Assembly: GCA_004195035.1 (NCBI GenBank)
Contig: SGBD01000001.1
Coordinates: 540,368 to 604,367 of the forward strand
Reading direction: 5' to 3'
DNA: 64,000 nucleotides
From: Candidatus Acidulodesulfobacterium ferriphilum
Lineage (GTDB): Bacteria > SZUA-79 > Acidulodesulfobacterales > Acidulodesulfobacteraceae
Below are positions 1 through 64,000 of this stretch, piece after piece (positions within the stretch are counted from its first letter, which is position 1; every line of letters begins with the position of its first letter). The translations under genes and the position numbers were made by a program. The notes under the pieces are model-generated. The model made no database searches. It saw only the letters and a list, made by a program, of their open reading frames with translations, and was not told the DNA's origin.

Positions 1-761
1 GGCCTTATCACCCTTCCATATTTGATTAGCTCCGGTATATTTTTTTTCGCAAGATTTATCGGGATTGCAAATCCTATATTTTGAGCGCTATTTGCAAGTT
101 TTGCGGTATTTATGCCGATGACGCGCCCTTCATAATCTACCAACGGTCCGCCTGAATTTCCAAAGTTAATTGACGCATCCGTTTGTATTATGTTTCCGTA
201 AAATCTTGCCGAAGGAAAAAAAAGAGACCTTTTAAGGCCGCTGATTATTCCCGTGGTAACGGTCTGGTAAAGATTGTAAGGGTTTCCGATAGCCATAACC
301 CTTTCGCCGACCCTTAAGTTGTCGGAATTTCCCATAATTACAGGAATGATTGTTTTGCCGTCAGGATTAATATGAATGACGGCTATATCGGATGACGGGT
401 CGGTTCCTATAACATTTGCTCTTATATCCTTATATTTTAAAAAACTTATGTAAATTTTACCCGCATTTCCGATAACATGAAAGTTTGTAAGGATATCTCC
501 ATTCTTGCTTATAAAAAACCCTGTTCCGATGTCTTCTTCCGGCATTATAGCGCCATTTTTAAGCCTTGTAACCCCTAATACCTCGATATGCACAACACTT
601 GGCTTGAGCTTGTTAAAAAGCCGTTCGACAATGGAACCGCTTTTGCTTTTATTATTGCGGTAAGCATAAGACTGCTTTGCAAATAAATTATAGGTTAGAG
701 CCGTAAAAAAAATCAAAATTAATATTGTGAAACTATATCTATGCAGCCTCCGAAAAAACAT
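1..761 (-). CDS. HtrA/DegP-like trypsin-like serine protease (3' end beyond window)
   Basis: Envelope protein quality-control protease of the HtrA/DegP type. About 253 residues are in the window before the gene runs off the left edge, so any PDZ domain is out of sight. A hydrophobic segment at about residues 10-28 is a signal peptide or membrane anchor. The catalytic triad is visible: His95 in TNFHVIG, Asp125 in SSDIAV and Ser203 in GNSGGP. The residue before GNSGG is Phe rather than the usual Pro, a minor oddity. The ATG at 761 has a strong GGAGG just upstream and lies 23 bases inside the 3' end of the preceding gene, so the two are probably translationally coupled. The family assignment is secure; whether it is DegP, DegQ or DegS cannot be told. 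Confidence 0.88.
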   Translation of the reverse strand, partial: MFFRRLHRYSFTILILIFFTALTYNLFAKQSYAYRNNKSKSGSIVERLFNKLKPSVVHIEVLGVTRLKNGAIMPEEDIGTGFFISKNGDILTNFHVIGNAGKIYISFLKYKDIRANVIGTDPSSDIAVIHINPDGKTIIPVIMGNSDNLRVGERVMAIGNPYNLYQTVTTGIISGLKRSLFFPSARFYGNIIQTDASINFGNSGGPLVDYEGRVIGINTAKLANSAQNIGFAIPINLAKKNIPELIKYGRVIR

Positions 762-1968
762 TTTTAACCCCCCTCCACTGTTTAGCCTGATGCATAAAAG
801 CCTCCAGCCTGAGCATTAAATTGGTGCTCTCCTGACCATCAAACCATAAATTTATCCATGGAAAATTATTAAGGTCTTCCCTGAATTTTTTCGATATAGT
901 TTGCACGATGGAACCAGGCATACAATGGAAAGGATGAATGCTGACAACCCCCGAATATCCCTTTTTTGCGAAATCTATAGATTCGCCTACCGTCAGAATA
1001 GCTTCCCCGCCCAGCGATAAATCGAGATATTTCCTTGCATAGGAAAGTATTTCCTTGATGTCTGTTTCTTTATGGTTCCTGAGCAGCCTTTTAAAAGGCT
1101 TGAACATATTAGCCTCATCCTTTTTCTGGTAATAATTTACAAGGAAGCTTAAAAAGATATCCTTTACTTTTTTACTTTTAAACGCGTTTACGGCATATTC
1201 GTGAGTGGTAAAAGTTATCCACTTGTAAGTAGGAACAACGGATACTTCCCCTCCGAGCGCTTCTATCTTTTCCGTCGTAAAATTATTTGTAAATTTATTT
1301 AATCTTAAAAATATTTCGCCGACGACGCCTATAAGAGGCCTATCCACATCTTTTCTTGGAATTTCTTCAAACTTTTTGGCGCATATTTTCATTGTATCAT
1401 ATATATCATTCCCGTTTTCTACCGCATTAACTACTAAATTTATGCATTCCTTATAGGCCGATACGGCATCGCCTTTGTTGATTTCATAAGGCCTGACCCT
1501 ATACAGGGCCTTTTCTAAAGTATCTATGGCAAGGCAGCCCTGCCATGCAACCCTTCTGAAAAGAACAGCCTTATCTCCGACAAAATCTGTATATGATTTT
1601 TTGGCGCTTGGAACCAAAAATTCAACTTCATTATACCCCATATTATCTAACACTAACTCATGAAGCCTGTTATACTGGCCAAATTTACACGGACCCGGCG
1701 AGGTGGGCATAAAAAAGGCGGATCTTTTGGCGTCAAAACCCGGTTTCTCGATAACTTTTATAATATCCCCTGTGGTCACGAAACACGGCATGCATTCGTT
1801 ACCGTTAGTAAATTTAAGGCCAAAATCGAGCGTTGATTCATCCGGTTCGTCCATAACTTCGGAATCCACGCCGCATCTTCTAAATGCCGCGCTTAAAGCG
1901 TAGGCAGCATCCGACATATATGGTATATAAACCTTTTTATTAAAAATACCTGTATTTGTGTGGTGCAT
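739..1968 (-). CDS. DUF2229-type protein related to 2-hydroxyacyl-CoA dehydratase activases
   Basis: A 409-residue protein resembling the DUF2229/activase-associated proteins found with 2-hydroxyglutaryl-CoA dehydratase activators. Visible hallmarks are the cysteine cluster NECMPC (Cys59, Cys62) and PGPCKFGQYN (Cys94), plus a later MPGSIVQTI segment; such cysteines probably bind an Fe-S cluster. No ATPase activator domain or dehydratase gene is seen beside it, so the substrate is unknown. The start ATG at 1968 is supported by AAGGAG about seven bases upstream. It overlaps the start of the HtrA gene downstream by 23 bases, suggesting one transcript. It could also be a benzoyl-CoA-reductase-type subunit; the exact role is inference. 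Confidence 0.7.
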   Translation of the reverse strand: MHHTNTGIFNKKVYIPYMSDAAYALSAAFRRCGVDSEVMDEPDESTLDFGLKFTNGNECMPCFVTTGDIIKVIEKPGFDAKRSAFFMPTSPGPCKFGQYNRLHELVLDNMGYNEVEFLVPSAKKSYTDFVGDKAVLFRRVAWQGCLAIDTLEKALYRVRPYEINKGDAVSAYKECINLVVNAVENGNDIYDTMKICAKKFEEIPRKDVDRPLIGVVGEIFLRLNKFTNNFTTEKIEALGGEVSVVPTYKWITFTTHEYAVNAFKSKKVKDIFLSFLVNYYQKKDEANMFKPFKRLLRNHKETDIKEILSYARKYLDLSLGGEAILTVGESIDFAKKGYSGVVSIHPFHCMPGSIVQTISKKFREDLNNFPWINLWFDGQESTNLMLRLEAFMHQAKQWRGVKNVFSEAA

Positions 1969-2235
1969 ATAATCTCCTTAAGATATTGCCAATTAGTTTT
2001 TGATATATAGTTCTTTATATTATATTACATTTATACTACAACACCATAATAAAGTCAAATTAGCGCCGTTGCCCAAATCCTGATAAATTAGATTTTCAAG
2101 TACTTTTAATTCATATCTCTTGAAAATATTCTTTCTTTTTATTAAAATTTAATTGCTTCAATAAAATTGAACTGAATAATTCATAAACTTAATTCCTATC
2201 TAATGCCTGATCCGATAAATTAAACGGCAAATTAA

Positions 2236-3204
2236 ATGATTTTTTTAAAGAAGGTTTTAATTATTTATAATCCAAAATCCGGACGGTTTTCCGAAGACAA
2301 GCTGTCTTATATTTTAAATTTCTTCAAGAGTAAAAATATCCTGACATATCCCTTAAATATGATTGAAAGGCCTATTAAAAAAAATCTTGCGAATTTTTTT
2401 GATATGGTTTTAGTAGCCGGAGGAGACGGAAGTTTAAATTATGTTATAAATAATTTAGTTTTCTCGGATATTCCGATCGCCCATTTGCCTACGGGAACGG
2501 TCAATCTTTTTGCCCTGGAAAACAAAACCCCTTACTCTTTGGGCGAAGCGCTTAACGAAATTATATACAAATACAAACCTGTTAAAATAAATCTGGGAAA
2601 AGCTAACGAGCAATATTTTATCGCCATGGTCGGAATTGGCCTTGATGCCTTTATCGTTAAAAGTATGGAAGAAAAAATAAGAAAGAGCAAGAAAAGGATA
2701 TACAATAATTCTATAAAATATCTTAACTACATATGTAACATAATAAAAATATCCGGAAATTATAAATTTTACGACTTATCTTTAAATGTAATAGATAGCG
2801 GTAATACCGGAGATTCTAATGCTCACGGTTTTGAGAGGCGGGAACTGCACTATGCCAAAGAGATTATTGTTTCGAATATAAGATATTACGGCGGACCGTT
2901 TAAAGTATTTCCTAAAAACTCGCCTTTAGACGATAAGTTCGATATAAGATTGGTAAAAGATGTAAATAACAGGATACAGACTATATTTTCTATACTAAAA
3001 TCACTGACGCTTTACAAAAAATATGAAGATAACCCCGATTTTTACATAAAGGCAGGTAAAATTTATATATCATCTTTGGATCCGGCGCAAAACGAAAAAA
3101 TATATTACCAATGTGACGGGGAATTTGCTGGAACGCTGCCTGTAGAAATAGAAAAGGTAAATAACGCGGTAACCATGCTCGTAAATCCGGCCTCATTCCT
3201 TTAA
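2236..3204 (+). CDS. Diacylglycerol kinase family lipid kinase
   Basis: Cytoplasmic lipid kinase of the DAGK-catalytic/YegS/LCB5 family, which phosphorylates a diacylglycerol- or sphingoid-like lipid using ATP. The nucleotide-binding motifs are clear: NPKSGR at residues 12-17, GGDGS at 62-66 and PTGTVN at 85-90. The length (322 aa) is normal. The gene is transcribed divergently from the activase-like gene and converges on the glcF-like gene, whose 3' end it overlaps by 12 bases. No strong Shine-Dalgarno sequence precedes the ATG; the next in-frame candidates would remove the NPKSGR region, so this start is kept. Lipid specificity cannot be read from sequence. Confidence 0.85.
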   Translation: MIFLKKVLIIYNPKSGRFSEDKLSYILNFFKSKNILTYPLNMIERPIKKNLANFFDMVLVAGGDGSLNYVINNLVFSDIPIAHLPTGTVNLFALENKTPYSLGEALNEIIYKYKPVKINLGKANEQYFIAMVGIGLDAFIVKSMEEKIRKSKKRIYNNSIKYLNYICNIIKISGNYKFYDLSLNVIDSGNTGDSNAHGFERRELHYAKEIIVSNIRYYGGPFKVFPKNSPLDDKFDIRLVKDVNNRIQTIFSILKSLTLYKKYEDNPDFYIKAGKIYISSLDPAQNEKIYYQCDGEFAGTLPVEIEKVNNAVTMLVNPASFL

Positions 3205-4470
3205 GCTCTGCGCATAAATGCTTATTAAGTGATTTACGGGTATCGCATCTTTTTCTTTTAAAATGCCCCTTTGATCGCTTAAAGAAAACATACAGCCGGA
3301 ACAAGATGTCAAAATATTTTGAGGGGATGCTTCTTTAATTTCCTCAAATTTTCGCCTCGTTATCTCTTTGGAAAAATCGTAATGCCTTATATTGAACATG
3401 CCGCCGTTGCCGCAGCAATAGTTATGTTTCAACGGCTTTAATTTTAAGCCGTTAATTTTGTCCGCAATCAGCCCTGCTTCCCCTATTAAACTTTCGCTAT
3501 AAGACGACGGCTTAAATCCGGGCAGATTAGAAAGATGGCAGGGGATATGAAATACCGCATCTGTATCCTTTTTTAGTTTCCCCGTTTTTATATTAACGCC
3601 TCTTTTTTCCAAGATTTTGAAAAACGACCAGATATTAAGCAATTTTTTTGAAAAATTTAAAACCTCGCTATAACCCTCGTCATTTTCATTAAAATACAAA
3701 GGATAAAGGTTATTTATGGAGTAGGAACATGATGCGCAGGATGTAATTATATAATCTATATCCTTATCCTTAAAGGCATTGACATTATTGAGAGCGAGGT
3801 CTTTAAACGACTTTATGTCTCCGCTTGATATAAAAGGCAGGCCGCAGCAGCCCTGATTTGCGGGAACAAAAACCGAAACCCCGTTTTTTATTAAAGACGA
3901 AACGGTATCCCTTGATATTTGAGGATATATGCTGTTAAATACGCATCCGCTAAAATAACCGGCTCTAATTTCCTCCCTTTTACCGCTTGCGTCTGCGCCT
4001 TCTGCTTTAAACCGGTAATCCCTGCCGGAGATAAAAGCTTTACCCTGAGGATTCGGCGCAAATCGCCTGCTAAGTTGATTTACGAGCGGAATGTTTGCAA
4101 TTTTTAAGGCGGATTTTAATAAAATTTTCCTTTTATTTTTAAGGGCTTTAAGCGCTATAGCGGAAACCGAAAATTTATTATCCTGAAACTTATTTAATTT
4201 AATCTTTTCGTTTATTATCAAATTTCCTATTTTAACATCGTTCGGGCAGACTTTAACGCATCTCCCGCATAAAAGGCAGGTTGACATAGCTTCCGCAACC
4301 TTTGAAACCTTTAACGGCATCGTATCCGCGTTATCGGTTAAAATTAACCGGACCCTGCCCCTCGGGCTATAAAATTCGTTTAAGCTTATATTATATGTCG
4401 GACAAACAGGAAGGCATTTGCCGCAGTGGACGCAATTCAGGTAACTTATATCTTTATCTTCCAATTCCAA
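3193..4470 (-). CDS. glcF: (Fe-S)-binding oxidoreductase subunit, GlcF-like
   Basis: Iron-sulfur subunit of a glycolate/D-lactate-type dehydrogenase. Two 4Fe-4S ferredoxin motifs are visible: Cys13-x2-Cys16-x2-Cys19-x3-Cys23, and Cys65-x2-Cys68-x2-Cys71-x3-Cys75. Two CCG domains follow, with CCGLPF near residue 210 and YCCGNGG near 350, closing with SCSGC. This is the GlcF/LldE/HdrD arrangement that passes electrons from a flavin partner to the quinone pool or another acceptor. The FAD subunit is encoded immediately upstream on the same strand, 89 bases away. The substrate (glycolate, D-lactate or another 2-hydroxyacid) is not determined by the sequence, so the symbol is by family only. Confidence 0.85.
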   Translation of the reverse strand: MELEDKDISYLNCVHCGKCLPVCPTYNISLNEFYSPRGRVRLILTDNADTMPLKVSKVAEAMSTCLLCGRCVKVCPNDVKIGNLIINEKIKLNKFQDNKFSVSAIALKALKNKRKILLKSALKIANIPLVNQLSRRFAPNPQGKAFISGRDYRFKAEGADASGKREEIRAGYFSGCVFNSIYPQISRDTVSSLIKNGVSVFVPANQGCCGLPFISSGDIKSFKDLALNNVNAFKDKDIDYIITSCASCSYSINNLYPLYFNENDEGYSEVLNFSKKLLNIWSFFKILEKRGVNIKTGKLKKDTDAVFHIPCHLSNLPGFKPSSYSESLIGEAGLIADKINGLKLKPLKHNYCCGNGGMFNIRHYDFSKEITRRKFEEIKEASPQNILTSCSGCMFSLSDQRGILKEKDAIPVNHLISIYAQSLKE

Positions 4471-4487
4471 TTAATAAAACTCCTTTT

Positions 4488-4516
4488 TGTCATTCCTGCA
4501 TAAGCGAAAATCCAGA
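4488..4516. repeat. Decayed copy of the ATTCCCGC palindromic repeat
   Basis: The stretch beginning GTCATTCCTGC and ending AATCCAG in the glcD-glcF gap matches one arm of the REP-like repeat seen intact at 5963-6051, with mutations in the stem that break the palindrome. It is probably an old, eroded copy. Confidence 0.6.
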
Positions 4517-4559
4517 GTATCTATAAAAAACTAAAAGGCGGCGGCCGTTAATGTTTGGA

Positions 4560-5933
4560 TTAGAATATCTTGCCGGGATTGATTATATTTTGCGGGTCGA
4601 ATACCTTTTTTATATTTTTTAAAATATTCATGTAGTAATCGTTATATTTTAATTTCATAAACTCCTTTTTTTCCAGCCCGATTCCATGTTCTCCAGACAA
4701 GCTTCCGCCCGCTTCAACCGTTTTCTTTAAAATCTCAAATTTTGCCTTCTCGCCCCTTTTAATCATATCCGCGTCATCTTTATTTAACATAATATTCACA
4801 TGAATATTTCCATCGCCGAAGTGTCCAAAATTTATTATAGGAATATTATATGTTTTTGACGCCTCCTCTATGAAAGACAGCATAAAGGTAATTTTATTTA
4901 TCGGGACGGCTATGTCGTTATTTATCTTCAGGTTTCCATACCTCCTTAAAGACGGGGATATAGCCTTTCTTGCCTCCATTATAATCTTTTTCTCCTCTTC
5001 GTTGCCCGAAGAAAAAAGAAAAACCGGCGAAAATTCTTTTAATATCTTTTCGTATTCCGCGATAGACTTGTCAACCTCGATTTGAGAACCGTCCGCCTCT
5101 ATAATAAACAGAAAAGCCCCTTCTATTTTTATTATGTCGCTTTTGAAATAACTTTTAACCGATTCAATCGAGGATTTATCCATAAATTCTAACATTGACG
5201 GCCTGTTCCCAAGTTTTAACAAAGAAATGGCTGCGTTAAAACCGTTGTCTATATTGTCAAACGATACTAAAATTAATAAATTTGTATCAGGCTTGGATAA
5301 AAATTTTAGCGTAATCTTGGAAAAAAGGCCCAGCGTCCCCTCGGAACCAACCATAAGCTGTGTAAGATTGTATCCCGAAACATTTTTAACGGCCTTTGAG
5401 CCTGTATTTATTATTTCGCCGTCTCCGGTAATCACTTCGAGAGCCGCAACATAATCTTTCGTAACGCCGTATTTTACCGCGCTTGGCCCCCCGGAACACT
5501 CGGCAACATTACCCCCGATTGTGGAAAATTCATAACTTGCAGGGTCTGGTGGATAAAAATATCCCTTATCCGCCAGATATGATTTTAAATCCGCGTTTAT
5601 AACCCCAGGCTCGACGGTAACAAACATATTTTCTTCATCTATTTCCAAAATATGATTCATTTTTGTGAATGAAACCACGACCCCGCCTTTTAAAGGCAGG
5701 CTGCCGCCCGAAAATCCGCTTCCCGCACCCCTTCCGACAACGGGGGTATCGTATTTTAAACATAATTTGACTATCTTAGATATTTCTTCGGCATTAAGCG
5801 GAAATACAACGACATCGGGCATAAAATCTTTTGATGTGGCATCGTAGGAATAACAAAGAAGTTCCTCTTTTTCGGATAAAACCCTGCTTCTGCCCAACAG
5901 CTCTTCAAATTCGCCTATAAGTTTTTGATTCAT
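4560..5933 (-). CDS. glcD: FAD-binding oxidase, GlcD-like subunit
   Basis: FAD-linked subunit of a glycolate/D-lactate-type dehydrogenase (457 aa, normal for the family). The N-terminal PCMH-type FAD-binding domain shows VVGRGAGSGFSGGSLP at about residues 66-81. The C-terminal FAD oxidase domain shows GHFGDGNIHVN near 370 and SGEHGIGLEKKEF near 413, and ends in INPGKIF. It oxidises a 2-hydroxyacid to the 2-oxoacid and hands electrons to the GlcF-like subunit encoded just downstream. No obvious Shine-Dalgarno site precedes the ATG at 5933. GlcE is absent, which favours a two-subunit D-lactate or 2-hydroxyacid dehydrogenase over classical GlcDEF; this is inference. Confidence 0.85.
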   Translation of the reverse strand: MNQKLIGEFEELLGRSRVLSEKEELLCYSYDATSKDFMPDVVVFPLNAEEISKIVKLCLKYDTPVVGRGAGSGFSGGSLPLKGGVVVSFTKMNHILEIDEENMFVTVEPGVINADLKSYLADKGYFYPPDPASYEFSTIGGNVAECSGGPSAVKYGVTKDYVAALEVITGDGEIINTGSKAVKNVSGYNLTQLMVGSEGTLGLFSKITLKFLSKPDTNLLILVSFDNIDNGFNAAISLLKLGNRPSMLEFMDKSSIESVKSYFKSDIIKIEGAFLFIIEADGSQIEVDKSIAEYEKILKEFSPVFLFSSGNEEEKKIIMEARKAISPSLRRYGNLKINNDIAVPINKITFMLSFIEEASKTYNIPIINFGHFGDGNIHVNIMLNKDDADMIKRGEKAKFEILKKTVEAGGSLSGEHGIGLEKKEFMKLKYNDYYMNILKNIKKVFDPQNIINPGKIF

Positions 5934-5962
5934 AATTTCATAAATAATCGGATTACTTTTTC

Positions 5963-6051
5963 TTCTGGATTCCCGCCTTTGCGGGAATGACGCTTAAGGG
6001 AGAAATGAAAGTAACTTATAAAGTCATTCCCGCAAAGGCGGGAATCCAGAA
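5963..6051. repeat. REP-like palindromic repeat pair
   Basis: Two inverted copies of a 29-base unit (5963-5991 and 6023-6051) form a perfect long inverted repeat. The unit begins TTCTGGATTCCCGCC and ends GCGGGAATGAC, and each is itself a small hairpin (ATTCCCGC with GCGGGAAT). Related copies occur at 10196, 23712/23773 and 47009/47070. This is typical of REP/BIME elements lying between genes. Confidence 0.9.
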
Positions 6052-6110
6052 ATACTAAATAATGTAAATATTTAAATAGTTTATATTGCAAGATTAAGGT
6101 TATTAATTTT

Positions 6111-6743
6111 TTATCTTTCTTTTATCGCCTCCGCAACCTGTTTAAAAGCGATTGCCCTGTGGGATATTTTATTTTTCTCCGAAGAATCCACCTGCGCAAC
6201 GGTTTTGTTAAATTCCGGAACAAAAAAAACAGGATCGTAACCAAAACCCTTTGTGCCGCTTATCTTATTTGAAATAGACCCTTTTAGTTCTCCCTCGAAA
6301 TACCGAAATGAGCGTCTTTTTATATCATACAGACAAGCAAGGCAGACAAATTTGGCGCGCCTGTTTTCTACGCAGTCTTTCTTTGCCCTCATCGTATCAA
6401 GCAGCTTATTAATGTTTTCGATATCCGAAGCATTTTCGCCGGCATATCTTGCCGTAAAAAGACCGGGAGCGCCTCCCAAACACTCAACCTCCAATCCCGA
6501 ATCCTCTCCTGCTATGTAGTCCAGGCTCATTTCCGAATCCAATTCCGGATTTTCGTTTAAAAATTTTACATAACCTTCTACTTTAATTTTAGCATTTTCT
6601 TTATAGGTTTTCCCATTTTCGATTACGTCTACCTGAAAACTTTTATCTAAGAAAATAATATTACGCCCGGCAAAATTACCCATTATCGATTTAATCTCTT
6701 GAAACTTATGGGTATTTCCTGTAGCTATTAATATATTAATCAT
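6111..6743 (-). CDS. rdgB: XTP/dITP diphosphatase (RdgB/HAM1)
   Basis: Cleans the nucleotide pool by hydrolysing dITP and XTP to monophosphates, preventing their incorporation into DNA. Family motifs are all present: ATGNTHKFQEI near the N-terminus, EDSGLEVE with GGAPGLFTARYAG in the middle, GTKGFGYDPVF near residue 163 and KNKISHRAIAF near the end. The length (210 aa) is typical. It lies downstream of rph in the same direction, the common rph-rdgB arrangement. The ATG at 6743 has no clear Shine-Dalgarno site. Assignment is firm. Confidence 0.95.
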   Translation of the reverse strand: MINILIATGNTHKFQEIKSIMGNFAGRNIIFLDKSFQVDVIENGKTYKENAKIKVEGYVKFLNENPELDSEMSLDYIAGEDSGLEVECLGGAPGLFTARYAGENASDIENINKLLDTMRAKKDCVENRRAKFVCLACLYDIKRRSFRYFEGELKGSISNKISGTKGFGYDPVFFVPEFNKTVAQVDSSEKNKISHRAIAFKQVAEAIKER

Positions 6744-6803
6744 TTATTTTATTTAGTAAAAAATACGGAAAATTTATTTATGTTTATTTATTTAGAAAGG
6801 AAA

Positions 6804-7529
6804 CTACATTACGCCGTCTATCGCCTTTTGCTGCAGTTCCGTGATTTTCGATACGGCGCTTTTTGAAAGTTCGTAAAGTTTCGTCAGCATATCTAATTCA
6901 ATAGGCGTTTTTTCCGCACACCCTTGAACCTCGATTATCTTCCCAGACCCCGTTAAAACAAAGTTAAAATCCAGCTCGGCAACGGAATCTTCCGAATAAT
7001 CGAGATCAACTAAAATTTCACCCTTTACTATTCCGATACTGATAGCTGCCGCCGAGTCATAAAAAGGCATTTTTTCGATATCGCCCTGTTTAATAAGATT
7101 TAAGAATGCCAGATAAGCGGCGACATATGCCCCTGTTATCGAAGCCGTTCTTGTCCCGCCGTCCGCGCTTATAACATCGCAATCTATTAATATGGTTATG
7201 TCTGGAAAATCGGAAAAATTAATAACGGATCTGAGCGACCTCCCGATTAACCTTTGTATTTCCTGCGCTCTTCCGTTAATCCTTCCTTTGACCGAATCCC
7301 TCGGTATCCTGTTTTGCGCCGACCTCGGAAGCATGGAATATTCGGCTGTCAGCCATCCTTCCCCTTTATCTTTTAAAAACGGGGGTACCTTATAATCTAC
7401 GGAAGCGGTACAAATAACCTTAGTGTCCCCTGTCTCGATTAAACACGAACCTTCGGCATATTTCATATAATTCGGCGTTATTACCATCGGCCTCGCTTCG
7501 CCGCTTAACCTGTTTTTCTTTCTTGCCAA
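6804..7529 (-). CDS. rph: Ribonuclease PH
   Basis: Phosphorolytic 3'-to-5' exoribonuclease that trims tRNA 3' ends. The protein shows the RNase PH fold with CTASV, LTAEYSMLPR and INGRAQEIQRLIGRSLR segments and the SADGGTRTASITGAY core. I chose a TTG start at 7529 because AGGAG lies seven bases upstream and the protein then has the usual 241 residues. A GTG at 7550 is the alternative and would add seven residues without a good ribosome site. The start region overlaps or abuts the end of the TusA-like gene (stop at 7541-7543), so the two are likely co-translated. rdgB follows. Confidence 0.93.
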   Translation of the reverse strand: MARKKNRLSGEARPMVITPNYMKYAEGSCLIETGDTKVICTASVDYKVPPFLKDKGEGWLTAEYSMLPRSAQNRIPRDSVKGRINGRAQEIQRLIGRSLRSVINFSDFPDITILIDCDVISADGGTRTASITGAYVAAYLAFLNLIKQGDIEKMPFYDSAAAISIGIVKGEILVDLDYSEDSVAELDFNFVLTGSGKIIEVQGCAEKTPIELDMLTKLYELSKSAVSKITELQQKAIDGVM

Positions 7530-7540
7530 AGTATTTTCTC

Positions 7541-7798
7541 CTATTCCCACTTTTTATTCTTAATAAAAAATATGTAAAGGTCTTTCAAGTTAATTACATT
7601 AAGCAATTTTACATTAATAAGCGAACATAACGCAGGAATATCGTTTAATAAAGAATTCTTATCCGAAATTACCATTAAAACATCATCCTGTTTTAAAACT
7701 TTAAGTTTTTGGACGACCGCCCAAACAGGCGGCCCTCAGCAAAGCCCCCTAATATCGAGGCTGATGTTTCCATAATTTAAGTAAGATTTGTCCTCCAT
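7541..7798 (-). CDS. TusA/SirA-family protein with in-frame TGA at the catalytic cysteine (candidate selenoprotein)
   Basis: An 85-codon gene that standard callers would split, because codon 21 (7736-7738) is TGA. Read through, the protein aligns with TusA: LDIRGLC-U-GPPVWAVVQKL matches the family pattern RGLxCPxPV, with the TGA on the conserved sulfur-carrying cysteine. The rest is also family-like (KQDDVLMVISDK, LLNDIPALCS, LKDLYIFFIKNKK) and ends at TAG. The ATG at 7798 has a strong AAGGAG six bases upstream. It lies between nusB and rph, 42 bases after nusB, and its 3' end runs into the rph start. TGA is used as an ordinary stop elsewhere here (cas1, trmD), so this is not a code change. 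A SECIS-like hairpin follows the TGA. The most likely reading is a selenocysteine-containing TusA-like redox or sulfur/selenium-transfer protein; a decayed pseudogene is the alternative. Confidence 0.8.
7708..7738 (-). promoter_or_regulatory. Candidate bacterial SECIS element
   Basis: On the minus strand, the UGA at 7736-7738 is followed by a hairpin at 7708-7725. Its seven base pairs (UUUGGGC with GUCCAAA, one G-U pair) close a GGUC tetraloop at 7715-7718. The loop starts 17 bases after the UGA. The known E. coli fdhF SECIS also presents GGUC in its apical loop at nearly the same distance. A competing, more GC-rich hairpin (GGCCGCC with GGCGGUC) can form closer to the UGA. Confidence 0.72.
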
Positions 7799-7840
7799 TT
7801 TTTCTCCTTAATATTTTTTCTCCTTAATTAATTTAGCCGC

Positions 7841-8275
7841 TCAAGCCGCTTTAAGCGCTGCATCTAAAATACCGTTGACAAAAGAAGGGGATTCATCGTT
7901 TCCAAATTTTTTAGCTATTTCCACGGATTCGTTGATAATAACATTTTTAGGTGTTTCAGGATGAAATAAAATCTCGTAAAGCGACAGTCTTAGAAGATTT
8001 CTGTCAATTCTTGACATCCTTTCTATCGACCAATTTTTTGATACCTTTTTAATAATGTTGTCTATCTTTTCTAAATTAAGCAATGTCCCTTGGGAAATAT
8101 CGAAAAAAAAATCGTAAATCTGGGATGTGTCCTTTTTAAATCCGTCTCTAATAAGACTTTCCGAAGCAAAATCATTATAAAAACTTCTTATTTTATAATC
8201 TAACCCGTTTATATCCCCATCCGTTTCATATAAAAACTGCAATGCCAGTTCCCGTGCCTTTCTTCTTTTTGTCAT
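7841..8275 (-). CDS. nusB: Transcription antitermination factor NusB
   Basis: Small RNA-binding protein (144 aa) that, with NusE/S10, promotes antitermination of rRNA transcription. The sequence has the NusB signature: RRKARELALQFLYE at the N-terminus, SRIDRNLLRLSLYEILF in the middle, and INESVEIAKKFG with SFVNGILDAAL at the end. It follows ribH (8318) by 42 bases in the same direction, the widespread ribH-nusB arrangement. Downstream is the TusA-like gene. Assignment is firm. Confidence 0.95.
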   Translation of the reverse strand: MTKRRKARELALQFLYETDGDINGLDYKIRSFYNDFASESLIRDGFKKDTSQIYDFFFDISQGTLLNLEKIDNIIKKVSKNWSIERMSRIDRNLLRLSLYEILFHPETPKNVIINESVEIAKKFGNDESPSFVNGILDAALKAA

Positions 8276-8317
8276 AAAATATTAATTAAAGCTGCATTAT
8301 AAAAATATATGTTGGAT

Positions 8318-8797
8318 TTAAGCCCTTTTAATCTTAGAATAAAGGCTTGCCATTTCGACGGCGGACATTGCGGCATCAAAACCCTTGTTCCCCATTTTCG
8401 TCCCGGCACGCGATATCGCTTGCTCGATAGATTCTGCCGTTATAATTCCGTAACTAACGGGAATACTCGAACTGACGGAAAGTTCGGATAGCATTTTGGT
8501 AACCTGCGAGGATAAAAGATCAAAATGGTTAGTCTCGCCCCTTATAAGCGTGCCAAGGCAGATTACCGCATCAAATTTTTTAGCATCGATTAACTTTTTG
8601 ACCGCCATAGGAAGCTCAAACGCCCCCGGAACTTTAACAACCGTAATATCTCCTTCATTCGCGCCGGCTCTTTTTAAGTAATCTAATGCGCCGTCCAAAA
8701 GCTTGCTGTTGACAAATTCGTTAAACCTCGACATAACAATGCCAAATTTAAAACCGGCGGCTTTAAGCTCTCCTTCGATTAAATTAAAATTGCTCAT
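8318..8797 (-). CDS. ribH: 6,7-dimethyl-8-ribityllumazine synthase
   Basis: Penultimate step of riboflavin synthesis: joins 5-amino-6-ribitylaminouracil and 3,4-dihydroxy-2-butanone 4-phosphate. Active-site segments are clear: SRFNEFVNSKLLDGA, KVPGAFELPMA and CLGTLIRGETNHFD (catalytic His in ETNHFD). The length of 159 aa is normal. It is the last gene of a ribD-ribE-ribBA-ribH run, all on the minus strand. GTAGGGG lies upstream of the start. Confidence 0.96.
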   Translation of the reverse strand: MSNFNLIEGELKAAGFKFGIVMSRFNEFVNSKLLDGALDYLKRAGANEGDITVVKVPGAFELPMAVKKLIDAKKFDAVICLGTLIRGETNHFDLLSSQVTKMLSELSVSSSIPVSYGIITAESIEQAISRAGTKMGNKGFDAAMSAVEMASLYSKIKRA

Positions 8798-8835
8798 CTC
8801 ATACCCCTACGATTTAATTTTATTTAATTTTATTA

Positions 8836-10041
8836 CTACTTTATTTTTAATATATGTCCCAATTTTTCCTTCTTTGTTTTTAAATAGTGCCTATTGGTTT
8901 CATTTGGGCATATTTCTACGGGAACTCTTTCGACCACGCTAAGTCCGTACCCTTCAAGCCCGATTATTTTTTTTGGATTATTGGTCATAAGCCGCATTTT
9001 CCCCACGCCCAAATCTACTAATATTTGCGCCCCCACTCCATATTCTCTTAAGTCCGCTTTAAATCCCAATTTTTCATTTGCTTCAACCGTATCGTATCCC
9101 TCATCCTGAAGATTATAAGCCTTTAATTTATTTACAAGCCCGATGCCCCTGCCCTCTTGCATAAGGTAAAGAATAACCCCTTTGCCTTCCTTGTCTATCA
9201 TCTCCATCGCGGCTTTTAACTGGTCGCCGCAATCGCACCTTCTGGAGCCGAATATATCGCCCGTAAGGCACTGGGAGTGGACTCTGACAAGAACAGGCTC
9301 GTTTCGTCTAATATCTCCTTTCGTAAGAGCAATATGTTCTTTAAAATCGATATTATTGGAATATACTATAATTTTAAATTCGCCTGCAAATTCTGTCGGT
9401 ATTACGGATTCGACAAGTCTTTCGACATGTTTTTCATGCTTAAGCCTGTAATTTATCAGATCTTTAATCGTCAGTATTTTTATATCCCATTTTTTTGAAA
9501 ACTCTGCCAGGTCCGGCATCCGCGCCATAGTTCCGTCGTCTTTCATTATTTCGCATATAACCCCATAGGGTTTTAACCCGCCGATACGGGCAATATCGAT
9601 TGATCCCTCGGTTTGGCCTGTCCTTGTTAAAACCCCCCCGTTTTTGCCCCTTAAAGGGAAAATATGTCCCGGCCTGACTAAGTCGGCTGGTTTTGCATCG
9701 TCTTTTATCGCTGTCAATATGGTTTTTGCCCTGTCATGTGCGGAAATACCCGTTGTAACGCCCTCCTTTGCCTCGATTGATACCGTAAACGCCGTGGTAA
9801 ATTTAGATTCATTATTGGTAACCATCGGGGGCAAATCTAAGCTGTTAGCCTTTTCTTCGGTTAATGTCAAACAAATCAATCCTCTTGCGTATTTTGTCAT
9901 AAAATTTATTATTTCGGGGGTGACATATTCGGCTGCTACAACCAAATCCCCCTCGTTTTCCCTATCCTCGTCATCGACAAGTATAATCATCTTTCCCGCT
10001 TTTATATCTTTCGCCGCTTCTTCGACCGTAGCTAAATTCAT
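8836..10041 (-). CDS. ribBA: Bifunctional 3,4-dihydroxy-2-butanone-4-phosphate synthase / GTP cyclohydrolase II
   Basis: Supplies both precursors of the riboflavin pathway. The N-terminal RibB half (about residues 1-200) carries [23 protein letters not shown] and RPGHIFPL. The C-terminal RibA half has the zinc site [18 protein letters not shown], the active-site segment QEGRGIGL and the terminal [14 protein letters not shown]. At 401 aa, both halves look full length with their key residues intact. An AGAGGTG ribosome site precedes the ATG at 10041. It sits between ribE and ribH. Confidence 0.96.
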
Positions 10042-10087
10042 AAAGTTTTTTCACCTCTTGCGCACAATTTTATTAAAATACCCGCTT

Positions 10088-10849
10088 TTATAAATAACCG
10101 TTTTCGGACAAAAATTCATAGGTTAAACCGCCGTAAGTCTCCCTGTCCCGATTAAGCGGGTGTTCCGTTCCCGCCTTTTTATCCCTATCTAAGTATGGAT
10201 TCCCGCTTTCGCGGGAATGACATTTGAGGGTCGTTTCCGGCTTTTTATCTTCGTTTCTTATAATATCGTCCACCCGTTTTATTATTGTTTTTTCTATAAT
10301 ATCGGATTCAAGATTGACATATTCCCCTATCTTTTTAACGCTTAAATTTGTTTCGTTATATGTTAAAGGTATTATGCTTACAAAAAAAACATCATTTTTA
10401 AATTCGTTAATAGTTAAGCTAATACCGTCGATAGCAATAGAGCCCTTTTTTATCAAGTAATTTTTGATGTCGTCATTTATCGTATTAAAAATTTTAATAC
10501 CCATAACAAAAGAGTTATTGGCAGGCTTTTTGAGGACAATTTTACCGGTGCCGTCTATATGCCCTAATACAAAATGACCCGAAATGTCCGAGTTTGCCGA
10601 GAGGGCGGGTTCGATGTTGACTTTTTCGCCTATTTTGAAGTATCTTAAAGTGGATGCAAGATAAGTTTCCGGCGTAAAATCAAAGAAGAGTTCCCTGCAA
10701 TTAATTTTCCTGACCGTCAGACACAAGCCGTTTACGGCGATACTCTGCCCTATATAAGCATTTTCCCCCGTTATAGGAGCGCTTATTGACAAAATACCCT
10801 TATTTATGGACTTAACAACCCCTTTTTCTTTTATTATCCCGCTAAACAT
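10088..10849 (-). CDS. ribE: Riboflavin synthase alpha chain with in-frame repeat insertion
   Basis: Dismutates two lumazine molecules into riboflavin. Two lumazine-binding repeats are visible, the first from MFSGIIKEKG with VNGLCLTV and the second with GHFVLGHIDGTG and SIAIDGISLTINE. At 253 aa the protein is roughly 35-40 residues longer than usual. The extra segment near residues 205-240 includes CHSRESGNPYLD, which is the translation of a REP-like repeat (10196-10221). The final residues TYEFLSENGYL resemble the normal C-terminal helix of the family, so the repeat appears inserted in frame in a linker rather than truncating the protein. Activity is probably retained. Confidence 0.92.
   Translation of the reverse strand: MFSGIIKEKGVVKSINKGILSISAPITGENAYIGQSIAVNGLCLTVRKINCRELFFDFTPETYLASTLRYFKIGEKVNIEPALSANSDISGHFVLGHIDGTGKIVLKKPANNSFVMGIKIFNTINDDIKNYLIKKGSIAIDGISLTINEFKNDVFFVSIIPLTYNETNLSVKKIGEYVNLESDIIEKTIIKRVDDIIRNEDKKPETTLKCHSRESGNPYLDRDKKAGTEHPLNRDRETYGGLTYEFLSENGYL
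10196..10221. repeat. REP-like repeat unit inside ribE
   Basis: A single copy of the ATTCCCGC hairpin unit (stem ATTCCCGC/GCGGGAAT, loop TTTC) lies within the ribE reading frame. On the coding strand it reads as the peptide HSRESGNP. It matches the arms at 23712-23740 almost perfectly. Confidence 0.88.
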
Positions 10850-10876
10850 ATACAGTCAAAATTCATATTTAATTTA

Positions 10877-12022
10877 TTAATCTTTTGGATAATATGTTAA
10901 AAAAATCTCATCGCCTATCTTTTTTGCGTTTAAATCATAAAATTTTAACATATTTTTATTTTTTAAATCCAAGGTTTTAAACAAATTCATCCCGTCTTCG
11001 TTTCCAAATATATAAGGCGTTATATTAAATATTAACTTATCGTAAAGCCTCCCGCCAATTAAAGAAGCAAAAAGATTCGGCCCTGCTTCTGCCAGTATGC
11101 TCGTTATTTTAAGTTCGGCGCATATCTTAAATATCTCTTTCAGGTCTAACAATCTTTTATCTTTATTATTATAATACACATCCTTTATAATTGCACCTGT
11201 TTCTTCCAAAAGCAGTTTTTTTTTACTCTTTTCATTATTGTAATCCTTATCCGTAAATATTAATACCGTTCCGTAAGTTTTGAAAATTTTTGCCCCCGGC
11301 GGCACGGATAAATCCCTGTCCAAAATTATTTTTGTATATCTTTTATTTAAAAACTTATTCTTTATATCTCTATTATTTATTCGGACATCCAGCATCGGAT
11401 CGTCGTTTATTACCGTTTTTGCCGAAACCATTATAGCATCGTTTGCCAATCTTAAATAATGCGTATGTTCTAAGGATTTTTTCGAGGAAATATACGACTT
11501 TTTCCCGATATTTCCATGCCCGATTTTACCGTCGAGGGTTATCGCCTCTTTAACGGTTATAAAGGGAAGTCCGCTCGTAATATATTTAAAAAATACCTCA
11601 TTAAGTTTTTTAGCTTTTTCCTCAAAAATTCCGTAAGTTACTTCGATACCGTTATTTTGCAGATAATCAAATCCTTTTCCCGATACCAACGGGTTCGGGT
11701 CCTTCACTGCTGCCACCACCCTCTTAATTCCATATTTTTTAATGGCATAAATACAGGGGGGTGTTTTGCCGAAATGACTGCAAGGTTCTAAGCTTACATA
11801 GATAGTGGCGCCTTTTGCCCTTGAACCGGCCTTTTTTAAAGCCGCTATCTCGGCATGCGGCAAACCTGCTTTTTCATGATAGCCGTCCCCGACCGCCAGT
11901 CCGTCTTTAACGACAATCGCTCCCACCATAGGATTGGGGGAGGTAAAGCCTTCCGCCTTTTTTGCAAGATTAAAGGTTTGGGCGATAAAGTATTCATCGA
12001 TATCTTTGCTTTGATAGTTCAT
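10877..12022 (-). CDS. ribD: Bifunctional riboflavin biosynthesis deaminase/reductase RibD
   Basis: Carries out the deamination and side-chain reduction steps that follow GTP ring opening. The N-terminal cytidine-deaminase-like domain (about residues 1-145) has the zinc and catalytic residues GLPHAEIAAL and SLEPCSHFGKTPPC. The C-terminal reductase domain begins near FITVKEAITLDGKIG and contains SILAEAGPNLFASLI. The length of 381 aa is typical. It is the first gene of the rib run. No FMN riboswitch was recognised in the 22-base gap to nrdR. Confidence 0.95.
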   Translation of the reverse strand: MNYQSKDIDEYFIAQTFNLAKKAEGFTSPNPMVGAIVVKDGLAVGDGYHEKAGLPHAEIAALKKAGSRAKGATIYVSLEPCSHFGKTPPCIYAIKKYGIKRVVAAVKDPNPLVSGKGFDYLQNNGIEVTYGIFEEKAKKLNEVFFKYITSGLPFITVKEAITLDGKIGHGNIGKKSYISSKKSLEHTHYLRLANDAIMVSAKTVINDDPMLDVRINNRDIKNKFLNKRYTKIILDRDLSVPPGAKIFKTYGTVLIFTDKDYNNEKSKKKLLLEETGAIIKDVYYNNKDKRLLDLKEIFKICAELKITSILAEAGPNLFASLIGGRLYDKLIFNITPYIFGNEDGMNLFKTLDLKNKNMLKFYDLNAKKIGDEIFLTYYPKD

Positions 12023-12044
12023 ATAAATTCAGAAAGGAAAGATA

Positions 12045-12503
12045 TTAAGACTGTTTTTTAATAAGTTCGGAAACATTTTCATAAAGTTCGTTTATGTCTT
12101 TAAAGGAGAGATAGACGGAAGCAAAACGGACATAACTTATTGCGTCAAGGCTTTTTAACTTGTTGAGGACAAATTTTCCTATATCTTCGCTTTTTATTTC
12201 CTTTAAATTTGTTTCGTCAATCCATCTCTCGACGGACTGGACTATTTCTTCGATGCTTTGGTACGGAACAGGTCTTTTTTCGCACGCCTTTATAAGTCCG
12301 CTTAATATTTTTTGCCTGTCAAACGATTCCCTGCGCCCATCCTTTTTAATTATGAGAGGAGACGAAACAATAATCGTTTCTAATGTAGAAAATCTTTTTC
12401 CGCAGACATTGCACTGCCTTTTCCGCCTTGTCAGCCTTCCATCTTTTGATACTCTGGAATCAACAACCTTATCGTCGTCATTAAAACAGAAAGGACATTT
12501 CAT
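12045..12503 (-). CDS. nrdR: Transcriptional repressor NrdR
   Basis: Represses ribonucleotide reductase genes in response to ATP/dATP. The N-terminal zinc ribbon is clear: CPFC near residue 3, then CNVCGKRFSTLE near 34. The ATP-cone domain follows, with IKKDGRRESFDRQKI and SYVRFASVYLSF. The length (152 aa) is standard. The nrdR-rib adjacency, with glyA upstream, is common in bacteria. Confidence 0.96.
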   Translation of the reverse strand: MKCPFCFNDDDKVVDSRVSKDGRLTRRKRQCNVCGKRFSTLETIIVSSPLIIKKDGRRESFDRQKILSGLIKACEKRPVPYQSIEEIVQSVERWIDETNLKEIKSEDIGKFVLNKLKSLDAISYVRFASVYLSFKDINELYENVSELIKKQS

Positions 12504-12524
12504 ATATCCGAATTAATAAAAATT

Positions 12525-13763
12525 TCAATAAAGCGGAAACTTCTCGCACAAGAGCCGAACCTCTTTTTTTACGCCGTCTTTGATGGATTCATCGTGAAGA
12601 TTATGTAAGACTTCCGATATAAGCTCCCCGATTTTTACCATTTCACCCTCTTTCATGCCCCTTGTGGTTACGGCGGGTGTTCCGATTCTTATTCCGCTGG
12701 TTACAAAAGGCGACCTTTCATCGAAAGGAACCTTGTTCTTGTTGACCGTAATGCCGACTTCGTCCAAAAGGGCTTCCGCCTGCTTGCCCGTCATTTCGGA
12801 TTTTCTGAAATCAACAAGCATAAGATGGTTGTCGGTGCCGCCCGATATTAATTCAAAACCATTGTTTTTAAGGGTATCCGCAAGAGCGGCGGCATTGAAC
12901 ACCACCTGCCTTTGATAATCTTTAAACTCCTCGGACATAGCCTCTTTAAAGGCAACCGCCTTTGCGGCTATTATATGTTCGAGCGGCCCTCCCTGAATTC
13001 CGGGAAATATTGCCGAATTTAATTCTTTTTCATATTTAGCTTTTGCTAAGATAATCCCGCCCCTTGGACCTCTAAGGGTTTTATGGGTTGTAGTCGTAAC
13101 GAAATCCGCGTATGGAATCGGGCTTGGATGAAGGTCGGCCGCGACCAAACCTGCTATATGCGCCATATCAACCATAAGATAACATCCGGCTTCATCCGCA
13201 ATATCCCTGAATTTTTTAAAATCTATAATTCTCGGGTAAGCGCTTGCCCCGGCTATTATCATCTTCGGCTTATTGTTTAAGGCGGTTTTTCTTAATTCGT
13301 CGTAATCGATTGTCTCCGTGTTTTTATTCACTCCGTACGGAATAATATTAAAATATTTCCCTGAAAAATTTACGGGACTTCCATGGGTTAGATGTCCGCC
13401 GTGCGATAAATCCATACCCAAAACCGTATCGCCCGGGGTTAAAAAGGCATAAAAAATAGCCATATTTGCCTGAGAGCCTGAATGGGGCTGAACATTGGCG
13501 TATTCGGCTTTAAATATATCCTTAATCCTGTCTATTGCTATCTGCTCGATACTATCTATATAATTACACCCGCCGTAATACCTTTTTTTCGGGTATCCTT
13601 CGGCATATTTATTGGTTAAAACAGAACCTTGCGCCTCCATTACCGCTTTTGAAACAAAATTTTCGGAAGCTATAAGTTCTATGGACTGCCTTTGCCTGTT
13701 AAGCTCTTTACCTATAAACTCATAAACCTCGCTGTCGAAATCCTTTAAATCTTTAATATTCAA
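12525..13763 (-). CDS. glyA: Serine hydroxymethyltransferase
   Basis: PLP enzyme converting serine and tetrahydrofolate to glycine and 5,10-methylene-THF. The PLP lysine lies in [13 protein letters not shown] near residue 226. [14 protein letters not shown] and [15 protein letters not shown] are standard cofactor-site segments. The length of 412 aa is normal. The start codon at 13763 is TTG, with GGTG nearby as a weak ribosome site; no better ATG fits the family N-terminus. It is followed by nrdR. Confidence 0.97.
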
Positions 13764-13861
13764 TTTATTACACCTATAAGTTAATTAAATTTATTAAGTT
13801 TTATAAGATTATTGCCGGAAATGACATATTAAACTTTTCATATATCCAGTTTATTATATCT

Positions 13862-14311
13862 TTAATCCTTTAATTTTTCCATAGAGGCAATCTTAGAAAT
13901 CCTGTCTTCATGCCTTCCGCCCTCATACCCTGATGACATAAATTTGTCGATATATCTTATTGCCTCTGTGGGCGTGGTTGTCCTGCCGCCCAGGGTTAAG
14001 ACATTGGCATTATTATGCTTCTTTGCAACCTCCGCCGTATATTCGTCATAAGCCAGAGCCGCCCTGATTCCGTTTATTTTATTTGCGGCTATTTCCATCC
14101 CGATACCCGTTCCGCAGACGAGAATACCGAAAGAATTCTTATCGTCGTCCGCCTTTACTTTTTCGGCTACCTTAAGGGCGTAATCGGGATAATCCACGCT
14201 CTTTAACGAATCCGTTCCCATATCAAGATAATTTATACCTTTCTCTTTAAGATAATTTTTTATAGACTCTTTTAATTCAAAACCTGCATGATCAGACCCT
14301 AAGAATATCAT
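13862..14311 (-). CDS. rpiB: Ribose 5-phosphate isomerase B
   Basis: Interconverts ribose 5-phosphate and ribulose 5-phosphate. RpiB/LacA-LacB motifs are visible: GSDHAGFELKE at the N-terminus, VCGTGIGMEIAANK near residue 64 (active-site Cys), and NVLTLGGRTT. The length of 149 aa is normal. It lies between fabF and glyA, a frequent gene order. Confidence 0.95.
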   Translation of the reverse strand: MIFLGSDHAGFELKESIKNYLKEKGINYLDMGTDSLKSVDYPDYALKVAEKVKADDDKNSFGILVCGTGIGMEIAANKINGIRAALAYDEYTAEVAKKHNNANVLTLGGRTTTPTEAIRYIDKFMSSGYEGGRHEDRISKIASMEKLKD

Positions 14312-14319
14312 TTATAATA

Positions 14320-15576
14320 TTATTCCTCCCATTTTTTAAAAACTAATGTGGCATTTGTCCCGCCAAATCCAAAAGAATTTGATATCGCATATCGTACATC
14401 GGCCTTTTGCATTACATTGGGAACGTAATCCAAATCGCACTCTTCGCCGGGTTCATCCAAATTTATCGTAGGGGGTATTATCCCCGTACTGACCGTTAAT
14501 GCAGTGGCAACCGCTTCTATTCCGCCGGCCGCTCCAAGCGCATGTCCTATCATGGATTTAATGGAACTAATTTTTAACTCCTTAGTTTTATCCTTAAAAA
14601 GCTGCTTTATAGCCTTAGTTTCGTTTAAATCGTTATAATAAGTGGATGTCCCATGGGCGTTTACATAATCTATATTATCGGGGGTTAACCCTGCGTCCTC
14701 TATGGCATTTTTCATACTGTAGTATGCGCCTTCGGCGTTCGGGTCCGGGGTGGAAAGATGATAAGCATCCGAAGAAACGCCGTATCCCACAATCTCGGCG
14801 ATTATTTTTGCGCCCCTTTTTAATGCGCCGCTTAGCTCCTCGAGAATAACGATACCCGCCCCTTCGCTCACGACAAAGCCGTCCCTATTTTTATCGAACG
14901 GCCTCGAAGCCTTTGCCGGCTCGTCGTTTCTTGTCGAAAGCGCCTTCATCGCGTTAAAGCCCGAAATACAAAGCGGGGTAATCGTGGATTCGGCGCCGCC
15001 CGCTATCATCGCGTCGGCGTCTCCCCTTGCTATTATTTTGTACGCGTCTCCAATGGAATTGGTGCCCGTGGAACAGGCAGACACGGTACTGGCGTTAGGG
15101 CCTTTAGCTCCCGTCATTATTGAAATCTGGCCCGGCGCCAGATTTATTAAAAGCATCGGGATAAAAAACGGCGAAATTTTTTTGGGTCCTCCTTCCAAAA
15201 GCAGTGTGTGATACTTTTCTATGGTCATAAGCCCGCCGATGCCGGCGCCAATCCATACGCCGACCCTGTGAGCATTTTCCTTCGTAATCCCAAGTCCCGA
15301 CATATCAACGGCCATTTTGGAACAGGCATAAGCGTAATGAATAAATTGGTCCATTTTTTTAACTTCTTTTTTGTCGATAAATCTCTCGGGATCAAATCCT
15401 TTTACCTCGCCGGCTATCTTAGTCGCGTAGCTTTCCGTATCAAAGCGGGTAATTAAACCGATGCCGCTTTCCCCTTTTATCATCTTATTCCATGACGATT
15501 CAAGATCGTTGCCAAGCGCAGTAATCATGGAAAGTCCCGTAATAACGACTCTTCTATCGCAATTAACTGTTCTCAT
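14320..15576 (-). CDS. fabF: 3-oxoacyl-[ACP] synthase II (FabF)
   Basis: Elongating beta-ketoacyl-ACP synthase of type II fatty acid synthesis. The Cys-His-His catalytic set is seen in STVSACSTGTNSIG, NAHGTSTYYND and MIGHALGAAGG, with a GFGGTNA glycine-rich end. The length of 418 aa is standard. It is the most downstream gene of the fab cluster on this strand and is preceded by acpP, the canonical partner. Confidence 0.96.
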   Translation of the reverse strand: MRTVNCDRRVVITGLSMITALGNDLESSWNKMIKGESGIGLITRFDTESYATKIAGEVKGFDPERFIDKKEVKKMDQFIHYAYACSKMAVDMSGLGITKENAHRVGVWIGAGIGGLMTIEKYHTLLLEGGPKKISPFFIPMLLINLAPGQISIMTGAKGPNASTVSACSTGTNSIGDAYKIIARGDADAMIAGGAESTITPLCISGFNAMKALSTRNDEPAKASRPFDKNRDGFVVSEGAGIVILEELSGALKRGAKIIAEIVGYGVSSDAYHLSTPDPNAEGAYYSMKNAIEDAGLTPDNIDYVNAHGTSTYYNDLNETKAIKQLFKDKTKELKISSIKSMIGHALGAAGGIEAVATALTVSTGIIPPTINLDEPGEECDLDYVPNVMQKADVRYAISNSFGFGGTNATLVFKKWEE

Positions 15577-15629
15577 AATAAATCCGTTATAAATCTTTAT
15601 TTTGATGGTTTTAATAATAAAGATGCAAA

Positions 15630-15863
15630 TTATTTTGTATGCTCATCGATATATGAAACTGCATCCTGAACCGTTTTAATCTTTTCGGCATCTTCATCGG
15701 ATATCTCTATCCCGAACTCCTCTTCAAAAGCCATAACCAATTCTACGGTGTCCAAAGAATCCGCACCAAGGTCCTCGACAAATGAAGCCTCGTTCGTAAC
15801 CTCATCGGGAGTAACCCCGAGCTGCTCGACGATTATTTCTTTAACCTTTTTTTCCACTGACAT
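15630..15863 (-). CDS. acpP: Acyl carrier protein
   Basis: Carrier of growing acyl chains on a phosphopantetheine arm. The attachment site is Ser36 in [10 protein letters not shown], followed by the acidic helix MAFEEEFG. At 77 aa it is full length. It sits between fabG and fabF, as in many bacteria. Confidence 0.97.
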
Positions 15864-15932
15864 TTACTTTTTCACCCCCTCCTTGTTAATTAATTTAAAT
15901 TCATAAAATTAATTAATATTTTTATTATTAAA

Positions 15933-16688
15933 TTACTGCATAAACATTCCGCCGTTTACATTAATAACGGCGCCCGTGATATAATCCGATAAAATAGACG
16001 ATAAAAAAAGCACCGCATTCGAAACATCGGTTGGGTCGCCGATGCGGCTTAACGGAATTGTCTTTTTTATCCCGTCTTTTATATCCTCCGGTAATTTATC
16101 GGTCATAGACGACTTTATAAAACCCGGGGCAACGGCATTCGCGATTATGCCTCTGGCGGCATATTCCTTGGCAATAGATTTAGTAAAGGCAATAATTCCC
16201 GCCTTGGCTGCCGCGTAGTTCGCCTGACCCGCGTTTCCGGTTTCGCCGATTACGGATGTTATGTTAATTACCCTGCCGCTTTTAGCTTTTACCATATATT
16301 TCAACACATTTTTCGTAACATAAAACAGTCCGTTTAAATTGACATCAAGCACATCGAGCCAGTCCTCGTCGCTCATCCTTATAAGCAGAGAATCCCTAAC
16401 AATGCCTGCGTTATTGACAAGAATGTCTATTTTTGACTCCTTTGCTTCTATTTTCCGTATAATATCCGTTACCTCTCGAGAATTTTTTATATCGAGCTCG
16501 TAGAAGTCGAATTCATCCGAAATTTCTTTAAGTTCATTCCGAATATCTAAAAACTTGCTATAAGTCTTGCCCAGAATTATAACCCTTGCTCCTGCAGAAA
16601 GTTGAGATTTGACAATGGACAACCCGATTCCCGCATATCCTCCCGTAACAATCGTTACCTTACCGCTTAAATCGATACAATAAGACAT
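15933..16688 (-). CDS. fabG: 3-oxoacyl-[ACP] reductase (FabG)
   Basis: NADPH-dependent short-chain dehydrogenase that reduces 3-ketoacyl-ACP. The Rossmann motif TGGYAGIG is near residue 15, NNAG near 90, and the active-site Tyr-x3-Lys lies in ANYAAAKAG near 155. The C-terminal INVNGGMFM end is typical. The length of 251 aa is normal. Between fabD and acpP the FabG role is very likely, although SDR proteins can be diverse. Confidence 0.93.
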   Translation of the reverse strand: MSYCIDLSGKVTIVTGGYAGIGLSIVKSQLSAGARVIILGKTYSKFLDIRNELKEISDEFDFYELDIKNSREVTDIIRKIEAKESKIDILVNNAGIVRDSLLIRMSDEDWLDVLDVNLNGLFYVTKNVLKYMVKAKSGRVINITSVIGETGNAGQANYAAAKAGIIAFTKSIAKEYAARGIIANAVAPGFIKSSMTDKLPEDIKDGIKKTIPLSRIGDPTDVSNAVLFLSSILSDYITGAVINVNGGMFMQ

Positions 16689-16733
16689 AAATTATAATTA
16701 ACTTACAGATAAAATACCGGTTTAGATTTTCCG

Positions 16734-17705
16734 TTAGTTATTAACAAGTAAAAATTTTTCCAATTCTTTTAATGTCGCAACGGAATTAACGGATAAAGAA
16801 TTGACCCCTTTATCTATCCTTTTTATTAAAGAACTTAAAACATTTGAAGGTCCGATTTCAATAAAGGTGGAAACATTAAATATTTTCTTCATATTCAAAA
16901 CGGACTCGCTCCATCTCACGGGAGAAGTTATCTGTTCCAAAAGAAGCCTGATAACATCATTTTTTTTAGAATAATTTAAAGAGGCGGCATTTGAAAATAT
17001 TTCGCAATGGGCATCAGAAAACCAGTCTTCTTTAAAATAGGCTGACAAATTACCCTTTGCCTCTTCCATAAACGGCGTATGAAACGGGGCGCTGACCGGC
17101 AATATAACAGTCTTTTTGGCTCCCCGTTCTTTAAGAACGGCGCATGCCTCGTCCACGGAGGAGGATTCCCCCGATATAACGGTTTGAACGGGCGAATTAA
17201 AATTCGCTATAAATACCTTGTCCTTATTATCCGAACCGTTTATCTTATTAATTACCGATTTTATAATATCCTCGTCAAGTCCAATTATTGCCGCCATCCT
17301 GCCAAAGCCCACAGGACAGGCGTTTTGCATAAAAACTCCCCTTTTTTTCGTGATTAAAAGAGCATGCAAAAAATCTAACGAACCTGCAAAAACATTGGCG
17401 CTGTACTCGCCGAGACTATGGCCCGAAACGCAAACCGGATTAATGCCCGTTTCTTTTTGCATTGCTTTAAGTATGGCTATGCTCACGGTCAAAATGGCGG
17501 GCTGGGTATTTTCGGTCAAATTAAGCGGGCATTCATCGTCCCCCAGAATTAACTTTTTCATATCCATGCCTAAGGCATCCGAAGACTCTTCTAAGACAAG
17601 TCTTGCTTCGCTAAAATTTTCAAAAATATCCTTTCCCATGCCCGTATGCTGAGACCCCTGCCCCGGAAAGACAAACGCGATATTAGAGTTTACTATTTTT
17701 TCCAT
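16734..17705 (-). CDS. fabD: Malonyl-CoA:ACP transacylase (FabD)
   Basis: Loads malonyl groups onto ACP. The entry motif FPGQGSQHTGMGKD is at the N-terminus, the nucleophile serine is in GHSLGEYSAN near residue 97, and the conserved His is in APFHTPFM. The length of 323 aa is slightly longer than E. coli FabD but normal for many bacteria. Its ATG directly abuts the fabK stop codon, implying translational coupling. Confidence 0.95.
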   Translation of the reverse strand: MEKIVNSNIAFVFPGQGSQHTGMGKDIFENFSEARLVLEESSDALGMDMKKLILGDDECPLNLTENTQPAILTVSIAILKAMQKETGINPVCVSGHSLGEYSANVFAGSLDFLHALLITKKRGVFMQNACPVGFGRMAAIIGLDEDIIKSVINKINGSDNKDKVFIANFNSPVQTVISGESSSVDEACAVLKERGAKKTVILPVSAPFHTPFMEEAKGNLSAYFKEDWFSDAHCEIFSNAASLNYSKKNDVIRLLLEQITSPVRWSESVLNMKKIFNVSTFIEIGPSNVLSSLIKRIDKGVNSLSVNSVATLKELEKFLLVNN

Positions 17706-18653
17706 TTAACCTTTTATAAATTTAGACATATTATTAATAAAATCCTCAGCCTGAAAAATTATTTCTTCTATAACCTCTTTTACGGTTTTTTCTTCTTTTA
17801 TGAGTCCCGCAATCTGGCCGCTCATTAAAGAACCCATTTCGATATCCCCGTCAACTGACGCGGCTTTTAGCCTTCCCGTGCCGAGTTTTTCGTATTCAAC
17901 GGCTGGCGAACATTTTTCTTCCAATTCGAGAAACATTTTCGCAAGCCTGTTTTTTAACACCCTGACGGGATGCCCCGTCGGCCTTCCTGTAACGACGGTA
18001 TCCCTGTCGGATGCCTTTATTACCATATCTTTCCAGTTTTGATGCACATGACATTCCTTAGTCGCAAGAAACCTCGTGCCCATTTGAACGCCGCTTGCGC
18101 CCAGACATAAAGCGGCGGCGAACCCTCTGTAATCCGCAATACCGCCCGCAGCTATAACGGGAATATTAACGCTATCGACAACCTGCGGAACAATTACCAT
18201 GGTGGTTAGCTCCCCGATATGCCCTCCCGATTCTGTACCCTCGGCAATTAAGGCATCTGCTCCAGCCTTTTCCATCCTTTTTGCAAGAGCCGTCGATGGA
18301 ATAACGGGAATTACTTTTATGCCCGCTTCGTGAAATTTTTTAATGTAAGGTCCCGCGTTTCCTGCTCCAGTCGTAACAACAGGGACGCCCTCCCGTATAA
18401 CGGCATCGACTAATTCACCTATATGAGGCAAATACAGTATAAGATTTACGCCGAAAGGCTTATCGGTATTTTCCTTGGCTTTTCTTATTTCCTTAACAAG
18501 GAGATCCGGGGGCATCTGCCCCGCCCCTATTATACCCAAGCCTCCGGCATTTGAAACGGCGCTTGCAAGAGCATAATTCGACGCCCATGCCATTCCGCCC
18601 TGAAAAATCGGATATTTTATCCCAATTTTATCACATATGGGAGATTTTATCAT
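17706..18653 (-). CDS. fabK: FMN-dependent enoyl-[ACP] reductase II (FabK)
   Basis: Last reduction of each elongation cycle, carried out by a flavoprotein related to 2-nitropropane dioxygenase instead of FabI. Visible are FQGGMAWAS at the N-terminus, TTGAGNAGPYI near 95, GTESGGHIGEL near 145 and GASGVQMGTRFLAT near 195, which form the FMN site. The length of 315 aa fits FabK. No fabI homologue is seen in the cluster, so this is probably the working enoyl reductase. FabK enzymes are generally insensitive to triclosan. Its stop abuts the fabD start. Confidence 0.9.
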   Translation of the reverse strand: MIKSPICDKIGIKYPIFQGGMAWASNYALASAVSNAGGLGIIGAGQMPPDLLVKEIRKAKENTDKPFGVNLILYLPHIGELVDAVIREGVPVVTTGAGNAGPYIKKFHEAGIKVIPVIPSTALAKRMEKAGADALIAEGTESGGHIGELTTMVIVPQVVDSVNIPVIAAGGIADYRGFAAALCLGASGVQMGTRFLATKECHVHQNWKDMVIKASDRDTVVTGRPTGHPVRVLKNRLAKMFLELEEKCSPAVEYEKLGTGRLKAASVDGDIEMGSLMSGQIAGLIKEEKTVKEVIEEIIFQAEDFINNMSKFIKG

Positions 18654-18726
18654 TTTATTGTTTCATCCTAATTAGGGGACAGGCTTAAGTCTGTCCCCGT
18701 TTTACCATATATATAGTTATATAGTT

Positions 18727-19710
18727 TTACCATCTTATTATAGAAGATGCCCATGCGAGTCCGGCGCCGATAGCATCGATTAATACAAGATCCCCTTCTT
18801 TTATGCGGCCAGAAACGCACGCTTCGTCTAACGCAATAGGGATTGAACCGCTTGAAGTATTTCCATACTTCTCCACATTTACGAAAACCCTCTCCATTGG
18901 AAAACACAACTTCTTTGCGGTGGCTTCTATTATCCTGATATTTGCCTGATGGGGAACAAACAAATCGATATCTTCCGGCTTAAGGCCGTTAAATTTAATG
19001 GCCTCTTCGGCAACATCTTTGAGATATTTTACCGCATATTTAAAAAGCTCGGAACCCTTCATTTTTATATAATGGTCAAGATTATTTACCGTCTGAGCGG
19101 TTGCGGGCATTAAAGAGCCTCCTGCGGGAAGTTTAAGTATATTATCGTGCCCTCCCTCCGAATGTATGTGGGTCGATAAGATACCCCTTGTATTTTCGGT
19201 ATTTGCGGATAACACCGCCGCCCCTCCTCCATCGCCGAATAATACGCAGGTTGACCTGTCGGTATAATCGGTAATTCTCGAAAGTAAATCGGCGCCGATA
19301 ACTAATGCATTTTTATATCTGCCCGATTTAATAAAGCTGTCTGCAATGGATAAAGAATAGATAAAGCCGCTGCACCCTGCGCTTACATCAAAAGCAGCCG
19401 CATTTTTCAGCCCTAATTTTTCTTGAACGATGCAGGCGGTGGACGGAAATATCATATCCGGCGTAATTGTTCCGACTATGATAAGCTCTATGTCCATCGG
19501 GCTCACCCCCGAGCGCTTAATTGCCCGCCTTGCGGCATTGGCGGCTATATCCGATGTCGTTAAGCCGGCTTCGGCGATCCGTCTTTCTTTAATGCCGGTC
19601 CTTGAGGTAATCCACTCGTCCGATGTATCGACAATACTGCAAAGTTCTTCATTGGTAAGCACTTTTTCCGGAACATACGAACCGATTCCTGTAATCTGTG
19701 AATATATCAA
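18727..19710 (-). CDS. fabH: 3-oxoacyl-[ACP] synthase III (FabH)
   Basis: Starts fatty acid synthesis by condensing an acyl-CoA with malonyl-ACP. The catalytic Cys lies in VSAGCSGFIYSL near residue 114, His in VPHQANIRI near 245 and Asn in EKYGNTSSGSIP near 275. The length of 327 aa is standard. The start at 19710 is TTG; the family N-terminus (tSxIxGIGSYVPE) begins immediately after it. It follows plsX by 36 bases. Confidence 0.95.
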   Translation of the reverse strand: MIYSQITGIGSYVPEKVLTNEELCSIVDTSDEWITSRTGIKERRIAEAGLTTSDIAANAARRAIKRSGVSPMDIELIIVGTITPDMIFPSTACIVQEKLGLKNAAAFDVSAGCSGFIYSLSIADSFIKSGRYKNALVIGADLLSRITDYTDRSTCVLFGDGGGAAVLSANTENTRGILSTHIHSEGGHDNILKLPAGGSLMPATAQTVNNLDHYIKMKGSELFKYAVKYLKDVAEEAIKFNGLKPEDIDLFVPHQANIRIIEATAKKLCFPMERVFVNVEKYGNTSSGSIPIALDEACVSGRIKEGDLVLIDAIGAGLAWASSIIRW

Positions 19711-19746
19711 TTTTTTAAACCTTCGCTATCAAAAATTTATATTTTA

Positions 19747-20763
19747 TTAGGATAAATAACCGCTTTCGGCATTGGCTTCGATTTTATGGCTGATATTTAA
19801 AGTTATCCCTTTTTCGACAAAGTGCTTGGCAACGAAAATGGCGCTAGCGATTGCTTTTGGGCTTGCCCCGCCGTGGGCGATAAATGCCGCTCCGTTAACC
19901 CCGAGAAGCGGCGCCCCGCCGTATTCGTTGTGGTCAACAAGTTTTTTAAAATTTTTTAATGATTTTTTAGCAAGAAAAAACCCTAATTTCGCCATAAGGC
20001 TTTTGTCCACTTCGTCTCTTAAAAGATTAAATATTGTTTCGGCCAGCGTCTCAGATGCTTTTAAAATAACATTGCCCGTAAATCCGTCACAAACAACTAC
20101 ATCGACTTTTCCGTTAAATATCTCTCTGCCTTCGACATAGCCGTAAAAATTTAAATCGGTATTTTTTATAATCTTATAAGCCTCCCTTGTAAGATCGTTG
20201 CCCTTGGATTCCTCTTCCCCATTGCTTAATAGTCCTATCTTCGGATTTTTTATATCCTTCATAAAAGCGGCATATTCGGCGCCCATTATTGCAAATTGAG
20301 CAAGATGATGGGGTTTGACATCGACATTCGCTCCCGCGTCTATCAAAACGGTATAGCCGCCGATTGCCGGCATAATGGTAGCTATCGCAGGCCTGTCTAT
20401 CCCCTTGATCCGCTTAAAAACAAACATAGCGATAGCCAATGATGCCCCGCTATTACCCGCGCTGATAACGACATCCGCCTCTTTATTCTTTACAAGTTCG
20501 TAAGCAACGCGCAAAGAAGAGTTTTTTTTATTCCTTACGATAGAAGACGGAGAATCCTTCATTGTAATCCGCTCAGAAGCATGCTTTATCTTAACCCTTG
20601 ATGACATATGCCCGTGTTTTTTAAAAGCACTCTCTAATGCGGCCTCATCCCCTGTGAGTATTATCTCTAATCCCTCATCCGACTCTACGGCGGCTATTGC
20701 CCCTAAAACCTCGGGTTCCGGCGCCTTATCTGAGCCAAAGCCGTCCAGAGCTATTCTAATCAT
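19747..20763 (-). CDS. plsX: Phosphate acyltransferase PlsX
   Basis: Makes acyl-phosphate from acyl-ACP for phospholipid synthesis. PlsX signatures are present: ALDGFGSDKAPEPEVLGA at the N-terminus, MKDSPSSIVRNKKNSS, AGNSGA near residue 104, LIDAGANVDVKPHHL and CDGFTGNVILKASE. The length of 338 aa is typical. rpmF lies just upstream and fabH downstream, the classical rpmF-plsX-fabH order. Confidence 0.96.
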   Translation of the reverse strand: MIRIALDGFGSDKAPEPEVLGAIAAVESDEGLEIILTGDEAALESAFKKHGHMSSRVKIKHASERITMKDSPSSIVRNKKNSSLRVAYELVKNKEADVVISAGNSGASLAIAMFVFKRIKGIDRPAIATIMPAIGGYTVLIDAGANVDVKPHHLAQFAIMGAEYAAFMKDIKNPKIGLLSNGEEESKGNDLTREAYKIIKNTDLNFYGYVEGREIFNGKVDVVVCDGFTGNVILKASETLAETIFNLLRDEVDKSLMAKLGFFLAKKSLKNFKKLVDHNEYGGAPLLGVNGAAFIAHGGASPKAIASAIFVAKHFVEKGITLNISHKIEANAESGYLS

Positions 20764-20828
20764 TTATAATTTCCCCATTCGTAGGTAAAATTTTAACGCC
20801 CGTTAACTCTTTTATATAATTTGTGTAA

Positions 20829-21017
20829 TCAGGCTTTTGATTCGGTTGCCGCAATTATAACCCGTCCCCTGTATGTTTTGCAATTAGCGCACATTCTATG
20901 CGGAAGCACGGGCTCCCCGCAATTCGGGCACTTTGAATAATTAGTTGCCTCAAGGCTGTCATGAGTTCTCCTTTTATCCCTTCTGCATTTTGAGTGTCTT
21001 TTCTTTGGATTTGCCAT
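20829..21017 (-). CDS. rpmF: 50S ribosomal protein L32
   Basis: Small zinc-ribbon ribosomal protein (62 aa). It starts MANPKKRHSKCRRDKRR and carries CPNCGEPVLPHRMCANCKTY, a four-cysteine zinc site. It heads the plsX-fab cluster. The usual upstream YceD/DUF177 gene is not present; valS lies there instead, in the same direction. Confidence 0.97.
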   Translation of the reverse strand: MANPKKRHSKCRRDKRRTHDSLEATNYSKCPNCGEPVLPHRMCANCKTYRGRVIIAATESKA

Positions 21018-21101
21018 ATAAATCTCCTTTTATTAATCTGAATTAAACCAATTTTTAAAAATATATGCTATATTATTAATAAAATATTAAAATGTCAATG
21101 T

Positions 21102-23612
21102 TCATTTTTCTATCTTTATAAACAGGTTATCATCCGCGGTCTTAAAATCCGCTTCGTCGGAAAATATCATTCTTTTCGCCCGTGCGGCAGATTTTATATC
21201 GCTGTTTACGCTGTTTAAGATGCTTATATAATCGTTGTTCAGCGTTTTAACTAAAAGTTTGTCAATCTTATGATTTTGATGAAGATTTAAACTTGTTCTT
21301 AATTTTCTTGAAGCCTCTATAATATTCAACAAAATTTTAGCGATTTTTATGGAAGATTCGAAGTTAAGTTCTTTTCTGTAATCGGGCCAATTTGACAAAT
21401 GAATACTGCCGGCCGTTTCAAAATTTTTATAAAACGACAGATATAATTCTTCCGTAATAAACGGAAAAAATGGAGCAAATATTTTTATCATATTGAATGA
21501 AACAAAATACATAACATTTAAAGCCTTATCTTTTCTGTCAAAATTTTCTTCTTCCTCGTCCCAAAAAACATTTTTTATAATTTCGAGATAATTATCGCAA
21601 TATACATTATAAAAGAAATCGACCATTGCCTTTAAACTTGAGGAGTATTCGTAAGATTCCATATAGTTCCCGCATATCTTTAAAGTGTTTTCGAATTCCG
21701 TAATAACCCATTTATCGACTTCGCCCAATTCAAGCTCCGATATGTCTTTCTCATACGGATTAAATCCTTCGTTGACATTTGTGATTAAAAACCTTGCCGC
21801 ATTCCATAATTTAATTAAAAGCCTTCTGCCGTTCACGGCATCTTCTTCGTTAAACCTTAAATCCTGCCCCAGATTTGCCTTTGAAGCCCAGTACCTTAAG
21901 GCATCCGCTGAATATTTATTTATTATTTCTTCGGGTCCTACAAAATTACCTAAGCTTTTAGACATCTTTTTGCCGTTTTTATCAAGTCCCCATCCGCTTA
22001 TCATAACATTTTTAAACGGAATATTACCCGTATGATAAATAGATTTTACGACGGTATAAAATAACCATGTTCGAATAATTTCCTGAGCCTGCGGCCGCAG
22101 GCTCATCGGGTAAATCCTATCTAAAAGTTTTTTTTTATCGGCGGTGCGGGAATCATATGCCCATAAGGCGTTAATCAGGGGGGTCATCGACGATGTCATC
22201 CATGTGTCCATAACATCCGTCTCCGGGTCAAATTTTTCTCCCCCGCATTTAGGGCATTTAATAATGTTAGGATGGGCTACGGCAGGGTCCACGGGCAGTT
22301 CGTCCTCTTTTGCAAGGATTACTTCGCCGCAATTTGCGCAATACCAGACAGGAAAAGGCACGCCGTAAAATCTTTGCCTCGATATATTCCAGTCCCATTT
22401 TAAATTATTAACCCATTCGTCGTATCTCGGTTTCATAAAATCGGGGTACCACTTTATTTCACTTGCAGCCTCTAAGAATTTATCTTTATTATCTAAAATT
22501 TTTATAAACCATTGGAGCTCGCGAATAAATTCGACGGGAGTTTCACACCTGTCATGAACGCCGACATTATGCAAAAGCGGTTTTTCCCCTTTTATAAACG
22601 ATAATTTCTTGAGGTCATCTACTATTGCTCTTTTTGCATCCCTTGCGGTTAATCCGCTATAAGCCCCGGCCGCCTCGTTTAATCTTCCCGCTTTATCTAT
22701 AATTATAGCCGTGTCAAGTTTATGCTCCTTCCATTTTCTAACATCTTCGGCATCGCCCCAGGTGCAAACCATCATCAAACCTGTTCCATAATTTATATCG
22801 ACGGTTTCGTCATATTTAACCGGAACATCTTTATTATATAGAGGGGTTTTAACGCTTTGCCCGTTTAAAAATCTGTATCTGTCGTCAAGAGGGTTGGCAT
22901 AAATCGCAACGCATGCCCCTAGTAATTCGGGGCGGGTTGTGGATATTATAAGACCCTGGCCCGATGATGATTTAAATTCTATGTCGTACAAAATACCGTT
23001 TAATTCTTCTATTATAATATCCGCCTGTGCAAGCGAGGTTCTGCATTGAGGGCACCATAAAATAGGCTCGTTCCTTCTTTCCATCAGCTTCTTATGGTAA
23101 AGATCAATAAATGATTTTTGGGATGTTTTCCTGCATCTTTCATCTATCGTAGAGTATGACAGCCGGTAATCGACGCTTATTCCTGCGGATTTCCATAAGG
23201 CTTTATATGTCTCGATGCCAATCTTCGTCTCTTTTAAGCAAAGGTCTATAAACTCTTCCCTCGTTATCTTAGACTTGTTTATTTTATACTTTTTTTCGAC
23301 ATACCGCTCAGTAGGAAGGCCGTTATCGTCGAAACCCATCGGATAAAACACATTAAACCCTTTCATTCTTTTGTACCTGACGATAAACTCGGCCTGGGAA
23401 TAACTCATTACATGCCCGACATGGAGATGGGCGGATGAAACATAAGGCGGAGGCGTATCGGCCGAAAAAATTTCCTTTTCGGTATCAAAGAAATCAAAAC
23501 TATATGTATCGTTATCTTCCCAATACTGCGCTATCTTTTTTTCGACCGCCTGATAGTCGTAATTTTTCGGAAAATCTTTGAAATTATTAAAATTTTCTTC
23601 GGATTTTTGCAT
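21102..23612 (-). CDS. valS: Valyl-tRNA synthetase, archaeal-type (type 2)
   Basis: Class I aminoacyl-tRNA synthetase charging tRNA-Val. The HIGH-type motif reads SSAHLHVGHVMSYSQ and is followed by YPMGFDDNGLPTERYVEK. This matches the short, archaeal-like ValS also found in Rickettsia rather than the usual bacterial form with GTDHAG. KMSKSLGN appears in KNGKKMSKSLGNFVGPEE, and a zinc-type knuckle (CANCGEVI, CPKCGGEKFD) sits in the middle. At 836 aa it lacks the C-terminal coiled coil of standard bacterial ValS. The assignment to valine rests on this family resemblance and on ileS being encoded elsewhere in the window. Confidence 0.88.
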   Translation of the reverse strand: MQKSEENFNNFKDFPKNYDYQAVEKKIAQYWEDNDTYSFDFFDTEKEIFSADTPPPYVSSAHLHVGHVMSYSQAEFIVRYKRMKGFNVFYPMGFDDNGLPTERYVEKKYKINKSKITREEFIDLCLKETKIGIETYKALWKSAGISVDYRLSYSTIDERCRKTSQKSFIDLYHKKLMERRNEPILWCPQCRTSLAQADIIIEELNGILYDIEFKSSSGQGLIISTTRPELLGACVAIYANPLDDRYRFLNGQSVKTPLYNKDVPVKYDETVDINYGTGLMMVCTWGDAEDVRKWKEHKLDTAIIIDKAGRLNEAAGAYSGLTARDAKRAIVDDLKKLSFIKGEKPLLHNVGVHDRCETPVEFIRELQWFIKILDNKDKFLEAASEIKWYPDFMKPRYDEWVNNLKWDWNISRQRFYGVPFPVWYCANCGEVILAKEDELPVDPAVAHPNIIKCPKCGGEKFDPETDVMDTWMTSSMTPLINALWAYDSRTADKKKLLDRIYPMSLRPQAQEIIRTWLFYTVVKSIYHTGNIPFKNVMISGWGLDKNGKKMSKSLGNFVGPEEIINKYSADALRYWASKANLGQDLRFNEEDAVNGRRLLIKLWNAARFLITNVNEGFNPYEKDISELELGEVDKWVITEFENTLKICGNYMESYEYSSSLKAMVDFFYNVYCDNYLEIIKNVFWDEEEENFDRKDKALNVMYFVSFNMIKIFAPFFPFITEELYLSFYKNFETAGSIHLSNWPDYRKELNFESSIKIAKILLNIIEASRKLRTSLNLHQNHKIDKLLVKTLNNDYISILNSVNSDIKSAARAKRMIFSDEADFKTADDNLFIKIEK

Positions 23613-23663
23613 AGATTATTAAGTTTAGCAATTTTTTTTATAAAAATCAATCATAACTTGCAA

Positions 23664-23826
23664 CCCAAATCCCGATTTAGAAAATATTTAAGATATTCCA
23701 ATATTAAGTAATTCTGGATTCCCGCTTTCGCGGGAATGACAATGCAGTGATTTAAAGTTTCACCCTTTGGGTGTCATTCCCGCGAAAGCGGGAATCCAGA
23801 AAATAAATTTCTAAATCGGGATTTGG
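23664..23826. repeat. Nested composite palindromic element
   Basis: An inner REP pair (23712-23740 and 23773-23801, TTCTGGATTCCCGC... inverted) is framed by an outer perfect 16-base inverted repeat, CCAAATCCCGATTTAG at 23665-23680 and its complement at 23811-23826. The whole can fold as one long nested hairpin. It fills most of the divergent gap between valS and dnaX. The outer motif recurs alone at 43320, 47153 and, eroded, at 2072 and 32942. Confidence 0.85.
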
Positions 23827-23848
23827 ATGCAAAACTTGTATTATTATA

Positions 23849-23857
23849 TGTTATAAT
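23849..23857 (+). promoter_or_regulatory. Extended -10 promoter of dnaX
   Basis: TGTTATAAT (the TGnTATAAT pattern) ends nine bases before the dnaX ATG. Initiation the usual six to nine bases downstream would fall at or within a couple of bases of the start codon, so the mRNA may be leaderless. No Shine-Dalgarno site is present. Confidence 0.6.
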
Positions 23858-23865
23858 TATAAAAT

Positions 23866-25401
23866 ATGTATCAGGTGCTTGCCAGAAAATACAGGCCAAA
23901 AATTTTCGATGAAATAGCGGGACAGGATAGCATTGTCCAAACGCTTAAAAATGCCGTTATCCACGACAGGATTGCCCATGCCTACATATTTTCGGGTACG
24001 AGAGGGGTCGGCAAAACATCTATCGCAAGAATACTTGCAAAATCGATTAACTGCGAAAACGGCCCTACGATAAATCCGTGCGGCGTTTGTTCCGCCTGCG
24101 TCCAGATCCAAAACGGCAGTTCGGTAGATGTCATAGAAATCGACGGGGCATCGAATACGGGCGTTGACGCAATAAGGGATTTAAAAGAAAACATAATATA
24201 TCTGCCGCAGAGTTTTAAATATAAAATTTACATCATCGACGAGGTTCACATGCTTTCTAACAGCGCCTTTAATGCTCTTTTAAAGACGCTCGAAGAGCCT
24301 CCCGCCCACGCTAAATTTATTTTTGCAACAACCGAATTGCACAAAGTCCCCGAAACTATTTTATCGAGGTGCCAGAGGTTTAACTTCAAAAGAATACCGA
24401 CCGATATAATTTACCGTAAATTAAAAGAGATTGCGGCTGCGGAAGACATTTCCGTTACCGATGAAAACTTAATGATTATGGCCTCTTTGGCCGACGGATC
24501 CGTTAGGGACTCTCTCACAACCTTTGACACTATTATATCGTACTTCGGAAAGGATATAAAAGAAGATATATCGCCCGTTCTTGGATTAACCGTTAAAGCA
24601 GCAATCGTTGATCTTATCGGCGCAATTTTTAAGAAGGATTATGAAGCTTCCATCAGGCTGGCAAAAGAAATACACGACTCCGGGGCAGATATAAGGCAGT
24701 TTATAAAACAGCTTGCATTCTACATCAGAAATATTTTAATAATAAAATTAAAATATAAAGATATGATTAACGATATGACGGATGAAGAAATAAATGCTTT
24801 AATTCCCCTTGCCGGACAAAAACACCAGGAGGAACTTCTAGACATGATAGATATATTACTCAACTCGGACGCCAAATATCAAAAAATCTCTTCCCCTTCA
24901 TTAATGCTTGAACTTACTCTTTTCAGGCTTATAAATATTCCATCGAAACATAATGTAACGGAACTCATAAATAAAATCGATAAATTTATATCGCTTAAAA
25001 CAAATCAGGCAGAAAATCCAAAAATAGAGGATAAAACCGGCAAGTTTAATTTAAACGATGAGACTCTGACACCGCCTCCGCCCGCATTTGACTCATCCTT
25101 TGCACTTCGTCAGCCGCTGCCGAAAATCGCCGCTCCCGCAAATGCGCAAACGGACAGACAAGTTAAAACAGCGCCGAATGACGGTAATAATACGCACGGG
25201 GGATCAGACGAATTCTTTGCCCACTTCGATAAAATCGATGAAAAATTAGCTCAAGAAAATGGTAAGCAGGAAACTAACGCTTTAATAGATGACGGCATTA
25301 AAGCCGACGAAGCTGAAAAACCCGAAGAAAGCATAATCATGGAAAGCATAAAAGACATTTTCGGGAAAGATATCGAAAGGATAGATAAGACTAAAAAGTA
25401 A
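23866..25401 (+). CDS. dnaX: DNA polymerase III subunit tau/gamma
   Basis: Clamp-loader ATPase. The AAA+ core (about residues 1-350) has YRPKIFDEIAGQ, Walker A GTRGVGKTS, a four-cysteine zinc module (one Cys in SINCEN, then CGVCSAC), Walker B IIDEVHMLS, and ATTELHKVPETILSRCQRF. The tail from about 385 is Pro/Asn/Asp-rich and ends acidic, as in tau proteins. At 511 aa it is shorter than E. coli tau. I saw no obvious slippery heptamer for a gamma frameshift. It starts the dnaX-ybaB-recR run. Confidence 0.95.
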   Translation: MYQVLARKYRPKIFDEIAGQDSIVQTLKNAVIHDRIAHAYIFSGTRGVGKTSIARILAKSINCENGPTINPCGVCSACVQIQNGSSVDVIEIDGASNTGVDAIRDLKENIIYLPQSFKYKIYIIDEVHMLSNSAFNALLKTLEEPPAHAKFIFATTELHKVPETILSRCQRFNFKRIPTDIIYRKLKEIAAAEDISVTDENLMIMASLADGSVRDSLTTFDTIISYFGKDIKEDISPVLGLTVKAAIVDLIGAIFKKDYEASIRLAKEIHDSGADIRQFIKQLAFYIRNILIIKLKYKDMINDMTDEEINALIPLAGQKHQEELLDMIDILLNSDAKYQKISSPSLMLELTLFRLINIPSKHNVTELINKIDKFISLKTNQAENPKIEDKTGKFNLNDETLTPPPPAFDSSFALRQPLPKIAAPANAQTDRQVKTAPNDGNNTHGGSDEFFAHFDKIDEKLAQENGKQETNALIDDGIKADEAEKPEESIIMESIKDIFGKDIERIDKTKK

Positions 25402-25492
25402 CCTAAAAAAGTGAAACCTCCTTGTTATTTTTTAAAAAAAATTATAGAATAATATAATATAAACGCAAATAGAAATCCGGAGGAATGTTAAA

Positions 25493-25807
25493 ATGTCCAA
25501 AAATATGGCAGGAATGTTAAAGCAGGCTCAAAAGTTTCAATCGGATATGCTTAAAATGCAGGAAGAACTCGGTTCTAAAATTGTCGAATCCAGTTCCGGC
25601 GGCGGTATGGTTACGGCAAAAGTGAACGGAAAACAGGAACTTATATCCATAACGATAGATAAAGCCGTTATTAATCCCGACGATGCCGAAATGCTTCAAG
25701 ACCTTATAGTCGCCTCTATTAACGAAGCCCTAAATAAATCAAAAGATATGGTTACGAATGAAATGTCCAAATTAACGGGCGGACTTAATTTACCCGGCCT
25801 TTTTTAA
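25493..25807 (+). CDS. ybaB: Nucleoid-associated protein YbaB/EbfC
   Basis: Small DNA-binding dimer (104 aa) that is almost always encoded between dnaX and recR, as here. It begins MSKNMAGMLKQAQKFQ and has MQEELGSKIVESSSGGGMV and the INEALNKSKDMV helix typical of the family. An AGGAGG-like ribosome site (CGGAGGAATG) precedes the ATG. Confidence 0.96.
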   Translation: MSKNMAGMLKQAQKFQSDMLKMQEELGSKIVESSSGGGMVTAKVNGKQELISITIDKAVINPDDAEMLQDLIVASINEALNKSKDMVTNEMSKLTGGLNLPGLF

Positions 25808-25850
25808 TAAATTAAAAAAACAATTTTTATCTAAATTATATCCAAGACTT

Positions 25851-26456
25851 ATGTCGATTAATCAATCCGATTATATTAGAGATATTGTGTCCGCCTTTAA
25901 AAAACTTCCCGGAATAGGCGAAAGATCCGCAAGAAGGCTTGCATTTTACATATTATCCCAAAATGAATCGGTAGCATATAGCCTTGCAAATGCAATAAAA
26001 GATGCAAAACAAAATATCAAACTTTGCAAAAATTGTTTTAATCTGAGCGGAGAAGATTTTTGCCCTATATGCAAAAATACCTCAAGGAACTCTAAATTAT
26101 TATGCGTCGTGGAAAATCCTGAAATAATATATGTATTCGAAAAAAGCGGCAACTTTAACGGCTTTTATCATGTCCTCCACGGCTTAATAAATCCTTTGGA
26201 GGGAATAACCCCTTCGGATATAAAACTTAAAGAACTTGCGCTCAGGGTGGAGCAGGGCGGCTTCGAGGAAATAATCCTTGCATTAAACCCCAATTCTAAC
26301 GGCGAAGCCACCATGGTTTATATTCAAAAAATATTATCCCCTTACAATGTCCATATAACCGCTCTGGCAAGGGGAATACCGATAGGCTCCGACCTTGAAT
26401 ATGTCGATAAAGACACGCTTTCGGAAGCCATTAACTACAGAAAAAACTTTGGATAA
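25851..26456 (+). CDS. recR: Recombination protein RecR
   Basis: RecFOR pathway protein that helps load RecA at gaps. It shows a helix-hairpin-helix (LPGIGERSARRLAFYIL), a four-cysteine zinc finger (CKNCFNLSGEDFCPICKN near residues 57-74), and a Toprim domain with VVENPE and ILALNPNSNGEATM. The length of 201 aa is normal. Its stop codon is only four bases from a perfect, isolated CRISPR repeat. Confidence 0.96.
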   Translation: MSINQSDYIRDIVSAFKKLPGIGERSARRLAFYILSQNESVAYSLANAIKDAKQNIKLCKNCFNLSGEDFCPICKNTSRNSKLLCVVENPEIIYVFEKSGNFNGFYHVLHGLINPLEGITPSDIKLKELALRVEQGGFEEIILALNPNSNGEATMVYIQKILSPYNVHITALARGIPIGSDLEYVDKDTLSEAINYRKNFG

Positions 26457-26460
26457 TTTC

Positions 26461-26496
26461 GTTGTGATTTGCGGTCAGGCATTTGTTTGGTATAAT
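26461..26496 (+). CRISPR. Isolated CRISPR repeat acting as a probable promoter
   Basis: A perfect 36-base copy of the array repeat (starts GTTGTGATTTGC, ends TTTGTTTGGTATAAT) lies 375 bases before the main array. It ends in the extended -10 TGGTATAAT, with TTGCGG 16 bases further upstream as a possible -35. The signal-peptide gene at 26523 follows directly. Predicted transcription from about 26503 would give that gene a roughly 20-base leader containing its GAGG site. Confidence 0.85.
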
Positions 26497-26522
26497 TAAA
26501 CTATAAGTTATACAGAGGTATT

Positions 26523-26846
26523 ATGAGAAAATCAATTTTTTTCTTAATCGTTCTTTCTTTGGTATTTATTTTTTCGGCGAAGGCTTATGCGGGAAATATT
26601 TCGAATAAGCAAGAAAATACGGTAAAATATTTATATAAAGCATCTTACGATTTAGGTTACAACTGGGGTAAATTGCGCACAAAATATCATACCGGAATGG
26701 TAAGCAATGAAAGGTGCAGCCATGTCGTTTCTATCTTAAAAAACTATGTAGAATCTCATAATATGATGTCTTTATCGTATTATAATTCAATTAAGGCAAA
26801 TCTTTTTAATACCTGCGTTCTCGGAGTTGTGGCTGGATATAAGTAA
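26523..26846 (+). CDS. Small exported protein of unknown function encoded within the CRISPR locus
   Basis: I do not recognise this family. The 107-residue product has a clear signal peptide: positive N-terminus MRKS, a hydrophobic core through about residue 18, and a predicted cleavage site after Ala23 (AYA-GN). The mature part (about 84 aa) is polar, Tyr/Asn-rich and has two cysteines (65 and 98) that could form a disulfide. It contains YDLGYNWGK and ends GVVAGYK. GAGG lies four bases before the ATG. It sits between an isolated repeat (26461-26496) and the first repeat of the main array (26872), in the position of a spacer, and is probably transcribed from the promoter inside that repeat. 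An envelope or secreted location makes a direct Cas or anti-CRISPR role unlikely, though not excluded. Confidence 0.72.
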   Translation: MRKSIFFLIVLSLVFIFSAKAYAGNISNKQENTVKYLYKASYDLGYNWGKLRTKYHTGMVSNERCSHVVSILKNYVESHNMMSLSYYNSIKANLFNTCVLGVVAGYK

Positions 26847-26871
26847 ATATTAATTGTATCAACTATGATCA

Positions 26872-27695
26872 GTTGTGATTTGCGGTCAGGCATTTGTTTG
26901 GTATAATTTAATTTCCATTTAAAGCCTCCTCGCCCCGGTTGTGATTTGCGGTCAGGCATTTGTTTGGTATAATCGTTTGTAAATGCAGAACCTAACGAAC
27001 TGAGTTGTGATTTGCGGTCAGGCATTTGTTTGGTATAATTTTTAAACGCCAGACTCGTAAAGCGAATGTGTTGTGATTTGCGGTCAGGCATTTGTTTGGT
27101 ATAATGAATGTAAAACTTATGATGAGAAAGAACAGTTGTGATTTGCGGTCAGGCATTTGTTTGGTATAATTGATATTAAAAAATTCTGTTCGCAAAAACT
27201 GTTGTGATTTGCGGTCAGGCATTTGTTTGGTATAATTCAAAAAAGAAGAAGCCAGTAAAGAATACAGTTGTGATTTGCGGTCAGGCATTTGTTTGGTATA
27301 ATAAAAGAAAATATAACACTACGAGACCTAAGTTGTGATTTGCGGTCAGGCATTTGTTTGGTATAATTTTAATTATCTTTTTAAACATTTTGTCATCGTT
27401 GTGATTTGCGGTCAGGCATTTGTTTGGTATAATTAGAATCATATATTGCCAGAATACTTACCGTTGTGATTTGCGGTCAGGCATTTGTTTGGTATAATAA
27501 AAATCAGAAGTTTACAACAAAAATCATCGTTGTGATTTGCGGTCAGGCATTTGTTTGGTATAATATATCTGAAAAGCGTTCTTACAACATTTCCGTTGTG
27601 ATTTGCGGTCAGGCATTTGTTTGGTATAATGCGGCTTTATTTTCAATTTCCGAGATAGTGTTGTGATTTGCGGTCAGGCATTTGTTTGGTATAAT
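26872..27695 (+). CRISPR. Type II-C CRISPR array, 13 repeats and 12 spacers
   Basis: Thirteen identical 36-base repeats start at 26872, 26938, 27004, 27070, 27135, 27201, 27267, 27332, 27398, 27463, 27529, 27595 and 27660. Twelve unique spacers of 29-30 bases separate them. The repeat starts GTTGTGATTTGC and ends TTTGTTTGGTATAAT, so each carries an extended -10 promoter (TGGTATAAT) reading into the spacer. This is the layout described for Neisseria meningitidis type II-C, where every crRNA has its own promoter. Starts six or seven bases into a spacer would leave guides of about 23-24 bases. No repeat shows terminal decay. The array reads rightward and converges on the cas genes. Protein-like reading frames through it (MPDRKSQ, VICGQAFVWYN) are artefacts of the repeat. 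Confidence 0.97.
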
Positions 27696-27726
27696 GCAAC
27701 TTTGGTAACAAGTTGTATTTATTGGT

Positions 27727-27773
27727 AAATCACCCGAAGCAGATCAGAAAAAACTGATTTGTTCGGGTGATTT
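27727..27773. terminator. Probable bidirectional terminator between array and cas2
   Basis: AAATCACCCGAA (27727-27738) pairs perfectly with TTCGGGTGATTT (27762-27773), with a second stem inside. T-runs follow on the plus strand. The hairpin spans the cas2 stop codon (27744-27746), so it could end both the rightward crRNA transcripts and the leftward cas mRNA. Confidence 0.75.
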
Positions 27774-28073
27774 TTCTGTAGGTTTTCGTATTTTTCCAAA
27801 GAAAATTTTCATCCTTTCGAATTGTTTATCCGTTATTATTAATATCCGCACTTCACCATCGTCAGGTAGGGATAATTTTACCCGTTTTTCATGAACAACA
27901 GCATTTTCTTCACTTGAACAATGTCTTCCATAAACCGAGAATTGCATCATAATAAAACCGTCATCCAGTAAAAATCTACGAAAATCGCTATAGGATTTCC
28001 GCGCCTCTTTAGTGTCTGTCGGCAGATCAAACATCGTAATTATCCACATACTACGATACCCTCCAAAACTCAT
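27744..28073 (-). CDS. cas2: CRISPR-associated endonuclease Cas2
   Basis: Adaptor of the Cas1-Cas2 spacer-integration complex. The N-terminal beta strand carries the Cas2 signature MWIITMFDLPT with the conserved Asp, followed by KSYSDFRRFLLDDGFIMMQFSVYGRHC and RILIITDKQFE. I place the start at the ATG at 28073, which overlaps the cas1 stop as ATGA and has GGAG upstream, giving 109 aa. A longer form from 28109 would overlap cas1 by 40 bases. It ends the cas operon facing the array. Confidence 0.93.
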   Translation of the reverse strand: MSFGGYRSMWIITMFDLPTDTKEARKSYSDFRRFLLDDGFIMMQFSVYGRHCSSEENAVVHEKRVKLSLPDDGEVRILIITDKQFERMKIFFGKIRKPTEKSPEQISFF

Positions 28074-28954
28074 ATCGAAGGGATCTCCGGTTTCTTGTCT
28101 TCCCCGCATAATACCCTTTTAATGCTTGCAGAGTAATAATGCAGTGATGACATTAACGGTAAATTAGTGCCACCTATACAACAACTATTATTTAAAATAT
28201 TTAAGATAATAAGTTTATTGCCGGATGTTAATTTTAACTCATCCGACGATAATTTTAATAATTCAAATACTTTGATATCAACCGCCGGTCGGATAGGTTC
28301 CATCAGATCATCGGCGAGACAGAAATTATTATATTGATTATGATGATGAATGCCCAAGGAAGGATGAAGGCCTGCTCCAACAATTGCTCTTGCCACGGCT
28401 GCACGAATTATAGAATAACCGTAGTTAAGCAAAGTATTAATACCGGATTCATCAGGATTTCGCCGAAAATTACCTCCAAATAATTTTGGCCAATAAATCC
28501 TAGATGCCTGAGCCTCCATATTTTCGGAATCGCCGCTTTTAACCTTTTCGGCATATATATTTAAAAGATGATCTTCGTTTATGACTTTATCCAAAACTTT
28601 TGCCTGCCCCAAAATTTTTGCTCTGATAATCTCTTGCCATAAACGTTTCCTGACAGGTTCGGCAATTTGAATTTGCCTGTTTAATATCTTAGTATGCAAA
28701 CTATTTCCGGTGAGAGGCAAACAAATAGCATTAGGCAAGTGTTTCTCATTGCATATCAAGACCGCAACATTATTGTCGGAACATGCGGTCAAAAGCGCTT
28801 GCGTGTAACTAATAGCAGGATGGTCTAAGATTAAGACGCCTAAATCCTCTACTGGAATGGTTTCCGGTTCAAATCCATTGCGTCTTACAACCAACTGATT
28901 ATTCTTTAATGCCAGATGGGCAGCATTACCCACTTCTATAATTCTCTTAATCAT
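28070..28954 (-). CDS. cas1: CRISPR-associated integrase Cas1
   Basis: Catalytic subunit that inserts new spacers. It is a type II Cas1 of 294 aa with an N-terminal beta domain (LVVRRNGFEPETIPVEDLG) and the alpha-helical metal-binding domain: Glu in NMEAQASRIYWPKLFG, His in GLHPSLGIHHHNQYN, and Asp in LADDLMEPIRP. Its ATG overlaps the cas9 stop by eight bases and its stop overlaps cas2, so the three genes form a tight operon. No csn2 or cas4 is present, which marks subtype II-C. Confidence 0.96.
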   Translation of the reverse strand: MIKRIIEVGNAAHLALKNNQLVVRRNGFEPETIPVEDLGVLILDHPAISYTQALLTACSDNNVAVLICNEKHLPNAICLPLTGNSLHTKILNRQIQIAEPVRKRLWQEIIRAKILGQAKVLDKVINEDHLLNIYAEKVKSGDSENMEAQASRIYWPKLFGGNFRRNPDESGINTLLNYGYSIIRAAVARAIVGAGLHPSLGIHHHNQYNNFCLADDLMEPIRPAVDIKVFELLKLSSDELKLTSGNKLIILNILNNSCCIGGTNLPLMSSLHYYSASIKRVLCGEDKKPEIPSI

Positions 28955-31886
28955 TGCAATAAGTAATGCATCCTAATGTATCAACCATAATTTTTTTAAA
29001 CAACAATCTATTAGCTGAACCTACCAGCATTGTCTTTTTATCATCCAAAGTTGCCGCGGTATGTAAACGGAGGGTTATTCGTTGATTTGAGCCGTCAAGC
29101 ATTTGCACTCTATAATAACGTTTTTCATCCTGCATATCGATTTCGACTAAATCATTTATAGCTAAAGAGGCTATAAATTTATATTTATCCCCATGATTAC
29201 GATTAACAATACTTGTTTTATCAATTCTTGCTCTTCTTGCAGCCTCCATTGCGGTAACAAAAATACCCTTTCTTTTTTTTGTTTGCATATCCTCTATAAT
29301 CTCAACATGGTGGTTATTGCCGTATTTATAAAATTTATACTCCCCTTCGGCATTATCACGTATTCCATATACCGAATTCCTATTAAAATTAGAAGCTATT
29401 CGCACTGACCTAATATTAGTTTTTCCATCAACGTGAAATAAAGGATCACTACTATTGCTTAACGCCTTTTTAAAATCGCCATTAAAATTGTTAATCCGCT
29501 CCTCTACTAATTGTCTAACTTTTTTATCAATTATTTTTTCAACTTGTGCTTTTGTGATTCCGGAAAGCGGCTTCCGATATACAAAATAATCTTCTTTCTC
29601 GTTATATCCGTATGCGGTTTCTTCATGAAATGCACCCGTTATTTTCCGAGTGGGAGAATGCGAAACTATAATATTTTGAATTTTTTCATCAACATCTTTA
29701 TAAAATGAATGCCAAGGGGCGTCTATATTAAACCCGTGTTCGCTTAACGATTTACCACTTTCTGCAGAAAGTTTAGAAAGTTTTTGAAACAAGCTTCTTG
29801 ATGTTAATGCAATGACTATTGCATCAATAGTATGATGCCTATGATCTTCTCGATTTTTTTTATTGCCGTCCACGCTGAGTATCATATTTAGTTTCCAGCG
29901 ATGACGAAGCACAGATGTCGCTTCTCCTTTAGTTACATTTACAGGAGTACCTAATTGAAATAAATATTTCTTTACCTCTGTTGAGATATAGCGTGTATCG
30001 TTTAGTTGCCGTTCTATAAATTTATCGGTATCGATATTTTTTTGTTCAAATTTTTTTCTTTTATTCCATGGCAATTTTTCTACTCTTTTTAATATTTCCT
30101 CATATTTCTTCGAGTCGGCAGAATAAGCCTCATAAGGAGATTTATTGTGTTTTATTTGGCGGTTCTCTTTTGCTATGCAAAGTGTTTTGTTCCAATAGGA
30201 ATCATCAAGCGACTTGCTATAAGGCAATATATGCTCAATATCGACTTCTTGCGAAAAGAGCATTTCCCGTGAAATGCTATCCCCTGTATATGGACACACA
30301 GCTCCGCATTCTTCCCATAATTGATACTTCTGTATATCCTCCTTATAAGGATTTTGAATTCCAAAATCATTTTGCAAAATTGCTTTTATTGAATTATTTT
30401 TCTTTTCCCTATCTCTCATGTTCAAAGATAATTTTTCTTTTTGTTTTTTTGAAAGTTTCATTTTACGGGCCATTTCTATCGTAATACGAGAAGGCTTTCC
30501 ATGTTTCCTAATGATAGCATTTACAACTTTTCTAACTTCATACAGAGCTTTTTGTACTAATGGGTTACGTAAATATGGAGGCTCTTTAAGTTCGTCAACG
30601 ATTTTTTTTGCGTTATCGATATTGCTATGGTTATAACCGGCTTTAATACATGCTTCATCATAACGCATACTTTTTCCAAGATAAGGAAGTATTTTATTTA
30701 TGGCTTTCAAAGATAAACTCGCATATCCGGATTCAAGTTCTATTTTTGCGATAGCTTCGGCAGTTTTTTCATCAAAACCCCAATGTTGTTTCATACGATT
30801 TAAAAGTCCATTTTCGTCATTAATTGTAAGAATATCGGTTATAAGTTCTTTTTGTTCTTTCTCCGGCAAACCATCCCATTTATCTCCTATTTTAGAACGA
30901 ACGGCATAAGCTGTTCGGTTTCCAATAAGTTCTCTTTTTCCGCCCTCCTCAAGGTTAAATATTTCCCCGCCATGAAGGCCTAAAATAGTTCGCGCTTTAT
31001 TCCAGCTTATGGTTTTTTGCCTTTCTAAAACATCTATAAGTTTTTTATACTCATCGCTATCAAGAGAACGGTAATCGCGGGTTTTCGTGTCTTTGATTTT
31101 AAGATTATTTATATCTTGAAGAATTCTAAAGCGTTGATATTCAAGCAGGGCTTTGGAAACCCGCTTTCTTGAGGGCTCGAATGAGCATTTGCCGATTAAA
31201 TATTTTTGCAATTTTAATGGACGCTGAAAAAATATTAATTTATGAAGTATAACTTTATAGGCGGGGGTAAGAACATCCGGATAATAATTTTGCTGGTTTT
31301 CCCATATCTTTTCAAATTCTTCTTTATACATATCCCTATCCGTATAAAGCCCCCTTTTTTTTTGCTGATTAGCAAGATATTCGCCTAACGTTCGACTGTT
31401 GGAATTTTCAATTTCTTTTTTTAGTTCGCTAATGGATTTTATTATAATGCCGTCATCAGGGGATGAAACCTTTCTATTGCTTTGGAAACCCCGCCTCTGG
31501 GCAAGATGATATATTATGCGGCCAATTTCACACAGTTGAAGTTTTTCATCTAACGCTTTCTTCCTAAGCTGATAAGGATCAAATCTTTTATTGTCGGTTA
31601 AAATTTTTTTTAGTTCGACCTGATCGGCCGGCAAAAGATTATTATTTGTCAAATACCTTAATGCCGCATTTCTGCGCATCTTATGTCTCGCAACTTGCCT
31701 GCGCATCGCCCTTGCAGTTCTTCGCGCCTGATTTTTAGATACTTTTGTTTTCGCGTCCAACGCCTCTTGAAAAATGCGAGTGCCACAATCAACTATCTCT
31801 GTAGGCTGTTCATCTTTGCTATTACCAATTATAGCCCATCCAAGAGAATTTGCTCCCATATCAAGACCAAGAGTGTATTTGCTCAT
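28947..31886 (-). CDS. cas9: CRISPR-associated endonuclease Cas9 (type II-C)
   Basis: RNA-guided DNA endonuclease of 979 aa, in the compact II-C size range. The nuclease residues are all present: RuvC-I Asp9 in LGLDMGANSLGW, an arginine-rich bridge helix around residues 55-75, RuvC-II Glu471 in ITIEMARKMK, HNH His552 in VDIEHILPYSKS with Asn566, and RuvC-III His685/Asp688 in DHRHHTIDAIVIAL. The C-terminal part (about 780-979) would hold the PAM-interacting domain. The start at 31886 is chosen because AGGAGG lies six bases upstream; an ATG at 31907 would place that site inside the gene. It heads the cas9-cas1-cas2 operon, with a divergent tracrRNA gene upstream. Confidence 0.97.
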   Translation of the reverse strand: MSKYTLGLDMGANSLGWAIIGNSKDEQPTEIVDCGTRIFQEALDAKTKVSKNQARRTARAMRRQVARHKMRRNAALRYLTNNNLLPADQVELKKILTDNKRFDPYQLRKKALDEKLQLCEIGRIIYHLAQRRGFQSNRKVSSPDDGIIIKSISELKKEIENSNSRTLGEYLANQQKKRGLYTDRDMYKEEFEKIWENQQNYYPDVLTPAYKVILHKLIFFQRPLKLQKYLIGKCSFEPSRKRVSKALLEYQRFRILQDINNLKIKDTKTRDYRSLDSDEYKKLIDVLERQKTISWNKARTILGLHGGEIFNLEEGGKRELIGNRTAYAVRSKIGDKWDGLPEKEQKELITDILTINDENGLLNRMKQHWGFDEKTAEAIAKIELESGYASLSLKAINKILPYLGKSMRYDEACIKAGYNHSNIDNAKKIVDELKEPPYLRNPLVQKALYEVRKVVNAIIRKHGKPSRITIEMARKMKLSKKQKEKLSLNMRDREKKNNSIKAILQNDFGIQNPYKEDIQKYQLWEECGAVCPYTGDSISREMLFSQEVDIEHILPYSKSLDDSYWNKTLCIAKENRQIKHNKSPYEAYSADSKKYEEILKRVEKLPWNKRKKFEQKNIDTDKFIERQLNDTRYISTEVKKYLFQLGTPVNVTKGEATSVLRHRWKLNMILSVDGNKKNREDHRHHTIDAIVIALTSRSLFQKLSKLSAESGKSLSEHGFNIDAPWHSFYKDVDEKIQNIIVSHSPTRKITGAFHEETAYGYNEKEDYFVYRKPLSGITKAQVEKIIDKKVRQLVEERINNFNGDFKKALSNSSDPLFHVDGKTNIRSVRIASNFNRNSVYGIRDNAEGEYKFYKYGNNHHVEIIEDMQTKKRKGIFVTAMEAARRARIDKTSIVNRNHGDKYKFIASLAINDLVEIDMQDEKRYYRVQMLDGSNQRITLRLHTAATLDDKKTMLVGSANRLLFKKIMVDTLGCITYCND

Positions 31887-31913
31887 TATCACCCTCCTAA
31901 AATCCAATATTCA

Positions 31914-31961
31914 TTATTATTCCATATTTATATTGACATCAATATTAAATTTTATTAATAT
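31914..31961. promoter_or_regulatory. Back-to-back promoters for cas9 and tracrRNA sharing a palindromic -35 region
   Basis: The palindrome TATTGACATCAATA (31931-31944) holds TTGACA on the plus strand (31933-31938) and TTGATG on the minus strand (31942-31937). Seventeen bases on from each lie TAATAT (31956-31961, plus) and TAATAA (31919-31914, minus). The predicted starts are about 31968 for tracrRNA and about 31907 for cas9. The overlap means the two promoters may compete or share a regulator. Confidence 0.6.
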
Positions 31962-31967
31962 AAAGTT

Positions 31968-32080
31968 ATATTATACCAGACAAATGCCTGCGCTGCTTTT
32001 TACAATAAGAAGTTTAACTTCGCAGGATATGCCCCAATGGGGTAACCTTTAAGCCTCTTGCTATAACAAGGGGCTTTTTT
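31968..32080 (+). ncRNA. tracrRNA
   Basis: Trans-activating CRISPR RNA of about 113 bases. The anti-repeat at 31970-31990 (ATTATACCAGACAAATGCCTG) pairs over 21 bases with the 3' part of the repeat, with one G-U pair. TTACAAT at 32000-32006 then pairs with the repeat's 5' GTTGTGA (two wobbles), leaving an internal bulge as Cas9 duplexes have. A small hairpin GAAGTTTAACTTC (32009-32021) follows as nexus, then CCCC-AAT-GGGG (32032-32042), then a terminator hairpin AAGCCTCTTG/CAAGGGGCTT with a T-run (32051-32080). It is transcribed away from cas9. Confidence 0.92.
32051..32080 (+). terminator. Rho-independent terminator of tracrRNA
   Basis: The stem AAGCCTCTTG (32051-32060) pairs with CAAGGGGCTT (32067-32076) with one wobble, a six-base loop and a run of six T's. 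It probably also forms the 3' hairpin held by Cas9. Confidence 0.88.
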
Positions 32081-32265
32081 GCGCTATTATATAATTATAA
32101 TAATACAATATAATGTTATTATTATAATATAAATAAAAAATCAATAAAAATATTCCATAATTTTGATAAATTCAAAGAGTTGATACCCCTCCCAGCTCTA
32201 TTAAAATTAGCTATCCCTACATATCAAATACTCCCAATTCGCTACCCATTTGCTCCTATATCAAC

Positions 32266-32294
32266 TTGACTATTTTATGAAATAGCTGTATAAA
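32266..32294 (+). promoter_or_regulatory. Promoter and possible operator of the toxin-antitoxin pair
   Basis: TTGACT (32266-32271) and TATAAA (32289-32294) are 17 bases apart. Between them lies the perfect inverted repeat CTATTT-TATG-AAATAG (32270-32285), a suitable binding site for the antitoxin or toxin-antitoxin complex. The stretch 32081-32265 holds nothing else I can recognise. Confidence 0.55.
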
Positions 32295-32355
32295 TATTGC
32301 ATAGAATCAATTTTTAAAAGATAATAAATTATACTAAACAGAAAAAAAGCTTATT

Positions 32356-32559
32356 ATGGATTTATCAGAAAAAATAATTGAAGCCGTCAAATCGCTGCCT
32401 GAATCAAAACAAGTCGAGGTTCTCGACTTTATGGAATATCTACAGTCAACAACCGCCGCCTCGGAGTGGAACGATTTTTCTCTTTCGTCGGCAATGAAAG
32501 GAATGGAAGCCGAAAGTTCTCTTTATTCCTTGAGCGATATAAAGGAATCCTTTTCGTGA
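32356..32559 (+). CDS. Antitoxin of a PemK/MazF-type pair (DUF2281-like)
   Basis: A 67-residue protein beginning MDLSEKIIEAVKSLPESKQ with EVLDFMEYLQ, which resembles the DUF2281 N-terminus common in small antitoxins. Its stop codon overlaps the start of the toxin gene (GTGA), the usual coupling in such operons. The C-terminal part (DIKESFS) probably binds the toxin. It lies about 275 bases beyond the tracrRNA terminator and has its own promoter with a dyad. The DNA-binding mode is inferred. Confidence 0.72.
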   Translation: MDLSEKIIEAVKSLPESKQVEVLDFMEYLQSTTAASEWNDFSLSSAMKGMEAESSLYSLSDIKESFS

Positions 32560-32900
32560 TATTAGAAGGTCAGATAACCTTATTTAATTTTCCGCAAACC
32601 GATCAAAAACAAGGAAAGCTAAGACCTGCTCTTATCTTGCGCAAACTGCCGAATAATCTTAACGATTATCTAATATGCATGATATCCTCGCAAATTCATA
32701 CACTGATTCCGGAATTAGACGAACTTATTGGTTTGGAAGATTCCGACTTTGCGATATCAGGCTTAAAACAACCGAGCGTTATTCGAATATTAAGGCTCGC
32801 GGTAGTCAACAAATCTATCTTTTTAGGCAAAATAGGTCAAATAGACAACGAAAGGATTAAAAGGATAAGACGCAAACTTGCCTTATGGATTAACGGTTAA
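32556..32900 (+). CDS. PemK/MazF-like endoribonuclease toxin
   Basis: Probable mRNA interferase toxin of 114 aa. The core resembles PemK/MazF: a short strand GQITLFNFPQTDQ, then the hallmark GKLRPALILRKL, then a strand YLICMISSQIHT and the terminal LGKIGQIDNERIKRIRRKL. The start is a GTG at 32556, overlapping the antitoxin stop as GTGA, with AAGGAA upstream. A longer frame from 32466 would cover most of the antitoxin and is rejected. Catalytic residues are not proven here. Confidence 0.75.
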   Translation: MILEGQITLFNFPQTDQKQGKLRPALILRKLPNNLNDYLICMISSQIHTLIPELDELIGLEDSDFAISGLKQPSVIRILRLAVVNKSIFLGKIGQIDNERIKRIRRKLALWING

Positions 32901-32925
32901 TTAATTCCCCCTTTATTCGCATTTC

Positions 32926-32975
32926 AAAGCTTCAAAGCTTGCCCAGATCCAGATTTATGGATTTGGGGCTTGAAA
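32926..32975. terminator. Imperfect hairpin after the toxin gene
   Basis: A stem built from CAAAGCTTGCCCAGATCCA and TGGATTTGGGGCTTG around GATTTA could act as a terminator for the toxin-antitoxin operon. It contains an eroded copy of the CCCAAATCC-GATTTAG motif seen at 23664 and elsewhere. Confidence 0.45.
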
Positions 32976-33085
32976 ACTAATTGACAAAAATTTCAAAAAC
33001 TAATAAAATAAAAATTTTACAACAAAAAAACATTTTAATCACTTAAATTTAAACTGCTAAAAATAAATCTTGTTCAGTATATACC

Positions 33086-34456
33086 ATGTTTGACGGACTT
33101 AGCTCAAAATTAGAAAAGATATTTAAAAACCTTCGCGGGTATGGGAAGCTTTCCGAGAAAAATATCGAGGACGCTCTCAAAGAGGTCAGGCTGTCCCTGC
33201 TCGAAGCCGATGTAAACTACCTCATAGTCAAGGAATTTATCGAATCGGTCAAGAACAAGGCTGTCGGCGAAAAGGTTATGGACAGCCTTACGCCGTCCCA
33301 GCAGATAATTAAAATTATACACGACGAGCTGACAAGCCTTCTCGGCGGCCACGAACCCCTTAATATTAAAGCTAAGCCGCCTGTAGTCATTATGCTCGCC
33401 GGACTTCAGGGTTCGGGTAAGACTACGACCGCCGGAAAACTTGCCCTCTATTTGCGGGGGTTAAAGCGGAGCGTTTATCTTGTTCCAGCGGATGTCTATA
33501 GGCCTGCCGCCGTTCTTCAGCTTAAAAAAATCGGCGCAAGTATAAACATTCCGGTTTACGAAACCCCTGAAAAAGACGGCGGGATTACGCAGAAACCCGA
33601 AGAAATAGTCAAAAACGCCTTAGAAATCGCCGAAAAGCATGCTTACGATACACTGATAATAGACACGGCGGGACGCCTTGAAATCGACGAGCCTTTGATG
33701 GAAGAATTAAAAACCATCAAAAGCAAATTTAACCCTAATGAAATACTTTTCGTCGCCGATTCTATGCTTGGTCAGAGCGCCGTTACGGTTGCAAAAACAT
33801 TTAACGAGGCGGTAGGTATAACCGGGGTTGTTCTTACCAAGGTTGACGGCGATTCCAGAGGCGGCGCCGCTCTTTCCATCAAAAAAACCGTGGATAAACC
33901 GATAAAATTTATAGGCGTCGGCGAGAAATTAAGCGATTTCGAACCCTTTTACGGAGAAAGGATAGCCGACAGGATACTCGGCATGGGCGATGTTATGAGC
34001 CTCATCGAAAAAGCCCAGAACGCCGTGGACGAAAAATCGGCAAAAGCCATAGAAGAAAGCCTTAATAAAAAAGATTTTACGGTTAAAGATTTTGCCGAAC
34101 AGCTAAAAATGGTTTCTAAGATAGGCGGCATCGGTCAGATTGCCTCGATGATACCCGGTTTTTCCAAAATAAAGGACAAGTTCAACCCTGAAGCCGCCGA
34201 AAAAGAATTTAAAAAAATAAACGCTATCATAAACTCAATGACGGAAAAGGAACGCCTTAGCCCCGCAATACTCAACGGCGGACGCAGAAAGAGAATTTCC
34301 GCGGGAAGCGGTACTTCGGTCAACGATGTAAATATATTTATAAATAAATTCGAAGAAGTAAAAAAAATGATGAAATCGCTCAAGGGCGGGAAATTCGGTT
34401 CGCTTAAAAATTTGAAAAATATCGGCGGTATCAAAAATATGTTCAATAATCTTTAA
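33086..34456 (+). CDS. ffh: Signal recognition particle protein Ffh
   Basis: SRP GTPase that binds 4.5S RNA and signal sequences to deliver nascent proteins to the membrane. The N domain is followed by the G domain with GLQGSGKTTTAGKLA near residue 107, DTAGRLE near 190 and TKVDGDSRGG near 250. A methionine-containing M domain runs from about 300 to 456. The length of 456 aa is normal. No SRP RNA gene was recognised in the window. It begins the ffh-rpsP-rimM-trmD-rplS run. Confidence 0.97.
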   Translation: MFDGLSSKLEKIFKNLRGYGKLSEKNIEDALKEVRLSLLEADVNYLIVKEFIESVKNKAVGEKVMDSLTPSQQIIKIIHDELTSLLGGHEPLNIKAKPPVVIMLAGLQGSGKTTTAGKLALYLRGLKRSVYLVPADVYRPAAVLQLKKIGASINIPVYETPEKDGGITQKPEEIVKNALEIAEKHAYDTLIIDTAGRLEIDEPLMEELKTIKSKFNPNEILFVADSMLGQSAVTVAKTFNEAVGITGVVLTKVDGDSRGGAALSIKKTVDKPIKFIGVGEKLSDFEPFYGERIADRILGMGDVMSLIEKAQNAVDEKSAKAIEESLNKKDFTVKDFAEQLKMVSKIGGIGQIASMIPGFSKIKDKFNPEAAEKEFKKINAIINSMTEKERLSPAILNGGRRKRISAGSGTSVNDVNIFINKFEEVKKMMKSLKGGKFGSLKNLKNIGGIKNMFNNL

Positions 34457-34543
34457 TTTTTCATTTAATTGCATTAATAATAGTAATTATCGATAGTAAA
34501 TTATTAAAACTTTTAACATTTAACAAAACAAAGGAGATTTCAA

Positions 34544-34783
34544 GTGGCGGTAAAAATCAGACTTGCAAGAACAGGTTCTCACAAAAAACCATTTTACAGG
34601 ATTGTGGCGGCTTCGGGTGAAAAAGCCGTTCAAAAAAAATTCATAGAAATACTGGGTACATATAATCCCTGCTCGAATACCTTACAATTTAAGGTTGACA
34701 GGGATAAGTTCGACAAATGGATAAGCCTCGGCGCTAAACCAAGCGATACGGTTATGTCTTTATTGAAAAAACAGGGGAAATGA
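34544..34783 (+). CDS. rpsP: 30S ribosomal protein S16
   Basis: Small ribosomal protein (79 aa) with the S16 start AVKIRLARTGSHKKPFYRIV and FIEILGTYNP. The start codon is GTG at 34544, with AAGGAG nine bases upstream. The stop overlaps the rimM ATG (ATGA). The KH-domain RNA-binding gene often found between rpsP and rimM is absent. Confidence 0.97.
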   Translation: MAVKIRLARTGSHKKPFYRIVAASGEKAVQKKFIEILGTYNPCSNTLQFKVDRDKFDKWISLGAKPSDTVMSLLKKQGK

Positions 34784-35280
34784 ACGATTATATCGGTGTC
34801 GGAGAATTTGCTAAACCGCACGGAATAAACGGAGAACTTTTATTTATACCATATAACCCTGATACAGGAGCATTTTCGCCCGGCATACCTTTATTTATTC
34901 AAAGAGACAATGCTTACGAGCGGCTTAAGGTTGAAAAAATCAGACCCGTAAATAAGGGCTTCCTTATAAAACTTTACGGTTCGCATTCAATAGACGATGC
35001 TTTAAGTTTTAAAAAAAAGCGGGTTTTTATAAAAAAAACCGATATAACGCTTGATAAGAATGAATATTTAATTTCCGACCTGATTAATTTAAACTGCTAT
35101 AACAGTAAAAATGAAAATATCGGAACCGTTGCGGAGGTTTATCAGGGCGACACCGACATAATAGAAATAAAATCTGCCGAAGGAACATATCTAATTCCAA
35201 TGACGGATGAAAATATTTTCAGGGTAGATTACGATAATAATAAGGTTGTCGTAAAAAACGAAGAAAATTATAAAATCTAA
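34780..35280 (+). CDS. rimM: Ribosome maturation factor RimM
   Basis: Assists 30S assembly and binds S19. The N-terminal RimM domain has IGVGEFAKPHGINGELLF; the C-terminal PRC-barrel part has IGTVAEVYQGDTDIIEI and LIPMTDENI. The length of 166 aa is normal. It starts within the rpsP stop codon, so the genes are translationally coupled, and trmD follows after 15 bases. Confidence 0.93.
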   Translation: MNDYIGVGEFAKPHGINGELLFIPYNPDTGAFSPGIPLFIQRDNAYERLKVEKIRPVNKGFLIKLYGSHSIDDALSFKKKRVFIKKTDITLDKNEYLISDLINLNCYNSKNENIGTVAEVYQGDTDIIEIKSAEGTYLIPMTDENIFRVDYDNNKVVVKNEENYKI

Positions 35281-35295
35281 AAAAATCTGAGCAAA

Positions 35296-36069
35296 ATGAA
35301 TAAAAAACTTGATGTTCAAACATGCCGGACTAAAAGGGTAATCGATATAATCTCGATAATGCCCGGATACTTTACCTCATTTATTAATACCGGATTGATT
35401 AGCAGAGCTATAAAAAACGGCATTATGGAGATTAACATTATCAACCCGAGGGATTTTTCTAAAGATAAACATAAAAGGGTTGACGATAAAATTTATGGCG
35501 GGGGAGCGGGACAACTCTTAATGGCTTATCCTATTTTGGAAGCCTATGAATCTGCAAAAGCCGAATATGAATTAAAATATCCGACTGCCGGCGAAAATAA
35601 TTTAATTACCGTTATAATGTCCGCATCGGGAAAACTCCTTAATTCAAAAGCCGCAAAGGAAATTTCAAGCTACAATCATATGATAGTGATATGCGGAAGG
35701 TACGAGGGAATAGATGCAAGGGTTGCGGAATTAACATCCGCATTGGAAATATCCATCGGCGATTTTATATTATCAGGCGGAGAGATTGCATCCATTGTTT
35801 TAATTGAAGCTGTTTGCAGGTATTTTGAAAATTTTTTGGGAAATTTTGAATCTCTTACCGAAGAAAGCTTTTCGGAAGAATATAAGTCCGGACTTGAATA
35901 TCCGCAATATACAAAACCTAGGGCTGTAAACAATCTTACCGTTCCTGAGGTTTTGCTCGGCGGAAACCATAAACTAATTAACGATTGGAGATTAGATAAC
36001 GCGTTTAAAAAGACCATGGAAAATAGGCCTGATTTAGTTAACCGTAAGGCGGATAAAAAAACCCGTTGA
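35296..36069 (+). CDS. trmD: tRNA (guanine-N1)-methyltransferase TrmD
   Basis: Methylates G37 of tRNAs. SPOUT-family knot motifs are visible: IISIMPGYF at the N-terminus, VDDKIYGGGAGQLLMAYP, VICGRYEGIDARV near residue 133, SIGDFILSGGE and ending LGGNHKLINDWR. The length of 257 aa is slightly longer than average because of a few extra N-terminal residues; an internal start near Val15 cannot be excluded. It ends with TGA. Confidence 0.95.
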   Translation: MNKKLDVQTCRTKRVIDIISIMPGYFTSFINTGLISRAIKNGIMEINIINPRDFSKDKHKRVDDKIYGGGAGQLLMAYPILEAYESAKAEYELKYPTAGENNLITVIMSASGKLLNSKAAKEISSYNHMIVICGRYEGIDARVAELTSALEISIGDFILSGGEIASIVLIEAVCRYFENFLGNFESLTEESFSEEYKSGLEYPQYTKPRAVNNLTVPEVLLGGNHKLINDWRLDNAFKKTMENRPDLVNRKADKKTR

Positions 36070-36140
36070 TTATTCACGGATTTTATATTAAAATGCTTAT
36101 TTTTGAAATAAAATAAAATTAATAAAATAAGGAGCCTTAA

Positions 36141-36497
36141 ATGAATATCGTTGAAAAAATTGAGAATTCGTCCCTAAAAACCGGCGTCCCCGTTTTTAAA
36201 TCGGGTGATACGGTTAAGGTTTACCAAAAGATTAAAGAGGGTGATAAGGAAAGAATTCAAGTGTTTGAAGGGGTTGTTATCGCAAGAAAAGGAAGCGGCC
36301 TCCGTTCCTCGTTCACCGTGAGAAAAAATTCTTACGGCGTAGGCGTAGAAAAGACTTTTTTAGTCAACTCGCCTTTAATCGACAAGATCGAACTTCTTTA
36401 TCGCGGAAAGGTTAGAAGGGCTAAGCTTTATTATTTGAGAAAGAAAAAAGGCAAGGAAACTAAAATAGAAAGGCTCGACATGATTAATAATAATTAA
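36141..36497 (+). CDS. rplS: 50S ribosomal protein L19
   Basis: Ribosomal protein at the subunit interface (118 aa). It shows the L19 pattern: [41 protein letters not shown] and [28 protein letters not shown] lies just before the ATG. It closes the conserved rpsP-rimM-trmD-rplS order. Confidence 0.97.
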
Positions 36498-36525
36498 TTA
36501 ATCGGTAAAACTTTTTAAATATTAA

Positions 36526-36534
36526 TGGTATAAT
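36526..36534 (+). promoter_or_regulatory. Extended -10 element upstream of the phasin-like gene
   Basis: TGGTATAAT, the same extended -10 found in the CRISPR repeat, lies 70 bases before the gene at 36604. No good -35 is evident. It suggests that this TGnTATAAT form is a favoured promoter in this genome. Confidence 0.5.
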
Positions 36535-36603
36535 CGTACTATATACTATGTACTATATACATTCATATTATATCAATTAAATATTTTAAAAAGGAGGCTT
36601 TAA

Positions 36604-36936
36604 ATGGAAAATCCCAAAACGCCGCTTGATAAATTTGCCGAATTTATCGGTTCGGTTCTTACGACTACGGAAGACAGATTTCAAAAGATACTCGATGAAT
36701 TTATCGTCAATCAAAACTTCGGGAAAAAAGAGGCCGAAGATTTTTCTAAAAAAATGAAAACAGTGTATGATTCGAACAAAGCCAAACTTTCCGCTTTAGT
36801 CGATGAATCCATTAAAAAAGCCATGAGCAAGGCTGATATTGCCCGCAGCTCGGAAATTAAAGAATTAAAAGAACAGATAAAAACGCTGGAAGAAAAAATT
36901 CACAAACTGTCCCATATCAAAAAACATACGGATTGA
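36604..36936 (+). CDS. Small coiled-coil protein, phasin-like
   Basis: A 110-residue, highly charged, helical protein without signal peptide or membrane segment. The C-terminal third is a predicted coiled coil (EIKELKEQIKTLEEKIHKL). The overall pattern resembles phasin-like or PHA-granule-associated regulators and other small helical proteins. A strong AAGGAGG lies upstream of the ATG. No polyhydroxyalkanoate genes are nearby, so the function remains open. Confidence 0.6.
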   Translation: MENPKTPLDKFAEFIGSVLTTTEDRFQKILDEFIVNQNFGKKEAEDFSKKMKTVYDSNKAKLSALVDESIKKAMSKADIARSSEIKELKEQIKTLEEKIHKLSHIKKHTD

Positions 36937-36964
36937 GAAAAATACAGGTTTATACATAGCAAAG

Positions 36965-37243
36965 ATGACGGCAAAATCATACAGGGTCATAATAAAAGGC
37001 ATTGTTCAGGGGGTTAATTTTAGAAATTTCACCAAACTCGAGGCAGATAGGATCGGCATAAAAGGCTATGTCAAAAACACCCATGACGGCCATGTGGAGG
37101 CATTTTTCGAAGGCGAGGAAAACAGGATAAAAGAAATGGTTGCAACGGTTCATATAGGTCCGCCGTCTTCGAAAGTTAAAGAAGTTAAACTTTACGAACA
37201 GGAAAGCCTGTCAAACTTTAAGGATTTTAAGGTTATCAGGTAA
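36965..37243 (+). CDS. acyP: Acylphosphatase
   Basis: Small enzyme (92 aa) hydrolysing acyl phosphates. Motifs: VIIKGIVQGVNFRNFT, where Arg in FRNF binds phosphate, and GYVKNTHDGHVEAFFEGEE, where Asn in VKN is catalytic. The usual GxVQGVxFR consensus is well kept. It converges on rsmI. Confidence 0.93.
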   Translation: MTAKSYRVIIKGIVQGVNFRNFTKLEADRIGIKGYVKNTHDGHVEAFFEGEENRIKEMVATVHIGPPSSKVKEVKLYEQESLSNFKDFKVIR

Positions 37244-37283
37244 ACTTTCGGCATCCCTCGCTTAAAGATGCGATATATAAAAG

Positions 37284-38003
37284 TTAATAAACTCCGTCGA
37301 AACCTGTTGCGTGCGGGCTTGCGCTCAAAAGCGGCGGCTCTATAACCAAGGTAATTTCCCCTTTTAAAAGCTCGGGCTTGTTTTTGATCTCGTCCATTAA
37401 TGCTTTTAAATCTTGGGTTTTTACAAATTCATAAACCTTGGTTAGCTCTTTAGCATAGCAAATTCTCGCATTGCCAAATAAATCCAAAATATCTTCGAGT
37501 AATTTTTCGACGCTTCTTGCCGGTTCGAAAACAATAAAAACTCTCTTTTCCTCTTTAAGTTTGGTTAAAAGTTTTTTTCGTTTGCCCGCTTTCTTGGGCA
37601 AAAATCCTATAAATGTAAATTCGGAGACATCGAGACCGCTCGCGGAAATTGCGCTTAAAATACTTGACGGGCCGGGAATCGGAATTATTCTAATCCCCTT
37701 TTCTATGCATAATCTCACTAAATACGAACCCGGGTCCGATATTAAGGGGGTTCCCGCCTCGCTCACCAAGGCTGCATCTTTCCCTTTTATTATATTCGCG
37801 ACAATGCCGTCCGCCGCCCGCTTTTTATTATATTCATGATAAGGAATTAAACGGGTTTTTATATGATAACGCGAGGTTAATATTCTTGTTTTTCTTGTGT
37901 CCTCGCAGGCTATAAAATCTACCTGCCTCATTACTTTAAGCGCCCTTACGGTAATGTCTTCGAGATTGCCTATCGGGGTTGCGATAATATATAGCGCGGG
38001 CAT
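37284..38003 (-). CDS. rsmI: 16S rRNA (cytidine-2'-O)-methyltransferase RsmI
   Basis: SAM-dependent methyltransferase modifying C1402 of 16S rRNA. Tetrapyrrole-methylase-like motifs are clear: IATPIGNLEDITVRAL at the N-terminus, CEDTRKTRIL, LVSEAGTPLISDPG near residue 80 and PGPSSILSAISASGL. At 239 aa it lacks the extended C-terminal domain of some homologues. Its start lies one base from the nadE stop. Confidence 0.94.
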   Translation of the reverse strand: MPALYIIATPIGNLEDITVRALKVMRQVDFIACEDTRKTRILTSRYHIKTRLIPYHEYNKKRAADGIVANIIKGKDAALVSEAGTPLISDPGSYLVRLCIEKGIRIIPIPGPSSILSAISASGLDVSEFTFIGFLPKKAGKRKKLLTKLKEEKRVFIVFEPARSVEKLLEDILDLFGNARICYAKELTKVYEFVKTQDLKALMDEIKNKPELLKGEITLVIEPPLLSASPHATGFDGVY

Positions 38004-38004
38004 T

Positions 38005-38853
38005 TTACGACCAGTCCCTTAAATACCTAAAGTCTATATTTATCGTGCGTTCGGAAACTTTAACTATTAAAGGCATACGCCTTTTATACTGCGATTTTTT
38101 TATTCTATTATAAACGGCGTCCACAAGCCCTGAATTATAACCGAGGGAAACGATTACCTCGGGTTTATACATTTTATCTATCAAAAGATACATTATGCTG
38201 TCGGCTGCTTCATAAGTAAAACCTAACTCCGATTCATCCGACTGCCCCAGCCATAAATCTGCCGAAGGCGGTTTTGTCATTATGCTGTCCGGAATATCCA
38301 GCAGTTTGGCAAGCTGATATATCTGGGTCTTATAAATATCCCCGATAGGATTTAAAGCTGATGCCATATCCCCGTAAATTGTGCCGTAACCTAATAGAAG
38401 CTCCGATTTATTGCTTGTTCCAAGAACCAAAGACTTAAGTTTATACGAATAGTCATATAAAATGGACATCCTTTCCCTTGACATTTTATTTCCCATTCTA
38501 ACTTTAATATCATTAACCCGGGTGCCGTCTTTTTCTGCCTGAAAATAATCGTCTATCTGTTTTGTAATATCGATTATATAATAAGGAATACCAAGCGCCT
38601 CAACCACCTTCATGGCATCTCCCAAACTTGACTTAGCGCTGCTTTTGTATGGCATAAGCAAGGCGGTAACATTGCTTTTCCCAAGGGCGCTGGAAGCAAG
38701 ATAGCAGGCTGCGGCAGAATCGATGCCGCCCGAAAGCCCCAATACAACCTTATTTATCCCCGTTTTTAAAACCTCATCCTTTATAAAATAGGTAAGATGC
38801 TTAAAAATGATAGGAAAATTATGCCCATCTATTTTTGGAAGGTCTTTTTTCAT
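38005..38853 (-). CDS. nadE: NAD(+) synthase, synthetase domain only
   Basis: Final step of NAD synthesis, amidating deamido-NAD. The ATP-pyrophosphatase P-loop LGLSGGIDSAAACYLA is near residue 43, and LGTSNKSELLLGYGT with GDMASALNPIGDIYK follow. The length (282 aa) is that of the synthetase domain alone. The gene five bases upstream encodes a nitrilase-fold amidase of the type fused to NadE in glutamine-dependent enzymes, so the two together probably form a split glutamine-dependent NAD synthetase. Confidence 0.92.
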   Translation of the reverse strand: MKKDLPKIDGHNFPIIFKHLTYFIKDEVLKTGINKVVLGLSGGIDSAAACYLASSALGKSNVTALLMPYKSSAKSSLGDAMKVVEALGIPYYIIDITKQIDDYFQAEKDGTRVNDIKVRMGNKMSRERMSILYDYSYKLKSLVLGTSNKSELLLGYGTIYGDMASALNPIGDIYKTQIYQLAKLLDIPDSIMTKPPSADLWLGQSDESELGFTYEAADSIMYLLIDKMYKPEVIVSLGYNSGLVDAVYNRIKKSQYKRRMPLIVKVSERTINIDFRYLRDWS

Positions 38854-38858
38854 ATAAA

Positions 38859-39731
38859 TTATTTAGAATTTATAATACCCTCAAGCTCTTTTAATGTTAA
38901 ATTTAAATTTTCGTCTCTTATGAGAGGGGTTTTAAATCTTTCATTATTTAAAAGATCTAAATTTATCTCAACCTTTAAGTATCCTTCTTCAAGATAATCT
39001 ATGCGTGCGTCCATTTCGCCCGTAGGTCCGAATATACAGGAGCCGCCCGAAAAACCTATCCCGTCCTCAAATCCTACCCTGTTGACATATATTACATAAC
39101 TCCTGTAATAAAAGGCGATGACGGAAAGCAATTCTTCCCACATATTTATGGAACTGAATTTATCAAGCCCTTCGGCAATTCCTCTTGCGGGAGATGCCGA
39201 ATTGACAACGATAATCTCCGCTCCTTTATTAACCGCTATATAAGACGAGGAAAGATGCCATGCGTCTTCGCAGGTTAAAATGGAAGCCTTAACGCCTGCC
39301 ATATCGAAAATATTAAACCCGCCTCCCGGTTTAAAATATCTTAATTCTTCGAACATTCCGTAAGTAGGAAGATAAACCTTTCTGTGAACATTTATGATTT
39401 TGCCCTTTGAAATACAAAAAGACGAGTTATAAAAATTATAGCTGTCGTCTTTTTCTACAAATCCGGCGATAACGGATATACCCGAATCTAAACTTGCTTT
39501 ATAAAGCGGTTCGAATATAAATGCCTCTTCGCCGTTTAAATTTACGCCTACATCGTAAATGCTGTCCTTTAAAAAATAGCCGGTTAAAGAAAGCTCCGGA
39601 AAAATAACAAACTCCGCCCCCTCTTCCTTTGCCGTTTCAATGAACTTAAGGTGCTTTTCTATGTTTTTCTTTAAATCCCCTACATGAGGATTTACCTGCG
39701 CAAGCAGTATATTAATCGCACGCATTTTCAA
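38859..39731 (-). CDS. Nitrilase-family amidase, probable glutaminase partner of NadE
   Basis: Carbon-nitrogen hydrolase of 290 aa. The Glu-Lys-Cys triad is seen in FPELSLTGY (Glu), HRKVYLPTYGMFEE (Lys) and ILTCEDAWH (Cys). The segments KVYLPTYG(M)FEE-RYF and CEDAWH are characteristic of the glutamine amidotransferase domain of NAD synthetases. It lies directly upstream of nadE, separated by five bases, and overlaps the yraN end by 20 bases. The inferred job is to release ammonia from glutamine for NadE. A general omega-amidase role is the alternative. Confidence 0.85.
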   Translation of the reverse strand: MKMRAINILLAQVNPHVGDLKKNIEKHLKFIETAKEEGAEFVIFPELSLTGYFLKDSIYDVGVNLNGEEAFIFEPLYKASLDSGISVIAGFVEKDDSYNFYNSSFCISKGKIINVHRKVYLPTYGMFEELRYFKPGGGFNIFDMAGVKASILTCEDAWHLSSSYIAVNKGAEIIVVNSASPARGIAEGLDKFSSINMWEELLSVIAFYYRSYVIYVNRVGFEDGIGFSGGSCIFGPTGEMDARIDYLEEGYLKVEINLDLLNNERFKTPLIRDENLNLTLKELEGIINSK

Positions 39732-40095
39732 AGTATATCAGTTTCACCGAACCCCGTTCTATAAACTCAATCGAAATCAAGCCGTAATTTACAGATTTTT
39801 TGCCGATATTAAATTTGCTCATAAAAAACAGGGAAATTCCAATTATCTTATTCTTTTTATTGTTATCAAACGCCTCGACAGGTTTCCCGAATCTATTTTC
39901 AAACCGCGATTTAACCTCGATAAAATTTAAAACCCCGTTTTCGCTTTCGGCAATAATATCTATTTCCTTATGCCCGCTCCTGAAATTGGTTTTTATAATT
40001 TTATAACCGATTTTTTCTAAAAACTCGGCCGCAATTTTTTCCCCCGCATCTCCTTTAGCCTTATTTAAAGACTTGTTCTTATTTTTACTGTACAT
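39712..40095 (-). CDS. YraN/UPF0102 family nuclease-like protein
   Basis: A 127-residue protein of the YraN family, which has an endonuclease-like fold but poorly known function. Family motifs are visible: KGDAGEKIAAEFLEKIGYKII, NFRSGHKEIDIIAE, NFIEVKSRF and KNKIIGISLFF. It lies just downstream of rnhB, the usual rnhB-yraN pairing. Confidence 0.88.
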   Translation of the reverse strand: MYSKNKNKSLNKAKGDAGEKIAAEFLEKIGYKIIKTNFRSGHKEIDIIAESENGVLNFIEVKSRFENRFGKPVEAFDNNKKNKIIGISLFFMSKFNIGKKSVNYGLISIEFIERGSVKLIYFENACD

Positions 40096-40130
40096 ATATG
40101 AGAGTATAATATCTAAAATATCTAAAAATT

Positions 40131-40694
40131 TTAAAATTTAAATGTTTTTCTGTGCATTTCGCTGAAACCGTATTTCGATAAATTTTTTTTATGCTCTTTG
40201 GTGGCATAACCCTTATGGTTTTTGAAGCCGTATTCAGGGTACTTATTATCTAAAGAAATCATTAATTCGTCCCTAAAAACCTTAGCAATAATGGAGGCGC
40301 AAGAAACTATTTTAATCCTTTCATCCGCCTTGATAACCGGAATAACTTTTAAGCCGTCAACTTTTAATAAATTTTTTGGAATGACTGGACCGTCTATAAT
40401 AACGATATCCGGCTTAACGGTTAATCCGTAAAACGCCCTTTCCATAGATAACATTGCCGCGTTCAGGATATTCATCTCGTCTATTTCGATATTGGATGCA
40501 ACACCGACCGAATAAGACGCGGCGTTTGCCAAAATATCCGCGTAAAATTCTTTTCTCTTTCCTTCCGTCAATTGCTTAGAATCTTTGGCGCCCGATGGAA
40601 TTTTATTTTTATCGATGATTATTGCGGCCGATACGACGGGACCGGCTAAACATCCCCTCCCCGCTTCATCTATACCGCATATTTGCAAAGCCAT
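40131..40694 (-). CDS. rnhB: Ribonuclease HII
   Basis: Removes RNA from RNA-DNA hybrids and single ribonucleotides from DNA. The signature ICGIDEAGRGCLAGPVV is at the N-terminus with Asp and Glu catalytic residues; the later IVIDGP and ASIIAKVFRDELM segments supply the others. The length of 187 aa is normal. It lies between gltX and yraN. Confidence 0.95.
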   Translation of the reverse strand: MALQICGIDEAGRGCLAGPVVSAAIIIDKNKIPSGAKDSKQLTEGKRKEFYADILANAASYSVGVASNIEIDEMNILNAAMLSMERAFYGLTVKPDIVIIDGPVIPKNLLKVDGLKVIPVIKADERIKIVSCASIIAKVFRDELMISLDNKYPEYGFKNHKGYATKEHKKNLSKYGFSEMHRKTFKF

Positions 40695-40767
40695 ATTATT
40701 ACTTATACAGTTTAATATTAACTATTGCAAGAATAAAACGCAAATTTAATTCATAAATCGGAACCCG

Positions 40768-42273
40768 CTATGCCCTTGCAGGCTTTGCATGATTAATAAA
40801 TTCATAAAATTCGCTAATCCTTTTGACGCATCTAATTTTCCCAAGCGCGAATATAATCTCGAATATCGGCGGACTGACCTTTTCGCCGGTTAAAGCTAAT
40901 CTTATAATCATGGCTTTTTCTTTCATAGTCCAATTATTTTTGGATAAAAAATTATTAAACTCCTGCTTTACCCTTTCTACGGAGTTTTTTATAAAATTAA
41001 GGATTCCGGCTTTGTCGCTTAAACCGCCTTCTTTATAATTAAATATTATATCGGGCAAACCGGCGATAAACGCTTTAAACTCCTTCAGAAAGAATAAATC
41101 CCCTTCGTTAAAATTAAATTCGGTTAAAAGCTCTGTTTTGTATCCCGGCTCTTCGCTTATAAAAAAATTTAATTTAGCCTTAAACTCTACAAGCGTCTTA
41201 ACTCTGGACTTAAGGGAATCTATCAGCGAAACGGTTTGAATGTCGGCTGCTATAGGCTTTTCCGAAACATCCCTTATATCGTTCAGCAGATTTATAATAT
41301 TAAACGGGTCTTTGGATTTAATATAATGGGAATTTAACCATAAAAGTTTTTCGGTATTAAATATTGCGGCGGACTTGCTTATATTTTTTAAATCAAAATA
41401 TCTTATTATTTCATCCATCGTGAATATTTCATCGTTTCCGTGCGACCACCCAAGCCTGATTAAATAATTAACCAGGGCTTCGGGCAAAAACCCTTCTTTT
41501 TTATACTGATTAACGGAGGTCGCCCCATGCCTTTTGGATAACCTTTTTCCGTCCTGCCCAAGTATCATCGATACATGGGCAAACTCCGGCGCTTTAAAGC
41601 CGAGCGCGCCGTACAGCATTATCTGTTTCGGGGTATTGCTGACATGGTCGTCCCCTCTGATTATGTGTGTTATTTCCATAAGCGCGTCATCGATAACGAC
41701 GGCAAAGTTATAGGTTGGAATCCCGTCTTCGCGGACAAGGACAAAATCGTCTATTTCATTATTATTAAAACTTATAAACTGGTTTCTTATTAAATCTTTA
41801 AAACCGGTGGTCAGCCCCTGTCCTCTTTCGACTTTAAATCTTATCACATGGGGTTTCGACAAATCTATTTCGTCAGGTTTTAGATTAAGGCACCGCCCTA
41901 CATACATGGGCTTTTTGCCTTCGGTCATAAGCCTGCTTCTGTCTTCATCCAAAAGTTCTTTGGAACAAAAACAGTAATAAGCCTTACCATCCTTTAAAAG
42001 CCTGTCCGCATAACCTTTGTATATGCCCTGCCTTTGGGATTGATAAACGGCATCCTCGTCCGAAACAATGGAAAGCCATTTAAGGCTGTCCAATATATCG
42101 GCTTCAAACTCTTTTGTAGAGCGTTCAAAGTCCGTATCTTCGATTCTTAAAACAAATTTTCCGCCGAAGTGTTTAGCGTAAGCATAGTTAAACAGGGCTG
42201 TCCTCGCGCCGCCTATATGCAAATATCCTGTCGGGCTTGGGGCAAATCTCGTCTTGACTTTAATATCTTTCAT
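40768..42273 (-). CDS. gltX: Glutamyl-tRNA synthetase
   Basis: Class I synthetase charging tRNA-Glu. The HIGH-type motif reads RFAPSPTGYLHIGGARTALF, and the KMSKS-type motif is KRLSKRHGATSV near residue 250. The length of 501 aa is typical and the C-terminal anticodon-binding domain is complete. A cloverleaf-like repeat (42321-42387) lies about 50 bases upstream of its start. Whether it is discriminating cannot be told here. Confidence 0.96.
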   Translation of the reverse strand: MKDIKVKTRFAPSPTGYLHIGGARTALFNYAYAKHFGGKFVLRIEDTDFERSTKEFEADILDSLKWLSIVSDEDAVYQSQRQGIYKGYADRLLKDGKAYYCFCSKELLDEDRSRLMTEGKKPMYVGRCLNLKPDEIDLSKPHVIRFKVERGQGLTTGFKDLIRNQFISFNNNEIDDFVLVREDGIPTYNFAVVIDDALMEITHIIRGDDHVSNTPKQIMLYGALGFKAPEFAHVSMILGQDGKRLSKRHGATSVNQYKKEGFLPEALVNYLIRLGWSHGNDEIFTMDEIIRYFDLKNISKSAAIFNTEKLLWLNSHYIKSKDPFNIINLLNDIRDVSEKPIAADIQTVSLIDSLKSRVKTLVEFKAKLNFFISEEPGYKTELLTEFNFNEGDLFFLKEFKAFIAGLPDIIFNYKEGGLSDKAGILNFIKNSVERVKQEFNNFLSKNNWTMKEKAMIIRLALTGEKVSPPIFEIIFALGKIRCVKRISEFYEFINHAKPARA

Positions 42274-42320
42274 TTATACTTTAACTGTAAAATTTAAACA
42301 TTAAACAAATTCCCCGTCCA

Positions 42321-42387
42321 AATCCGCTTCAGCGGGAAAGTTCTGAAAGAACTTTATGAGCACGAAGTGCGAAAGTGAAGCAGTAAT
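42321..42387. repeat. Cloverleaf-like repeat, copy 1 (upstream of gltX)
   Basis: Three small hairpins in a row: CCGC-TTCA-GCGG, AAGTTCT-GAA-AGAACTT and GCAC-GAA-GTGC, closing near GCAGTAAT. It aligns along its length with the copy at 55415-55492. Pairing in the middle hairpin is kept by a double change (C:G there, T:A here). Confidence 0.8.
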
Positions 42388-42405
42388 GGCTTACATTATA
42401 CATTA

Positions 42406-43230
42406 TTAATACACGACAATGGATGAATATCCGACGACGCTCGCGTAATCGCCCGTAACTTCCCCCGAATTTGTATAATCGACAAGTTTTGCATGCGTCC
42501 GCCCTGCCATTTTGGCTACATTAAGCATTATGGATGCAGGAATAAAACCGCACATAGAAATTTCATGCTCTCTCACTTTATTATATAAACCATTAGGGTT
42601 TAAATCTAAAATCTCCTTAATGGCAATATTATCTTTAGTTTTAGCCGCATCCGCAGATTCGTAATGAGTCATATCCGAGCTTGCGACTATCAAAACATCG
42701 TTAAGCAGATTCAACTTTTTTAAAGCGTTAAAGATTGTTCTGGAAGCGCGCAACACATCATCGTATCTTATAAAAGAAACAACAATCGGAACAATCGTAA
42801 AATCCTTTTTAACATTATATAACAAAGGAATCTGAACCTCGACGGAATGTTCCTTTAGTTGGGCAAGCTCATCCGAAATAAAGGGGCTGTCTTTCTCGTT
42901 TATTATAGCATTGGCTAACCCCGCATTAACGTGGACGCTAAAATCTTTAAATCCGTATTCCCCGCTATTCATTATCGAATAATCGGCGCCTAACCCTGTA
43001 TGGTTTGGGCCGATAATAATTATATTATTTTTTATATTAATTTCGGAGTATCCCGAATACGCGGTCTTTCCGGAGTAAACATAGCCGGCGTGGGGAGATA
43101 TTATGCCAAACGCATCTATTTTTTCTTTTGGCGGGACGATATTAAAAGAGGCAAGCAAACTTTTGATATTGCTTAATCCTTCGGGATAAAAATAACCTAT
43201 TGCAGCAGGTTTTCTAATCAAGCCGTTCAC
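42406..43230 (-). CDS. MEMO-like family protein (AmmeMemoRadiSam system protein B)
   Basis: A 274-residue member of the MEMO1 family, related in fold to class III dioxygenases. Visible hallmarks: SPHAGYVYSGKTAYSGY, IIIGPNHTGLG, LKEHSVEVQIPLL, VASSDMTHYES and a terminal CGFIPASIMLN. Conserved His residues in PHAG, PNHT and EHSVE match the putative metal site. The start codon is GTG at 43230. Its AMMECR1 and radical-SAM partners are not in the window. The biochemical function is unsettled. Confidence 0.9.
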   Translation of the reverse strand: MNGLIRKPAAIGYFYPEGLSNIKSLLASFNIVPPKEKIDAFGIISPHAGYVYSGKTAYSGYSEINIKNNIIIIGPNHTGLGADYSIMNSGEYGFKDFSVHVNAGLANAIINEKDSPFISDELAQLKEHSVEVQIPLLYNVKKDFTIVPIVVSFIRYDDVLRASRTIFNALKKLNLLNDVLIVASSDMTHYESADAAKTKDNIAIKEILDLNPNGLYNKVREHEISMCGFIPASIMLNVAKMAGRTHAKLVDYTNSGEVTGDYASVVGYSSIVVY

Positions 43231-43319
43231 CTTCTTTATAGAAAATAAATTATCGGCACATCCTTGTTGATAGTATCAAGACATCCATTCTAATTATATC
43301 ACAAAATTACATGACATTA

Positions 43320-43336
43320 CCCAAATCCAGATTTAG
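43320..43336. repeat. Solo copy of the CCCAAATCC-GATTTAG mini-palindrome
   Basis: CCCAAATCCAGATTTAG, the motif that frames the composite element at 23664-23826, here alone in the gap between two genes. A related TTTTCTGGATTAGGG tail follows. Confidence 0.6.
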
Positions 43337-43398
43337 GATTTTATTTTCTGGATTAGGGTATTATATTATATGCCCCGCCCGGCAATTTTGAGTATTTA

Positions 43399-45306
43399 TT
43401 ATGTATTGCAAGCCTCGACATAAATTAAGGTTTCGTCGGGGTTGGCATTGTCTCCTTCTTTTACATATATTTCTTTAACTATGCCGTCAATCGGAGTATG
43501 TATTTCATTTTCCATCTTCATTGCTTCGACGATTAAAACGGTATCGCCTGCCCTTACGGCGCCGCCTTCTTTAACCATAACCTTTGTAATCCTCCCTGGC
43601 ATCGGGGCATAAACATCGCCTTCCCTTTTAGGGGACGGTCTTTTTGACCTGGCAATACTTTCGCCGACGATTTCCCCGCCGGCGCTCGGAACAATTTCCG
43701 TAAGCGATTCGATGACAACTTCTTCTAATACCCCATCGACATTTAAGAAAAAAGGTCTTTTTTGATCCGATTTATGTCCAACGCCCGCAATCTTAATCTT
43801 ATAACTTTCGCCGTGAACGGTAACATTGAACTCGCTTGGGGCAAGCCCGCCTTCTGTTTCGGGGCATTGCGGCAAAGACTCTTTTGAAACACTCGTTCGT
43901 TGTTCGGGGCCTAAGGCCAAACCCGCGCTTTCAATTTTAGAATAATCGGGCAGTTTGCCCTCTTTTCTATCCTTAAAAAATTCAACGGCAATCTTTGAAA
44001 ACAAAACATAAGTGAGTAAATCCTCAGGAGATAAGCCGTATTCTTTAATTTCTTCATAATCCTTAGAAAGTTCCGGTTCAATTAAATCTGCCGGTCTTGC
44101 GGTAATTATCTCCTCTCCTCCAAGCACGCTTTTTTGAACTTCTTTATTGATAGGCGCAGGCGGTTTGCCGTAATAGCCCTTTAAGTAATTTTTCGTTTCG
44201 CTCGTTACTACTTTATACTTTTCGCCGGTAATCACATTAAGAGCGGCCTGCGTTCCCACAATCTGGGAGGTAGGCGTTACAAGGGGGGGAAAACCGAAAT
44301 CCTCGCGAACCTGCGGTACTTCATATAAAACCTCTTCCATCTTATCCAGCGCATTTTGCTCTTTAAGCTGGCTTGCCAGGTTCGACATCATGCCTCCGGG
44401 CACCTGCGTTACGATAATATCCGCATTAATATTCGTATATTCGCTTTCAAAAGAACCGTATTTTTTTCTAATCTTCCTGAAGTAATCCGCAACTTCTTTT
44501 AATTTTTCCAGATCCAGATCAATATCGTAACCCATCTCCGATAGCGTAAAAACCATCGACTCGGTAGGCGGGTGCGAAGTTCCGCACGACATCGAAGAAA
44601 TGGCCGTATCGATAATATCGGCTCCCGCTTCAATAGCTTTTAACAAAGACATAGATGCGAAACCGCTTGTAGAATGGGAATGGACATGGATGGGGAGATT
44701 AACCTTTTTTCTTATCATCGACACAAGATTATAGGCATTGGTCGGGGAAAGAAGCCCCGCCATGTCTTTTATGCAAATAGTGTCGGCGCCCATTTCTTCA
44801 AGCTCCACAGCCATTTGAGCAAAAAGTTCGTTCGTGTGAACAGGGCTTGTAGTGTAACAAATCGTAGCCTCGACTATCTTTTTTTTCTTTTTTGCAATTT
44901 CTACCGCTTTTTTAATATTTCTGAAATCATTTAAAGAATCAAATATCCTGAAAACATCTATTCCGTTGTCGGCGCTTAAGGATACGAACTTTTCGACGAC
45001 ATCATCGGCATAATGCCTGTATCCCACTAAATTTTGCCCCCTTAAGAGCATCTGCAAGCGCGAATTTTTATAAGCCTTCCTTATTTTTTTAAGTCTTTCC
45101 CACGGGTCTTCTTTTAAAAACCTCAAACAGGAATCGAATGTCGCTCCTCCCCATACCTCTAAAGACCAAAACCCGATGTTATCAAGAATATGGGCTATCC
45201 CAAGTATATCGGGGGTGGTCATTCTGGTGGCCAAAAGGGATTGATGGGCATCCCTTAAAACGGTTTCCATAACGCCGATTTTTCTGATATAGCTCTTTTC
45301 TTCCAT
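43399..45306 (-). CDS. pycB: Pyruvate/oxaloacetate carboxyltransferase subunit with biotin domain
   Basis: Biotin-dependent carboxyltransferase subunit (635 aa) transferring CO2 from carboxybiotin to pyruvate. The N-terminal HMGL-like TIM barrel has RDAHQSLLATRM and the metal-site segment VHSHSTSGFA. A PYC/OADA conserved domain follows, and the C-terminal biotinyl domain has the acceptor lysine in VEAMKMENEIHTP near residue 600. The biotin carboxylase subunit is encoded immediately upstream, so this is most likely the B subunit of a two-subunit pyruvate carboxylase. No sodium-pump oadB/oadG is seen, making an oxaloacetate decarboxylase less likely. Confidence 0.88.
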   Translation of the reverse strand: MEEKSYIRKIGVMETVLRDAHQSLLATRMTTPDILGIAHILDNIGFWSLEVWGGATFDSCLRFLKEDPWERLKKIRKAYKNSRLQMLLRGQNLVGYRHYADDVVEKFVSLSADNGIDVFRIFDSLNDFRNIKKAVEIAKKKKKIVEATICYTTSPVHTNELFAQMAVELEEMGADTICIKDMAGLLSPTNAYNLVSMIRKKVNLPIHVHSHSTSGFASMSLLKAIEAGADIIDTAISSMSCGTSHPPTESMVFTLSEMGYDIDLDLEKLKEVADYFRKIRKKYGSFESEYTNINADIIVTQVPGGMMSNLASQLKEQNALDKMEEVLYEVPQVREDFGFPPLVTPTSQIVGTQAALNVITGEKYKVVTSETKNYLKGYYGKPPAPINKEVQKSVLGGEEIITARPADLIEPELSKDYEEIKEYGLSPEDLLTYVLFSKIAVEFFKDRKEGKLPDYSKIESAGLALGPEQRTSVSKESLPQCPETEGGLAPSEFNVTVHGESYKIKIAGVGHKSDQKRPFFLNVDGVLEEVVIESLTEIVPSAGGEIVGESIARSKRPSPKREGDVYAPMPGRITKVMVKEGGAVRAGDTVLIVEAMKMENEIHTPIDGIVKEIYVKEGDNANPDETLIYVEACNT

Positions 45307-45380
45307 ATACGTACCTATAATGATTGAATTGCTTTAAAAAAATAAAAATTGACCAAATCCGGCGCAATTTTAAGCTTTTA

Positions 45381-46805
45381 CTAAATTCCGTAATAAGCGG
45401 ATATAGCCGCAGATATTGCAAGTATCTTATCAAACGGGTCCTTTTGCAATTTATAATCTCTTAAATACAGCCTTTCATCGATAAAATGGGTATCAAAATT
45501 GCCCTTTATAAAGTCTTCATCCTGTACTATTTTAAGCTGAAAAGGGATTGTGGTTCTAATGCCTTTTATGACATATTCGTCCAGCGCCCTTTGCGCCCTT
45601 CTGACCGTTTCTTCCCATGTTCTTCCGCTGACGGTAAGCTTTGCAATCATAGAATCGTAAAACGGCTGAATGACATAGTCTTTATAAACGGCGCCGTCTA
45701 TTCTAACCCCAATTCCCCCCGGCGAATAATAGGCGGTAATTTTACCTGTGCTTGGAACAAAATCTTTTCTGGGGTTTTCGGCATTTATGCGGCACTCTAT
45801 GGCATATCCCCTCATCGAAACATCTTCCTGCTTAATGTCAAGCTCCTTGCCCATGGCTATCTGAATCTGCTCCCCGACAATATCGACGCCTGTCACAATC
45901 TCCGTGACGGTATGCTCAACCTGTATTCGGGTATTCATCTCCATAAAATAGTAATTGCCGTTTTTATCGACGATATATTCGATTGTCCCTGCATTGCGAT
46001 AATTGCAGGCACGCGCCGCTTTTATCGAAGACTCGCCCATTTTTGCGCGCGTATCATCATTTAATATAAGAGAAGGCGCTATTTCGATAAGTTTTTGGTG
46101 CCGTCTTTGAATAGAGCAGTCCCTTTCTCCGAGGTGTATAATATTTCCGTAATTATCCGCAAGTATTTGAAACTCGATATGATGGGGCTTTTCAATATAT
46201 TTCTCGATAAATACTTCAGGGTTTCCAAATGCCTTTTCAGCCTCGGAGCGGGATAAGGAAAAATTTTTGATCAATTCGTCATTGTTAAAGCAAATCCTTA
46301 TACCCTTGCCGCCGCCGCCGGCAGATGCTTTTATCATGACGGGATAGCCTATTTTATTCGCGATAGCGATTGCTTCTTCTTCCGACCCTACGGCGCCCTC
46401 AGAGCCCTCAACAACTGGTACGCCGACAGACCTCATCAGTTTTTTGGATTCTATCTTATCCCCCATCATAGCAATAGTCTTGGAAGACGGTCCGATAAAT
46501 ATAACTCCTCTTTTCTCGCAAACCTCCGGAAATTTAGGATTTTCGGATAAAAACCCGTACCCCGGATGTATAGCATCGGCTCCCGTGTTAATAGCTAAAT
46601 CCACGATTCTGTTGATATTGAGATAGCCCGATATCGGACCTGGCCCCACAAGGTATGCCTCATCAGCCTTTTTTACATGCAAAGCCTGACTGTCGGCTTC
46701 GGAATGAATAGCAACGGTTTTAATGCCGAGCTCCTTGCACGCCCTAATCACCCTTGAGGCAATTTCGCCTCTATTGGCTATTAATACTTTTTTAAATTTT
46801 TTCAT
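45381..46805 (-). CDS. pycA: Biotin carboxylase subunit (pyruvate carboxylase subunit A / AccC-like)
   Basis: ATP-grasp biotin carboxylase (474 aa). It starts MKKFKKVLIANRGEIASRVIR and has HPGYGFLSENPKF, the ATP-binding KASAGGGGKGIRI, ERDCSIQRRHQKLIE and the catalytic MNTRIQVEHTVTE. I use the ATG at 46805 because family members start there; a TTG at 46853 would add 16 unrelated residues. It lies 74 bases upstream of the carboxyltransferase gene on the same strand. Pairing favours PycA, but AccC activity cannot be excluded. Confidence 0.88.
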   Translation of the reverse strand: MKKFKKVLIANRGEIASRVIRACKELGIKTVAIHSEADSQALHVKKADEAYLVGPGPISGYLNINRIVDLAINTGADAIHPGYGFLSENPKFPEVCEKRGVIFIGPSSKTIAMMGDKIESKKLMRSVGVPVVEGSEGAVGSEEEAIAIANKIGYPVMIKASAGGGGKGIRICFNNDELIKNFSLSRSEAEKAFGNPEVFIEKYIEKPHHIEFQILADNYGNIIHLGERDCSIQRRHQKLIEIAPSLILNDDTRAKMGESSIKAARACNYRNAGTIEYIVDKNGNYYFMEMNTRIQVEHTVTEIVTGVDIVGEQIQIAMGKELDIKQEDVSMRGYAIECRINAENPRKDFVPSTGKITAYYSPGGIGVRIDGAVYKDYVIQPFYDSMIAKLTVSGRTWEETVRRAQRALDEYVIKGIRTTIPFQLKIVQDEDFIKGNFDTHFIDERLYLRDYKLQKDPFDKILAISAAISAYYGI

Positions 46806-47008
46806 AAAATTTATAGACTTGCAGCTATGTTTTTTATTTAACAGCAAAGACAAAATATATTAGCGGAAGCAGTTTGTATTAAAGAATTTGAACGAAACGG
46901 AACGGCAATTAACTTTTTACAAACAACGGTCGATGATTAATTTTAAACCATTATTTTAAAAAAGTCAATCGGCTATGGTGTCCCAAAATTGCCGATAGAA
47001 AATTATTT

Positions 47009-47098
47009 TTCTGGATTCCCGCCTGCGCAGGAATGACTTTGAGAGGATTAAACTTTTCACCCGACGGGTGTCATTCCCGCGCAGGCGGGAATCCAGTG
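47009..47098. repeat. REP-like palindromic repeat pair
   Basis: Inverted arms CTGGATTCCCGCCTGCGCAG (47011 on, to 47037) and their complement (47070-47096) frame a centre containing TTCACCC-GAC-GGGT. The same centre, TTTCACCC-TTT-GGGT, occurs in the element at 23712-23801. It fills the middle of the 383-base gap 46806-47188. A solo CCCTAATCCCGATTTAG motif lies at 47153-47169. I see nothing else in the gap. Confidence 0.88.
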
Positions 47099-47188
47099 TT
47101 CATATAACTTTGAGACCATTTTAACCATTTCTACCGGCAATTCCGGGGGTGTCCCTAATCCCGATTTAGCAGATAACTCTTTATTATT

Positions 47189-47944
47189 TTATATATTTTC
47201 GTAATGTCTTAATGCAGATCCGTTTAATTCTTTTTTATAATTTTTCCATTGGGGCATAAATTTATCCATATATCCGTAAAATCTTTTATTATGATTCTTT
47301 TCCAGCAAATGCGCCAGTTCATGGACTACTATGTATTCGATGCAATAAGCAGGTTTTTTAATAAGTTCCAAATTTATCCATATTCTTTTGGCTTTAATGT
47401 TGCAGGTGCCCCACTTTGTCTTCATCTTTTTGATTCTCCACTCTTTTATCCCGACCCCCATAATATTCTGCCATTCTATGAAAATATCCGAAAGCTCTTT
47501 CTCTAATTCTTTCTTGTACCAGCGTAAAAATATTCTCTCCTTCTGCTCGCGGCTCATATTCTTTTTTACATAAAAATCGATATATTTCGTATTTCTTGTT
47601 TCTATTTTTAGCTTTCCGTCATATTCGATAACGTTTAGCAAATATCTTGCGCCTTTAAAATAATGGCTTTCTCCTGTAACATATTCCCTCGGAGTTTCTC
47701 TCGGCTGTAATTGAAAACGCTCGATATGCTTTCTAATCCACGGCAATTTCGATATAACGAAAAGCCGGATGTTGTCATCATTAAACCTTTTAGGGGCGGA
47801 TACCCTTACTTTTCCGTCCGGGGGAAGAACATTTAAATGCAAATTTTTTATATTTTTTTTTAAAACCGTTACATCCAGATTATTTATCTTAATTTCCGAC
47901 TTAATTACCGTTTGCCTTGCTTTTTTATTTCCGAATATATTCAT
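47189..47944 (-). CDS. YgjP-like M48-type metallopeptidase (DUF45)
   Basis: A 251-residue protein of the YgjP/DUF45 (WLM-like) family. The zinc motif HExxH occurs in IVVHELAHLLEKNHNKRFY near residue 205. Upstream signatures include KMKTKWGTCN and RIWINLELIKKP. Members are cytoplasmic putative zinc peptidases, often near restriction systems. No such partner is seen here. Confidence 0.88.
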   Translation of the reverse strand: MNIFGNKKARQTVIKSEIKINNLDVTVLKKNIKNLHLNVLPPDGKVRVSAPKRFNDDNIRLFVISKLPWIRKHIERFQLQPRETPREYVTGESHYFKGARYLLNVIEYDGKLKIETRNTKYIDFYVKKNMSREQKERIFLRWYKKELEKELSDIFIEWQNIMGVGIKEWRIKKMKTKWGTCNIKAKRIWINLELIKKPAYCIEYIVVHELAHLLEKNHNKRFYGYMDKFMPQWKNYKKELNGSALRHYENI

Positions 47945-47961
47945 TTTTATTTTTTAGGGGA

Positions 47962-48573
47962 TTAAATAAATCCAAACAGGGAGAGTTTTCCTTTTGTAGA
48001 TTCGTAATCTGTGTGTCTAAAAGCATTAATTCCAAGATTGGCGGCAGTTTCCACATTAAAACTTCTATCGTCTATAAAAATAGATTCGTCCGGTTTTGCA
48101 TAAGATAAATTTAATGCGAGCTTAAAAATGTTTTCATCGGGTTTCCTTATGTGGACAAAACATGATGTGACGAAAAAATCAAATAATGGATCGAGCGAAA
48201 ATTTCTTTATCCTGTAAACCGACAGTTCAAGACCCTCATTGTTGATTGAAACCAGTTTAAATTTATATTTTTCTTTAAGGCCGGCAAATAAATCAATCAT
48301 TTGCGGATAAGGTTGGGACTGGTCAAACATAAAGGCTTTAAATTCATTTCTGGAAAAAGGACGCTCTTTGTAAAATAGAGTTTTATCGAGATAATAATCC
48401 AAAGAAATTTTTCCTTCTTCGTACAGAGCAAATAAATCTTCATGCCTTGCTTCAAAATCTTCATAATCTAAATTAAATTTAGCCGAGGCGAGTTTTCTTG
48501 ATTTTCTATCCCAGCCGTTGGTGAGCAATACGCTGCCGATATCTAAAAAAACCGTTTTTATATATTCGGACAT
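47962..48573 (-). CDS. HAD-superfamily hydrolase
   Basis: A 203-residue HAD-like protein. Motif I is VFLDIGSVLL (the usual DxD is DIG here, with the second Asp missing), motif II is the Ser/Asn in LVSINNEGLEL, and motif III/IV is in FIDDRSFNVETA. Replacement of the second catalytic Asp by Gly suggests reduced or altered activity. Some HAD epoxide-hydrolase-like relatives carry DxG. The substrate is unknown. Confidence 0.8.
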   Translation of the reverse strand: MSEYIKTVFLDIGSVLLTNGWDRKSRKLASAKFNLDYEDFEARHEDLFALYEEGKISLDYYLDKTLFYKERPFSRNEFKAFMFDQSQPYPQMIDLFAGLKEKYKFKLVSINNEGLELSVYRIKKFSLDPLFDFFVTSCFVHIRKPDENIFKLALNLSYAKPDESIFIDDRSFNVETAANLGINAFRHTDYESTKGKLSLFGFI

Positions 48574-48586
48574 TTTGATAGGATAT

Positions 48587-49930
48587 TTATATATAATTGT
48601 TGTTTAACAATTCAATCAACTTTTCTAAGGTTATAAGCTTTTCTTCTCTCGTTTTTATATTTTTTACGGTTAATTTCTTTTCATCGGCCTCTTTTTCGCC
48701 TATTATAGCCACATATTCTATCTTTTTCTTATCCGCATATTTAATCTCTTTCGAAATATTTGGAGAAACCGAAACGGATAATTCCACGCTTATCCCCTTT
48801 AAACGAAGGGTTTTAGCAGCTTTGTAAGCATATAACCTTTCATTTTCGCTTAAATAAACGATATATAATTTAACGGGCGAATGCAGGAATTGAAGAGCTT
48901 TTTCATCTCTTTGCATTATAATATCTATAATTCTTTCTACGCCGAAAGATATTCCGCAGGCTCCTTCCGGACGGGCGCCATAGAGCTCTACCAAATTATC
49001 GTATCTTCCGCCGGCCGCAAAACTTCCGATACTTAAATCCTTAGATTTTATTTCAAAAATAGGTCCCGTATAATAACCCAGCCCCCTGACTAAAAGAGGG
49101 TCGTATTTTATAAAGTCTAAACCGATAGCGCCTGCGTTTTCTAATATAGACAAAAGCTCTTTGTCTCCTTCTATAGCTTGATTCTTAGCTAACTCATCTT
49201 TAACGGATTTATTGAGTCTTTTGTTTAATATCGATAATTTTTCCATATCGGCTAAATCTTTATCAAATTTGATAAATTCCATAAAAGACCTGTAATTTTC
49301 TTCGTTAATCCCGTTTTCTTTAAACTCTTTTATTACTCCGTCCTCTCCGATTTTTGCGGTTTTGTCCAGCGCCCTGAGCGCCGCGTCTTTTTTGCCTTCG
49401 CCGATTCCGGCGGCATTAATAATTCCGTCAAGGAGTTTTCTGTTGTTTAAAATAATTTCGTAACTGCCCATTTCTAATTTTGTAAGCGTAAATATCGCCA
49501 AGTCCAATAGTTCAAGCTCCACATTCATGGAATAAGAGCCTATTATATCGGCATCCGCCTGATAAAACTCCCTGTATCTTCCTGTCTGAGGGTTTTCATA
49601 TCTATATACTTTGCCGATTGTATATCTTTTAAACGGTTTAGTAAGTTTTTCCCTGTTTGTCGCGTAATACCTTCCTAACGGCGAGGTAAATTCGAACCTT
49701 AGGCCTAATTTTCTTTTGGCTTTATCCTCGAAGGTGTATATCTCCTTTTCGATTTCCTCTCCGCATTTCCTTGAAAGAAGCTCGAAATATTCAAAAACGG
49801 GCGAATCTATCTCGACAAACCCGTAAAGGGCAAAACAATCCCTTATGGTTTCCATAACCCTTCTTCTCAATATCATCTCTTCGGGCAAAAAATCCCTCGT
49901 CCCCTTGGGGGGCTGCACAAGACTGCTCAT
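48587..49930 (-). CDS. hisS: Histidyl-tRNA synthetase
   Basis: Class II synthetase (447 aa). Visible: PPKGTRDFLPEE at the start, motif 2 YRYENPQTGRYREFYQADAD, the histidine-binding VRGLGYYTGPIFEI, and motif 3 SFGVERIIDI. A C-terminal anticodon domain follows. The start ATG at 49930 precedes the conserved PPKGTRD. A terminator-like hairpin upstream separates it from the DsrE gene. Confidence 0.95.
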   Translation of the reverse strand: MSSLVQPPKGTRDFLPEEMILRRRVMETIRDCFALYGFVEIDSPVFEYFELLSRKCGEEIEKEIYTFEDKAKRKLGLRFEFTSPLGRYYATNREKLTKPFKRYTIGKVYRYENPQTGRYREFYQADADIIGSYSMNVELELLDLAIFTLTKLEMGSYEIILNNRKLLDGIINAAGIGEGKKDAALRALDKTAKIGEDGVIKEFKENGINEENYRSFMEFIKFDKDLADMEKLSILNKRLNKSVKDELAKNQAIEGDKELLSILENAGAIGLDFIKYDPLLVRGLGYYTGPIFEIKSKDLSIGSFAAGGRYDNLVELYGARPEGACGISFGVERIIDIIMQRDEKALQFLHSPVKLYIVYLSENERLYAYKAAKTLRLKGISVELSVSVSPNISKEIKYADKKKIEYVAIIGEKEADEKKLTVKNIKTREEKLITLEKLIELLNNNYI

Positions 49931-49968
49931 TTTAAAACCAACCGGTACCTCGATAAATTTTCAATTTA

Positions 49969-50002
49969 AAAAAAGAGGGCTGGCAAACATATGCCAACCC
50001 GC
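49969..50002 (-). terminator. Rho-independent terminator downstream of the DsrE-family gene
   Basis: On the minus strand a GGGTTGGCA / TGCCAGCCC stem is followed by CTC and a run of seven T's. It ends transcripts from the DsrE gene before hisS. Confidence 0.78.
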
Positions 50003-50080
50003 GTATAAGCCATTTAATATTCATTCTTAACGATATAATCGTAATGTTCGCACTTTTTTATACTCCCATTGCGGATTAAA

Positions 50081-50410
50081 TTAAAGAGCTATATAAACGC
50101 ACCCTTCTTTCGTAAGCTTTGCAATTTTTTCCACGCCCGCGGGAACTATTTTTGCGTAATCGGGAATATCCCCGTCTTTTAAATCGAACATGTTCATAGC
50201 ATTGCGGCAGACATAAATATTGGTTTTATTAGTAAGCGCTGCCCTCAATTGTTCCTTAAGCTGCGCGTGATGAAGAAGCGCGACAACGGCGGGACCGAAG
50301 ATTACGACATTTATTTCTTCCGTTTCGGCTATCGCGCTAAGGTTTTTAATGACATTCATCAAAAGACCAGGCATTATCGTCCCGTTCGCTGCCTGAATAA
50401 CATATTTCAC
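50081..50410 (-). CDS. DsrE-family protein
   Basis: A 109-residue DsrE/DsrF-like protein, cytoplasmic. The family pattern is MKYVIQAANG near the start, NVVIFGPAVVALL, NIYVCRNAMNMF with a cysteine (Cys88-like position of DsrE relatives), and IVPAGVEKIAKL at the end. Such proteins take part in sulfur transfer or redox chemistry. A single cysteine in a VCRNA context is compatible with a persulfide carrier. Its specific partner is not visible, although a TusA-like protein is encoded elsewhere in the window. Confidence 0.82.
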   Translation of the reverse strand: MKYVIQAANGTIMPGLLMNVIKNLSAIAETEEINVVIFGPAVVALLHHAQLKEQLRAALTNKTNIYVCRNAMNMFDLKDGDIPDYAKIVPAGVEKIAKLTKEGCVYIAL

Positions 50411-50472
50411 TCATTACCCTCCTTTTTAACAGTTATAATTATATGGTAATTTAAAGTCTAAATATTGTTGCA

Positions 50473-51513
50473 TTATTCGGAGTAAATATCCCTCAGCGAA
50501 CCGGCTTTAGCCTTAACCTTATATGCAAAAATAAACCCTCCCCAAAATATGACGAATAATATAGCAATAATCGCGCCGATTTCGGAAAAACTTAATTTCG
50601 CAACCGCTTCCCATATTCCTTTTTTATATCCCAATTCTAAAGCCGCCACCTGAAGCCATTCGATTGTTCCGATTATCAAGGCGAGAAAAATCGATAAACT
50701 CGTGATGGAGATGTTATACCGAATCTTTCTAAGCGGATTTACAAATGCCCATTTATAAGCAAAAAGCATAACCACTCCATCGGTCGAATCTAAGAGCATC
50801 ATCCCCGAAGCAAATAGAAAAGGTAAAATTAACACAACCAAAAAGGATTTGCCGTTTAATACCGCCGAAACGGTTATGCCTAAAAGCAAAATTTCGGTAG
50901 CGGTATCAAAACCAAACCCGAATAGAACCCCTATCGGATACATCTGGTAGCTTGACTTTATCGAGTTATAAAACCTTTTAAAATACCTGTTCATAAACCC
51001 CAATTTTGCTATTTCGTCATCGATATCCCTGCCGGATTTCTTTTTTGCCGTTATATCGTTATAAGCCCTTACGATGCTTATCAAAACCGCGATATTCATT
51101 ACGGCGATAATATATAAAAAAGCGGCAGAAACACCGGTGCCTATAACTCCCCCTATATGCCCCAGCCAATTTATATTTCTGGACACAAACGAAGCGGAAA
51201 ACACGAGTCCCACCGCCATTCCCAGAACTACGGTCGAATGTCCCATCGAAAAGAAAAGCCCTGTTCCTATCTGTTTTCTACCGTCGTTTACAAATTTTCT
51301 AGTAACATTATCGATCGCGGCAATATGGTCGGCATCCATGGCATGCTTTAACCCTAATAGAAAAGCAAGAGAACCTAAAGCCAGAAATGCCGGATTATTA
51401 TAAGATAATACTAAAAGAACTCCCCAGCATGCTATTATAAATAGTATGAGAAAGGAATACATCAAAACAATTTTCGATTTGAAAGAATTGTTGCTTAAAA
51501 GATTTCTTAACAT
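50473..51513 (-). CDS. NiCoT-family cobalt/nickel transporter
   Basis: Integral membrane transporter (346 aa) of the HoxN/NixA/NicT type. The signature LGLKHAMDADHIAAIDNVTRK in an early transmembrane segment, FSMGHSTVVLG and LFGFGFDTATEILLL are all present, with about eight hydrophobic segments. A cobalamin riboswitch in the leader strongly suggests that the physiological substrate is cobalt for B12 synthesis. GGGAGG precedes the ATG. Confidence 0.93.
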   Translation of the reverse strand: MLRNLLSNNSFKSKIVLMYSFLILFIIACWGVLLVLSYNNPAFLALGSLAFLLGLKHAMDADHIAAIDNVTRKFVNDGRKQIGTGLFFSMGHSTVVLGMAVGLVFSASFVSRNINWLGHIGGVIGTGVSAAFLYIIAVMNIAVLISIVRAYNDITAKKKSGRDIDDEIAKLGFMNRYFKRFYNSIKSSYQMYPIGVLFGFGFDTATEILLLGITVSAVLNGKSFLVVLILPFLFASGMMLLDSTDGVVMLFAYKWAFVNPLRKIRYNISITSLSIFLALIIGTIEWLQVAALELGYKKGIWEAVAKLSFSEIGAIIAILFVIFWGGFIFAYKVKAKAGSLRDIYSE

Positions 51514-51557
51514 TTTGGACCTCCCGCCAAATTCGATTAATTTAATTTAATAAATTC

Positions 51558-51702
51558 TAAAAGTAGGTCTTCCGGCTTGAGGAATGTAACTTTTAAAGCC
51601 TTCCCGGATAACTGCCTCCAGTGGCTATAATTTTAAAAGCGTTTATCCTCTTACGGCTGCGGGTACAGCTCATGAATCTCGCATGATTCCCTTGGCACTT
51701 TT
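51558..51702 (-). promoter_or_regulatory. Cobalamin riboswitch
   Basis: Read on the minus strand, the leader of the NiCoT gene has the conserved cobalamin-riboswitch blocks in order: AGTGCCAAGGGAA, the B12 box AGCTGTACCCGCAGCCGTAAG split by one base from consensus, AGCCACTGG, CCGGGAAGGC and the closing AAGCCGGAAGACCT. B12 binding would lower expression of the transporter. Confidence 0.9.
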
Positions 51703-51757
51703 TAGAATGACAAAAACTCAATTTATAGTATGATTTTATACCCCCTTTAAAAAATTG

Positions 51758-52534
51758 TCAAACGACCGAAAGTTCACATATATTAAAAAAAATCAAAGGG
51801 TCTAAACTTGCCCCGCCTACCAGCGCCCCGTCGATATGCTTTTTGGCGATAAGCTCTTTTATATTCGATTCCGTGACGCTTCCGCCGTATATAATCCTTA
51901 GCTCGCCTATCAAAAAATTTGCGTTAACATAATCATAAATAAACCTGTGCATTTCCTCGCCGTCGTCAGGTTTTATAGGAATCCCCGTCCCTATGGCCCA
52001 AATCGGCTCGTAAGCAATTATTAACGAGGAAGTCTTTTTGCCCTTTATTGAATTTAATGCTATATTCAGCTGGTTTTTAACAAAATTTTCGTGTTCGTTT
52101 TTATTTCTGATTTCCAAATTTTCCCCGACGCATAATATCGGGGTTATCCCCTTATTATTATAAACCGCGCTTATTTTTTTAGCTATCAGTTCATCGCTTT
52201 CATTAAAAATATTGCGCCTTTCCGAATGTCCGATTATAGCATAAACACAGCCGCAGCTCTTAATCATATCCAACGAAATTTCGCCGGTATATGCTCCGTT
52301 TTTTTCGTAATAAATATTTTGGGAAGAAAGTTTTATAAAATCACCTAACGGCTTAATTATTCTATAAGTTTCGCAAAGCGCGGTAAAAGGCGGGGCAAAA
52401 ATTATTTCCGCATCGTCGAAAGAATTTTTGTTTTTTAATTTATTTATATTTCTAGCAAAGATATCGAAATAGTCTTCTATATCTTTGTTTGTTTTATTCA
52501 TTTTAAAATTTGCAGCGATTATGTTCTTCTTCAT
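51758..52534 (-). CDS. tpiA: Triosephosphate isomerase
   Basis: Interconverts glyceraldehyde 3-phosphate and dihydroxyacetone phosphate. Motifs: AANFKMNKT at the start (Asn, Lys), IGHSERRNIF near residue 93 (His), the catalytic loop AYEPIWAIGTG (Glu) and IIYGGSV. I use the ATG at 52534, which gives 258 aa with the normal N-terminus; an upstream frame to 52588 runs through a palindrome and is not family-like. Confidence 0.95.
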   Translation of the reverse strand: MKKNIIAANFKMNKTNKDIEDYFDIFARNINKLKNKNSFDDAEIIFAPPFTALCETYRIIKPLGDFIKLSSQNIYYEKNGAYTGEISLDMIKSCGCVYAIIGHSERRNIFNESDELIAKKISAVYNNKGITPILCVGENLEIRNKNEHENFVKNQLNIALNSIKGKKTSSLIIAYEPIWAIGTGIPIKPDDGEEMHRFIYDYVNANFLIGELRIIYGGSVTESNIKELIAKKHIDGALVGGASLDPLIFFNICELSVV

Positions 52535-52550
52535 TACTTTGCATAACATA

Positions 52551-52581
52551 AAAGGTATCAGATTTAAAATCTGATACCTTT
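52551..52581. terminator. Perfect palindrome between ileS and tpiA
   Basis: AAAGGTATCAGATTT and its exact complement are separated by one base. A T-run follows in both directions. It probably terminates the ileS transcript, and it lies only 17 bases before the tpiA ATG, so it may also affect tpiA translation. Confidence 0.65.
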
Positions 52582-52598
52582 TATGCACCTTTTTATGT

Positions 52599-55397
52599 TT
52601 ACAAATTAATCAAAACATCATGGCATCTGTCGCAAACATCGTTATAATCGGTATGTTTCCCCACGCTTGCGTCATATTTCCAGCAGCGCGCGCACTTTTC
52701 CCCTTCGGCTTTTTCCACGACGGCTTCGGTAATATTAAAATCCGCCATGGTGTTCCGTTCTATCGCAACTCCCGAAACTATAAATAAATCTTTCAGGGCT
52801 TCGGCTTTAACCCCGTTCAGTAAATCGTAATCCTCGTTACTTGCCTTTAAAATAACCTTTGCTTCCAGCGAACTCCCGATAAACTTTTTATCCCTTGCCT
52901 TTTCGAGGCTTGATAACACGACATCCCTTATCCCGATTAATTTATCGAATTTTTCCGCAATCTCAAAATTTACATAAGATTCGGCAGGTTCATCAAGCTG
53001 TTCGAGGAAAATATCGTCAAGTTTTCCCGATTTCCTAAAATATCCCCATGCTTCGGACGCGCTGAAAGGCATTATGGGCGCCAGAAATTTGACGAAAATA
53101 TTTAACGAAAAGTGCAGGACCGATTGAACCGCTCTTCTTTTAACGGAATTTTTGGCATCCGTATAAAGTATATCTTTAACGATATCGAGATAAAAGGAAG
53201 AAAACTCTATAATAAATTTATATGTATTTTGATAAACTAAGTGAAAATCGTAGTTTGAATAGTGCCTGATAAGGTTTTGGGATAAAAGGACTAACCTGTG
53301 AAGAGCATATTTGTCGATATCCCCCATATTTTCATATTTAACGGCATCTCGCCCATCGTCGAAATCGTTTAAATTTCCAAGCATAAACCGCAATGTATTT
53401 CTTATCTTCCTGTATCCTTCCGAAAGCCTCTGGATTATCTCCTGCGATATTCTCATATCGTTTTTATAGTCTTCCGATGCCGCCCAAAGCCTTAATATAT
53501 CGGCGCCGTACTTGTTTATAATCTCGTCGGGGCTTATGACATTACCCAGAGACTTTGACATCTTTTTTCCTGAACTGTCAACCACAAAACCATGGGTTAA
53601 AACCGTTTTATAAGGCGCGCCGTCGCCTGTTCCGACCCCTATCAGAAGGCTTGAATGGAACCAGCCCCTATGCTGGTCGGAACCCTCTAAATATAAGTCA
53701 GCGGGAAAAGCAAAAGCATTGCCCTTTAATTCTTTATCGTTTTTTAACACGCAGTAATAGCTAACCCCGCTATCGAACCAGACATCGAGTATATCTTCTT
53801 CCTTTTCAAATTCCTTCGAACCGCACTTTTTGCATTTAACCTCTTTTTCGCTTAAGTTTATAAAATAATCCGCCGGTTTATCGAACCATAAATCCGCCCC
53901 GTATTTCTCGAACTCGCCCGCTATTTTAAGTGTTAAATCGTAATCTATAAACGCCTCGCCGCAATTTTTGCAATAAAATGCCGTTATAGGAACGCCCCAT
54001 GACCTCTGCCTTGAAACGCACCAATCGGGCCTCGTTTCAAGCATGCCGGAAATTCTGTCTATGCCCCATTTCGGAATCCAGTTAACGGATTCTACTGCCT
54101 TAAGGGATTTATCCCTTAAGTTATTAATGCCCATGGAAATGAACCACTGTTTTGTTGACCTTAAAATTACAGGATTTTTACACCTCCAGCAGTGCGGGTA
54201 AGAATGGTCTATCTTTTCTTCGAGAACCAAAGCGCCTGCTTCTTTAAGCTTTTCTATCACATGAGGATTCGATTCGAATACATGCATCCCCGCAAATGTA
54301 TCCACATCTTTTAAAAATCTCCCCTCGTTATTGACGGGGGCGTAAGCCGGAAGGTTGTATTTAAGGCCGACAGCGTAGTCGTCGTCCCCGTGTCCCGGCG
54401 CCGTATGAACAAGCCCTGTTCCCGCATCTTTTTTAACATGCGAACCCAGTATTAACAACGAATCTCTATTTATAAACGGATGTGCCGCAATTTTATTTTC
54501 CAAATTTTTACCGTTTGTTTTCGCTATAACCCTATAATCAAGATACCCGAATTTTTTCATTAATTCATCCGCAAGGCTTTCTTCGAGGATAAAAATCTCT
54601 CCTCCGTTGTCAACAAAAGAATATTCGAAGTCGGGATTTAAAGATATGGCAAGATTTGACGGGATAGTCCACGGCGTAGTAGTCCAGATTACCGCAAAAA
54701 TATCCTTTTCGCCTATCTCGGCATAATTAATAATATCTCCTAAGTTAGATTTGATTCTAAACTTGACATAAATCGAAGGGGACGACTTCTGGGCATATTC
54801 GACTTCCGCCTCCGCAAGAGCGGTTTTGCAGGATGAACACCAGTAAATCGGTTTATTTGCCCTGTAAAGCCCGCCGTTTTTGATGAAATCCGCCAGCTTT
54901 CTAACGGTGTTTGCTTCATAGGAATAGTTCATCGTAAGATAAGGGTCGTCATATCTGCCGATGCTTCCAAGTCTTTTGAACTCCTGCCTTTGAACATCCA
55001 CAAACCTGCCGGCGTATTCGCGGCAAAGTTTTCTCTTTTCGCTCTTTGAAATAGAATCTTTAGACTTTAAAGTTTTATCGACATTGTGTTCGATCGGAAG
55101 CCCGTGGCAATCCCAGCCGGGGATAAACGGCGCGTTGTACCCCGACATCAGTTTAAACCTGACTATTATATCCTTCAATATTTTATTTAAAGCCGTTCCC
55201 AGATGAATATGCCCGTTGGCATAAGGGGGGCCGTCATGAAGAATAAATGTTTTTGACCTGTTTTGCGCCTGTTTTATAAGGTTCTCGTAAAGCTTATTTT
55301 CTTCCCATTCCCGAAGGAGTTTTTCCTCGGTAACTTTCAAATTTGCCTTCATGGGGAAATCGGTCTTCGGAAGGTTCAAGCTGTCTTTATAATCCAT
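52599..55397 (-). CDS. ileS: Isoleucyl-tRNA synthetase
   Basis: Class I synthetase (932 aa). The HIGH motif is in HDGPPYANGHIHLGTALNKI, KMSKS in SGKKMSKSLGNVISP, and the editing domain carries TTTPWTIPSNLAI. A C-terminal zinc finger is visible (CARCWKYD ... CDRCHDVL). The length is typical of bacterial type IleRS. An AGGA site lies before the ATG, and a cloverleaf-like repeat starts 17 bases upstream. Confidence 0.97.
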   Translation of the reverse strand: MDYKDSLNLPKTDFPMKANLKVTEEKLLREWEENKLYENLIKQAQNRSKTFILHDGPPYANGHIHLGTALNKILKDIIVRFKLMSGYNAPFIPGWDCHGLPIEHNVDKTLKSKDSISKSEKRKLCREYAGRFVDVQRQEFKRLGSIGRYDDPYLTMNYSYEANTVRKLADFIKNGGLYRANKPIYWCSSCKTALAEAEVEYAQKSSPSIYVKFRIKSNLGDIINYAEIGEKDIFAVIWTTTPWTIPSNLAISLNPDFEYSFVDNGGEIFILEESLADELMKKFGYLDYRVIAKTNGKNLENKIAAHPFINRDSLLILGSHVKKDAGTGLVHTAPGHGDDDYAVGLKYNLPAYAPVNNEGRFLKDVDTFAGMHVFESNPHVIEKLKEAGALVLEEKIDHSYPHCWRCKNPVILRSTKQWFISMGINNLRDKSLKAVESVNWIPKWGIDRISGMLETRPDWCVSRQRSWGVPITAFYCKNCGEAFIDYDLTLKIAGEFEKYGADLWFDKPADYFINLSEKEVKCKKCGSKEFEKEEDILDVWFDSGVSYYCVLKNDKELKGNAFAFPADLYLEGSDQHRGWFHSSLLIGVGTGDGAPYKTVLTHGFVVDSSGKKMSKSLGNVISPDEIINKYGADILRLWAASEDYKNDMRISQEIIQRLSEGYRKIRNTLRFMLGNLNDFDDGRDAVKYENMGDIDKYALHRLVLLSQNLIRHYSNYDFHLVYQNTYKFIIEFSSFYLDIVKDILYTDAKNSVKRRAVQSVLHFSLNIFVKFLAPIMPFSASEAWGYFRKSGKLDDIFLEQLDEPAESYVNFEIAEKFDKLIGIRDVVLSSLEKARDKKFIGSSLEAKVILKASNEDYDLLNGVKAEALKDLFIVSGVAIERNTMADFNITEAVVEKAEGEKCARCWKYDASVGKHTDYNDVCDRCHDVLINL

Positions 55398-55414
55398 AAT
55401 AGTTCCTGTAATTT

Positions 55415-55492
55415 GTCATTACCGCGAAAGCGGGAAAGTTCCGAAGGAACTTCACGAGCACCGTCAGGTGCGAGAGCGAAGCGGTAATCCGG
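55415..55492. repeat. Cloverleaf-like repeat, copy 2 (upstream of ileS)
   Basis: An outer stem ATTACCGC/GCGGTAAT (55418-55425, 55481-55488) encloses three possible hairpins: CCGC-GAAA-GCGG (which competes with the outer stem), AAGTTCC-GAA-GGAACTT and GCACC-GTCA-GGTGC. It aligns with the copy at 42321-42387. Confidence 0.85.
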
Positions 55493-55495
55493 AAA

Positions 55496-56491
55496 TTAAA
55501 TTTTAGTTATTAAATCTTTATTTACGCAATTCGTTAAATCGCCGCTATTTAGCCAGCCGTTTATATTTTCGGCGCAAATGCGGGAAATATCCGCGATAGA
55601 CTCGAAGGTTGCCCCGCCGATATGGGGCGTTGCGATAACATTAAAGTGAAATATTTCATCGCTTATATGCACCGGCTCTTTCCAGAATACATCAAGCCCG
55701 GCCCCTTTAATCTTTCCGCTTTTTAATCCTTTTATAAGCGCGCCTTTATCGATTAAACCCGCCCTTCCGACATTTATTATAAACGAACCGTTTTTCATTA
55801 AACCTATCGCCTCGTCGTTAATCAAGTTTTGGGTATTTTCGGCCAGAGGGACGGCAAGAATAAGATAATCGACCAACGGCAAAACCTTTTTAAAGTCGCC
55901 TTCTACCGTGCCGGCAAATTTAATGCCCATATTTTTCGCGTAATCCGCCCCGGGTTTGCTATGCTTTAAACCGTAAATTTCGGCGCCTACTGCTTTTAAT
56001 ATTTTGATAATTTCAAGCCCGATTCCCCCAAGCCCGACGATCCCAAATTTTTTTCCGGAAATGCTGTGTCCCATAGGCTCGTTTGCAACACCGTGATTAA
56101 TCGAGTTTACGCATCCGTTATAATTTCTTGCAAGCGCAAGAATAAAAAACAGGGACAGCTCCGCAACCGAAACGGCGTTATAGGTACCGACCGTCGGAGC
56201 GTTAAATACAAGCACCCCTCTTTTAGAGGCGTAATCCATATCTACATTCTCGTATCCAATCCCGAACTGCTGAATTAACTTAACATTACCAAGGGATAAA
56301 ATATCCTCGCCTATACCGATACCTGCATTTACGATTAAAATTAATTCGTCTTTTAAATTAGAATCATTTGCCTTTTTAATATCGTTTAAAAAATCGTCCT
56401 TCCCTGTATAATGTGTTACATTATGTCCCGAAAGATACGGTTTTAAAATGCCGAACATCTCCCTTGACCTTAATATCGCAACTATGTTCAT
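55496..56491 (-). CDS. D-isomer-specific 2-hydroxyacid dehydrogenase
   Basis: NAD(P)-dependent dehydrogenase (331 aa) of the D-2-hydroxyacid family. The Rossmann motif FGIVGLGGIGLEI lies near residue 150. Catalytic residues are in NVGRAGLID (Arg), AGLDVFWKEP (Glu region) and ATPHIGGATFES (His). Possible substrates include glyoxylate, hydroxypyruvate, phosphoglycerate and lactate. There is no ACT domain, so 3-phosphoglycerate dehydrogenase with regulation is less likely. Confidence 0.88.
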   Translation of the reverse strand: MNIVAILRSREMFGILKPYLSGHNVTHYTGKDDFLNDIKKANDSNLKDELILIVNAGIGIGEDILSLGNVKLIQQFGIGYENVDMDYASKRGVLVFNAPTVGTYNAVSVAELSLFFILALARNYNGCVNSINHGVANEPMGHSISGKKFGIVGLGGIGLEIIKILKAVGAEIYGLKHSKPGADYAKNMGIKFAGTVEGDFKKVLPLVDYLILAVPLAENTQNLINDEAIGLMKNGSFIINVGRAGLIDKGALIKGLKSGKIKGAGLDVFWKEPVHISDEIFHFNVIATPHIGGATFESIADISRICAENINGWLNSGDLTNCVNKDLITKI

Positions 56492-56508
56492 TTAAACAAT
56501 AAATGCTA

Positions 56509-56895
56509 TTAACTTTTCTTTATTTTTTTAGAGTTTTTAATATTTTTTGACTTTTCGACTGTTTTTACGGCAATTGTTTTAACGGTGGGCTGGGCGGTAA
56601 AACCTTTTAAAGAGCCCTCGCCTTTGCAAAGCTGGATATTTTTTGAATATATATAGTTATCGGGACATATATAAATGTGATTTTCCCCCTTAAATATATT
56701 TATTTTTGTGCTCGGGGTCGTATTGTATCCTTTTAGGCTCCCCTTGCCGACGCAAAGTTGTATTTTAGAATTATAGGAATAACCGAGCGGACAATAAAAT
56801 TTGGCAAAAGAAATACCGGGCAAAACGGATAAAATAAAGGCAAAAGAAAAAATTGACAAAATAGTTTGAATTGCAAAACCTTTAAGGCTTTTCAT
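56509..56895 (-). CDS. Small secreted protein with two YSKxIQLC repeats
   Basis: A 128-residue protein I do not recognise. It has a signal peptide (basic start, hydrophobic core about residues 9-28, likely cleavage after SFA). The mature part holds two copies of a unit of about 28 residues: CPLGYSYNSKIQLCVGKGSL and CPDNYIYSKNIQLCKGEGSL, each with two cysteines and followed by KG(Y/F). A lysine-rich tail ends the protein. Paired cysteines suggest a small disulfide fold outside the cytoplasm. No family or partner was identified. Confidence 0.7.
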   Translation of the reverse strand: MKSLKGFAIQTILSIFSFAFILSVLPGISFAKFYCPLGYSYNSKIQLCVGKGSLKGYNTTPSTKINIFKGENHIYICPDNYIYSKNIQLCKGEGSLKGFTAQPTVKTIAVKTVEKSKNIKNSKKIKKS

Positions 56896-57014
56896 GAATT
56901 AAATCCCCCCTACTTTTTAAAATTAATTTTTTCCATTATACCACTTGGGGATTAATTTGTGAACCTTTTTAAAAAACTTATGAAAGAATTTTTTATTTTA
57001 AGGCTTATTAAACA

Positions 57015-57590
57015 TTAAAGGTTCCCGTTATAACTTACAAGTCCGGTGTTTGGATACAGGTAAAATGACTGGGACGGCAAATAGCCGAAAGATATTTTGA
57101 CAGGGGACGGCGGCGGCAATGGGGTGAAGCCGGAGCAAGCGGAAGACAATGTCCCCGGCTCGCCAGCCGAATTAAACGCAATATAGTTATAGTTTCCGCC
57201 CGGCGCAACCATATAATTTATACCGTAATTCATAGATACATAAAAATTGCTTGTCGTTTGCGCAAGCGGATTTGGCAGCGGCTCTAAAGCCGGAGTTGCT
57301 GCGCCGTTGCAAGCGCATACCGCATAACCCGAATAACTCGCTGCGCTATTCGCCAAATTGCATGAAGGGTTTGAACCGGAAGCGGAAAACACGACAGCCG
57401 TATATTTGAAATGGCCCATTGCATAATTTTGGGCATATCTTATTGCCGATTGAAGCTGTCTTTCATACATCCCCCTGTCGCTCGAAACGGCGGAATTAAG
57501 CCCGACCGTCCCGACGATGCCTATAACCCCCAGAAGGATTATGACCATTATTATCTCGACAAGGCTGAAACCATTGTTATTTTTATACAT
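57015..57590 (-). CDS. Type IV pilin-like / pseudopilin protein
   Basis: A 191-residue protein with a prepilin N-terminus: short leader MYKNNNG, then FSLVEIIMVIILLGVIGIVG with Glu at position +5 after the Gly cleavage site. This is processed by prepilin peptidase, and the hydrophobic helix packs in the pilus or pseudopilus. The globular part has Cys, Asn and Pro-rich segments. No other pilus genes are adjacent, so it may be a minor pilin or a type II secretion pseudopilin. Confidence 0.85.
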   Translation of the reverse strand: MYKNNNGFSLVEIIMVIILLGVIGIVGTVGLNSAVSSDRGMYERQLQSAIRYAQNYAMGHFKYTAVVFSASGSNPSCNLANSAASYSGYAVCACNGAATPALEPLPNPLAQTTSNFYVSMNYGINYMVAPGGNYNYIAFNSAGEPGTLSSACSGFTPLPPPSPVKISFGYLPSQSFYLYPNTGLVSYNGNL

Positions 57591-57639
57591 ATAAAACTGC
57601 CTTCCCCGTTTCGTTTAATTATATAACCCTAAATCGAGA

Positions 57640-59766
57640 TTATGGTATAATATCGTTAGAGCATATTTTCTTAACCTCTACCGATGCCGAGAAAAAGGTC
57701 GCTCCTCCGCCTATGTCGGATAAGTTATCCGGCGTTAAAGCGTTCACCCCGCTCCCGTTTTCATAGTTTTCTTTCCACCATAAGCCGGCCGAAACCACGA
57801 CGCCGGGTAAAACCGAATCAATCACTTTAGCTTTTATAACGACGCTGCCCCGCATGTTTTCAACCTTAACGAGATCGCCGTCGTTTATTTCCCTGACTTT
57901 AGCGTCTTTCGGATTAATTTCTAAAAACGGCTCCCCTGATTTAATTTTAAGGGAAGGGGTATCGGCAAAAGTGGAATTTAAGAAAAAGTGGTTCGGCGGA
58001 GTTATAAGCGTTAGCGGGAAATCGGGTTCAGCCGGTATTTTTTCGCCGGCACCGGCAGGGGCATTAAAAAAATAGATCCCGCCGTTACCATCGCTGAGCC
58101 GTTTTTCCCTAATAGGCTTATAATCCGGTATATCTTTTAACCCTAATTCGGCGGCTTTCCCGCTTTTAAACTCGATTTTGCCCGACTGAGTAAAAGAGCT
58201 GCCTTCGGCAAATGGACGGTCTAAAACATTCAGCGTAATAAACCGCTCTTTTTTCAGCCGGTCTAATGTTATCCCCTGTTCGCGCCAGTACGGGAGGTCT
58301 AACGCCTTGCCGGCTATATCCTCTTCCGAATCGGAAAAGCAGGGCTCGGTAAAGCCTAAACCCTTTGCTATAAGTTTAAACGCATCGATATTCGGTTTAG
58401 CCTCGCCGACCCTTGCGATGACAGGATCAGCCCACTGAAGGGAAGTGTGCCAGTAGCTTACATACATATCCGCATGTTCGAAACTTGTGGTAGCGGGCAG
58501 GATAATATCCGCCCATTTTGCCGTGTCGGTCATAACCTGTTCATGCACGACGGTGAAAAGATCCTCCCGCGCCAGTCCTTTTAAAACTAAATTTTGATTC
58601 GGCGCTACGACCGCCGGATTGCTGTTGTAAATATAAACCGAACGGATGGGGGGATTAAGCCCGCATAAGACCTTTCCAAGCTGGACCATGTTTACCGCCC
58701 TTGGAGAATTTTTAAGCAAATCGGGCCTTTCTAGCGCATCGCTATTTAACGGAAAATGACCCGAATTAGATCTCAAAGCGCCTCCGCCCTTTTCTTTCCA
58801 AGCTCCAGTCAATGCGGGCAGCAGTGAAATAGCCCATGTGTTTATGCCCCCGTTGCTATGATGCTGAAGGCCGTTTCCAATGCGGATAAAAGACGGCTTT
58901 ATTTCGGCGTAAGAATGGGCAAGGTTTTCAATCTGGTTTTCCGAAAGACCGGTCAAGTCCGCAACAAGTCCGGGCGGATATTCCTTTGTCTTCGCTTTAA
59001 AACTTTCGAAGCCGCGCGAATATTTTTCCAAAAATACTTCGTCGGCTAATCCGTCTCTTATTATGACATGGGCAAGACCCAAAGCCAGAGCGCCGTCGGA
59101 TCCCGGCAGAATTAAATAAAATTCGTCCGCCCATTTTGCGGTTTTATTTTTATGAACATCTATCGCTATAATTTTTGCGCCGTTTTTTCGGGCATTGTCG
59201 GCAAAAATAGCCTGATGCATATTTGTTTCCAAAGCGTTGATGCCCCAAAATATTATTAATCTGGAGCTAATCGTATCTATCGGATTCATGCCGGCAGACT
59301 TTCCGTAAGCAAGCTGGTAACCTAAATTTCCGGCAACGGAACATATAGTACGCTCAAGCCTCGTTGCCCCTATTTTATTAAAAAGGCGCCTATCCATACT
59401 GCCGTGATTTATTACGCCTTCGGTTCCTCCGTAAGAATACGGCAAAATACTTTCGGGACCGGATGTCCTGATAAGCTCTTGCCACCGTTTTACGATTGTC
59501 TCTACGGCTTCTTCCCAGCTTATTCTTTCGAACCCGTCAAGCCGTCCGGCGGCGCCTTTTTTCCCGGTTCTGCGCATAGGATATAGTATCCGCGAAGGAT
59601 TATAGATGCGCTCGGGATAAGCCCTGACCTTTTCGCAAATAACCCCTTTTGTTACCGGATGCAGCGGGTTCCCCGCAACTTTAATTATCTTGCCGTTATC
59701 TATTTCCACCTTTAACGAACATGTGTCGGGACAGTCATGCGGACAAACGGAATAGCAAATTTCCAT
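57640..59766 (-). CDS. Molybdopterin-dependent oxidoreductase, DMSO-reductase family
   Basis: Large catalytic subunit (708 aa) of the DMSO-reductase superfamily. The N-terminal 4Fe-4S site is CYSVCPHDCPDTCSLK with the fourth cysteine in GVICEKVRAYPERIYNP. Molybdopterin-binding segments include YSYGGTEGVINHGSMDRRLF and RIGNGLQHHSNGG; the C-terminal MopB-CT domain has INDGDLVKVENMRGSVV. No twin-arginine signal is present, so it is cytoplasmic. No electron-transfer partner is adjacent and the substrate cannot be assigned. No selenocysteine is needed in its frame. Confidence 0.88.
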   Translation of the reverse strand: MEICYSVCPHDCPDTCSLKVEIDNGKIIKVAGNPLHPVTKGVICEKVRAYPERIYNPSRILYPMRRTGKKGAAGRLDGFERISWEEAVETIVKRWQELIRTSGPESILPYSYGGTEGVINHGSMDRRLFNKIGATRLERTICSVAGNLGYQLAYGKSAGMNPIDTISSRLIIFWGINALETNMHQAIFADNARKNGAKIIAIDVHKNKTAKWADEFYLILPGSDGALALGLAHVIIRDGLADEVFLEKYSRGFESFKAKTKEYPPGLVADLTGLSENQIENLAHSYAEIKPSFIRIGNGLQHHSNGGINTWAISLLPALTGAWKEKGGGALRSNSGHFPLNSDALERPDLLKNSPRAVNMVQLGKVLCGLNPPIRSVYIYNSNPAVVAPNQNLVLKGLAREDLFTVVHEQVMTDTAKWADIILPATTSFEHADMYVSYWHTSLQWADPVIARVGEAKPNIDAFKLIAKGLGFTEPCFSDSEEDIAGKALDLPYWREQGITLDRLKKERFITLNVLDRPFAEGSSFTQSGKIEFKSGKAAELGLKDIPDYKPIREKRLSDGNGGIYFFNAPAGAGEKIPAEPDFPLTLITPPNHFFLNSTFADTPSLKIKSGEPFLEINPKDAKVREINDGDLVKVENMRGSVVIKAKVIDSVLPGVVVSAGLWWKENYENGSGVNALTPDNLSDIGGGATFFSASVEVKKICSNDIIP

Positions 59767-59909
59767 CGGTTCAATCCTCGGTTAAAATACTTATTTTATA
59801 TTTTAACATAAAAGCATCGTTAAATCGAAAGATTAAGTTAACCCCAAAACAGAACCGTTTATTGAAAATCCGGCAAAGATATGACTGAACATGCAGAACT
59901 AAATCTGCG

Positions 59910-60500
59910 CTAAAACAGGTAAGGTATGTAACGTTTTGTTTTCTTCATATAACTGCGGTATTCGTCCCCGAATTTCTCTATCAAAGCCTTCTCCTCTAAA
60001 GGCACCCTGACGAAAACGATAGTAACGCTTGCGGCAAAGATGATAAACAGGCTGAGCCAATTTCCCAAAGACAACCCCATGCCCAGCATGAAAAGAAAAA
60101 GTCCTGTATAGGCAGGATGCCTTATTAGGCTGTAAATTCCTTTTTTTACTAATGTATGATTTTGCTGAATCGCAACCATTATGGAGAAATATTTCCCCAG
60201 CGTTCTAAGCGCAACTAAACGGATTATCGAACCTGCCAGCATAAAAATTAATCCCGAAAAAAACCAAAAAACTCCATGCCCTTCAATCCTCCCTATTTTT
60301 CCGAAGGATAATAAAAAACCCGATAAGACGGCGATACCGACCGATGCAATATATATTTGCGTCCATCTGCGGTCATATACCTTTCCTTTGTTATAACCTA
60401 AGGGTTTCTTGAGTATAAAGAAATGCGAAATAAATATCAAAATAAGAACCGCGGAAAAAATATAGGAATAAGGGTATTTAAGCCAGATCGGATAGGACAT
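59910..60500 (-). CDS. Isoprenylcysteine methyltransferase-like membrane protein
   Basis: A 196-residue integral membrane protein with about five hydrophobic segments and an ICMT/PEMT-like C-terminus: LIRHPAYTGLFLFMLGMGLS, then VPLEEKALIEKFGDEYRSYM and RYIPY. The conserved RHPxY and EExxL..GxxY motifs bind SAM in this superfamily. Its substrate in bacteria is usually unknown. Confidence 0.85.
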   Translation of the reverse strand: MSYPIWLKYPYSYIFSAVLILIFISHFFILKKPLGYNKGKVYDRRWTQIYIASVGIAVLSGFLLSFGKIGRIEGHGVFWFFSGLIFMLAGSIIRLVALRTLGKYFSIMVAIQQNHTLVKKGIYSLIRHPAYTGLFLFMLGMGLSLGNWLSLFIIFAASVTIVFVRVPLEEKALIEKFGDEYRSYMKKTKRYIPYLF

Positions 60501-60540
60501 TAATCATCCTTTTGATTTATAATTTTAGACCATTTCCCTG

Positions 60541-60820
60541 TTAATTTATCGTATCTGCCTTCGGGAACATATTCTTTACTTTAACTAAGTTAACTAAGGC
60601 TTCCGGCGCCCGCTGTATTTCGTCTAAGATAGCATTGTCGTATTGGTTCAAAAAACCTTTGGGGTCGGCAAGGGCAAACTGTCTTATATCCGGGGTTTCA
60701 AGATTCGCGTATTTCTTATCGGGGAAAACATGCTTTATTAATGTAGTCTTCCCGCTTTGTCTCGGTCCTGTAATAGTAACAACAGGATATTGATTTGCAA
60801 GTTTTATTAAAATATTTTCA
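60541..60820 (-). pseudogene. Truncated AAA+ ATPase (DUF4143/AAA_14-type), 5' fragment
   Basis: Only about 90 codons of an ATPase N-terminus remain, with Walker A in ITGPRQSGKTTLIK and Walker B in AILDEIQRAPEAL. Full members are near 400 residues. There is no ATG in the normal place: an in-frame TAG lies just upstream, next to a 47-base palindrome, and after the Walker B region the frame runs into unrelated sequence and TAA. It is a degraded remnant. No other gene is seen in 60501-60923. Confidence 0.75.
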
Positions 60821-60866
60821 ATGTTCTACTTATCATATATTTATAATATATGATAAGTAGAACATT
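60820..60866. repeat. 47-base perfect palindrome at the ATPase remnant
   Basis: Twenty-one-base arms (60820-60840 and 60846-60866, beginning AATGTTCTACTTATC) are separated by five bases. The sequence is very AT-rich. It marks the point where the homology of the ATPase remnant begins. Confidence 0.85.
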
Positions 60867-60923
60867 TTGCAAGTTATACTTTCAAAATTTACCAAACTTC
60901 CATCTTGCCTTCTAATATCAGGG

Positions 60924-61610
60924 TCATCTGCCCGATTGCTTTATACCGAATATTACCGCAAACTTATAAAATTTATACACACAGTCGGCATCCGCGAAAC
61001 TGGCTTCTTTAAGCCATTTTATCTGTTGGCAGATGGTAGCCTCCCTGTCTAATTTCAACCTTTCCTTCCATGCCGCTATATCGTCTTCAGAAAGCCCGTT
61101 TTGCCTGATTAAATTCTCCCATTCCTTTTTGTAATAAGATTCTATTGTTTCGGTATTTCCTAAAACCTGTTCGGCATTGACGAATATACCTCCCGGCTTA
61201 AGATAATTATATATTTTTGTAAACAGCCGCCTTTTGCCGGCATGGGGCAAATGATGAATAGACATCGCAGAAATTACTGCATCGAAGGTATCTTTAAAAT
61301 CATAGTCGGCATAATCGCCTATTATATATTTTATATTTCTCTTATCCTTAAATCTCATTCTGGCGATATCCATCATTCCCGATGCCATATCGATAAGCGT
61401 AACATTTGCGTCGACATATTTTTCAAGAAGAAAAGAGGTGAGCAGCCCTGTTCCCGCTCCGAGGTCCAAAACATCGAGGGGCAGGGAAGTTTTTCTTATT
61501 AAAGAAACGGAAATGGAGTAAAGGTCGTCGAAACACGGAATTAATTTTTTTCTGTTAATATCGTATTTAGAAGCTATGGAGTCAAAGGTATCTCTGATTT
61601 TTTGGTTCAT
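60924..61610 (-). CDS. Class I SAM-dependent methyltransferase
   Basis: A 228-residue methyltransferase. Motif I is VLDLGAGTGLLTSFLL near residue 45, followed by VTLIDMASGMMDIAR, and a DAVISAMSIHHLP motif IV-like segment, then LKPGGIFVNAEQ. This resembles UbiE/trans-aconitate-type small-molecule methyltransferases. The substrate is unknown, and the neighbours do not help. Confidence 0.85.
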   Translation of the reverse strand: MNQKIRDTFDSIASKYDINRKKLIPCFDDLYSISVSLIRKTSLPLDVLDLGAGTGLLTSFLLEKYVDANVTLIDMASGMMDIARMRFKDKRNIKYIIGDYADYDFKDTFDAVISAMSIHHLPHAGKRRLFTKIYNYLKPGGIFVNAEQVLGNTETIESYYKKEWENLIRQNGLSEDDIAAWKERLKLDREATICQQIKWLKEASFADADCVYKFYKFAVIFGIKQSGR

Positions 61611-61744
61611 GATATTATTTTTTAATATATCTTACTCTTTTTTTACAAGCACTCCTACGCTTGAACCGTTAAGGATTTCTTCGAGTATTTTATAGTCGTT
61701 AATAATCATGTTTATAAGAAAGCAAATTTAAGATACGGATATTT

Positions 61745-62155
61745 TTAAGGCTTTGGTTCTATTACCGTAAATTCTTTTATCTCGTCCGTTGCACCGGTGC
61801 ATATTACAAGGGCTGTGGTTTCGATATTAACTAAAGCGGCATGCGGATGACCTTCTGGATTTAATACATAATCTCCGGGGAAAAATCTTCGTTCCCCGTT
61901 CCTGTAACAGTGTCCGCCTTCGAGTATATAAACATGCTCGTCGGAACGGGCAACCGCTACGATTCTGATTATCTTGCCTTCGGGAGGAAGGGATTTAATT
62001 AAATAAGCAACTCCTTTTCCGTTTTCAAGCCTGTTAGTCAACTGTTTAACGAATACTATATCTTTGCCGTCATGCATTACGCTTTCACCGTAAATAGAGC
62101 TTGCGGGCGTCCAGCTTATTTCCGGCGTTCTGATAAAAACAGCGTCCGTTTCCAT
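61745..62155 (-). CDS. Cupin-domain protein
   Basis: A 136-residue single-domain cupin. The beta-barrel motifs are seen around RSDEHVYILEGGHCYRNGE and FFPGDYVLNPEGHPHAAL, which contain His and Glu residues of the usual metal site. Such proteins serve as small dioxygenases, isomerases or sensors. No function can be assigned from context. Confidence 0.8.
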   Translation of the reverse strand: METDAVFIRTPEISWTPASSIYGESVMHDGKDIVFVKQLTNRLENGKGVAYLIKSLPPEGKIIRIVAVARSDEHVYILEGGHCYRNGERRFFPGDYVLNPEGHPHAALVNIETTALVICTGATDEIKEFTVIEPKP

Positions 62156-62282
62156 TTTTACTCCTCTAAAATTATTTACTTAGTTTTAACTGGTTTATGC
62201 GCCATTATAGCATAACGGAAATCATAATGGCACGATAAAGGATTATTTGAGAGGTCTTTATGTGTAGAATTCATTTATATCT

Positions 62283-62867
62283 TTAACTCCCGAAATAACC
62301 GGTTACCGAAACCAAATCCAGTACGCGTCCTTTCATCGCGTTTATAAGTTCTCCCGCGTTTACCCCCCTGCCTGATTCTAATTTTGCGCTAAGAGCGTAT
62401 AAAGTTATAAAATACCTGTGGGGTTTGCCCTGCGGGGGACACGGCCCTCCGTAACCAGTGTTGCCGAAACCGTTAATCCCCTGCGCATAAAAGCCGTTAA
62501 CGGCGCGGCGGCTTGGGGATATGCCTTCTTTAAGGCTTCTTGCGTTACCGGGTATATTGTAAATCAACCAGTGGTAGAAAACGCCTCCGGGCGCATCCAT
62601 GTCTTTCATTATTACGGCGAAGGTCTTCGTTCCGGCGGGAACATTCGTCCATGACAGCGAAGGAGAAAGATTGCTTCCTTCGCAGGTGTAAATAGCAGGT
62701 ATAACCCCGCCGCTTTTAAAAGAGCCGGTTGTCAGTTTTAAGGCAAGAGCGGGAGCAGGAAATACGAAATTTAAAGTTATGTTAAAAATTACCGTGAAAA
62801 ACAGGCCTATTAATACGGGGAATACGGGGAGTATTTTAATTTTACTTATGCTATATTCTTTAGACAT
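62283..62867 (-). CDS. YbhB/YbcL-family (PEBP, Raf kinase inhibitor-like) protein
   Basis: A 194-residue phosphatidylethanolamine-binding-protein-like protein with an N-terminal signal peptide or anchor (hydrophobic about residues 13-40). The PEBP motifs are clear: IPAIYTCEGSNLSPSLSW, KDMDAPGGVFYHWLIYN and GPCPPQGKPHRYFITLYAL. Bacterial members are periplasmic or cytoplasmic and of uncertain role. The signal segment suggests the periplasm. Confidence 0.9.
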   Translation of the reverse strand: MSKEYSISKIKILPVFPVLIGLFFTVIFNITLNFVFPAPALALKLTTGSFKSGGVIPAIYTCEGSNLSPSLSWTNVPAGTKTFAVIMKDMDAPGGVFYHWLIYNIPGNARSLKEGISPSRRAVNGFYAQGINGFGNTGYGGPCPPQGKPHRYFITLYALSAKLESGRGVNAGELINAMKGRVLDLVSVTGYFGS

Positions 62868-62905
62868 TTCCGTCCTTCCGAATTAAACCAATTAACGATT
62901 ATTTA

Positions 62906-63529
62906 TTATTTATCCAGAATAATATCGTTAAAATGTTCCCCTAATTCTTTAGACCTTGCTTCGGTTACCCTTTTATACCGCTTGCCCCCGTCTTCCCAGT
63001 CTGCTTCTACCCCGTATGCGGCTTTAACAAATCCGACAGCCCTTACGGCATCCGCAAGAGCCTCTTTATCATCCGTACCGTAAATCTTAACCGGACTGCC
63101 TATCGCAACCGTATGGGGCGGAACGAGAAAACCCTTCGGAATAACGGTATTGGCATGGACGAAGGCCGAAACGGCGACCACGGCTCCGGATTGGATAATA
63201 GCACCGTGCAAAATTGTAGCCCCGGTTGCGATGAACGAATTGGGTCCTACGGTGCATCCCAAAAGCGTTGCATGCGGCCCAACATTGACGTTATTTCCGA
63301 TTATAACGGGATTATTTTTATCAGGTAAGGCGGTAGCCCTGATAACGGCATTTTCTAAAATTATAACGCATTCGCCTATTTCTATATGGGAACCCTCGGA
63401 ATCTAATACCGCCCCGTACATTATGCGGGAGTCTTTCCCTATGCCGACCTTTCCGCAAACTACCGCTGTAGGGGCGACAAAGACGGAATGGCCTATTTGA
63501 GGCTCAAAACCCCGGTGCCTGATTATCAT
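62906..63529 (-). CDS. Left-handed beta-helix protein of the gamma-carbonic-anhydrase-like family
   Basis: A 207-residue hexapeptide-repeat protein with the overall gamma-carbonic-anhydrase/PaaY layout (VFVAPTAVVCGKVGIGKDSRI, VIIGNNVNVGPHATLLGCTV). However, the three zinc histidines appear to be missing. The usual VH is replaced in VIRAT, and the GHxAxLHG signature reads GPHATLLG. It is therefore probably not an active carbonic anhydrase; a structural or acyltransferase-like role is possible. Its 3' neighbour is the PEBP gene; its start overlaps the truncated HTH gene by 26 bases. Confidence 0.85.
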   Translation of the reverse strand: MIIRHRGFEPQIGHSVFVAPTAVVCGKVGIGKDSRIMYGAVLDSEGSHIEIGECVIILENAVIRATALPDKNNPVIIGNNVNVGPHATLLGCTVGPNSFIATGATILHGAIIQSGAVVAVSAFVHANTVIPKGFLVPPHTVAIGSPVKIYGTDDKEALADAVRAVGFVKAAYGVEADWEDGGKRYKRVTEARSKELGEHFNDIILDK

Positions 63530-63698
63530 TATTTAGATGTTTCCTTATTTTATCTTTAACGGTTAAATTAAAACTTAACCTCGCGGTTATGCCGAAAGCT
63601 TTTGCTACTTTCTGTATAGTATCTATTCCTATATTGACGTTTCCGTTTTCGATTCTCGAAATTACGGCTTGAGTAGTTCCGATCTTTACCCCATTCAT
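63504..63698 (-). CDS. Short XRE-type helix-turn-helix protein, possibly N-truncated
   Basis: A 64-residue protein holding the second half of an XRE/Cro HTH: IGTTQAVISRIENGNVNIGID then TIQKVAKAFGI. Typical members start 20-30 residues earlier with the first two helices, which are missing here. It starts at an ATG with only weak ribosome-binding signal. An 18-base palindrome lies eight bases upstream and could be its operator. It could be a functional mini-repressor or a remnant of a toxin-antitoxin regulator. Confidence 0.6.
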   Translation of the reverse strand: MNGVKIGTTQAVISRIENGNVNIGIDTIQKVAKAFGITARLSFNLTVKDKIRKHLNNDNQAPGF

Positions 63699-63706
63699 TA
63701 TAATGT

Positions 63707-63724
63707 TATATCTTATAAGATATA
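63707..63724. promoter_or_regulatory. 18-base perfect palindrome upstream of the HTH gene
   Basis: TATATCTTATAAGATATA is symmetrical and lies directly before the HTH start, a suitable place for an autoregulatory operator. Confidence 0.45.
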
Positions 63725-63760
63725 AAAATCAAGGAAATATTTATCTTTTCATCCATAAAT

Positions 63761-64000
63761 CTAATTTATTTCTCCTTCGGCGCTTATGCTTTTAGGTTCA
63801 CTGTTTCTAACATCGCTCATGCTCTTTACCGCCGTTATTCTCAAAGCCTTGCGCTGATAAATGTTATTTAAAACCAGCGCGGCAATAACAAGCAAGGCGC
63901 CCGACATTTCGAAAAGGGTTACTTTGCGCCCCGATAACGAAGCAATTATCAGAGTCGTTACCGGCACCGCATTAATAAACAGAACCCCGTTAACGGGTCC
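63761..64000 (-). CDS. EamA/DMT-family transporter, C-terminal part (5' end beyond window)
   Basis: The reading frame enters from the right edge, so only the last 79 residues are visible. It begins GPVNGVLFINAVPVTTLIIA and has two hydrophobic segments, the second being MSGALLVIAALVLNN, the typical last helix of EamA-type drug/metabolite exporters. A polar tail ends the protein. The substrate is unknown. Confidence 0.75.
   Translation of the reverse strand, partial: GPVNGVLFINAVPVTTLIIASLSGRKVTLFEMSGALLVIAALVLNNIYQRKALRITAVKSMSDVRNSEPKSISAEGEIN

Follow-up and report, generated by a model that had tools for sequence, protein, structure and literature searches.

A predicted selenocysteine-containing member of the TusA superfamily with a vicinal Cys-Sec pair in the Acidulodesulfobacterales

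Introduction

TusA proteins stand at the crossroads of sulfur trafficking. The canonical motif of the family is RGLxCPxPV, which includes the working cysteine. Asp45 and Asp51 of TusA are conserved residues near the active Cys; Asp45 is absolutely conserved and is hydrogen-bonded to the backbone of Cys19 (PMC2854127). YedF proteins (TIGR03527) share the TusA-type domain and occur in selenium-using bacteria (PMC5322559). Links between SirA/TusA-like proteins and selenium metabolism have so far been made by gene neighbourhood, with no direct tie, and the earlier ones concern YedF, which contains cysteine (PMC2432076, PMC5322559).

The Acidulodesulfobacterales are acid mine drainage bacteria; they are sulfate reducers and may also be able to oxidise sulfide (PMC6776010). 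For one genome of this order (1.87 Mb, 97% complete) an earlier note, made from the sequence alone, had proposed that an 85-codon gene between nusB and rph, interrupted only by a TGA at codon 21, encodes a selenocysteine (Sec) form of a TusA/SirA-family protein. Here we describe this gene, referred to as Sec-TusA, and its homologues among 30 genomes of the order. The window is the whole stretch of 64,000 nucleotides that was analysed.

Results

The Sec-TusA gene and its neighbours

The features of the locus are listed in Table 1. The gene lies where the earlier note had placed it, to which we add that it is on the minus strand. With TGA read as Sec the product is MEDKSYLNYGNISLDIRGLC-U-GPPVWAVV...NKKWE*, which has 85 residues and a single TGA. 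The AAGGAG site that had been noted ahead of the ATG is present a few bases 5' of it, and most full-length homologues have similar purine-rich sites. A tight coupling of the 3' end to rph had also been claimed. An overlap exists if the rph frame uses a GTG start; a later rph start is possible, so that the claim is reasonable but not certain.

The gene order at the locus is ribBA-ribH-nusB-(Sec-TusA)-rph-rdgB, where ribH, nusB, rph and rdgB are named by Pfam. This order is conserved across genera with minor exceptions downstream: ribBA-ribH-nusB precedes the gene in 27 genomes, and synteny with rph is kept in nearly all relatives. These neighbours are housekeeping genes, they are uninformative on the substrate and the neighbourhood fits no one function over another.

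Table 1. Features of the Sec-TusA locus (positions in the window).
Feature	Position	Strand	Description
Predicted Sec-containing TusA-like gene	7541..7798	minus	85 codons and TAG stop; TusA fold
UGA codon 21	7736..7738	minus	Predicted Sec, aligned with E. coli TusA Cys19; invariant in 27/27 homologues
Cys20 codon	7739..7741	minus	Immediately 5' of the Sec codon; vicinal Cys-Sec pair; Cys in 27/27
SECIS-type hairpin	7708..7725	minus	7-bp stem UUUGGGC/GUCCAAA, GGUC loop 7718-7715; covariation, synonymous freeze, spacing
Ribosome binding site	7799..7810	minus	AAGGAG, 5' of ATG; basis: sequence
rph (RNase PH)	6804..7550	minus	Next downstream gene; PF01138/PF03725
nusB	7841..8275	minus	Next upstream gene; PF01029

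Conservation of the in-frame TGA

The Sec-TusA gene is found in 27 of the 30 genomes of the order and in all six genera, each copy having exactly one in-frame TGA. Codon 21 is TGA in every homologue (27/27), always preceded by Cys and followed by Gly. Neither Cys nor any other codon occurs at this position among the 27 homologues from six genera, a comparison that the earlier note had suggested. Cys20, Sec21 and Cys58 are all invariant. The ratio pN/pS, calculated for 11 representatives, is 0.16 upstream of the TGA and 0.26 downstream; the coding sequence is under purifying selection at both flanks. No frameshift or further lesion was found in the genes of the relatives (27 homologues), so that the signs of decay for which the earlier note would have searched close relatives are not seen.

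The same note had considered a random nonsense mutation at this position unlikely, and two observations strengthen that view. One is the identical TGA in all 27 homologues. The other comes from the window itself, which contains 38 TGA sites preceded by 15 or more open codons and followed by 35 or more; only the site in Sec-TusA has a correctly spaced GG-loop hairpin. TGA terminates 7 of the 46 long frames in the window, and is thus an ordinary stop elsewhere.

Three genomes (G003, G018 and G024) do not have the gene. Both G003 and G024 also lack nusB, therefore the absence is probably an assembly gap. In G018 rph comes immediately after nusB and Sec-TusA is cleanly missing, the tRNA-Sec being nonetheless present; given this clean loss, the gene is dispensable there.

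A SECIS-type hairpin and the Sec machinery

The GGUC loop of the candidate SECIS hairpin begins 17 nt after the UGA and is invariant among the homologues. Across 24 distinct sequences 95.8% of the stem cells are paired, with 24 cells altered on both sides. The covariation score is 0.358 against a shuffled mean of 0.167, none of 500 shuffles reaches 0.358, and slid controls in which the partners were moved by 1-3 bases score at most 0.112. The synonymous difference is 0.08 in codons +6 to +9, covering the loop and the 3' arm, compared with 0.76 in later codons. E. coli fdhF has the identical GGUC loop at 18 nt after the UGA, and selD of the source genome has a GG loop at 17 nt, as in Sec-TusA. 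SelB together with Sec-tRNA would bind the GGUC hairpin and insert Sec at codon 21.

A competing hairpin near the UGA, GGCCGCC/GGGCGGUC, is the more stable fold in the source sequence. This minimum-energy hairpin was rejected as the SECIS element, it lacks covariation and is broken in most relatives.

The earlier note had proposed a check for selA, selB, selC and selD, and all four are present in the source genome: selA scores 561 bits, selB 313 bits, selD 360 bits and the tRNA-Sec, with anticodon TCA, 71.6 bits. Among the 30 genomes of the order selB and tRNA-Sec are each found in 25. The selD gene (L094, G000:C5:16396-17316) is a Sec gene itself, with an in-frame TGA in the motif HGUGCK, and this TGA is an internal positive control. 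It lies about 4 kb from selA; Sec-TusA is distant from selA, selB and selD in the source genome.

Relationship to TusA

With U read as C, the product scores 37.4 bits against the Pfam TusA family (PF01206, gathering cut-off 28.6). Against the TusA equivalog NF001423 it scores 42.3 bits, which is below the cut-off of 78 bits. Sec-TusA is thus predicted to be a member of the TusA superfamily and not an orthologue of the TusA that acts in tRNA thiolation. An AlphaFold2 model made with 27 sequences has a pLDDT of 94.9 and the TusA order beta-alpha-beta-alpha-beta-beta, its best match in the PDB being E. coli TusA in complex with IscS (3LVJ, TM 0.86).

Sec-TusA resembles E. coli TusA (YhhP) in fold, in length, in the position of the active residue and in having equivalents of Asp51 and Cys56, the latter aligned with Cys58. 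As the earlier note had it, the TGA coincides with the TusA cysteine, U21 aligning with Cys19. The two proteins differ around this residue, where Sec-TusA has Sec for Cys19, Cys for Arg18 and Gly for Pro20, so that RGLxCPxPV becomes RGLC-U-GPPV. The CPxP motif is therefore not intact (C-U-G-P-P-V): the first proline is lost and the second is kept. Likewise Asp51 is kept in 27/27 homologues but Asp45 is replaced by Lys in 27/27. Two elements of the canonical acceptor site are thus replaced, Asp45 and the proline that follows the active residue, and the usual relay from IscS to TusA may therefore not operate.

Distribution

A scan of genome contigs found Sec-TusA in the same lineage only, apart from a single short match, of doubtful significance, to a Neisseriaceae MAG. 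In a profile search of 386 genomes, the 356 outside the family (same domain) gave only Cys-containing TusA proteins with much lower scores. A second small phylum gave only Cys-containing TusA at lower scores, and a search of plasmids for Sec-TusA gave no match. Within the genomes searched, which are a minority of all, the Sec form appears to be limited to the SZUA-79 / Acidulodesulfobacterales-like lineage.

A Cys-Cys paralogue and other TusA genes

A paralogue with the motif GMCCSVP (L006:1486-1734; G000:C1, about 673.2-673.5 kb) is present, at the threshold used, in 4 of the 30 genomes (G000, G007, G010 and G018). It has a nitroreductase and a TetR regulator on either side and an isochorismatase-family gene further on. 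In the tree this Cys-Cys (CC) paralogue and the Sec-TusA groups are joined (97/94), a grouping for which long branches call for caution. G010 has a second, divergent CC copy (L061:880-1137), in which the active motif is changed to LCSSCCLGV. It lies immediately 5' of the intact copy and is possibly decaying or a new variant.

TusA genes are also found at L103:3672-6072 (G000:C4), where a DsrE-like gene and two tandem TusA genes occur with a pyridine nucleotide-disulfide oxidoreductase that resembles sulfide:quinone reductase. One of the tandem TusA genes has the motif SCCMPP, in which the second Cys stands at the position of the CPxP proline.

Discussion

The reading of the gene as a selenocysteine-containing member of the TusA/SirA family is supported by the Sec machinery, the TGA in 27/27 homologues, the covarying hairpin and purifying selection. 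Judged from sequence comparison, it is very probable that Sec-TusA encodes a true selenoprotein, with TGA read as Sec at the position of TusA's working cysteine. A frame interrupted by a stop codon could also reflect an assembly error or a pseudogene that arose through a nonsense mutation, but the identical TGA recurs with no other lesion in 27 genomes that come from several assembly projects and six genera, with selection on both flanks and a conserved hairpin 3' of the TGA. The comparison of the 27 genomes rules these two explanations out, and we give them practically no weight. The UGA might alternatively be read in some other way, by a recoded genetic code or by readthrough without Sec, or the 20 codons ahead of it could make a short peptide that acts as a regulatory leader. 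Against these readings stand the use of TGA as a stop in the window, the 64 downstream codons, which evolve as protein and are predicted to fold as TusA, and the coincidence of the UGA with the catalytic Cys, followed by a SECIS element at standard spacing. The alternative code and the leader peptide were rejected on TGA stop usage, downstream selection and the covarying hairpin, and this whole set of readings is highly improbable.

We infer that Sec-TusA carries sulfur or acts in redox chemistry through its Cys-Sec pair. This view is based on the TusA fold, on the location of the pair at the active position, on the existence of a Cys-Cys paralogue and on the lower pKa that selenols have. In the proposed mechanism a persulfide, polysulfide or thiosulfonate would donate sulfane sulfur to the Sec21 selenolate. 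Cys20 would then resolve the Se-S bond, forming a Cys-Sec selenenylsulfide, and the protein would serve either to transfer sulfur rapidly or as a redox carrier that reduces sulfur. Sulfur uptake by Sec21 with resolution by Cys20, taken as a whole, is tentative and we rate its chances a little short of even. Selenols are much stronger acids than thiols, thus Sec21 would remain reactive if the cytoplasm were slightly acidic, as it may be in the acid mine drainage hosts of Sec-TusA.

Two other functions are each unlikely, though either is a good deal more credible than a pseudogene or another decoding of the UGA. Sec-TusA could deliver or buffer selenium in the manner of YedF, Sec21 passing a second selenium to SelD or to another acceptor. 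Gene neighbourhood ties YedF and SirA-like proteins to SelD (PMC2432076, PMC5322559), and the genome uses Sec and has a SelD that is itself a selenoprotein. However, the gene is away from selA, selB and selD and lies behind ribBA-ribH-nusB in 27/27, it has no DsrE-like domain, and it scores 25 bits against the YedF model NF008242, which has a cut-off of 79. A selenium carrier that needs Sec for its own synthesis would also be circular, although SelD does so. The Cys-Sec pair, possibly with Cys58, could instead capture As(III), Hg(II) or similar metals and metalloids. In favour of this function are the CU motifs of the metal-linked selenoproteins SaoC, MbdU and SaoL (PMC13188914), the invariance of all three residues and the acid mine drainage habitat of the lineage (PMC6776010), which is acid and metal-rich. 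On the other side, no metal-resistance gene is found among the recognised neighbours in the relatives, the fold is that of a plain TusA, and Cys58 corresponds to Cys56 of E. coli TusA and is therefore not specific to the subfamily. Sulfur or redox chemistry involving the invariant Cys20 is the favoured reading, and the gene is without any tie to selenium delivery here.

The 119 families in an inventory of prokaryotic selenoproteins from 2026 (PMC13188914) include no TusA/SirA selenoprotein, nor does one appear in a 2022 review or in the 2008 ocean (GOS) survey. NCBIfam release 20 (June 2026) has no model for one, and Sec-TusA reaches the cut-off of no model in that release. The lack of a TusA selenoprotein in the inventory, reviews and NCBIfam (preprints and most subscription papers were outside the search) suggests that Sec-TusA is a new selenoprotein family with a known fold. 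It is quite likely that this family is a lineage-wide TusA-fold sulfur carrier with Sec as the sulfur acceptor in a vicinal Cys-Sec pair. If so, sulfur would be carried on a selenol, a chemistry of which we found no description for TusA. The gene will be truncated or overlooked in annotations of the lineage wherever UGA is taken as a stop, and small sulfur carriers merit rescanning for Sec.

Adjacent Cys-Sec pairs are found in other families, namely SaoC, KCU-star/DUF466, MbdU, HgcA and the Csac_0668 family, and none of the CU-motif selenoproteins in the inventory is given as a TusA (PMC13188914 Table 1). In YedF the CPxP motif contains Cys, and a DsrE-like second domain accompanies the TusA-type domain; Sec-TusA lacks both features, and its gene is not a neighbour of selD. 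The CC paralogue is more similar: the two positions of the Cys-Sec pair are likewise occupied by a vicinal pair (CC, against CU in Sec-TusA), the CPxP proline is lost and Lys replaces Asp45. It differs in having Cys for Sec, in the Ser that stands where the proline was, and in its locus. Together the CC paralogue and Sec-TusA would define a CC/CU subfamily, and the occurrence of both genes in one lineage provides a natural Sec/Cys pair for testing the contribution of selenium to sulfur transfer.
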